Positions 1-32,030 of a stretch of 32,030 nucleotides of DNA are shown here, piece after piece (position 1 is the first letter of the stretch; every line of letters begins with the position of its first letter). The translations under genes were made by a program, and so were the position numbers. This DNA comes from a virus. Under the pieces are notes generated by a model, which did not search any database, was not told the DNA's origin, and saw only the letters and a program-made list of their open reading frames with translations. The stretch covers positions 1-32,030 of the IMG/VR virus record IMGVR_UViG_3300017714_000081. One strand, given 5' to 3'.

Positions 1-11
1 AATAATATACT

Positions 12-416
12 ATGCCAGATCCTAAAAAAAGAAAAGTAACTAAAAATTACGTTAAAGACGCAAAGTCTAAAAAAGTAGTTAAGACTAATAAAAGAGGAGT
101 TACTAAAACTAAAGAAAAAGTTAGTCAGTATAATAAAGGGTACTTAGGTCATGAGCCTGCAGATATTCCTTATGGAAATAAAAACATTTGGGAAAAAACA
201 TTTAAGTCTAAAGTAAATAAAGAAGGTAAAGAGACTAAGCGTAAAGAGAAAATTGTTTTTGATGATGGTAATCAAATGAGAGTAAGAAAGCAAAGAGTTA
301 TTAGATTTGGCCCTAACAAGGGTAAGGTAAAGTCAGTAACTAAATCTTTTAAAGCAGGAGGAGGAAGGTCAAAAAGCGTTAAATACTTAGACAGTACAAA
401 TAAAGATAAATTATAA
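12..416 (+). CDS. Lysine-rich hypothetical protein
   Basis: Not a family I recognise. The product is 134 residues, strongly basic, with Lys/Arg spread over the whole length and no membrane segment or signal peptide. The middle (about residues 40-65) is less charged and holds aromatic and Gly/Pro residues, so a small folded core with basic arms is possible. The start is the ATG at 12, eleven bases into the window; the gene could be preceded by others outside. It ends one base before the next ATG (418), so the two are probably co-expressed. The charge and the late-gene neighbourhood suggest nucleic-acid binding or a virion role, which is inference only. Confidence 0.7.
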   Translation: MPDPKKRKVTKNYVKDAKSKKVVKTNKRGVTKTKEKVSQYNKGYLGHEPADIPYGNKNIWEKTFKSKVNKEGKETKRKEKIVFDDGNQMRVRKQRVIRFGPNKGKVKSVTKSFKAGGGRSKSVKYLDSTNKDKL

Positions 417-417
417 A

Positions 418-1164
418 ATGGCAAAAAAAACAAAACTATTAGGAGCCTCAATTAAACTTGATGACAAGACTAAGGATGCAATGAATAAGTTTAATGCAAA
501 GATAGCTGTATCAAAGAGCTTAAAGAAAAAAGGAACCCCTAATAATGAGCCTGGGGGAGATGACACAAGGAAGAATAGTCCTGGAGGAAATAAAAAAAGA
601 GTTAAAGTAAATGCCCCGCCTTCTGTTGATATGGAGAGATACCAGAAAAAACAAAGAAAGAAAGCAAAGATTAATAAAAACAAGCTCAAGAAAGATATTA
701 AAGAAGACAAGAAGTTTATTAAAAAACTAAGTAAAAATGCAGGTAAAGTTGCTAAGACTGAAAAGCTTGTTGACAAAAGAAACGAAAGAACAAAAAAGAG
801 AGGAGAGAAGACTGCAGCCAGAATGGAGAAAAAGGCTCAAAAAAATACTGGTAAGTTAGCTAAGTTAAAAGAAAGAATTAAAAATGCTTCTCCTGAAGAT
901 AAAGAGAAATTAAAAAATACTTTAAAAAACTTAACTGATAAAGGATCTAAAATACAAGAAAAAGCAAAGAAGAAAGCAAAGCTTGTTGACACAAAAATAG
1001 AATACAGATCAACAAGAGCTAAAAGCAGGGCAGAGAAAAGAGCTTCGGGAATACAGTCAAGATATGAGAAGAATAATGCTCGTAGAGCAAAGAATAGACA
1101 GAAAGCTTTAGACAGACAGAACTCTAAAGGTGGAGGAATTCGAATTGGAAAAGAGTGGAATTAG
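418..1164 (+). CDS. Lysine-rich coiled-coil protein, histone H1-like composition
   Basis: Unrecognised 248-residue protein. Residues about 1-80 are low-complexity with Gly/Pro/Asn; residues about 80-225 are a long run of Lys, Ala, Arg and Glu expected to form helix or coiled coil; the tail is Gly-rich. No membrane segment. Composition resembles linker-histone tails and other DNA-condensing proteins, but that is compositional likeness, not homology. It begins one base after the preceding basic gene and ends just before a promoter-like site, closing the first transcription block. An alternative is a scaffold or internal virion component. Confidence 0.75.
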   Translation: MAKKTKLLGASIKLDDKTKDAMNKFNAKIAVSKSLKKKGTPNNEPGGDDTRKNSPGGNKKRVKVNAPPSVDMERYQKKQRKKAKINKNKLKKDIKEDKKFIKKLSKNAGKVAKTEKLVDKRNERTKKRGEKTAARMEKKAQKNTGKLAKLKERIKNASPEDKEKLKNTLKNLTDKGSKIQEKAKKKAKLVDTKIEYRSTRAKSRAEKRASGIQSRYEKNNARRAKNRQKALDRQNSKGGGIRIGKEWN

Positions 1165-1179
1165 ATAAATAAATATTAT

Positions 1180-1187
1180 TATCTTTG
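1180..1187 (+). promoter_or_regulatory. Bacteroidota-type promoter -7 element (TATCTTTG)
   Basis: TATCTTTG matches the Bacteroidota -7 consensus TAnnTTTG. No clear -33 TTG is seen at the usual distance. Five copies of TAAA (1188-1207) follow and form an A/T-rich leader before the ATG at 1213. It probably drives the small-protein cluster 1213-4256. Confidence 0.6.
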
Positions 1188-1212
1188 TAAATAAATAAAT
1201 AAATAAATTATT

Positions 1213-1431
1213 ATGTACGGAAAATCAAAAAAACAAGGTTACAACTCCAGACTTGATGAGTCATTGGGAGCTAAAAATGGAAAGAAATCTCAATCTTTAA
1301 AATCAAGAAGAGACGAATCTAAAGCAATGTCTAAAAAAGATTACGGTCATGCGTATGGTGGAGATCACAATATGTCTTACGAGTGTATCAACAACGTAAA
1401 GAAAAAGATCGGAGCTGCAATACGTAAGTAA
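1213..1431 (+). CDS. Small basic phage protein with SRLDES/RRDESKAM motifs
   Basis: 72-residue basic protein of unknown function. It carries the two related motifs SRLDESLG (about residues 12-19) and RRDESKAM (about 32-39), followed by a Gly/Tyr/His stretch and a basic C-terminal helix with one Cys. I recall similar motif pairs in small hypothetical proteins of other phages, but no function is known to me. It follows the promoter at 1180 and its stop overlaps the next start (TAATG at 1429-1433), indicating translational coupling. Confidence 0.75.
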   Translation: MYGKSKKQGYNSRLDESLGAKNGKKSQSLKSRRDESKAMSKKDYGHAYGGDHNMSYECINNVKKKIGAAIRK

Positions 1432-1631
1432 TGGCTGGTAGAACTAAAAAGAAAAAGTTCCCACAAATTAAAAAGTCAAACGAAGGAGACTTTACTAAGT
1501 GGGCTATGAATAACGGATTCAAAGATGCGTGTAGTGCAGCGTCTGCTGTCATGAAGAAGACTGATAAGTATTCTGAAAAGGTGGTAAAGATGGCTAATTA
1601 CGCTAACAACTTTGGATGTAAAACAAAATAA
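1431..1631 (+). CDS. Small basic two-cysteine protein
   Basis: 66-residue protein. After a Lys-rich N-terminus there is a compact domain (about residues 19-62) with the pattern ...DACSAASAVMKKTDKYS... and a terminal ...ANYANNFGCK, giving one Cys near the middle and one near the end. This resembles the small Cys-bearing basic proteins of the cluster at 4880-5558 in style, though not in clear alignment. Start is coupled to the upstream stop by TAATG. Function unknown. Confidence 0.72.
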   Translation: MAGRTKKKKFPQIKKSNEGDFTKWAMNNGFKDACSAASAVMKKTDKYSEKVVKMANYANNFGCKTK

Positions 1632-1634
1632 ACT

Positions 1635-1775
1635 ATGGGTAAATTATTAATATGGTTAGGAGAATCAATATCTGACCTCTGGTGTAAATTTCAATGTCAA
1701 TGGAATTGGTTGGTATCTAAAATAACTTTTAGTGTAGAGTCATGCCCTAACAAACTTTGTACTTGTAAAAAGTAA
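1635..1775 (+). CDS. 46-residue Trp/Cys-rich miniprotein
   Basis: Short gene: ATG at 1635, TAA at 1773-1775, three bases after the preceding stop. The product has four Trp (residues 7, 16, 23, 25) and five Cys (17, 21, 37, 42, 44) in 46 residues, ending CPNKLCTCKK. The Cys spacing suggests metal binding or disulfides; the N-terminal half is amphipathic. Tight packing between genes of the same strand and the highly non-random composition support a real gene. Function unknown; a membrane-interacting or metal-binding role is only a guess. Confidence 0.65.
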   Translation: MGKLLIWLGESISDLWCKFQCQWNWLVSKITFSVESCPNKLCTCKK

Positions 1776-1777
1776 TT

Positions 1778-1948
1778 ATGAAAAGAACTTCAATTAAATC
1801 AAGAGGACTCGGAGACAGTATAGAGAAATTTACTAAATCAACAGGAATAAAAAAAGTAGTTGACACTGTAGCTAAAGCAACAGGAAAAGACTGCGGATGT
1901 GGAAAACGAAGAGATGCTTTAAATAGAGCATTTCCTTATAATAAATAA
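1778..1948 (+). CDS. 56-residue protein with DCGCGKR...FPY motif
   Basis: ATG at 1778 to TAA at 1946-1948, starting two bases after the previous stop. The 56-residue product reads as an N-terminal helix (GLGDSIEKFTKSTGIKKVVD, about residues 10-29) followed by DCGCGKRRDALN and a C-terminal AFPYNK. I recall this combination of GxGD...TGI..VV and DCGC.KR..LN..FPY as a recurrent small domain in phage proteins, without known function. The paired cysteines suggest metal or DNA binding. Confidence 0.72.
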   Translation: MKRTSIKSRGLGDSIEKFTKSTGIKKVVDTVAKATGKDCGCGKRRDALNRAFPYNK

Positions 1949-1954
1949 AAAAAA

Positions 1955-2446
1955 ATGGCATATCAAAAACTACAAGTAAGCAACGGATTAGATGTTATCA
2001 CAAGTGATAGTGTTAGAATCCCTAATCCTGATACATTTGTTGTGTCAGGAACCGATGGAGACGCATCAGTAGCAGGAACATTTAGTTCCGCTTCGGCAAC
2101 ATTTATAGATGATAGAGTTAGAGCAGGTGCAATTATATATGCTACAAGCAGGGCTTACTATGTTATATCAGTAGATAGCCAGACATCATTAACAGTATCT
2201 ACTGCTGACGGTACGATTGCGGGATCAACTACAGTGTTTCAAATATATAATGAAGCGAGTCCAGGATGTATTTTATTTGTTGGTGAGGCTGGTAATATGG
2301 GGATTCAATTAGCACAACAAAATGGAAACGCTAACACTACAGAACTTACTTTCAACGGAATAGCATCAGGAGCGTTTTTACCTACTCAAGCAATAAGAGT
2401 GGACAAAACTAAAACGACAGCTCAGAACATTATAGCACTTTGGTAA
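1955..2446 (+). CDS. Spike-base-like minor virion protein with inserted beta-module
   Basis: 163 residues, no signal peptide, beta-rich. The C-terminal part (about residues 105-163: CILFVGEAGN..., FNGIASGAFLP, TTAQNIIALW) matches my recollection of the spike base protein family (RCAP_rcc01079-like, from gene transfer agents and phages), which typically ends with a similar ...TTAT.I.ALW strand. Between about residues 42 and 98 lies the recurrent beta-module also seen in the 21413, 22273, 30045 and capsid genes (Val..Gly.Ile.., Val.SerValAsp.Gln.SerLeu.Val). It sits directly before a LamG-like gene, consistent with the two being tail or capsid decorations. Confidence 0.72.
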   Translation: MAYQKLQVSNGLDVITSDSVRIPNPDTFVVSGTDGDASVAGTFSSASATFIDDRVRAGAIIYATSRAYYVISVDSQTSLTVSTADGTIAGSTTVFQIYNEASPGCILFVGEAGNMGIQLAQQNGNANTTELTFNGIASGAFLPTQAIRVDKTKTTAQNIIALW

Positions 2447-2447
2447 T

Positions 2448-3248
2448 ATGGGTACTGGAATAGGGGTAGGAATAGCAGGAGAAGTATACGACTTAAAACC
2501 TGGAACAGCAACTCCACCTCCGTCATGTACTACTGATTATTCATTAGAGTTTGATGGAATTACAGAGTTTGGTAAGAGTCTTGCAGGGCCTATTTTAGGA
2601 ACAACTGGGGCGGCAAACGAAAGCTTTACCATTAATGTATGGTTAAAAGCACCAGTTTTAGGAATTAATATGTATATAATGGATGCACAGACATCACCAA
2701 CTCCTACTCAACCGCAAGGAGGATGGGCTTTAAGGATGTTACCTAATGGGGCTGTAAGTTTTAGAACAAATGGAGGCCTTGGAGGGGGATCAAATATTAG
2801 TGTTATTAGTGCGGCTATGACCGCTAACACATGGCACATGATTTCTATAGTAGTAGATATGACCGTTGGTGCTGCGTATGCATTTTTAGATGGTGTTGCT
2901 AATCCACCTGTAAATACCTCCAACAGGAATTGGATCTCTATATCAAATAATAGTTTTCTATTAGGGAGAACTGGAACTGGAGGTTATTTCAACGGATTTA
3001 TGTGTCATTTATCATTTTGGGACAAAGGCTTGACTGCATCTCAGTTAGGTGAACTTTATACTAATAATACAGGAAAGTGTTATGTTTCTGACTTTTCCTT
3101 TTCATCTGCACTAAAAAATTATTATCCTACGTTTAATCCGACAGGAACTTATACCGATCCTTTAACTGATATTGTCGGAGGTGTTGACATCAGTTTAGCT
3201 AATATGTCTTCAACTAATGTATCCACTGAACATCCACCACAATTATAA
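2448..3248 (+). CDS. LamG/concanavalin A-like lectin-fold virion protein
   Basis: 266 residues. A short Gly-rich N-terminus and a PPPS linker lead into a jelly-roll domain from about residue 29 to 210: it opens YSLEFDG, continues with a SFTINVWLKAP strand, a central NTWHMISIVVD strand and FLDGV, then LLGRTG and GYFNGFMCHLSFWDKGLT..Q..ELY, the standard LamG end. About 55 extra residues follow. LamG-fold domains in phages are usually surface decorations or adhesins that bind sugars. It starts one base after the spike-base-like gene. Confidence 0.8.
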   Translation: MGTGIGVGIAGEVYDLKPGTATPPPSCTTDYSLEFDGITEFGKSLAGPILGTTGAANESFTINVWLKAPVLGINMYIMDAQTSPTPTQPQGGWALRMLPNGAVSFRTNGGLGGGSNISVISAAMTANTWHMISIVVDMTVGAAYAFLDGVANPPVNTSNRNWISISNNSFLLGRTGTGGYFNGFMCHLSFWDKGLTASQLGELYTNNTGKCYVSDFSFSSALKNYYPTFNPTGTYTDPLTDIVGGVDISLANMSSTNVSTEHPPQL

Positions 3249-3250
3249 TT

Positions 3251-3535
3251 ATGGCAAGAAATTTAAGTTATTTACAAATAAGTCAAACTAACCTAAGAGC
3301 TGGATTTAATTTTTCATGGGTATTAGAAAATAGCTGGGACACAGCAAGGTGGAGTAATGATACGTCTACAGCTATAGTTCATTGGGATGGTCCTATAAAT
3401 AGAGATATGAATAATTGGATGATTGCTCAAAGAATTAGGCCTACTGATATTAGAACGCAAGCAGAAGAATTAAATGATGTAGATAATACAAGCAGAAGTT
3501 CTTGGAATAACCAGCCAAATCCACCAAGACAATAA
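3251..3535 (+). CDS. Hypothetical Trp/Asn-rich small protein
   Basis: 94 residues, unrecognised. It has an unusual number of Trp (in SWVLENSWDTARW, IVHWDG, NNWMIA and SSWNN), many Asn/Asp/Thr and a Pro-containing tail; no membrane helix. It starts two bases after the LamG-like gene's stop, so it may be a partner or assembly factor for that product. Confidence 0.65.
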   Translation: MARNLSYLQISQTNLRAGFNFSWVLENSWDTARWSNDTSTAIVHWDGPINRDMNNWMIAQRIRPTDIRTQAEELNDVDNTSRSSWNNQPNPPRQ

Positions 3536-3545
3536 AAATAAAAAT

Positions 3546-3983
3546 ATGCCAGATAACAAAAAAACAAACGCTGTTAATTTTAAAAACATGACTCCAGCCG
3601 AAAGAAAGGAGCAGATGGCTAAATGGAAACAAGAAAGAACTAAAAGCCAGTTAAAGAAAAAGTGGGCCAATCAACAAACTAAGGGCAATAATAAGACAAA
3701 CAAAAATCATCGTAATACAGTTAAAAATAAAAAAAGAATGGTTGATAAGTTTGGTAATCCTACAAAACACAATAAAGCTACTAATCCTAATTTAGATCTT
3801 GTTAAAAAGACTGGTAATCAGGTATTAGCAGGAAAAGATCCAATTAGTCAGGGATTTAGTCTGGTTGCTGGAGGTGCTTTAGTAGGGGGATTGTCTGCTG
3901 CAGCAAAAGCAAAAGGATTAATCAATGTTGCTAAAACAATTAAAACTGCAGGTAAAATTAAGAAAGCAAAATCATTATCATAA
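3546..3983 (+). CDS. Basic protein with Gly/Ala-rich hydrophobic C-terminus
   Basis: 145 residues in two parts. Residues 1-85 are basic and Asn/Lys-rich; residues about 98-130 (SQGFSLVAGGALVGGLSAAA and on) are Gly/Ala-rich and hydrophobic enough to insert in or lie on a membrane; the end is again basic. Residues 47-57 read GNNKTNKNHRN, identical to residues 5-15 of the next gene's product but with mostly different synonymous codons. Function unknown. Confidence 0.68.
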   Translation: MPDNKKTNAVNFKNMTPAERKEQMAKWKQERTKSQLKKKWANQQTKGNNKTNKNHRNTVKNKKRMVDKFGNPTKHNKATNPNLDLVKKTGNQVLAGKDPISQGFSLVAGGALVGGLSAAAKAKGLINVAKTIKTAGKIKKAKSLS

Positions 3984-3998
3984 ATTTTATATAAAACT

Positions 3999-4256
3999 AT
4001 GCCAGCAAACGGAAACAATAAAACTAATAAGAACCATCGCAATAAGAATAAGAATAAAAGCAGATTAAAAAATGCTGCAAAAACTGCTCTTAAATTAGCA
4101 AAGCCTGTTGCTAAGGGTGTGTTAAAAAGAGGGTTAGGAGTTGCGGGATTGGTTTTAGGAGCAACTAAAACAGCAACTGCAGACACAGTTAATACTGTAA
4201 AGGATGGGGTTATAACAAACAAGTATACAGGTGAAAAAACTAAGTCTTTATTCTAA
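3999..4256 (+). CDS. Small basic protein sharing GNNKTNKNHRN with its neighbour
   Basis: 85 residues, ATG at 3999. Residues 5-15 are GNNKTNKNHRN, the same 11 residues as in the preceding gene. Then comes a Lys/Ala-rich helical stretch and a short hydrophobic Gly/Val/Leu/Ala stretch (about residues 48-60), giving the same basic-then-hydrophobic plan as the upstream protein. The two are probably diverged paralogues or partners using one recognition peptide. Function unknown; a virion-internal or membrane-active role would fit the layout. Confidence 0.66.
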   Translation: MPANGNNKTNKNHRNKNKNKSRLKNAAKTALKLAKPVAKGVLKRGLGVAGLVLGATKTATADTVNTVKDGVITNKYTGEKTKSLF

Positions 4257-4267
4257 AATAAATTTTA

Positions 4268-4275
4268 TATCTTTG
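4268..4275 (+). promoter_or_regulatory. Bacteroidota-type promoter -7 element (TATCTTTG)
   Basis: TATCTTTG lies in the short gap after the 3999 gene and only four bases before the ATG at 4280. From the usual position of this element the transcript would start at or next to that ATG, so the first reading frame would be leaderless. It probably drives the lysis region. Confidence 0.6.
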
Positions 4276-4279
4276 CAAA

Positions 4280-4357
4280 ATGAACTGGACTCAAACATCA
4301 ACTTCAACAGGGAAAATAGTATATGTAAAAACATGTACTTATAATTTAAAAAAATGA
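4280..4357 (+). CDS. Possible 25-residue leader peptide before the holin candidate
   Basis: ATG at 4280, TGA at 4355-4357; 25 residues rich in Thr, Ser and Lys with one Cys. Its stop overlaps the next start (ATGA at 4354-4357), the arrangement used elsewhere in this window for coupled genes. It may be a leader peptide whose translation controls the downstream holin candidate, or merely the leader RNA read in one frame. No homology recognised. Confidence 0.35.
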   Translation: MNWTQTSTSTGKIVYVKTCTYNLKK

Positions 4358-4509
4358 ATGTAGAAATGAAAGACACAGTAGAAGTAGTAGCTGCCAACGG
4401 AGGAGCTTTAGGATTAACATTAATGCAGGCTAACGAAATACTTCAGTTTGTTTCTCTTTCACTTGCTATTGCATTTACAATTTATAAGTTTATAAAAAAG
4501 AAAAAGTAA
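4354..4509 (+). CDS. Small one-TM holin candidate
   Basis: 51 residues. It has an acidic/polar N-terminus (ELEMENTS Glu4, Lys6, Asp7, Glu10), a Gly/Ala region, one clear membrane helix at about residues 29-47 (LQFVSLSLAIAFTIYKFI) and a terminal KKKK. This is the general layout of small pinholin-like or class III-type holins, with an in-facing positive tail. It begins on the ATGA overlap with the 25-residue frame and ends two bases before the M15 endolysin gene, the expected place for a holin. Size and layout rather than sequence homology support the call; it could instead be an anti-holin or regulator of the 5562 protein. Confidence 0.62.
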   Translation: MNVEMKDTVEVVAANGGALGLTLMQANEILQFVSLSLAIAFTIYKFIKKKK

Positions 4510-4511
4510 TC

Positions 4512-4880
4512 ATGAAATATTTTACCCACAGCGAGTTTGACTCTCCTGATGAGCCTGGTTCAGGGAAAAATATGAGACATGACTTTTTAGAGATGTTAGA
4601 CTTTGCCAGAGAAGAATCAGGCATACCCTTCAAGATAACATCAGGATTCAGAACACAAGCATACAATAAAGATTTACAAGATCGAGGATACCAAGCAAGC
4701 ACTAATAGCTCACATTTAAAAGGATGTGCTGCTGACATTGCCTGTGGTAATTCCAAGCAAAGATCTATAATGGTTAGAGCATTAGTTAATGTTGGATTTA
4801 CTCGTTTGGGGATTTCAAAGACCTTCATACACGTGGATAACGATCAATCTAAGTCTGACGCAATCTGGTTATACGCATAA
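4512..4880 (+). CDS. M15-family zinc peptidase endolysin
   Basis: 122 residues, a single catalytic domain of the peptidase M15 (D-Ala-D-Ala carboxypeptidase / L-Ala-D-Glu endopeptidase) type that cleaves peptidoglycan cross-links. Visible hallmarks are SGFRT (about 44-48), SSHLKGCAADI with zinc ligands His68 and Asp75, and FIHVD with His107. There is no signal peptide, so export would depend on a holin. Length is normal for the M15_3-like single-domain phage enzymes. It follows the one-TM holin candidate by two bases, and its stop overlaps the start of the next gene (TAATG). Confidence 0.9.
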   Translation: MKYFTHSEFDSPDEPGSGKNMRHDFLEMLDFAREESGIPFKITSGFRTQAYNKDLQDRGYQASTNSSHLKGCAADIACGNSKQRSIMVRALVNVGFTRLGISKTFIHVDNDQSKSDAIWLYA

Positions 4881-5038
4881 TGGCAAAGAAAGGAAGAACT
4901 AAGGGAAGTAAGATTTGTCCAGCTGGAATAGCTTGGGCAAAAAGAACGTTTGACAAGTACCCAAGTGCATACGCTAATATGGCGGCATCTAAGTATTGTA
5001 AAGATCCTAACTACGGTAAGGGTAAAAAGAAAAAGTAA
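4880..5038 (+). CDS. 52-residue cationic miniprotein with PSAYAN..ASKYCK motif
   Basis: ATG at 4880 overlaps the endolysin stop and its own stop (5036-5038) overlaps the next ATG. The product is 52 residues with basic ends (KKGRTKGSK..., KGKKKK) around a core ICPAGIAWAKRTFDKYPSAY followed by ANMAASKYCKDP, holding two Cys. From memory, the PSAYA(N/S)..A..YC motif occurs in small uncharacterised proteins of phages and large DNA viruses of algae. Function unknown. Its place within the lysis cassette suggests a role at lysis, while its charge also fits DNA binding. Confidence 0.75.
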   Translation: MAKKGRTKGSKICPAGIAWAKRTFDKYPSAYANMAASKYCKDPNYGKGKKKK

Positions 5039-5268
5039 TGGCTGGAGCTTTAAAAAAATGGAGAGAAGAAAACTGGGTTCGTATAGGTACTGATGGTAAA
5101 ATCAAAGGCCCATGCGGAACCTCTAAAAATAAAAAAAATCCAGACAGGTGTTTGCCACTATCTAAGGCTAAAAGATTATCTAAAAGCAAGCTTTCTGCAA
5201 CAGCCAGAAAGAAAAAGAAAGAAGGGTCAAAAGGTAAGCAGTTTGTTAAAAACGTAAAAGGAGTATAA
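5038..5268 (+). CDS. 76-residue cationic miniprotein, GPCG...RCLP type
   Basis: Basic 76-residue protein coupled at both ends by TAATG overlaps. The N-terminal half has a conserved-looking core: KKWREENWVRIGTDGKIKG followed by PCG, then a basic linker and RCLPLSKAKRLS, giving Cys26 and Cys42 or nearby. The C-terminal third is Lys-rich and probably helical. I recall this W..E.WVRI...G.I.GPCG layout in viral small proteins of unknown function. With the flanking 4880 and 5268 genes it forms a trio of Cys-bearing cationic miniproteins between endolysin and holin. Confidence 0.75.
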   Translation: MAGALKKWREENWVRIGTDGKIKGPCGTSKNKKNPDRCLPLSKAKRLSKSKLSATARKKKKEGSKGKQFVKNVKGV

Positions 5269-5558
5269 TGGCTGAAAAAAGTAGAATGAAATGTAACCGA
5301 GTTGTAGCTTCTGACCGTCCAGGTAAAAAGAAGATGGTTAAGGCTTGTGAGGGTGGTAAAGAGAAGCTGATTCACTTTGGCGCTAAAGGTTATGGTCATA
5401 ACTATTCTGCGGCTGCAAGAAAATCTTTTAAAGCAAGACATAAATGCGGTACAGCAAAATCAAAACTAACAGCAAGATACTGGTCGTGTAAAAAACTATG
5501 GGCAGGTAAAGGTGGTTCTACTAAAAGCTCACCGTCTAACAGAAGGGGAAAATATTAA
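5268..5558 (+). CDS. 96-residue cationic Cys-containing protein with KARHKC...ARYWSCK motif
   Basis: 96 residues with four Cys. Motifs in order: KSRMKCNRVV, KKKMVKACEGGKEKLIHFG, YGHNYSAAARKSFKARHKC, and TARYWSCKKLW, then a basic Ser/Gly tail. I remember this family from phages and from algal large DNA viruses, where it is uncharacterised; the four Cys and His suggest a zinc-stabilised nucleic-acid-binding fold, but the metal site is inference. Translation start overlaps the previous stop (TAATG). Ends three bases before the holin gene. Confidence 0.8.
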   Translation: MAEKSRMKCNRVVASDRPGKKKMVKACEGGKEKLIHFGAKGYGHNYSAAARKSFKARHKCGTAKSKLTARYWSCKKLWAGKGGSTKSSPSNRRGKY

Positions 5559-5561
5559 GTT

Positions 5562-5969
5562 ATGCTGAAAAATTTATTAGGAGGATTATTTGGAAAGGTT
5601 GTTGAGAATGCGGAGGGAATATTAGATGAAATCATTACAACAGATGAAGAGCGTGATCAAGCTAAACTTGCTATAAAAAAAATAATGTTGGATGCCGAAA
5701 GAGAGGCTTTCAATAAAGAAGTAGAAGATCGTAAAGACGCAAGATCATTATACAAAGACGATGCTTTCATTCAGAAAATATTAGCTGGCCTATTTACTAT
5801 AGCTTATTTTTTGCTCACATATACTATGTTTAAGTATTTTGTTTTACACGAAGTAGTTTTATCAGAATATGAGATAGGTTTTATATCTACAGTATTCGGA
5901 GCAATGTCAGCTAAAGTAAACACCATAGTGGACTTTTTCTTTGGAGGAAGTAGTAAACAAAACAAATGA
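5562..5969 (+). CDS. GTA-type (3TM superfamily) holin
   Basis: 135 residues. An N-terminal amphipathic segment (1-23) precedes an acidic/basic helix with TTDEERDQAK and EREAFNKEVEDRKDARS (about 26-62), then two strong membrane segments at about 71-95 and 104-128, ending GGSSKQNK. This arrangement, including the charged EE...A...D..AR helix and the terminal GSS, matches my recollection of the GTA_holin_3TM family found in gene transfer agents and phages. It would permeabilise the inner membrane to release the M15 enzyme. It overlaps the next gene by ATGA. Confidence 0.78.
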   Translation: MLKNLLGGLFGKVVENAEGILDEIITTDEERDQAKLAIKKIMLDAEREAFNKEVEDRKDARSLYKDDAFIQKILAGLFTIAYFLLTYTMFKYFVLHEVVLSEYEIGFISTVFGAMSAKVNTIVDFFFGGSSKQNK

Positions 5970-6520
5970 TTAATCAAGATTCATCGCAAAGACTTAAGTC
6001 TTGGGTTTTAAGAAATATAGATTTAATAAAATCACAACCAAACAGTAAGCCTAAGGGTCATAAAGGATTAGTTCTTGGTCTTCAAGATTTACAAAAAAAA
6101 GACTTAAAAGAAGTTTTAAATGCTCATTCATTTCCCTACAATGATTTAAAACATATTGAAGAAGACTTAATTAATACTTATAAAATTCCTACCAAAAAGT
6201 ATGCTGAGTCAGGAATAATGGTGATATATTCTGAAAAAGGATATAAGTGTAAATGGCACACCGACACCACAGATAATTTAGACGAATACACTACTCGGTT
6301 AAACGTATTAATTAGCAAGCCAAAAGACGGTGGCGAGCCAATTATCAAAAAAAATAATGTAAAAGAAACTATTCCGGTAACTACAAATGAGCCATGGATA
6401 TGCGTAGCAGGAAAATACGAACACTCTACCGTAAAAACAAAAAGTGATGAGCCTCGAATTTTATTATCATTCGGATATAATGTTAACAAAAAAATATTAG
6501 AAAATTTAGGATACATATAA
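5966..6520 (+). CDS. 2OG-Fe(II) oxygenase-like protein (aspartyl/asparaginyl hydroxylase type)
   Basis: 184 residues; the C-terminal half is a double-stranded beta-helix candidate. Iron ligands appear as His98-x-Asp100 in KWHTDTTD and the distal His153 in KYEHSTVK, with Arg164 (EPRILLSFGY) placed to bind 2-oxoglutarate. Between them RLNVLISKP and GGEPII match the usual strands of phage 2OG oxygenases and aspartyl/asparaginyl hydroxylase-like proteins. These enzymes hydroxylate proteins or small molecules; the substrate here is unknown, perhaps a virion or host protein. It is coupled to the holin gene by ATGA. A catalytically inactive cupin is a less likely alternative because the ligands are present. 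Confidence 0.78.
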   Translation: MINQDSSQRLKSWVLRNIDLIKSQPNSKPKGHKGLVLGLQDLQKKDLKEVLNAHSFPYNDLKHIEEDLINTYKIPTKKYAESGIMVIYSEKGYKCKWHTDTTDNLDEYTTRLNVLISKPKDGGEPIIKKNNVKETIPVTTNEPWICVAGKYEHSTVKTKSDEPRILLSFGYNVNKKILENLGYI

Positions 6521-6545
6521 TTAAAATGTGTTAGATAACTTTTCT

Positions 6546-6553
6546 TATATTTG
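6546..6553 (+). promoter_or_regulatory. Bacteroidota-type promoter -7 element (TATATTTG)
   Basis: TATATTTG fits TAnnTTTG and lies in the 66-base gap between the oxygenase gene and the fibre block. It is followed by an A/T-rich leader up to the ATG at 6587. No convincing -33 TTG is visible. Confidence 0.6.
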
Positions 6554-6586
6554 CACTAATAAATAATTAATTAAAATCAAATAAAA

Positions 6587-6838
6587 ATGGAAAACAAGAT
6601 TGACGAAAAAACATTGAAGAATTTACAAGAGTTAAATTCACAGTTCAATACTATTAAAAATCAATTAGGAGATTTAGAGCTTCAAAAACATGGACTATGT
6701 TTAAAAGTAGAATCTTTAAGAGGTGAGTTTCAAGTATTGGAAGCTTCTCTTGCTGAAAAGCATGGTAAAGATGCGATTGTAAATTTAGAAACAGGAGAGG
6801 TAACTCGTAAAGAAAAAGAAAAAGAAGAAAATGGCTAA
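6587..6838 (+). CDS. Small coiled-coil protein upstream of fibres
   Basis: 83 residues, nearly all helical: heptad-like Leu/Ile spacing from about residue 9 to 60, then a short NLETGEVTRKEKEKEE tail that looks like a beta-turn followed by charged helix. One Cys. It follows a promoter and overlaps the next gene by eight bases (6831-6838). It may be a chaperone or a trimeric stalk for the fibre proteins that follow; no family is known to me. Confidence 0.72.
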   Translation: MENKIDEKTLKNLQELNSQFNTIKNQLGDLELQKHGLCLKVESLRGEFQVLEASLAEKHGKDAIVNLETGEVTRKEKEKEENG

Positions 6839-7379
6839 AATAAAAGACACCATAACGTATCCTTTAAAAACTGTTGCCGGTACAAGAGACATGGTAATCA
6901 TTACTGATGAGTATGATGGATCTACAAAAAATATGTTTTTAGGTACGGTGTCTGCATTAAACACAGGATTAGTAGGGTTTAAACAAGTTAGTTTAGAATT
7001 AACTTCAGCTGAAGTTTTAGGGTTGGTTACAACTCCTTTTACAATAGTTCCAGCTTCAGTCGACCCTAATACTTTTATTGTTCCTGTAAGTATTTTGTTA
7101 ACATTAAATACTGTTACCACTGCTTATGCTTTTAATGGTGCTGATGTTTTTTCAGTTAACTATACAACTCCTACTGTAGGAGGGGTATTAGCAAGTTTTA
7201 CAGGATCGTTTCTAAATTCAGTATCACCAACTTCTATAGCAGGATCTGCGGGAACTCTCGTTACTCTACCTATTGTTAATCAAGATTTAGTTTTAACTGG
7301 AGTAGGAAATACTCCAAGCGGAACTGGTGATAGTACTTTAAAAGTGACGGTTCAATATACAGAAATGTCAATAATATAA
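6831..7379 (+). CDS. Short fibre-like protein with the shared MAKI anchor
   Basis: 182 residues, Thr/Val/Leu-rich and beta-predicted. Its first about 42 residues (MAKIKDTITYP, then D.VIITDEYDGSTK.MFLGTVS) align with the N-terminus of the long fibre at 7391 (MAKIENITVYP, D.LIATDVSDNNKTV.FTVAS), so both probably bind the same site on the virion. The remainder is a different beta-rich domain, perhaps a small collar or short fibre. Its start overlaps the coiled-coil gene; 11 bases separate it from the long fibre. Confidence 0.72.
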   Translation: MAKIKDTITYPLKTVAGTRDMVIITDEYDGSTKNMFLGTVSALNTGLVGFKQVSLELTSAEVLGLVTTPFTIVPASVDPNTFIVPVSILLTLNTVTTAYAFNGADVFSVNYTTPTVGGVLASFTGSFLNSVSPTSIAGSAGTLVTLPIVNQDLVLTGVGNTPSGTGDSTLKVTVQYTEMSII

Positions 7380-7390
7380 CAAAATAAGAT

Positions 7391-10300
7391 ATGGCTAAAA
7401 TTGAAAACATCACAGTATATCCTACGGTAACTCCAGCGGATGATGATTTACTAATTGCAACTGACGTTAGTGATAATAATAAGACCGTCACATTTACAGT
7501 TGCCTCTATAGGCGCAGGAGGACCTGGAGTTCTTCAGGGGTTGCAATCAGTATTAGATGTAAGTAATTTTGCCACACAAAGTATTGTTTTAACAGGTGGT
7601 CCTGGGCCAAATGGATATATAGATTTAAACCAAATACTACTAACAGGATCAGCGGGAGCTGCTGGTCAAGTTCTTACTTCTGGTGGTAGTGGTGGATTAG
7701 CAACATGGACAACTCCATCTCCAAGTGGGGGTGGAGAAAATATACAGCAAACTTTAGCTATTGGAAATACAACATCATTATCAATGATAATGAATGGTGC
7801 AGGGCAGCAGTTAAGTTTATCTGGAGGGACTGATCTTAACATAGCGGGCGCAGGCTCTGATATAAATGTGGGCGCATCTTCTAATGTTATTTTATCTGAC
7901 ACCTCTACTTTAAACTTTTCAACACTAACAACAATAAGTGATTATGCTGGTAACACAGGGGTTGCAGGACAAATACTATCTATAAATCCAGCAGGAACAG
8001 GTATAGAGTGGGGTACTTTACCTCCTCCTTCTACTCCAAGTTTACAACAAGTATTAAATGTAGGTAATACAGCTGTAGGTATAGGTATAAATCTTACAGC
8101 AGCATCTCCTTTAACTTTAGATGCAACTTCTAATATTGTTTCAAACGGAAATAATACGTTTAATGGAACTAATACTTTTACTTCTACTGTAGATCTTGAT
8201 GGTTGTTTAGAGGATGTAAATGGATCATGTGGGGTAGCCGGTCAAATACTAAGTTCTACTGTATCGGGAGTTCAGTGGGTTAATGCAGCGTCTTCTACAG
8301 TGCCAACTTTACAAGTAGTATTAACTAATGGAGATACAGCTACTGAAGATATAAACCTTACGGGGAATATTGATCTTACAGGAAGCTTAGTGTTAGGGTC
8401 AAACACAACTATAAGCGCAAACGCTTCGGTTGGTACTCCAGGACAATATTTAACAGCTACAGCAACGGGCGTGGAGTGGACAACTAATGCAGCTGCAAAT
8501 CCTAATTTAGATCAGGTTTTAAGTGCAGGAAATACTTCAACACAAAATATTCTTCTTACAGGTACTGCTAATATAACAACACCAACAGTTAGCCCTGGAG
8601 CTATAGCTGTGACTAATGGTACAGGTGGTGCTAATCAGATATTACAATCTAACGCAGGTGTTCTTTCTTGGGTAAATAATACTACTACAGGAATGACGAA
8701 CTTTCAGTTGAGTGCTGATGCTGGACCTACTCAAACGATAAATGATAGTGATGTAGTTCAAGTTCTTGGCGGTACAGGATTAAGCACTTTAACCTCTAAT
8801 ACAGATATTGTTACTGTTAATTTAGATAACACAACGGTAGTTCCGGGATCATATACATATACTGACCTTACTGTAAATGCTCAAGGTCAGATTACATCGG
8901 TTACTTCTAATCCGTCCCCTCCATCAGACACAACTTATGTTTTAGATTCAGTTCAAAACGCATCAGATGCAGATATAAAATTAACATCTTCTATTGGAGT
9001 TGTTAATACAGTAAAATTAGTAGCGGGAACTAATATCACACTTACAGATACGGGTAGTAATATAACAATAGACGCAGCAGGAGGAGGTACGGGAATGACA
9101 AGCTTTAACGCTGCTGGAGATAGTGGATCTCAAACAATTACAAATGGTAATACTTTAACTATTGCGGGAGGAACAGGTATAGGAACAGCTGCATCTGCGG
9201 TTGATACAGTTACAGTAGGGCTTACCGCTTCAGGGGTTACAGCCGGTAGTTATACCAACACAGATCTTACTGTAGATATATACGGAAGAATAACAGCAGC
9301 TTCTAACGGGGCTTCTGGTGGTGGTGGTGTAACTTCAGTAACATTACAATCAGCAACAACTTCAGTAGGACCTTCTATGACTATAGCTCCAACAACAGGA
9401 GTAGTTTTAGTTACTCCTCACTCTTATAACGGAGGTAGTAATACAGGATTTGTTCCTGCAGGAGGAACATCAGCTGAAGTTTTAGGTGGAGACGGAAATT
9501 GGAAGGGCTTTACAGGAGGAAATGGGGCTGCTTCAACAGGAGCCGCTCTGATGGTGGCTGTAACTGCTACGGATGTAGATTACACATCTCATCCTTATAA
9601 TGGCGGTGTAAATGTAGGGCATGTACCATCAGGAGGAACAGCTGGTACATATTTAGAGGGAGACGGTACATGGTCTACCCCATCTTCTTCATCTTATGTT
9701 TGGAAAATATCAGACGGAACAGGCTTTTTAGGTAGTGTAAATAATGCATTCACTTGTTCGTTTATAGGGGGAACTGGAATAACAACAACTATAACTAATG
9801 CTTTTGATGTTACTTTTGATACTACTGCAGTTCTTACAGAGACAGTTGGTACATCGGTTTCTACTGGGTTTCCTCTAAGCGCTTCAATAACTACTAATAA
9901 TCTTTCACTTATTTCCCATTCTTATGCTGGGGGATCTAATGTCGGATACGTTCCCACAGGAGGAACAGCCGGTACTGTTCTTGATGGTACCGGAAACTGG
10001 GTTGCTCAAACTGCTGCAGGAGTTTCTTCCGTAACAATACAGTCGGGTACGAATTCTACAGGAGCGCCTATTTCACAAAACGCAACAACAGGCGCTATAA
10101 CATGGACTCCTCATCAATATGACGGAGGTACTAATGTAGGTTATGTTCCTACAGGTTCAGGAGGAACAGCTACCTTATATTTAGACGGATCAGGAAACTG
10201 GAGCGCTCCAGTAGGAACATTAACAAGTTTTACATTAGCAGGTAATACTGGATCTACAGCTACTGTAGATAACGGAGATCTCGTTGGTATTCAAGGAACA

Positions 10301-10528
10301 AATGCTTCCGGAGGATTAACTTTTTCTGTAACACCTATTGGAACAAATAATATAATAACAGGATTAATAGTTCCAACTGGGGTAACAGCTGGTTCTTATA
10401 CTAATTCTAATGTTACTGTAAATGCTCAAGGTCAAATTACCAATATAAGTAATGGTACAGGAGGAGGAATTACAGACGTACAAATTTCAGCAACAGGAAC
10501 ATCTACAGGGTTAAATGATTCTTTATAA
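7391..10528 (+). CDS. Long modular tail fibre, N-terminal part ending at an in-frame TAA
   Basis: 1045 residues, Gly/Thr/Ser/Asn-rich, no charged core, the composition of a trimeric beta-fibre. After the MAKI anchor (1-40) come GQ.L...G..W repeats with L..VL..GNT...I.LTG strands (to about residue 430), then three GSYT..D/N.TV...G.IT.. units, interleaved with units of the form HxYxGGxNxG.VP..GG ending DG.G.W. The TAA at 10526-10528 is in frame with the next 250 codons, which contain another copy of the last unit and a tip domain. The natural gene is therefore probably 7391-11281 (1296 codons before the final stop, one being TAA). Function inferred: host recognition. Confidence 0.85.
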   Translation: MAKIENITVYPTVTPADDDLLIATDVSDNNKTVTFTVASIGAGGPGVLQGLQSVLDVSNFATQSIVLTGGPGPNGYIDLNQILLTGSAGAAGQVLTSGGSGGLATWTTPSPSGGGENIQQTLAIGNTTSLSMIMNGAGQQLSLSGGTDLNIAGAGSDINVGASSNVILSDTSTLNFSTLTTISDYAGNTGVAGQILSINPAGTGIEWGTLPPPSTPSLQQVLNVGNTAVGIGINLTAASPLTLDATSNIVSNGNNTFNGTNTFTSTVDLDGCLEDVNGSCGVAGQILSSTVSGVQWVNAASSTVPTLQVVLTNGDTATEDINLTGNIDLTGSLVLGSNTTISANASVGTPGQYLTATATGVEWTTNAAANPNLDQVLSAGNTSTQNILLTGTANITTPTVSPGAIAVTNGTGGANQILQSNAGVLSWVNNTTTGMTNFQLSADAGPTQTINDSDVVQVLGGTGLSTLTSNTDIVTVNLDNTTVVPGSYTYTDLTVNAQGQITSVTSNPSPPSDTTYVLDSVQNASDADIKLTSSIGVVNTVKLVAGTNITLTDTGSNITIDAAGGGTGMTSFNAAGDSGSQTITNGNTLTIAGGTGIGTAASAVDTVTVGLTASGVTAGSYTNTDLTVDIYGRITAASNGASGGGGVTSVTLQSATTSVGPSMTIAPTTGVVLVTPHSYNGGSNTGFVPAGGTSAEVLGGDGNWKGFTGGNGAASTGAALMVAVTATDVDYTSHPYNGGVNVGHVPSGGTAGTYLEGDGTWSTPSSSSYVWKISDGTGFLGSVNNAFTCSFIGGTGITTTITNAFDVTFDTTAVLTETVGTSVSTGFPLSASITTNNLSLISHSYAGGSNVGYVPTGGTAGTVLDGTGNWVAQTAAGVSSVTIQSGTNSTGAPISQNATTGAITWTPHQYDGGTNVGYVPTGSGGTATLYLDGSGNWSAPVGTLTSFTLAGNTGSTATVDNGDLVGIQGTNASGGLTFSVTPIGTNNIITGLIVPTGVTAGSYTNSNVTVNAQGQITNISNGTGGGITDVQISATGTSTGLNDSL

Positions 10529-10666
10529 GCAAATGTTGTTGGTACTACAGCTTTTCTTACCCCTAATGTATTTGCCGGAGGAGTTAATGTTGGGAATGTT
10601 CCAAATTCTGCTGCTGTAACAGCTGGACAAGAAAGAGCCCACATGTTGGCAGCCGATGGGACTTGG
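9419..10666 (+). repeat. Five diverged copies of the GGxNxG-VP fibre module
   Basis: Copies at about 9419-9502, 9590-9673, 9917-10000, 10112-10201 and 10565-10666. Each encodes a Tyr/Phe-x-Gly-Gly-x-Asn-x-Gly-x-Val-Pro turn followed about 17-24 residues later by (D)G.G/T.W. They differ at many synonymous positions, so they are old. The fifth copy lies after the in-frame TAA. Confidence 0.8.
10526..10528 (+). other. In-frame TAA interrupting the long fibre gene
   Basis: Reading frames 7391-10528 and 10529-11281 are the same phase. No ATG lies between the stop and 10643, yet the 38 codons in between encode recognisable fibre-module sequence (ending NVFAGGVNVGNVP and on). This marks a nonsense change, a readthrough site or a base error. 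TAA, TAG and TGA all end other genes here, so a general alternative genetic code is unlikely. Confidence 0.8.
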
Positions 10667-11281
10667 CAAACAACTGCAGCAACCTCAATGGTAAGAGATA
10701 GATTTTCTGTAGCAGAGCAAAAGTATATGCCCGGTCAATATTGGGTTGCCAGAAGTCCTGAAACTGGAGGAACCGGTCTTAATAATATTAATATGACTCG
10801 TTTTTGGCAACCTACTAATTCATCACCAGCAACAGCCGCAACTACATGGACTGCATTGCAATACGGTTCTGGTCAGATACTTCAACAGCCATCCCTACAG
10901 TATTCAATAGCAGGAACAGAAGAAAATTGTATTTCCGCAGCTTCAGGATTTGTTACTTATCACAGTAATGGGGCAGCTTCTTCAGCTGCAATAGCCCATA
11001 TTTTTGAATTATGGCATGTAACAAATTATTGCACAAATACAAATGCTTCGTTAGTAGGAACCTTTACTTTTACCGTTAGTGGAGGTCCTCTTCCTATTAA
11101 TGATGATGGCGCTATAGATTGTCAAGATATGGTGTGGAATGGTGGTCAGGTAAGAAAACTTGATGCGGGCGAAGGGCTTTTATTAACTTATAGGTTTGAC
11201 CCTCTTGGCAGCGGACAAACTCAACATAGCGCTGATATGTTTTTTGATTTAACTATGAAATATCAGACCTCAACACTTTAA
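10643..11281 (+). CDS. C-terminal tip part of the long fibre (separate frame after TAA)
   Basis: If initiated on its own, the first ATG is 10643 (212 residues); the coding homology extends up to 10529. Residues 1-15 finish the last fibre module. Then MVRDRFSVAEQKYMPGQYWV starts a compact domain with Trp/Tyr-rich strands, several Cys, GTFTFTVSGGPLP, and an end FFDLTMKYQTSTL. This is what a receptor-binding tip looks like, though no family is recognised. No ribosome site of note precedes 10643. I infer it is normally the C-terminus of the 7391 protein; if produced only by reinitiation it could not be anchored by the MAKI domain. Confidence 0.75.
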   Translation: MLAADGTWQTTAATSMVRDRFSVAEQKYMPGQYWVARSPETGGTGLNNINMTRFWQPTNSSPATAATTWTALQYGSGQILQQPSLQYSIAGTEENCISAASGFVTYHSNGAASSAAIAHIFELWHVTNYCTNTNASLVGTFTFTVSGGPLPINDDGAIDCQDMVWNGGQVRKLDAGEGLLLTYRFDPLGSGQTQHSADMFFDLTMKYQTSTL

Positions 11282-11301
11282 ATTAAATAAAATAAAATGA
11301 A

Positions 11302-11520
11302 ATGGACATCAGAAAAATATCAATCGGCTCAGACTATAAGTCTGGAGCTATGCATTATATAGTAGGTCAGGAAGTATTAGGGGGTTCTCATAAAATACAT
11401 CTTATTCAAGGAGACAGTCTTTCTTATAAAATATGGATTCAAAGAGGTGATGAGATATATATGTGGAAAGAATTTCTTAGCACCCTTCCTATATCATTAG
11501 AATATAACATAAACTTTTAG
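11302..11520 (+). CDS. Small conserved-looking protein coupled to the GroES-like gene
   Basis: 72 residues, unrecognised function. Sequence features: KISIGSDYKSGAMHYIVGQ near the N-terminus, then IHLI, YKIWIQ, EIYMWKEF and a final SLEYNINF; mixed alpha/beta, neutral. Start is the ATG at 11302 after an A/T-rich leader; a second ATG at 11297 opens only a 21-codon frame. Its TAG overlaps the GTG start of the next gene (TAGTG), so it is probably a functional partner of the co-chaperonin candidate. Confidence 0.68.
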   Translation: MDIRKISIGSDYKSGAMHYIVGQEVLGGSHKIHLIQGDSLSYKIWIQRGDEIYMWKEFLSTLPISLEYNINF

Positions 11521-12083
11521 TGAGGTCTCCCGACTCTTTTATTGTAACCCCTGTCAATGATAGGCGATACGATAACCTTAAAGAAATATCTGGAGTAAAA
11601 TTTATTACCAGTGTTTCTGAGGAAGATCACACAGCTTCTAATCGTTTTGCAACAGTAATAGAAACTCCTATAGGTTATAACGGAGCTGTTAAAAAAGGAG
11701 ACACCTTATTAGTTCATCATAATGTTTTTAAATTTTATAATGACATGCAGGGTCGTAGAAAAAGCGGCAGAAGTCATTTAAAAGATAATTTGTTTTTAGT
11801 AGATTATGATCAATTTTTTATGTATAAAAATAAAGACAAATGGAAAGCTTGGGGTAAATATTGTTTTATAAAACCTATTGAATTAGAAGATTCGTATATT
11901 TTTAAAGGAGGAAGTGAAGAGCCTTTGTTTGGTATTGTAAAATATATTAATCAAGAATTGTTAGATTTAGGAGTACAAGAAGGGGATAAAATATCTTACA
12001 CTCCTGACAGCGATTATCCTTTTAATATTGAGGGAGAAAAATTGTACCGAATGTTTACAGACAATATAACTATGACATTATGA
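11520..12083 (+). CDS. Tandem GroES-fold co-chaperonin candidate
   Basis: 187 residues with a GTG start at 11520. Two GroES-like halves can be read. Half 1 (about 5-103): FIVTPVNDRR, a loop SGVKFITSVS at the position of the GroES mobile loop, then GAVKKGDTLLVHH and a closing YDQFFMYK. Half 2 (about 113-187): KYCFIKPIE, LFGIVKYINQ, GVQEGDKISY, and GEKLYRMFTDNITMTL, very close in pattern to the GroES C-terminus (G..VGDKV, GEELLIM.EDDILA). Phages such as T4 encode GroES substitutes (gp31) to fold large capsid proteins with host GroEL. The position before the packaging and capsid genes fits. Half 2 lacks a clear mobile loop. Alternative: a GroES fold used for another purpose. Confidence 0.62.
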   Translation: MRSPDSFIVTPVNDRRYDNLKEISGVKFITSVSEEDHTASNRFATVIETPIGYNGAVKKGDTLLVHHNVFKFYNDMQGRRKSGRSHLKDNLFLVDYDQFFMYKNKDKWKAWGKYCFIKPIELEDSYIFKGGSEEPLFGIVKYINQELLDLGVQEGDKISYTPDSDYPFNIEGEKLYRMFTDNITMTL

Positions 12084-12652
12084 TACATATTATAGATAAT
12101 TTTATAGATAAAGATTTATTTAAAATAGCTGAAAAATATTTAAAAAAAGGAGAGTTTATAAAGCACACAGCAGGAGATAAAAATTTTTACATTCAAGAAT
12201 CTCCTACATCTTTTGATGATTATGTTTTAAGAAAATTAGGAATGATAGAAGGAAGGCCTTTAGAAAATATACTAAGTTTTTTTAGAGTTTCAAATGAAGA
12301 TCTTGATAATAAATGGCGTATACATTCAGACTTAAACATAGATGGTAAAAAGCCTGATAGAGCTGCTGTTCTTTATATGTCTAATAGAAAAGTAGAGAGT
12401 CTTCATGGAACAGCTTTTTGGGAACATGAGGTTTACGGGAAAAACCTTCCTGATCATATAACAGATGAAGAATACAATAAATTAATAGAGGTCGACTCTG
12501 AAGAGTTAGATATGTGGAGATTAGTTTCTGTAGCGGGTTATGAGCAAAACAGATTGGTATCATATCCTGCTAATTATTTTCACAGCAAATATCCTAATAA
12601 GTCATGGAAGGAAGGGAGAGAGGTATATGTTATGTTTTATAAATTTAAGTAA
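12080..12652 (+). CDS. 2OG-Fe(II) oxygenase-like protein (second copy type)
   Basis: 190 residues, coupled to the GroES-like gene by ATGA. Iron ligands: His82-x-Asp84 in WRIHSDL and His168 in YPANYFHSKYP, with Arg180 as the likely 2-oxoglutarate ligand. RAAVLYMSN and HGTAFWEHEVYG supply the central strands typical of phage 2OG oxygenases with a DUF6445-like look. The family hydroxylates proteins, nucleic acids or small molecules; substrate unknown. It is not closely similar to the 5966 protein, so this is a second independent member. Its stop overlaps the next start (TAATG), placing it in the terminase operon. Confidence 0.8.
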   Translation: MIHIIDNFIDKDLFKIAEKYLKKGEFIKHTAGDKNFYIQESPTSFDDYVLRKLGMIEGRPLENILSFFRVSNEDLDNKWRIHSDLNIDGKKPDRAAVLYMSNRKVESLHGTAFWEHEVYGKNLPDHITDEEYNKLIEVDSEELDMWRLVSVAGYEQNRLVSYPANYFHSKYPNKSWKEGREVYVMFYKFK

Positions 12653-12930
12653 TGGACACTAAAGAAATTAAGTTAGAAATAATAAAGGCTGGAGAAAAAG
12701 CAGTCAAACAATTAATTAAAGTAGCTAAAGAAGATATTATAAAGTATGAAGCAGAAGACCCTTTAGCCGCAGACAGATTAAAAAATGCAGCAGCTACAAA
12801 AAAACTTTGTATTATGGATGCATTTGAAATATTAAAACGTATAGAAGAAGAAAGAGCATTATTAGAAGGAACTGTAGCTGACAAAAAAACTAATACATTA
12901 AAAGGATTTGCAGAGTCAAGATCAAAATAA
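12652..12930 (+). CDS. Putative small terminase subunit
   Basis: 92 residues, all-helical, mixed charge: IKLEIIKAGEKAVKQLIKVA, then a DPLAADRLKNAAATKKL helix and MDAFEILKRIEEERALLEG. The gene ends inside the start of the large terminase (23-base overlap). Position, size and helical oligomer-like character fit a small terminase that recognises phage DNA and feeds it to the motor, but no DNA-binding motif is visible, so this is an inference from context. Confidence 0.5.
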   Translation: MDTKEIKLEIIKAGEKAVKQLIKVAKEDIIKYEAEDPLAADRLKNAAATKKLCIMDAFEILKRIEEERALLEGTVADKKTNTLKGFAESRSK

Positions 12931-15154
12931 ATTATATAAAGAATTAAAAGGAGTTATTCCTAAATCTGTTTTATCTAATAAAAACAGAGGGAGGTCTTGG
13001 GCGTACGGTTATAATGAGAAATATGATATAGTGGTTATATCTAAAGACGGTCAAATAGGTAGCGTTATAGATATAAATGGATTAAAAATAGGAATGCCTA
13101 AAGTCCCTACAAAAGTTTTTAAAAGATCAGAAGAAAAAAAAGATCAATACTGGGAGGCTGTACCCTTATCTAAAGAGTTAAATAGAATAAAATCTATATT
13201 TCAGTGGCATGAAACTCCTGACAACTTTAAGTCTCAATGGGTAGATTATATAGAAAAAGAGTTTGACAGAAGAGAGCAGGGCTTTTGGTTTATGAATAAT
13301 GGAGTCCCTACCTATATCACAGGCACTCATTATATGTATTTGCAGTGGACAAAAATTGATGTAGGTAATCCAGATTTTAGAGAAGCTAATAGAATTTTCT
13401 ATATATTCTGGGAAGCTTCTAAAGCTGATAAAAGAAGCTTTGGAATGTGTTATTTAAAAATAAGGCGTTCAGGATTTTCATTTATGAGTTCATGTGAAGG
13501 TGTTAACCAGGCTACTATTACTAAAGACTCAAGGATAGGAATATTATCTAAAAGTGGGTCTGATGCTAAAAAAATGTTTACTGATAAAGTTGTTCCTATC
13601 TCTAATAATTACCCATTCTTTTTTAAGCCTATTCAAGATGGTATGGATAAACCTAAAACAGAATTAGCATATAGAGTACCGGCTTCTAAGATTACAAAAA
13701 AAAATATGTACCATTTAGCTGATGAAGAACTTGAAGGATTAGACACCACTATTGACTGGAAAAACACAGGAGATAACAGTTATGATGGTGAAAAATTACA
13801 ATTACTACTTCATGATGAAAGTGGTAAATGGGAAAAACCTGATAACATTTTAAATAACTGGAGGGTAACAAAAACTTGTTTACGTTTAGGTAGCAAGGTT
13901 ATTGGAAAGTGTATGATGGGATCAACTTCGAACGCTTTAGATAAGGGGGGAAGAAATTTTAAATCACTTTATGAGGATTCTTTTCCTTCTAAAAGAAACG
14001 CAAATGGCCAAACAAAAAGCGGCCTATATTGTTTATTTATACCTATGGAATGGAACTTTGAGGGATATATAGACAGATATGGAATGCCTGTTTTTAAAAC
14101 TCCCGCCAAACCTATTGTAGGTATAGATGGTGAAGATATTAATATAGGAGCAATAGATTATTGGGAAAATGAAGTTAGTTCTTTGACGCAAGATCCTGAC
14201 GCTTTAAATGAATTTTACAGACAATTTCCAAGAACAGAGTCTCATGCGTTTAGAGATGAAAGCAAACAATCTTTATTTAACTTAACTAAAATATATCAAC
14301 AAGTAGATTATAATGACTCTTTAATAATGGATCACCATACAACAAGAGGATCTTTTCAGTGGAAAGATGGAGTTAAAGATACTGAAGTAATATGGTCCCC
14401 TAATAAAAATGGAAGATTTTTAGTAACCTGGACACCAGGGAAGGGTTTGATGAATAAAGTTATAACAGCCAGAGGTATGAAAAAACCAGGGAATGAACAC
14501 TTAGGTTCTTTTGGTTGTGATTCTTATGATATATCTGGCGTAGTTGTAGGGAAGGGTTCTAACGGAGCATTGCATGGTCTGACTAAATTTAATATGGATA
14601 GTGCGCCAAGTAATGAGTTTTTTTTAGAATATATAGCACGCCCACAGACTGCGGAAATATTTTTTGAAGAAGTATTAATGGCTTGTGTTTTTTATGGGAT
14701 GCCTATACTTTGTGAAAACAATAAACCTCGCTTATTGTATCACTTTAAAAATAGAGGATATAGAGGATATTGTTTAAATCGTCCTGACAAAACCTATAAC
14801 AAATTATCTAAAACAGAAAAAGAATTAGGAGGAATACCTAACACTTCTGAAGACGTAAAACAATCTCATGCTTCAGCAATAGAATCTTATATTGAAAAGC
14901 ATGTTGGTATTGATTTATTAGGGGATTATAGAGATCAAGATGATATGGGAAGGATGTATTTTCAAAGAACTTTAGAAGACTGGGCTAAGTTTGATATTAA
15001 CAATAGAACTAAGTTTGATGCAGCTATTAGTTCAGGATTAGCTATCATGGCTAACCAAAAACACTTATATACTCCATCTAAAGAAAAATCAAAAATAAGT
15101 ATTAACTTTGCAAGATATAATAATAAGAATACATTAAGTAAAATAATTACATGA
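12908..15154 (+). CDS. terL: Terminase large subunit
   Basis: 748 residues from a TTG start at 12908; an upstream in-frame stop leaves no earlier start, and no ATG occurs until residue 63, so the start is uncertain. ATPase: a degenerate Walker A RRSGFS (186-191) without the usual Gly-Lys-Thr/Ser, Walker B LLLHDE (Asp303, Glu304) and coupling motif GSTSN (338-342). Nuclease, RNase H-like: Asp538 in GCDSYD, Glu603 in LCENN, Asp704 in FDAAISSGLA. It packages DNA into the prohead through the portal and cuts it. Length is at the long end for the family. It overlaps the portal gene by ATGA. Confidence 0.9.
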   Translation: MQSQDQNKLYKELKGVIPKSVLSNKNRGRSWAYGYNEKYDIVVISKDGQIGSVIDINGLKIGMPKVPTKVFKRSEEKKDQYWEAVPLSKELNRIKSIFQWHETPDNFKSQWVDYIEKEFDRREQGFWFMNNGVPTYITGTHYMYLQWTKIDVGNPDFREANRIFYIFWEASKADKRSFGMCYLKIRRSGFSFMSSCEGVNQATITKDSRIGILSKSGSDAKKMFTDKVVPISNNYPFFFKPIQDGMDKPKTELAYRVPASKITKKNMYHLADEELEGLDTTIDWKNTGDNSYDGEKLQLLLHDESGKWEKPDNILNNWRVTKTCLRLGSKVIGKCMMGSTSNALDKGGRNFKSLYEDSFPSKRNANGQTKSGLYCLFIPMEWNFEGYIDRYGMPVFKTPAKPIVGIDGEDINIGAIDYWENEVSSLTQDPDALNEFYRQFPRTESHAFRDESKQSLFNLTKIYQQVDYNDSLIMDHHTTRGSFQWKDGVKDTEVIWSPNKNGRFLVTWTPGKGLMNKVITARGMKKPGNEHLGSFGCDSYDISGVVVGKGSNGALHGLTKFNMDSAPSNEFFLEYIARPQTAEIFFEEVLMACVFYGMPILCENNKPRLLYHFKNRGYRGYCLNRPDKTYNKLSKTEKELGGIPNTSEDVKQSHASAIESYIEKHVGIDLLGDYRDQDDMGRMYFQRTLEDWAKFDINNRTKFDAAISSGLAIMANQKHLYTPSKEKSKISINFARYNNKNTLSKIIT

Positions 15155-17586
15155 AAGCAGTCACTATAAATATCCAATCAGCTGCCTTCCCAGATCAATT
15201 TGTGTCCGATGCAGATAAAAAGAAAAAAACTTTTGGGTTACAGGTAGGTCAAGCAATACAATACGAATGGTTTAGAAAGGATGGCATGAATTGTAGATTC
15301 TACAATCAGTGGGCAGATTTTAACCGACTAAGACTGTATGCGAGAGGAGAGCAATCAGTTGCAAAATATAAAAACGAATTAGCGGTAGATGGAGATTTAT
15401 CTTACCTTAACTTAGACTGGTCGCCTATTCCTGTTATACCTAAGTTTGTTGATATAGTAGTAAATGGAATGGCGGATAGATTATTTAAAGTAAATTGCCA
15501 GGCACAAGATGCTATGTCTGCAGAAAAAAGAAATGAATTTCAAAAGATGATTGAGGTAAATGTGGCTGCTCAAGATTTATTTCATCAAGTTGAAAAAGAT
15601 TTTCAAATGAATGTTTTTCAAGTAGACCCCAAAACACTTCCTCAAAGTGATGCTGAAATGGAGTTGTACATGCAATTAAATTATAAACCAGGGATAGAAA
15701 TTGCTAATGAAATTGCTATTAACACTATGCTGGAAGAAAATCATTATTCTGATATTCGTAAAAGAGTAGATTATGATTTAACTACTATAGGTATAGGTAT
15801 TACTAAACACATGTTTCAGCAAGGAGATGGTATTCGTGTAGAGTATGTAGACCCTGCAAATGTAGTTTATAGTTATACTGAAGATCCTTATTTTAAAGAT
15901 TGTTTTTATTGGGGTGAACTTAAGACAGTTCCTATTTCGGAGGTGTTAAAAATCAATCCAGATTTAACAACAGAAGATTTAGAGGAAATATCAAAATATA
16001 GTCAAGCTTGGTATGATTACTATAATACAGCTGCTATTTATGAGAATAGTATGTTTGCAAGAGACACTTGTACATTGTTGTTTTTTAATTATAAAACTAC
16101 TAATAGTTTTGTTTATAAGAAAAAACAAACTGCAGAAGGAACTTTTAAAACAGTAGAAAAAGATGATCAATTTAACCCTCCAGAAGAAATGATGGAGGAG
16201 GGTAATTTTGAAAGAGTAGAAAAAAGAATTGACGTATGGTATGATGGGGTTATGGTAATGGGAAGCAATATGCTTCTTAAGTGGGAAATGATGGAGAATA
16301 TGGTCCGTCCTAATTCTGCCAATCAACATGCCATGTCTAACTATGTAGCGTGCGCTCCAAGAATGTATAAAGGTATTTTAGATTCTTTAGTTAAAAGAAT
16401 GATTCCTTTTGCAGATTTAATTCAAATAAGTCATTTAAAATTACAACAAGTTGTTTCTAAGGTAGTTCCTGACGGGGTATTTATTGATGCTGACGGATTA
16501 AGTGAGGTAGATTTAGGAACGGGTAATGCTTATGATCCTTCAGATGCTTTACGATTATACTTTCAAACAGGTAGTGTAGTGGGTAGAAGTTATACTCAAG
16601 ACGGAGAATATAATAATGCAAAAGTTCCAATTACTCAGTTAACATCTAATAGTGGTAGTAGTAAGATGCAAATGCTTATAGGTAATTATAATCACTATTT
16701 AGGAATGATAAGGCAAGTAACTGGATTAAATGAAGCCAGGGATGCTTCTACTCCTGACCCTAACTCTTTAGTGGGTGTTCAGAAGTTAGCAGCGTTAAAT
16801 TCTAATGTAGCTACCAGACACATTCTTAATTCAAGTTTATATATAACCAGAACTTTAGCTGAAGCTCTTTCAATAAGGACTGCGGATGTGTTAGAATACG
16901 CTGACTTTAAAGATGAATTTGCTATGCAAATTGGTAAATATAATTTAGGAATTATAGAAGAAATTAAAAATTTATATTTATATGACTTTGGTGTGTTTAT
17001 TGAAATGAGTCCTGATGAAGAAGAAAAAGCTCAGTTAGAGGCTAATATTCAGGTAGCATTAAAAATGGGCGGAATTGATTTGGAAGACGCTATTGATATT
17101 AGAACTATTAATAATTTAAAAATGGCTAATCAATTATTAAAAGTTAAGCGTAAACAAAGTGCTGCCGAAAAGAAAGAGGCTGAAATGCAAAAGCAGGCTA
17201 TGCAAGGTCAACAGCAACAGGCTATTCAGAAGCAGGCGGCTCAGGCTAAAATGCAACAAACTCAGGCTGAATTACAAGCTAAGATTCAAATTAAAAAAGC
17301 AGAAATTGCTTTTGAAATTGAAAAACAAACTAACGAGGCTGATTTAAAAAGAAGACTAATGGATGTTGAATTTAACTACAACATGCAATTACGAGGTATG
17401 GAGCAACAGCAGGTAGATATGAGAGAAAAAAAGAAAGAAGAAGGTAAGTCTCAAAGAATAGCTGAAGGAAACACGCAACAATCTAAAATGATTGAGCAAA
17501 GAAAAAACAATTTGCCAGCTATGAATTTTGAGTCGAATGAAGATAGTTTAGATGGGTTTGATTTAGCAGAATTTAATCCCAGATAG
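15151..17586 (+). CDS. Portal protein, crAss-like type
   Basis: 811 residues, ATG overlapping the terminase stop. The N-terminal 600 residues carry a portal-type core (for example VIPKFVDIVVNGMADRL, about 87-103, then the conserved-looking EYVDPANVVYSYTEDP segment and VTGLNEARD), which I recognise as the portal of crAss-like and related Bacteroidota phages. The dodecameric ring would be the DNA gate and terminase dock. Residues about 670-780 are a Gln/Lys/Ala-rich coiled coil (QGQQQQAIQKQAAQAK...), and the tail is acidic. A promoter follows. Confidence 0.85.
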   Translation: MKAVTINIQSAAFPDQFVSDADKKKKTFGLQVGQAIQYEWFRKDGMNCRFYNQWADFNRLRLYARGEQSVAKYKNELAVDGDLSYLNLDWSPIPVIPKFVDIVVNGMADRLFKVNCQAQDAMSAEKRNEFQKMIEVNVAAQDLFHQVEKDFQMNVFQVDPKTLPQSDAEMELYMQLNYKPGIEIANEIAINTMLEENHYSDIRKRVDYDLTTIGIGITKHMFQQGDGIRVEYVDPANVVYSYTEDPYFKDCFYWGELKTVPISEVLKINPDLTTEDLEEISKYSQAWYDYYNTAAIYENSMFARDTCTLLFFNYKTTNSFVYKKKQTAEGTFKTVEKDDQFNPPEEMMEEGNFERVEKRIDVWYDGVMVMGSNMLLKWEMMENMVRPNSANQHAMSNYVACAPRMYKGILDSLVKRMIPFADLIQISHLKLQQVVSKVVPDGVFIDADGLSEVDLGTGNAYDPSDALRLYFQTGSVVGRSYTQDGEYNNAKVPITQLTSNSGSSKMQMLIGNYNHYLGMIRQVTGLNEARDASTPDPNSLVGVQKLAALNSNVATRHILNSSLYITRTLAEALSIRTADVLEYADFKDEFAMQIGKYNLGIIEEIKNLYLYDFGVFIEMSPDEEEKAQLEANIQVALKMGGIDLEDAIDIRTINNLKMANQLLKVKRKQSAAEKKEAEMQKQAMQGQQQQAIQKQAAQAKMQQTQAELQAKIQIKKAEIAFEIEKQTNEADLKRRLMDVEFNYNMQLRGMEQQQVDMREKKKEEGKSQRIAEGNTQQSKMIEQRKNNLPAMNFESNEDSLDGFDLAEFNPR

Positions 17587-17589
17587 CGC

Positions 17590-17621
17590 TTGAAAAAATA
17601 ATTAAATAAATATTAACTTTG
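17590..17621 (+). promoter_or_regulatory. Bacteroidota promoter: TTG (-33) and TAACTTTG (-7)
   Basis: TTG at 17590-17592 and TAACTTTG at 17614-17621 are separated by 21 bases, matching the Bacteroidota -33/-7 arrangement. The leader to ATG 17642 is A/T-rich. This is the best-formed promoter in the window and stands before the scaffold candidate and the major capsid gene, the proteins needed in greatest amounts. Confidence 0.75.
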
Positions 17622-17641
17622 CATAAATTAAATTAAATAAA

Positions 17642-18787
17642 ATGGAAGAAAATAAAAACGAAACAACTGAACAGCCAAAGTTCATTGTTAAAGAAGTAAC
17701 AGGTGTTGAGCAAAAATCAACTCAAGAAATAGAAAAAGAATTACTTGAGAAACATGAGGAAAAGTTTTCAGGCCCAAAAGAGGAAACCGTAGTTCCAGCT
17801 GTTGAAGAAAAAATAGAGGATTCGTCACCTGAAAAACCTAAGTCTGATGGGTTAAATGATGAAAGTATTCTTTCTTATATAAAAGAAAGATATGATAAAG
17901 ATATATCTTCAGTAGATGAGTTGTTTTCTACAACAAAAACTAACGAAGAATTACCTGAAGATGTTTCGGCATACTTTAAGTATAAAAAAGAAACTGGACG
18001 TGGAATTAATGATTTTGTAAAATTACAACAAAATTATGATGACATGGACAGTGATAAGGTGTTGTCTCAATATTATTCTCAAACTGAAGAAGGTTTAGAT
18101 AGTGAGGATATTAAAGATTTAATGTTAGATAAGTTTGGTTATGATAAAGATTTAGATGAACCAAGTGATATTAAAAAAATTGAGAGAGCAAAAAAGAAAG
18201 AACTTGTAAAAGCTAAAAAGTTTTTCAATGAACAAAAAGATAAATATAACACTCCTCTTGAGTCAAGCGGGGGTGGGTTATCTGATGAGGACAGAGAAAA
18301 GTTTAATAGCTATAAAAGTTATATAGAAGAATCTACTAATGCTAAAGAAGCGCAAAAGAAAAGGTACGATTATTTTTTAGATAAGACCAATCAGGTCTTT
18401 AACGATGAATTCAAAGGTTTTGAGTTCTCTGTCGGAGAAAATAATTTTACGTTTAAACCTGGTGATGCTAATGAGCTAAAGAGTAAACAGTCAGATGTCA
18501 ACACGTTCGTAAATAAATTTATGGACAAAGAGACAGGTTTGATGAATGATGCTCAAGGATATCATAGGGCAATGTCAGTAGCTATGAATATTGATAAGTT
18601 TGCTGAATTTTTTTACAATCAGGGGGTGACTCAGGCTGTAGACAAGGTAAGTAAAAAGTCTAAAAATATTAATATGGACATGCGTAAAACGCCTGTTTCA
18701 TTAAATAAAAATGGACTACAAATCAAAGCTGTAGGCGATACAAGTAGTGGTAGAGGACTCAAAATTAAAAGTATTAAAAAATTATAA
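17642..18787 (+). CDS. Scaffold-like acidic protein before the capsid gene
   Basis: 381 residues, rich in Glu, Asp and Lys, with a disordered acidic N-terminus (about 1-80), helical middle and a basic C-terminus ending GRGLKIKSIKKL. No catalytic motif. Position between portal and major capsid, charge pattern and basic tail are typical of phage capsid scaffolds, whose C-terminus binds the capsid protein. No sequence family recognised, so other structural roles are possible. Shares the strong promoter with the capsid gene. Confidence 0.6.
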   Translation: MEENKNETTEQPKFIVKEVTGVEQKSTQEIEKELLEKHEEKFSGPKEETVVPAVEEKIEDSSPEKPKSDGLNDESILSYIKERYDKDISSVDELFSTTKTNEELPEDVSAYFKYKKETGRGINDFVKLQQNYDDMDSDKVLSQYYSQTEEGLDSEDIKDLMLDKFGYDKDLDEPSDIKKIERAKKKELVKAKKFFNEQKDKYNTPLESSGGGLSDEDREKFNSYKSYIEESTNAKEAQKKRYDYFLDKTNQVFNDEFKGFEFSVGENNFTFKPGDANELKSKQSDVNTFVNKFMDKETGLMNDAQGYHRAMSVAMNIDKFAEFFYNQGVTQAVDKVSKKSKNINMDMRKTPVSLNKNGLQIKAVGDTSSGRGLKIKSIKKL

Positions 18788-18805
18788 ACTAAAAAATTAA
18801 AAACA

Positions 18806-20227
18806 ATGGCAGTAAATGCAACACCAGGGTTTGATCTTCAGCCAAGTGCGGAGAGAGTAGCCCTACCAAGTAATTACATTACCAACTTTGATTTCTTAAA
18901 TCAGTATCTTCCAGATACATACGAGAAAGAATTTGAAAGATATGGTAATAGAACAGTAGCTTCATTCTTAAGAATGGTAGGTGCTGAAATGCCTTCTAAC
19001 TCAGACATGATCAAATGGGCTGAGCAAGGAAGACTACACACTAAATACACTCAAGTAACTTTAGCAGCAACAGGTGCTACTACGGGTGTTTTAACAGTAA
19101 CAGACCCATTAGTACCAGCTGGTAGTAATGTAGCTGTAAGAGTAGGTCAAACTCTTTTTATATCTGACAACACTGCAGGTTCTACATTGCAAAATAAAGC
19201 AGTTGTAACAGGTGTACCAACAGCTACTACAATTAATGTAGCGTTTTATGAGCCTTTATCTGTAGTTCCAGCAGCTCCATCAACATTAACTATAATGATT
19301 TATGGTTCTGAATTTGCTAAAGGAACTCCAGGAATGGTAGACTCATTAGAGGCTAACGATGTATTCTTTGACAACAAACCAATTATCATTAAAGATACTT
19401 ACGAAGTAAGTGGTTCTGAAATGGCACAAATTGGATGGGTTGAAATTTCTACTGAAAATGGTGGATCAGGATACTTATGGTACATGAAGTCTGAGCACGA
19501 AACAAGATTAAGATTTGAGGACTACCTTGAAACTGCAATGATTGAAGCTGTTCCAGCTGCAACAGGTTCTGGTGCAGAGGCTGCTCTTTCTGGTGCAGCT
19601 CCTGCAGCTGGTGTGATCAATGCTGGTTCTGAAGGTGTATTCTTTGTAGTAGGAAGTAGAGGAAATGTTTGGGGTGGTGGTAATCCAACTACTTTAGCTG
19701 GTTTCGATACAGTTATTCAAAGACTTGACAAGCAAGGAGCTATTGAAGAAAATGTTATTTTCTGTAACAGACAATTCTCATTTGATATTGACGATATGTT
19801 AGCTGCTCAAAACTCTTACGGAGCGGGTGGTACTTCATACGGATTATTTGATAATGACGAAGACATGGCTTTAAATTTAGGTTTCACAGGATTCCGTAGA
19901 GGATATGATTTCTACAAGTCTGACTGGAAATACTTAAACGATGCTATAATGAGAGGTGATATTGTAGGTGGAAACATCAACGGACTTTTAGTTCCTGCTG
20001 GTTCTACTTCTGTATATGATCAAGTGTTAGGAAAGAACGCTAAGCGTCCATTCTTACATGTTAGATACAGAGCTTCTGAAACTGAAGACAGACGTTACAA
20101 AACTTGGATTACTGGTTCTGCTGGTGGTGCAAGAACATCTTCTTTAGATGCTATGCAAGTTAACTTCTTGAGTGAAAGAGCTTGTTGTACTTTAGGTGCA
20201 AACAACTTCTTCTTATTCCAAGACTAA
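18806..20227 (+). CDS. Major capsid protein, crAss-like type
   Basis: 473 residues. Near the N-terminus FLNQYLPDTYEKEFERYGNR, TVASFLRMVGAEMP and WAEQGRLH (about 30-78) match what I recall of crAss-like major capsid proteins; the HK97 fold is expected. Residues about 84-167 look like an inserted beta-module related to modules in other virion genes here. Codon use differs from neighbours: Phe, Asn, Tyr and Asp are often TTC, AAC, TAC and GAC, as expected of a highly expressed gene. It is followed at once by a strong terminator hairpin. Confidence 0.9.
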   Translation: MAVNATPGFDLQPSAERVALPSNYITNFDFLNQYLPDTYEKEFERYGNRTVASFLRMVGAEMPSNSDMIKWAEQGRLHTKYTQVTLAATGATTGVLTVTDPLVPAGSNVAVRVGQTLFISDNTAGSTLQNKAVVTGVPTATTINVAFYEPLSVVPAAPSTLTIMIYGSEFAKGTPGMVDSLEANDVFFDNKPIIIKDTYEVSGSEMAQIGWVEISTENGGSGYLWYMKSEHETRLRFEDYLETAMIEAVPAATGSGAEAALSGAAPAAGVINAGSEGVFFVVGSRGNVWGGGNPTTLAGFDTVIQRLDKQGAIEENVIFCNRQFSFDIDDMLAAQNSYGAGGTSYGLFDNDEDMALNLGFTGFRRGYDFYKSDWKYLNDAIMRGDIVGGNINGLLVPAGSTSVYDQVLGKNAKRPFLHVRYRASETEDRRYKTWITGSAGGARTSSLDAMQVNFLSERACCTLGANNFFLFQD

Positions 20228-20241
20228 GTAACACTAATTTA

Positions 20242-20271
20242 GGGGGGGATTAATTTCCTCCCCTTTTTTTT
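20242..20271 (+). terminator. Rho-independent terminator after the capsid gene
   Basis: Left arm GGGGGGGA (20242-20249), loop TTAATT (20250-20255), right arm TCCTCCCC (20256-20263): eight pairs including one G-T wobble, then eight T (20264-20271). It should end most transcripts of the 17590 promoter. Confidence 0.85.
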
Positions 20272-20278
20272 AACTTTA
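20271..20278 (+). promoter_or_regulatory. Possible weak -7 element (TAACTTTA) fused to the terminator
   Basis: TAACTTTA differs from TAnnTTTG only in the last base and overlaps the final T of the terminator. The two downstream terminators have a full -7 element in the same place, so this is probably the equivalent promoter for the 20294 gene. Confidence 0.4.
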
Positions 20279-20293
20279 ATTAAATTATATAAA

Positions 20294-21037
20294 ATGAAAA
20301 CAAAAAAAACAATGGTAGCTAAGAGCTACAAATTAAAAAACAACAGAACTCCTTTAGCATATATGCTTTCTTCTCATCACTCTAAAAGAACTAATCTTTT
20401 ATATTTTGACGAAGAGACAGGAGTTAATAGGCCACTTCGTTATGCAAGAAACCAAAAATCACCTTTTGAGGATGAGCAAGATGGTAATGCAATAATGGAG
20501 CCTATTGTCTTTGAAGATGGACTTCTTCACGTTCAAAAAACAAACCAAGTACTTCAACACTTTCTTTCTTTACATCCTGGTAATGGAAATTTATTTGAAG
20601 AAATAAATCAAGCAAAAGATGCTGCTGAAGAAATGGAAATGGAAAACATAATTTTAGACGCTCAACTTTTGGCTCGTGATTTATCTGTAGAAAAAATGGC
20701 TACTATAGGTAGAGTTCTTATGGGGTCTCAGGTGGATAGTATGAGTACAGCTGAATTAAAAAGAGATATATTAGTTTTTTCAAGAACTTATCCTATTGAA
20801 TTTTTAGATGTTTTAAACGATCCAACTTTACAAGTTCAAGATGATGTAGTTATTTTCTTCCAAAAAGGTATGCTTGCTTTAAGAAACAAACAAAGAGATG
20901 TGTACTTTAATTTACCTCAAAATAAAAAGAAACTATTAACTGTTCCTTTTGGGGAAGATCATCATGATATAGTTGCTTCTTACATGCAAAGAGATGAAGG
21001 TATAGAGACTTATAAACTTTTAAAGAAAAATTTATAA
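20294..21037 (+). CDS. Head-region protein downstream of capsid (unknown function)
   Basis: 247 residues, soluble, mixed charge. Distinct segments are YKLKNNRTPLAYMLSSHHSK, LLYFDEETGVNRPLRYARNQ with KSPFEDEQDGNA, and a helical C-terminal half with VFSRTYPIEFLDVL. I recall this head-proximal protein in marine Bacteroidota phages but not a function. It is a single-gene unit set between two terminators with its own weak promoter, so its dose appears to be set independently of the capsid. A capsid stabiliser or packaging accessory is a reasonable guess. Confidence 0.65.
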   Translation: MKTKKTMVAKSYKLKNNRTPLAYMLSSHHSKRTNLLYFDEETGVNRPLRYARNQKSPFEDEQDGNAIMEPIVFEDGLLHVQKTNQVLQHFLSLHPGNGNLFEEINQAKDAAEEMEMENIILDAQLLARDLSVEKMATIGRVLMGSQVDSMSTAELKRDILVFSRTYPIEFLDVLNDPTLQVQDDVVIFFQKGMLALRNKQRDVYFNLPQNKKKLLTVPFGEDHHDIVASYMQRDEGIETYKLLKKNL

Positions 21038-21061
21038 AATAATATAAGCACAATAAAAGAG

Positions 21062-21087
21062 ACACCCTAATAAGGGTGTTTTTTTTT
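21062..21087 (+). terminator. Rho-independent terminator after the 20294 gene
   Basis: ACACCC (21062-21067), loop TAATAA, GGGTGT (21074-21079), then a run of T to 21087. Six perfect pairs, extendable by wobble and A-T pairs. Three bases separate it from the next -7 element. Confidence 0.85.
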
Positions 21088-21090
21088 ATG

Positions 21091-21098
21091 TATATTTG
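21091..21098 (+). promoter_or_regulatory. Bacteroidota-type promoter -7 element (TATATTTG)
   Basis: TATATTTG fits TAnnTTTG and begins four bases after the terminator T-run. The leader runs to the ATG at 21132. This shows that a longer reading from TTG at 21096 would start within the promoter, so 21132 is the better start. Confidence 0.65.
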
Positions 21099-21131
21099 CA
21101 CTTTATTAACCCATTAAAAACTTTTTATAAA

Positions 21132-21410
21132 ATGGAAAAATTCTTATCAATCCCAGTTACAGGCTCTGGGGACGTTCTTTTGAATGTAAACGATGTCCTG
21201 TCAGTAACAGCTGCAAGTGCAACTGCGACTACTACAGTAATAACTTACCTTAACGGTAATACTGCAACAATTACTGCTGCTGCTCAAGTAGCTTTCAGTA
21301 TGAGAAAATTTATTACAGACTCTATGGTTTCTGCATTATCAACTTCTTGGACTCGTGTGGTTTATAAAGCTGTACCACCACAGGCTGTATCAGGAATAGT
21401 AATAGCATAA
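21132..21410 (+). CDS. Small virion protein, short paralogue of the 21413 product
   Basis: 92 residues from ATG 21132 (A/T-rich leader; the earlier TTG at 21096 lies within the promoter and is rejected). It opens MEKFLSIPVTGSGDVLLNVN and ends in a helix plus strands (SMRKFITDSMVSALSTSWT, then VVYKA). The next gene's product has the same ends but is much longer in the middle, so the two are tandem duplicates. Placement among head-to-tail genes suggests a minor capsid or tail decoration. No database family recognised. Confidence 0.7.
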   Translation: MEKFLSIPVTGSGDVLLNVNDVLSVTAASATATTTVITYLNGNTATITAAAQVAFSMRKFITDSMVSALSTSWTRVVYKAVPPQAVSGIVIA

Positions 21411-21412
21411 TT

Positions 21413-22189
21413 ATGGGAAAGTTTATTAACGTGCCCCTCCCGCTTTACAGCGTAACAGCGGACATGGCTAACCCAACAATATCCAGTACAACTACTGGAG
21501 CTGCAACGGGGAAATTAACTGACTCAGGCGGAGGATTCAGTGGTGTTATAAATGTAGGAGATATTATTTTAGAGACTACTATTTGGCAACTTGCTACAGT
21601 AACTAAAGTAGATAGTGATACGGTGTTAAGTATTGAGGGAGCAGCAACTGCTGCTTTGGAGACTTCTGGTGCTGTTTTTAAAATATGGACTCCTTCAAAT
21701 GCATATAGTTTTAAGATAGCTACTGGAACATTTTTAGCAGATGTGAGAGTAGGTGATGTGGTAATAAATACCACTAAAGGTTATAGCGCTAAAGTTACAA
21801 AGGTAGAGACTCAAAGTGCTTTACAGCTGGATTCTATAATTTTTGACGATAATGGATCTGACACTGCTGTTGTTATATCTCAAAGTGGTTTTGGTGGTAG
21901 ATTAGTAAATTTAAACAATATAGTAATGAGCACACCAACTGCTGGTGGAGCGGGAACTACTCCTATTGTTTTAACTTACAAAACTAAAACTGCAGCTAAT
22001 GATATTTTAACTATTACTATTGCAGAAGCTCAAGCTAATTATAGTTGGCAAAAAGCTTTTGAAAAATTAATGCTTGAAACTTTGGAGTCAGAATGGACAA
22101 ATGTTGTAGGTGAAATGCCTTTAATTGCTGCCCCTGTAGTTGCTTCAAAACCAGCTATACTTTATGCAACAGGTGTAGCTTTAGCTTAG
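21413..22189 (+). CDS. Virion protein with two inserted beta-modules
   Basis: 258 residues. N-terminus MGKFINVPLP and the C-terminal about 95 residues (LVNLNNIVMS..., LTYKTKTAANDILTITIAEA, then SWQKAFEKLMLETLESEWTN) align with the 92-residue upstream protein. Between them are two tandem copies of the recurrent beta-module: about 33-91 (VGDIILETT, ATVTKVDSDTVLSI) and 99-156 (VGDVVINTT, AKVTKVETQSALQL). Starts two bases after the upstream stop; ends before a terminator. Likely virion surface or connector component. Confidence 0.72.
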   Translation: MGKFINVPLPLYSVTADMANPTISSTTTGAATGKLTDSGGGFSGVINVGDIILETTIWQLATVTKVDSDTVLSIEGAATAALETSGAVFKIWTPSNAYSFKIATGTFLADVRVGDVVINTTKGYSAKVTKVETQSALQLDSIIFDDNGSDTAVVISQSGFGGRLVNLNNIVMSTPTAGGAGTTPIVLTYKTKTAANDILTITIAEAQANYSWQKAFEKLMLETLESEWTNVVGEMPLIAAPVVASKPAILYATGVALA

Positions 22190-22209
22190 GTTGTATTATA
22201 CATATTAAG

Positions 22210-22244
22210 AGAGGCTTACAAATAAAGTGAGCCTCTTTTTTTTT
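22210..22244 (+). terminator. Rho-independent terminator after the 21413 gene
   Basis: AGAGGCTTAC (22210-22219), seven-base loop, GTGAGCCTCT (22227-22236): ten pairs with one wobble, followed by a T-run to 22244. A promoter element starts two bases later. Confidence 0.88.
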
Positions 22245-22246
22245 AC

Positions 22247-22254
22247 TATCTTTG
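22247..22254 (+). promoter_or_regulatory. Bacteroidota-type promoter -7 element (TATCTTTG)
   Basis: TATCTTTG fits TAnnTTTG; the ATG of the tail gene block (22273) lies 18 bases after it. The U-tract of the preceding terminator occupies its -20 region. Probably drives 22273-30854. Confidence 0.68.
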
Positions 22255-22272
22255 TGAAAACATTTAAAGTTT

Positions 22273-23259
22273 ATGGCAGCATCAATAAATGAGGTACGAA
22301 ATACGGTATTAGCAATAGCTAATAAAAACAACTACGGATACATATCTCCTCAAGATTTTAATCTTTATGCTAAGCAAGCGCAAATGGATATGTTTGAAGA
22401 TTATTTTTATCAGTATAATAATTGGATAACTAAAGAAAACCAAAGAGTTTCAGGAACAGGATATGCTGATATTGTAAAGGGAATAGTAGAGGTTATAGAT
22501 AGTTTTTCTGCTTCAGTATTTTTAACACAAGCTAACGCTAACACCTTTTCATTACCAAATGATTATTATTTAATAAATAAATTATTTTATTATTCTAAGC
22601 CTTTATTTACAGGTACAAACACAGCTATAACAGTAGGTCAGCTTGATGATGCTGCAGCAGTAGGATGGACAACTATACCTGTATCAGCTCCAACACCACC
22701 TATTGGGAGTTTGGTAGTTAATACAACAACTTTAACACAAGCTTATGTTACTGGAGTTGTAAATGCAAATGCTTTATCATTAAGTGCAGATATATTTTTA
22801 GCAGTAGGGGATAGTTATGTTATATATTCAAATACAGATATTAAAGAAGTAGAAAGGGTAAACCAAAATAAAATATTTTTACTAACAAGTTCTATGTTAA
22901 CAGCTCCAACAAAAACTTATCCTGCTTATGTATTAGGAGGAGCAAGTTCTAATACTGCTATTGGAACTTTAGGAAATATAGTTACAATTTATCCTTCTAC
23001 TATAATGAACTCAGGCGATATACAGGCTCAATACATTAGATACCCGGCTGACCCTCAATGGACCTGGCAATTTTTAACAGGAGGCGAGCCTCAGTTTAAT
23101 CCAGGGGCTGCAGATTTTCAAGAGTTTGAATTACCAGATTCTGACGAGCCAAGTTTGGTTGCTAAAATTTGTCAATATATAGGTATTGAAATTAGAGAAG
23201 AGATGGTCTATAAATTTGGAGGAAATGAAGAAACTTTAGATAACCAAGAAACAGCTTAA
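22273..23259 (+). CDS. Head-tail connector/ring protein with inserted beta-module
   Basis: 328 residues. A helical N-terminus (INEVRNTVLAIANKNNYGYI, SPQDFNLYAKQAQMDMFEDY) resembles connector or ring proteins of podovirus-like and crAss-like phages. The core is split: DYYLINKLFYYSKP (97-110) and KEVERVNQNKIFLLTSSM (191-208) look like parts of one sheet, separated by a beta-module at about 122-185 (GSLVVNTTTLTQAYVTGVV..., LSLSADIFLAVGDSYVIY). Specific ring number cannot be assigned. Follows a promoter; precedes the tail tubular gene by two bases. Confidence 0.68.
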   Translation: MAASINEVRNTVLAIANKNNYGYISPQDFNLYAKQAQMDMFEDYFYQYNNWITKENQRVSGTGYADIVKGIVEVIDSFSASVFLTQANANTFSLPNDYYLINKLFYYSKPLFTGTNTAITVGQLDDAAAVGWTTIPVSAPTPPIGSLVVNTTTLTQAYVTGVVNANALSLSADIFLAVGDSYVIYSNTDIKEVERVNQNKIFLLTSSMLTAPTKTYPAYVLGGASSNTAIGTLGNIVTIYPSTIMNSGDIQAQYIRYPADPQWTWQFLTGGEPQFNPGAADFQEFELPDSDEPSLVAKICQYIGIEIREEMVYKFGGNEETLDNQETA

Positions 23260-23261
23260 TT

Positions 23262-24197
23262 ATGGCATATATTACAGATTATCAATATTACGAAAATGGT
23301 ATAGTACCTCCAGGCTCAAGTCCTGAATCTGAAAAAAATTGGGGGTCATATCAATATGTTACCTTAGAAAATATAGTTAATAATTTTATGTTAATGTATC
23401 AGGGTAATCATGAAATTGTTAATAATATAAATAGATATCAAGTTTTATTTCACGCAAAAAGAGGAATTCAAGAATTGAATTATGATGCGATGAAAGAAAT
23501 AAAAATATTAGAATTAGAAGTTTGTGAAGAATTAAGATTTGTTCTTCCTCCCGATTATGTAAATTGGGTAAGAGTTTCTTTAATGGAAAATGGAATGCTT
23601 TTCCCTATGACTGAAAATATTCAGACTAATTGGAGTGGGGCTTATTTGCAAGATAATGACTGTCGTATTTTATTTGATATAGACGGAAATGTATTGAAGC
23701 CAGCTGATTCTTTCTTTGATATAAAAAGATTAGACGGAACTCAAAAAAACATGTACATGGGTACAGGTCCTTATCATGGTTCGTTAGGCTATAATATAGA
23801 TGGAACTTGGTATTTTGACTATGCAGTTGGCGGTAGATTTGGAATGAATACAGAAACCGCAAATGTAAATCCTACTTTTAGTATAAATAAAAGTGGAGGT
23901 GTAATTAATTTTAATTCAGGAATGATGGGTAAATTTGTAGTTTTAGAATACGTATCAGATGGATTAGAAAAAGGAGATGATTCTTTGGTTAGTGTTAATA
24001 AATTATTTGAAGAGTTTATATATGCTTACATAAGGTACTCTATTGTAAATAGTAAATTTGGAGTTCAAGAATATGTGGTTAATAGAGCAAGAAAAGATAA
24101 ATCTTCTTTATTAAGAAACGCTAAATTAAGATTAAGCAATATACACCCCGGGAGGCTTTTACAAAACTTAAGAGGTCAGAATAAATGGATAAAATAG
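23262..24197 (+). CDS. Tail tubular protein (P22 gp4-like, crAss-like type)
   Basis: 311 residues. Segments VTLENIVNNFMLMYQGNHE, RYQVLFHAKRGIQELNYDAM, KEIKILELEV and LPPDYVNWVRVSLME correspond to what I recall of the crAss-like tail tubular (gp4-like) protein. C-terminal half is FDYAVGGRFGMN and helical YAYIRYSIVNSKFG. It forms the ring that joins the connector to the tail. One base separates it from the stabilization protein, another crAss-like neighbour, which supports the call. Confidence 0.82.
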   Translation: MAYITDYQYYENGIVPPGSSPESEKNWGSYQYVTLENIVNNFMLMYQGNHEIVNNINRYQVLFHAKRGIQELNYDAMKEIKILELEVCEELRFVLPPDYVNWVRVSLMENGMLFPMTENIQTNWSGAYLQDNDCRILFDIDGNVLKPADSFFDIKRLDGTQKNMYMGTGPYHGSLGYNIDGTWYFDYAVGGRFGMNTETANVNPTFSINKSGGVINFNSGMMGKFVVLEYVSDGLEKGDDSLVSVNKLFEEFIYAYIRYSIVNSKFGVQEYVVNRARKDKSSLLRNAKLRLSNIHPGRLLQNLRGQNKWIK

Positions 24198-24198
24198 A

Positions 24199-27100
24199 AT
24201 GGCAGATATTAGATCAAATTTTATAGCAGGGAAAATGAATAAAAGCGTTGATGAGCGCTTAGTTCCACTTGGAGAATATGTAGACGCATTAAATGTAAGA
24301 TTAGGTTCTACTGAGTCTACTGAAATAGGGGCTGTCGAAAATTCAAAAGGTAATACTCAATTAACTTTTTTATCTTACGAAAGTAATCCTTTAAATCCTG
24401 CATCAACCTCTTGCTTAGGTGTTTATGAAGACGGAATGGAAGAAACTATATACTGGTTTGTTCATGACTCTGCTAACGCTGCATCTCCCACAGGCAAGTG
24501 TGACATGATAGTTTCATTTAACACTAATAGTAATGTAGTTACCTACCATGTAGTTTCGGTATGGGACGGGGAGCCTGGAAATGCTAATACAACTTTAAAT
24601 TTTGATCCTAAATTCTTAGTTACTGGAGTAAGTAAAATAGAAAACCAATTATTTTTTACGGATGATAAAAACCCTCCAAGATATATAAATGTAAAAAGAA
24701 ATTATGATGATCCAGCGGCTACAAATGTTCCCGCTGGTTCTGATGGTATACGTAAACAAGATGTAAATGTTATTGTAAAACCTCCAGGATTTGAGGACTC
24801 TACTCCTACATATACTCCTTTACCTGTTCCTGAAGTAACATTAGAAGATTTTCCAGGTGATGAAAATTATATGGAAACAAGATTTTTATGTTTTGCTTAT
24901 AGATATAGATATCAAGATGGCGGGTATAGTGCAACGTCTTTATTTAGTATGCCGGCTTTTCAGCCTGGAGCTTTTAGATTTAATTTAGATACCTTTAATA
25001 ATGCGGGTATGTTAAATCGTTTTAATGGGGCTACTATTGGTTTTTCTACAGGATCTAAAAGAGTTGTTCAAGTAGACTTGCTTTATAAAGAAAGTGGTAA
25101 TAATGTTATTTATGTAATAGAAAGATATAATAAAAAAGATTTAGGGTGGGCTGATGAAATACAACAAAGTTTAACTTTTAGCAATAGTAAAATATTTACA
25201 ACTTTAGGGTCAGATGAATTATTAAGACAATATGATAATGTACCCAGAATTGCTAAGGCTCAAACCATTCAAGGTAACAGATTGATATACGGAAATTATG
25301 TAGACGGTTACGATATTGTTAATGAAAACGGTCAAAAAATACCTATAAATTATAGCACTGAGCATTTAGTAGAAGAGATAGGAGGTGTAGGACTGGATGC
25401 TCCTGTAGCGTCTGATGGTGTTGATTATGAAATAGGACAGCAAGCTGTACCAGGGAAGCCTGCTCTTGTTAGTGTTACTGATTCACAAATAACCTTTGAT
25501 TTATCAGCGTTAGACTTGCCAATTCCAGCAGGATTAACATTGACTTTTGATTTAAATATGCAGTCCGCCCCTTCCCCTCAAGTTAGTGGTGGTAATCCGC
25601 AGGCTGTCGGTCCTGATTCAAGCCCTTCTTTTCAGCAGCCAAGTCCTTTTAGTATAAACTGGACTTTTACGTGCCCAGTAGCTTATGCTTCTGTTGCTGA
25701 TTTAGTTAACTCTACTGAGTTTCAGACGCCTATAGGAACTACTGCTATAGGTAATTATCAACCATTGCTTCCTAATGACCTTTCGGGTCAAGGGGGTACG
25801 GTAACTGATAAGTTTAATAATTATGTCAATCCTCCACCAGGAACTATGGAGATTATAAATAGCTCTATAACTACAGGGTGTCTTACAGCGGCTCCAGCAG
25901 CAACCGCAGTGTGTACTCAGCAAGGATTTAATTACACAGCTACAGCAACTGGATTTACTCTTCAGTGTCCTGCTGTAAGGTTTTATTCTGAAGACGCTCC
26001 TTCTGCTGGAGATGTGAGTGAGCAGTTTGAGTTTTTTAGTTTTATAGATTTTAGTAGTACTGTTGGGTATCTTTTAACTGCTGACACTTATAGCTTACAC
26101 AGTAATAGAGATTATGAAACAGGTATTGTTTACATGGATGATTACGGTAGGGCTTCTACAGTATTGGTTGCTAATGACAACACTCTGTATGTGCCGCCAA
26201 TTAATTCAAGAGATAAAAATACATGTAGGGTAACATTATCTAATTTACCTCCTTACTGGGCTTCTAAATATAAATTTGTAATGAAGCCAAGTGAAGGTAC
26301 TTATTTTACTGTTTTTTCAAGCTTATACTTTCCAGATTGTAGAGAACCTTCTGTGCTTTGGTTTAAGTTAGAGGGAGATAATACTAATATTGTTACTCAA
26401 GGAATGAATCTTGTCGTTAAGGCGGATACTTTAGGCCCTGTAAGTTCTAATGTAGTGTGTAAAGTTTTAGAAATAAGAGCGTTTAGTGGTGATTCAAATG
26501 ATTTAGGTATAAGTGCCTGTGGAGATACTAATAATCCAGCTGGATTATATATGTGTATAAAACCAGGGGGGTTTAGCACTGAGATTGCAGATGATGCTGT
26601 TATTGATTATGGAAACAAATCATCCAGTTCTAACAGCACAAGCTGTAACCTGTCAAACAGTTATGAGTTAAACTTTCCTTCTGGCTCATCAAATACAGGT
26701 CCATACGATTTACCAGCAGGATCAAGTATTAGAGTCAGGATTGATAACTGGAGAGGAAGCAAAGGTAGTAATTGTACATCAAAGAAATATAAATTTGATG
26801 GAGATTTTAAAGCATCTCAAGATTACCCTAATTTCTTATTATGGTGGTATGGAGATGGGGCTGATTTTACAACTGGAAGTAGTAATGGTGTAAGTTGTTC
26901 ACAATATAAAAACTCAGGGGTTCCTTTTGCTACTTCAACAGGAGCTCCTACAGTTCCGTCATCTCATTGTTTTAATACACAGTTATTTGTTTATGGAGAC
27001 CCTACCGCAGTTACTGGTGACCTTAAGTTTAGAAATCGTTGTGGTATTCCAAGATGTTCAAGTTTTTGGGGAGACAAAAGACCAGGGCATGTTGGTACTT

Positions 27101-29091
27101 TGATACAGGTTTTAAGGGGAGGGCAATTAATTATATGGGAGACAGAGCCGGCTGAAGTAGATCCTAATTTATTTTATGACGCTTCACGAATGATGGATAT
27201 ATACACAGACCCTGCAGATGGATTAAGATATCATCAGTCTCCAGGAGGTCCATCCGATCAAGATCAAGATGCTACTAATAATTTAGAAGTAACATTACCT
27301 TTTGCAAATTGTTATACATTTGGAAACGGGGTAGAAAGTTTTAGAATTACAGATTCTCCAGGAACCAAGTCTTTTAATATGGGAGAAAGAGTGTTGGCTG
27401 TTTCTAATCAAGACTATAAAGAAGCAAATAGATTTGCAGGCATGACTTATAGTGGGGTTTATAGTGGAGCCGCCAACTCTAATAACCTTAATGAATTTAA
27501 TTTAGGATTAGTAAATTATAAAGATTGCGAGACTTCTTTTGGTCCTATACAGTTTATGTATTCCAGAGAGACTGATATCCTTACTTTGCAAGAAGATAGA
27601 ATATCTTATGTCTTAGCAAAAAAGAATGTAATTAGCGACTCAACTGGAGGAGGGGCAATAGCTTCTGTACCTCAAGTTTTAGGGACTCAGATAGCAAGAA
27701 TAGAAGAATATGGTATTAGTTTTAATCCAGAAAGTTTTGCGGCTTGGGGTTCTGATATGTTTTTTACAGACACTAAAAGAGGAGCTGTTATAAACTTAAG
27801 AGGAACGTCTGCTAATACTGATCAAATACAAGTTGTGTCTCAATATGGAATGAGGTCTTGGTTTAGAGATCAATTTGCAGAACAGCTTATAACACAAAAA
27901 TTAGGGGGATATGACCCTTATATGAATGAATATGTTTTAAATACTAATTTAAAAACTGTTCCATTCCCAGAAGTAGGAACTCCTTGTGGAACAACACTAT
28001 CACAAAACAATGCGGTAAATGTATTATCTTATACCGTAAATGTAGGAGATGCTGTAGGGTCTATAAATATACCTTACAATATAAGTTCAGGCTCAATAAC
28101 TGTAGACGCTACTTGGAATGGGGTAACAGTTAGTTCAGGAGTTACAGCAACGAGTGGATTTATAACTGTTAATAAAACTGCAAATACTCCAAATGATATT
28201 GAGATGGTAATTACTCCAGTAACAACATCTGGAGCTTCGGCTACTTATGACATTACAATAGATTGCCCTCCAGTAACAACACTAACAATAATTAGAATTG
28301 TATTAAGCTCCCCAAGTACAGATGGTCAATTTATTCATTTTGATTATAACTGGAATGATGGGTCTACTATTTCGCCATCAGTAAATGATTTAGCTACTTT
28401 AGGATTAATAACTCCTACTGAATATATATCTCAAACTGGAAATAGGTCGATAGGGGTATTCCCTTATATAGGTGCTGATATTACAATGAGAGCTTTAAAG
28501 CAGGGGTTTGATGATTTTGTTTTTGATAGTGCTCAAGATAAGTTTAAATATTTATCAAGCAGTACATTGTATGCAAACACTAATACTGACATGCAATTAT
28601 TATTGGCTGATCCAGACTTAATAAACATAGTCCCTATATCAGGTGCCGCAGGATCGGAGCAAGCTACTATTACTACAACTGCAGTAAACTTCCCATTATC
28701 CAATCAATATTTATATTTAGTTTGGGATTTAAGAGAGACTACGCAAAGTACATTATGCTTCTCTCCTATAGCGACTGGTAGTGCTGCTGAAGCTTGTTGC
28801 GGATGTAATCCTGCGTGCGGAATAACATACTTTGGACCTGCACAATCAACTTCAGCTTTTGCTTGTCAAACAAATACTAATAGTGCTGGTAATCAGCAAG
28901 GTTCTTTTAACGGAACAGGGTCTATTCCTCAGATTGGAGAGATTTGTTTTGCAAACTTAACTTGTGATCCAGCATCGGTTATACTTCCAGGATTCTATAT
29001 TGTAGATCCAGCTCAACCTTCTGCGGCAAGTCCAAAACAATGGATTCAGGTAGGGGCAAACGGAGCGGTAATATCAGCAGGATCATGTTAA
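24199..29091 (+). CDS. Tail stabilization protein (P22 gp10-like), 1630 residues
   Basis: Opens MADIRSNFIAGKMNKSVDER, LVPLGEYVDALNVRLGSTES and EIGAVENSKGN, the signature I recall for the crAss-like tail stabilization protein, whose beta-propeller-type body forms the tail hub. Also seen are NQLFFTDDKNPPRYINV (about 153-170) and GNRLIYGNYVDGY. At 1630 residues it is long for the family; the C-terminal part adds Ser/Thr/Cys-rich segments, including CCGCNPAC and a last unit that ends ...GAVISAGSC, shared in style with the next gene. It would anchor fibres and plug the tail. Confidence 0.85.
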   Translation: MADIRSNFIAGKMNKSVDERLVPLGEYVDALNVRLGSTESTEIGAVENSKGNTQLTFLSYESNPLNPASTSCLGVYEDGMEETIYWFVHDSANAASPTGKCDMIVSFNTNSNVVTYHVVSVWDGEPGNANTTLNFDPKFLVTGVSKIENQLFFTDDKNPPRYINVKRNYDDPAATNVPAGSDGIRKQDVNVIVKPPGFEDSTPTYTPLPVPEVTLEDFPGDENYMETRFLCFAYRYRYQDGGYSATSLFSMPAFQPGAFRFNLDTFNNAGMLNRFNGATIGFSTGSKRVVQVDLLYKESGNNVIYVIERYNKKDLGWADEIQQSLTFSNSKIFTTLGSDELLRQYDNVPRIAKAQTIQGNRLIYGNYVDGYDIVNENGQKIPINYSTEHLVEEIGGVGLDAPVASDGVDYEIGQQAVPGKPALVSVTDSQITFDLSALDLPIPAGLTLTFDLNMQSAPSPQVSGGNPQAVGPDSSPSFQQPSPFSINWTFTCPVAYASVADLVNSTEFQTPIGTTAIGNYQPLLPNDLSGQGGTVTDKFNNYVNPPPGTMEIINSSITTGCLTAAPAATAVCTQQGFNYTATATGFTLQCPAVRFYSEDAPSAGDVSEQFEFFSFIDFSSTVGYLLTADTYSLHSNRDYETGIVYMDDYGRASTVLVANDNTLYVPPINSRDKNTCRVTLSNLPPYWASKYKFVMKPSEGTYFTVFSSLYFPDCREPSVLWFKLEGDNTNIVTQGMNLVVKADTLGPVSSNVVCKVLEIRAFSGDSNDLGISACGDTNNPAGLYMCIKPGGFSTEIADDAVIDYGNKSSSSNSTSCNLSNSYELNFPSGSSNTGPYDLPAGSSIRVRIDNWRGSKGSNCTSKKYKFDGDFKASQDYPNFLLWWYGDGADFTTGSSNGVSCSQYKNSGVPFATSTGAPTVPSSHCFNTQLFVYGDPTAVTGDLKFRNRCGIPRCSSFWGDKRPGHVGTLIQVLRGGQLIIWETEPAEVDPNLFYDASRMMDIYTDPADGLRYHQSPGGPSDQDQDATNNLEVTLPFANCYTFGNGVESFRITDSPGTKSFNMGERVLAVSNQDYKEANRFAGMTYSGVYSGAANSNNLNEFNLGLVNYKDCETSFGPIQFMYSRETDILTLQEDRISYVLAKKNVISDSTGGGAIASVPQVLGTQIARIEEYGISFNPESFAAWGSDMFFTDTKRGAVINLRGTSANTDQIQVVSQYGMRSWFRDQFAEQLITQKLGGYDPYMNEYVLNTNLKTVPFPEVGTPCGTTLSQNNAVNVLSYTVNVGDAVGSINIPYNISSGSITVDATWNGVTVSSGVTATSGFITVNKTANTPNDIEMVITPVTTSGASATYDITIDCPPVTTLTIIRIVLSSPSTDGQFIHFDYNWNDGSTISPSVNDLATLGLITPTEYISQTGNRSIGVFPYIGADITMRALKQGFDDFVFDSAQDKFKYLSSSTLYANTNTDMQLLLADPDLINIVPISGAAGSEQATITTTAVNFPLSNQYLYLVWDLRETTQSTLCFSPIATGSAAEACCGCNPACGITYFGPAQSTSAFACQTNTNSAGNQQGSFNGTGSIPQIGEICFANLTCDPASVILPGFYIVDPAQPSAASPKQWIQVGANGAVISAGSC

Positions 29092-29104
29092 AAAATTAAA
29101 TTAT

Positions 29105-30043
29105 ATGGCAACTTTAGGAAATTATTATTATGACGGAACCAGCTTTGCTTTAGCAACAGGCTTGTTTACAAATTCAGCGTTAAGCGTTGTTGCTCCTGAC
29201 GGATGGTATAGTCAAGGAGGTATTTATAGAAAAATGACAGGAGGTGTGTTAGGGGCTACTAATACGTGCCCTTCTTGTATAACTTCTTGCGGATCAACAC
29301 CAGTGTCTCAAAATGTATTTGCTAAAAGTCTTCTTACAGTAGATGTGGGAGTAAATGTGGGTGCAGTAATAGTAGAGTTTACGGTTGGATCAGGTAATAA
29401 TGCAAGAGCAACTTGGACATATAATGCAATTACAGCAAGCGAGTATTCTTCTCCTAACACTCCAGGAGGAGGTTATCTACAGGGATTAATTGGCGATCAA
29501 GGATGTTGTGGCGCTACAAACATGACAGGAAGTGGAGGCGTTACTTATACAGGCGCAGAGCAATCTTATAGTGCAGGCGTTTGGCAGCCTAATGGTAATG
29601 TAAGCACTTGGGGTCCATACTTAAATCAAGCTGCTGGAGGTGTAGATTTAAATTCCTTTGGTGGATGGGGAACAACTATAATGGTAGTCCCTAAAACTTC
29701 TGCAGTTTTGAATACTATAGATTTTGTAATAGACTCTCCTAATGCGGGAACTTTTGATTGGTCTATAAAAGTTTTATGCCCTGCGTATCTACCTTCATTT
29801 CAAGGAACTCTTTCCGGTCAAGCAGGTTGTGCAGGAGCATGTTCAATAACAACTTCTCCAGATCTTTTTTATCACGCACCCGTATCAGGAACCACTGGAT
29901 TGCCGGCAGTAAACGATTGGGTTTTTACTGATAATAGCGGAGTTACAACTGTAGCTGATGGTTATTATAGCGTGTTTTTTGGAGGAGTATTTTATTGTAT
30001 GCAAACTGCAAACGGAGTAATAATTAATCTAACATCTTGTTAA
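29105..30043 (+). CDS. Cys-rich tail-associated protein with repeated GYY...NGVI module
   Basis: 312 residues, beta-rich, no signal peptide. The N-terminal unit (about 10-62: FALATGLFTN, PDGWYSQGGIYRKMTGG, then CPSCITSC) and the C-terminal unit (about 255-312: GYYSVFFGGVFYCMQTANGV, ending LTSC) resemble each other and the end of the 24199 protein. CPSCITSC has the same C-x2-C-x3-C spacing as CCGCNPAC in that protein. The middle is Gly/Ser-rich. Probably a tail-surface partner of the stabilization protein, perhaps made by module duplication. No enzyme motifs. Confidence 0.7.
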   Translation: MATLGNYYYDGTSFALATGLFTNSALSVVAPDGWYSQGGIYRKMTGGVLGATNTCPSCITSCGSTPVSQNVFAKSLLTVDVGVNVGAVIVEFTVGSGNNARATWTYNAITASEYSSPNTPGGGYLQGLIGDQGCCGATNMTGSGGVTYTGAEQSYSAGVWQPNGNVSTWGPYLNQAAGGVDLNSFGGWGTTIMVVPKTSAVLNTIDFVIDSPNAGTFDWSIKVLCPAYLPSFQGTLSGQAGCAGACSITTSPDLFYHAPVSGTTGLPAVNDWVFTDNSGVTTVADGYYSVFFGGVFYCMQTANGVIINLTSC

Positions 30044-30044
30044 T

Positions 30045-30854
30045 ATGCCTTTAGAACCAGCAACATTATCTTACAGTGAAAACGTAAAAGGATGGCCTTC
30101 ATTTTATTCTTTTCAGCCAGACTATATGGTTGGGATGAATAGTTATTTTTATACTTTTAATGGAGGTAATTTATATAGACACAATACCAATGAGATAAGA
30201 AACAATTACTATAACACTCAGTTTAATTCTACAATAACATCAGTGTTTAATACTGAGCCTCAGACTATTAAACTATTTAAAACCATGTCTTATGAAAGTG
30301 ATGACAGGTGGAGGTGTACTGAATTATTTACAGAACTGGGAACAGGCTCTATGTTAGCCACAGAGTTTGAGCAAAAAGAAAGAGAATGGTTTACTTTTTT
30401 AAGAGAAAACCAAGATACAGTAAATTGGTCTGCCCGATCTACTAATGGTATAGGAACTCTCCCTGCGGTAGGTGGTGTAGGTGGGGCTTCTCCAGCTATT
30501 ACCCTTACTTTTACTTTTGATATAGGGAGTATTATTTCTGTTGGTGATTATGTGTATGCAGCGACACCAGGTATTTTTCCAGCACCAGCAGGACCAGAAG
30601 TTTATGCGGGTCAAGTTACTGCACTAAATAGAGATACTAATGTAATAACTATTAATGATACTGCTCCGGCTGTTGATGGGGTGACTTTAGGAACAGTGCC
30701 TGCAAATGGTGACTTTATTATGTTTATGAAAAACGCTATAGCAGAGTCTCATGGTGCACGTGGTTATTTTATGCAATATACGCTTGTAAATACTAATACT
30801 GCTGCAGTTGAATTGTTTTCAGTCGGTAGTAGTGTAATGAAAAGTTATCCATAG
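30045..30854 (+). CDS. Conserved tail protein (LSYSENVKGWPSFYSF family) with inserted module
   Basis: 269 residues. The N-terminal 125 residues, with LSYSENVKGWPSFYSFQPDY, MNSYFYTFNGGNLYRHNTN, TIKLFKTMSYESDD and EREWFTFLREN, are a conserved-looking family I recall next to the stabilization gene in crAss-like phages, function unknown. A beta-module occupies about 153-228 (ISVGDYVYAATPG, VTALNRDTNVITIND, GDFIMFM). The end (KNAIAESHGARGYFMQYTL, then SVGSSVMKSYP) resumes the family. It starts one base after the Cys-rich gene. Confidence 0.75.
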   Translation: MPLEPATLSYSENVKGWPSFYSFQPDYMVGMNSYFYTFNGGNLYRHNTNEIRNNYYNTQFNSTITSVFNTEPQTIKLFKTMSYESDDRWRCTELFTELGTGSMLATEFEQKEREWFTFLRENQDTVNWSARSTNGIGTLPAVGGVGGASPAITLTFTFDIGSIISVGDYVYAATPGIFPAPAGPEVYAGQVTALNRDTNVITINDTAPAVDGVTLGTVPANGDFIMFMKNAIAESHGARGYFMQYTLVNTNTAAVELFSVGSSVMKSYP

Positions 30855-30861
30855 AATTTAT

Positions 30862-30869
30862 TATCTTTG
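30862..30869 (+). promoter_or_regulatory. Bacteroidota-type promoter -7 element (TATCTTTG)
   Basis: TATCTTTG lies between the 30045 stop and the ATG at 30875, only five bases from the start codon. The transcript should therefore be leaderless or nearly so. Confidence 0.62.
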
Positions 30870-30874
30870 CGATA

Positions 30875-31285
30875 ATGAAATTAAATATATTACCATTAAC
30901 AGCAGAGGACTACGATAACATTCTGTGTGATTGGTGGAGAGACTGGAGATGGACACCGCCTTCTAAAGATTTTTTACCAGATAATGGTAAAGGTGGTTTT
31001 ATTGTTTATGAAGAAGATAAGCCTATATGTGCTGGTTTTATGTACTTAACTAATTCAAAAGCAGCATGGTGTGATTGGATAATATCTAATAGGCATTATA
31101 AAGACAGGCAAAACAGAAGAGACGCTTTAGAACTTTTAATTAAAACAATTAGTTTGGAAGCAGAAAAAAAAGGAAACAAATATGTTTATGCATTAATAAA
31201 AAATAAACCATTGATAGAAGTTTATAAAAACAATAATTTTGAGGAAGGCAGTACGTATACTCATGAAATGATTAAAAAAATATAA
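30875..31285 (+). CDS. GNAT-like acetyltransferase
   Basis: 136 residues. GNAT-like order: helix with LTAEDYDNILCDWWRDW, strands GGFIVYEEDKPICAGFMYLT and WCDWIISN, a loop/helix YKDRQNRRDALELLIKTISL, then YVYALIKNKPLIEVYKNNNF and EEGSTYTHEM. The DNRRxALxxLI region would correspond to the acetyl-CoA-binding helix though the classical Q/RxxGxG/A is not clear. Family members transfer acetyl groups to amines; the substrate here is unknown. It is transcribed from its own promoter among virion genes, suggesting modification of a virion or host protein. An inactive fold is possible. Confidence 0.65.
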   Translation: MKLNILPLTAEDYDNILCDWWRDWRWTPPSKDFLPDNGKGGFIVYEEDKPICAGFMYLTNSKAAWCDWIISNRHYKDRQNRRDALELLIKTISLEAEKKGNKYVYALIKNKPLIEVYKNNNFEEGSTYTHEMIKKI

Positions 31286-31286
31286 T

Positions 31287-32030
31287 ATGGCAGCAGTAAC
31301 AACAGCAGTAGTAGGTATAGCATCAGCGGCAACAAGTACCGCAATGAGTTTTTCAGCAGCAGCAAAAGCAAAAAGAGAAGGAGAGGCAGCGGCAGCAGAA
31401 GCAAAAAAAGCAATGGAAGATGCAAAGAAAAAAGCAGAGACGGATTTTTATGAGGGCCTTAGCGTTCCTTTAGACGCCTATGACGCTGAGTTTGAAAACA
31501 ATTTAGCTGTTGCTCAACAAAGTACAGAAGCTTTACAAGAAGGAGACGCAAGAGCTTTAGCTGCGGGTGTTGGTAGGGTTGGCGCACAAGCTGGTGCACA
31601 AGCTCAAGAAACACGTATTGCAATGGGAGAACAAATCTCTGATCTTCAAGCTACTAAAGCACAGTCTAAAGATGCAGTAAACCAGCAGCTTTTACAGATG
31701 GATGTGGCTAACGCTAAAGAACAAAAACAAATTGCACGTGAATCAGAAGCTGCAAGAAGTGCTGCTATTGGCCAGGGTATACAGGGTATTGGAAGTACTA
31801 TAGGTGCAGTGGCTGCTGCCGCTCCTTTATTTCCAGGGGGAGGAGCTACTCCACCACCAGGGGGTATTAACACAGGGAATCCTTTAGACCCTAATATGAT
31901 TGGAGGTTCAAATTACACCCCTCCTTCACTTTCTTTAAGTAGTCCAAGTTCTGGGTTAAGTTTAAGTGGTGGAAATAATTCAATATTTTCTGACAGAAGA
32001 TTAAAAGAAAACATTAGTTTAATTGGCAAA
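31287..32030 (+). CDS. Ala-rich virion protein with probable S74 chaperone domain, cut by window end
   Basis: Open from ATG 31287 to the last base (248 codons, no stop). Residues 1-30 are hydrophobic and Ala-rich, then comes a long Ala/Gln/Glu/Lys helical region (about 30-165), a second Ala/Gly hydrophobic segment (IGSTIGAVAAAAPLFPGGGA), a Pro/Gly/Asn linker, and finally NSIFSDRRLKENISLIGK. The SDRRLKENI motif is the typical beginning of the peptidase S74 intramolecular chaperone domain, which trims itself from trimeric spikes or fibres. I infer an internal-virion or tail protein with such a domain past the window end. Confidence 0.72.
   Translation, partial: MAAVTTAVVGIASAATSTAMSFSAAAKAKREGEAAAAEAKKAMEDAKKKAETDFYEGLSVPLDAYDAEFENNLAVAQQSTEALQEGDARALAAGVGRVGAQAGAQAQETRIAMGEQISDLQATKAQSKDAVNQQLLQMDVANAKEQKQIARESEAARSAAIGQGIQGIGSTIGAVAAAAPLFPGGGATPPPGGINTGNPLDPNMIGGSNYTPPSLSLSSPSSGLSLSGGNNSIFSDRRLKENISLIGK

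Follow-up and report, generated by a model that had tools for sequence, protein, structure and literature searches.

An in-frame stop codon in the long fibre gene of a marine podovirus-like phage is best explained as a recent one-base nonsense change or a consensus error

Results

A single in-frame TAA interrupts a long fibre gene

We analysed a virus record of 32,030 bases, hereafter the window. Positions 7391-11281 on the plus strand form a single reading frame of 1296 codons, counting the stop as one codon, whose sole interruption is a TAA at 10526-10528. The part before the stop (7391-10528, 1045 codons plus TAA) encodes an N-terminal anchor of ~45 residues (MAKIENITVYPTVTPADDDLLIATDV...), a beta-rich, low-complexity shaft and four GGxNxG-VP modules, and its N-terminus is homologous in more than 30 relatives. 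The remainder (10529-11281, plus strand, 250 codons plus TAA) lies in the same phase, stays open to the TAA at 11279-11281, and encodes a fifth GGxNxG-VP/ADGTW module followed by a C-terminal tip domain. Between the stop and the ATG at 10643, which opens a frame of 212 amino acids, the 38 codons starting at 10529 are fibre module sequence and include the unit FAGGVNVGNVP, the fifth in a series begun by four similar units (SYNGGSNTGFVP, PYNGGVNVGHVP, SYAGGSNVGYVP and QYDGGTNVGYVP). A preliminary description of this locus, made from the sequence alone, had reported the shared phase, the module sequence within the 38 codons and the fifth copy of the repeat, and the frames and translations confirm all three. 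The normal product would be a fibre of ~1296 residues in which an N-terminal anchor is followed by a beta-rich shaft, bearing several GGxNxG-VP...DGTW modules in repeat, and then by a C-terminal tip; translation of the window allele would stop short of the last module and the tip.

Searches of Pfam and PHROGs with the fibre and tip gave no informative match, there was no match among PDB sequences, and the tip matched none of the phage records searched. An AlphaFold model of the tip, built from 8 sequences, had a mean pLDDT of 42, which is insufficient for searching by fold. Because no family or structure matched, we assigned the roles of anchor, shaft and tip from position and composition.

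Immediately upstream of the fibre gene, a 182-amino-acid protein (6831-7379, plus strand) is an intact short anchor paralogue, a weak copy of the fibre N-terminal anchor: the N-termini encoded at 6831-7379 and 7391-7525 are weakly similar (MAKIKDTITYPLKT... and MAKIENITVYPTVT..., respectively). Many relatives have only a short anchor protein (~172-182 amino acids) before a conserved 72-amino-acid gene, with long tail genes elsewhere. Together, this likeness and the relatives that have just a short anchor suggest that the 182-amino-acid protein is an adaptor paralogue and that the receptor-binding module comes in two layouts. The conserved 72-amino-acid gene (11302-11520, plus strand) directly follows the fibre gene in relatives. 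The sequence at 11520-12083 has its match in phrog_13932 (E = 1.6e-23), a family of phage GroES-like co-chaperonins, and is conserved near the fibre across relatives; its product is possibly a fibre-folding helper.

In a PHROGs search, the terminase large subunit (12908-15154, plus strand), the portal and a virion structural protein matched phrog_6681, phrog_6547 and phrog_13704, respectively. The terminase, used as the query for finding relatives, matches at least 600 IMG/VR stretches and, among named phages, those of Flavobacterium, Cellulophaga, Tenacibaculum and Maribacter, as well as Caudoviricetes sp. MW202828.1 (Podoviridae sp. ctfjg026). The window comes from a marine podovirus-like phage, kin of Flavobacterium and Cellulophaga phages. 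Its terminase is 73% identical to that of MW202828.1 and 45% identical to those of Flavobacterium phages elemoA/B/E, in which we found no match to the window fibre. MW202828.1 has the same local gene order, with one 648-codon CDS where the fibre sits, but its fibre differs, being only ~30% identical across 33% of its length. Just upstream of that fibre, MW202828.1 carries an annotated peptidase M15; in the window, 4512-4880 may encode an M15 peptidase-type endolysin.

A near-identical contig has a sense codon at the stop site

A search of IMG/VR with the DNA pattern across the stop site matched one contig only, IMGVR_UViG_3300020469_001319 (L002), which comes from another metagenome; hence, no further near-identical copies spanning the stop are known (n = 1). 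L002 corresponds to 10053-17278 of the window and differs from it at 3 positions in 7,226 bases (99.96% identity), and it holds only the last third of the fibre gene because the contig ends there. Two of the differences are silent third-position changes, at 10129 in the fibre gene and 13372 in the terminase gene. The third is a one-base change within the codon 10526-10528; in L002 this codon (L002:474-476) is sense, and the fibre frame there is therefore open. The flanks are otherwise conserved, and downstream of the stop the fibre sequence is identical in the two contigs; the tip is therefore undecayed. Random substitutions in the fibre gene create a stop in ~3.8% of cases, giving a probability of ~0.11 for one stop among three differences.

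More distant contigs agree with L002. IMGVR_UViG_3300035195_000305 (L005) and 3300025168_001290 (L087) have identical fibres in a single ORF of 1296 codons, and IMGVR_UViG_3300031688_000080 (L161) has a single ORF of 1292 codons; their tips are 75-77% (L005/L087) and 70% (L161) identical to that of the window. N-terminus, modules and tip are shared between the window and L005, L087, L161 and L002, total length is equal in L005 and L087, and in L005 the fibre gene likewise lies between the 182-amino-acid anchor paralogue and the conserved 72-amino-acid gene. Unlike in the window, however, codon 1046 is not a stop in any of these contigs: the two further alleles represented by L005, L087 and L161 have the same sense residue as L002. 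In L162 and L163, which are further removed still, the site is sense but encodes other residues, again within single ORFs. Since homologous sequence runs continuously through the stop site of relatives in one 1296-codon ORF, the open frame beyond the stop in the window is not due to chance. The absence of the stop from L002 and from every close relative examined makes an ordinary one-letter mutation or a sequence error the most likely explanation.

These comparisons also bear on whether shaft and tip are two genes, the second starting at the ATG at 10643. This ATG does begin an ORF of 212 amino acids, but fibre module sequence runs through the 38 codons that precede it, no stop breaks the frame at this site in L002, L005, L087 or L161, and the annotation of the relative MW202828.1 shows just one CDS where the fibre lies. 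The preliminary description had noted that its view of one broken gene would fail if related phages had two separate genes with no homology across the gap; instead, relatives with homologous tips all have single ORFs, and homology is continuous across the gap. Two genes are thus exceedingly improbable; the separate ORF from 10643 is a by-product of the TAA, and both annotated ORFs are best regarded as parts of a single fibre gene.

The stop shows no sign of programmed readthrough

The frame remains open before and after the stop and the tip is intact, as would be expected if regulated readthrough of the TAA produced a mixture of tipless and full-length fibres acting as a host-range switch, a possibility raised in the preliminary description. 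However, the stop is conserved in none of the relatives, so programmed readthrough is unsupported: the codon is a sense codon in L002 and the three contigs carrying the two further alleles, and encodes other residues in L162 and L163. We found no stimulatory RNA structure by the stop relative to shuffled sequences (z = +1.34 for 10529-10628 and +0.95 for 10476-10575, for pseudoknot-free folds), and TAA is a normal stop in this phage, ending 25 of 34 genes. Programmed readthrough is therefore highly unlikely. The preliminary description had called the break recent, regulated or an artefact; the sense codons in L002, L005, L087 and L161, of the kind that it had named as a refutation if shown by reads over 10526-10528, bear out the first and last of these, and the comparison with related genomes that it proposed, together with the ordinary RNA structure and the absence of recoding, leaves the regulated option and the host-range switch unsupported.

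We also considered reassignment of TAA under an alternative genetic code. Given that TAA terminates 25 of 34 genes and that, in comparable window genes set against the L005 genome, we found no in-frame stop besides the fibre TAA, recoding is excluded.

Most long fibres at this locus are single ORFs

We surveyed 36 long fibres with the N-terminal anchor, using the conserved 72-amino-acid gene as a landmark; the list was compiled by hand from ORF tables, omitting visibly duplicate loci. Thirty-three are single ORFs (540-2115 codons) and three, including the window, are broken. The other two, L016 and L057, have frameshifts at other positions rather than the stop seen in the window. The L057 frameshift lies near the C-terminal part (L057:7082-7209) and that of L016 in the shaft (L016:3950-4000). 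A second frameshift in L016, in its homologue of 23262-24197, makes errors likely in that contig. Among 430 complete copies of ten other conserved genes from relatives (521 kb), 3 were broken; fibres are not significantly richer in breaks than these genes (conditional P = 0.07 including the window and 0.21 excluding it).

The fibre tip diverges faster than the N-terminal region

Over shared stretches, the window and L005 are ~91-93% identical in nucleotide sequence. Within the fibre, the first part of the protein is ~95% identical, against 75-77% for the tip; nucleotide identity is 93-97% in the N-terminal region and ~81-82% in the tip. Divergence between 8111-11281 and L005:4146-7316 is uneven, with 97% nucleotide identity in codons 251-500 and 80% in codons 741-900, a pattern that suggests exchange of modules, or else diversifying change, across the distal half. 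The tip thus diverges faster than the N-terminal region, as would be expected of a receptor-binding end.

Discussion

We conclude that 7391-11281 is a single fibre gene whose codon 1046 is a stop either through a consensus error or as a recent natural null allele, and is not programmed (probability roughly 0.93). The stop arises from a one-base change, the codon is sense in near-identical as well as related contigs, and the tip shows no decay. The truncated fibre is presumably defective, and the stop is probably rare or absent in the real phage population.

The chance that an error of sequencing, amplification or assembly, confined to the window contig, produced the stop is about even. The stop is seen only in the window, each of the other three homologous-tip alleles has an unbroken gene, and broken frames do occur in environmental contigs of this family, as the conserved-gene copies show; against this, the change in the window is a substitution, whereas most other breaks are frameshifts, and the other two differences from L002 resemble real silent variation. 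That silence suggests genuine strain variation with a low error rate, making a natural mutation possible. A real recent nonsense allele, whether dead, complemented by co-infection or a briefly favoured tipless mutant, accordingly has a probability somewhat short of one half; the silent differences are those of real polymorphism, but we did not find a second sample with the stop, and the enrichment of breaks in fibres is weak. On balance, the silent differences lean slightly towards natural variation, and the absence of a second observation leans towards error.

It is very unlikely that the stop is polymorphic and kept in natural populations, with selection maintaining both tipless and full-length particles. 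If it were, the breaks in the window, L016 and L057 would be recurrent loss-of-tip alleles rather than errors, and a stop that is real and maintained would constitute a natural polymorphism in a phage receptor-binding protein. Our analysis does away with the fibre switch, an attractive claim that lacks support, and indicates that comparison with a near-identical contig from a second metagenome can resolve the status of an in-frame stop in a metagenomic virus even when no reads are consulted.

The side tail fibre of laboratory lambda was lost when stf acquired a frameshift (Hendrix and Duda 1992, as cited in PMC10721106), and stf mutants were selected again under biofilm-like growth (PMC2762979). 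These cases make a tip-loss allele plausible biology, but as ordinary mutation rather than a switch. Lambda PaPa differs from the window in that its mutation is a frameshift in a phage propagated and studied in the laboratory, whereas the change in the window is a substitution, seen in a single metagenomic contig and showing no sign of selection. In both, however, a fibre gene is broken by a point-size mutation, and in lambda PaPa the phage lineage persists.
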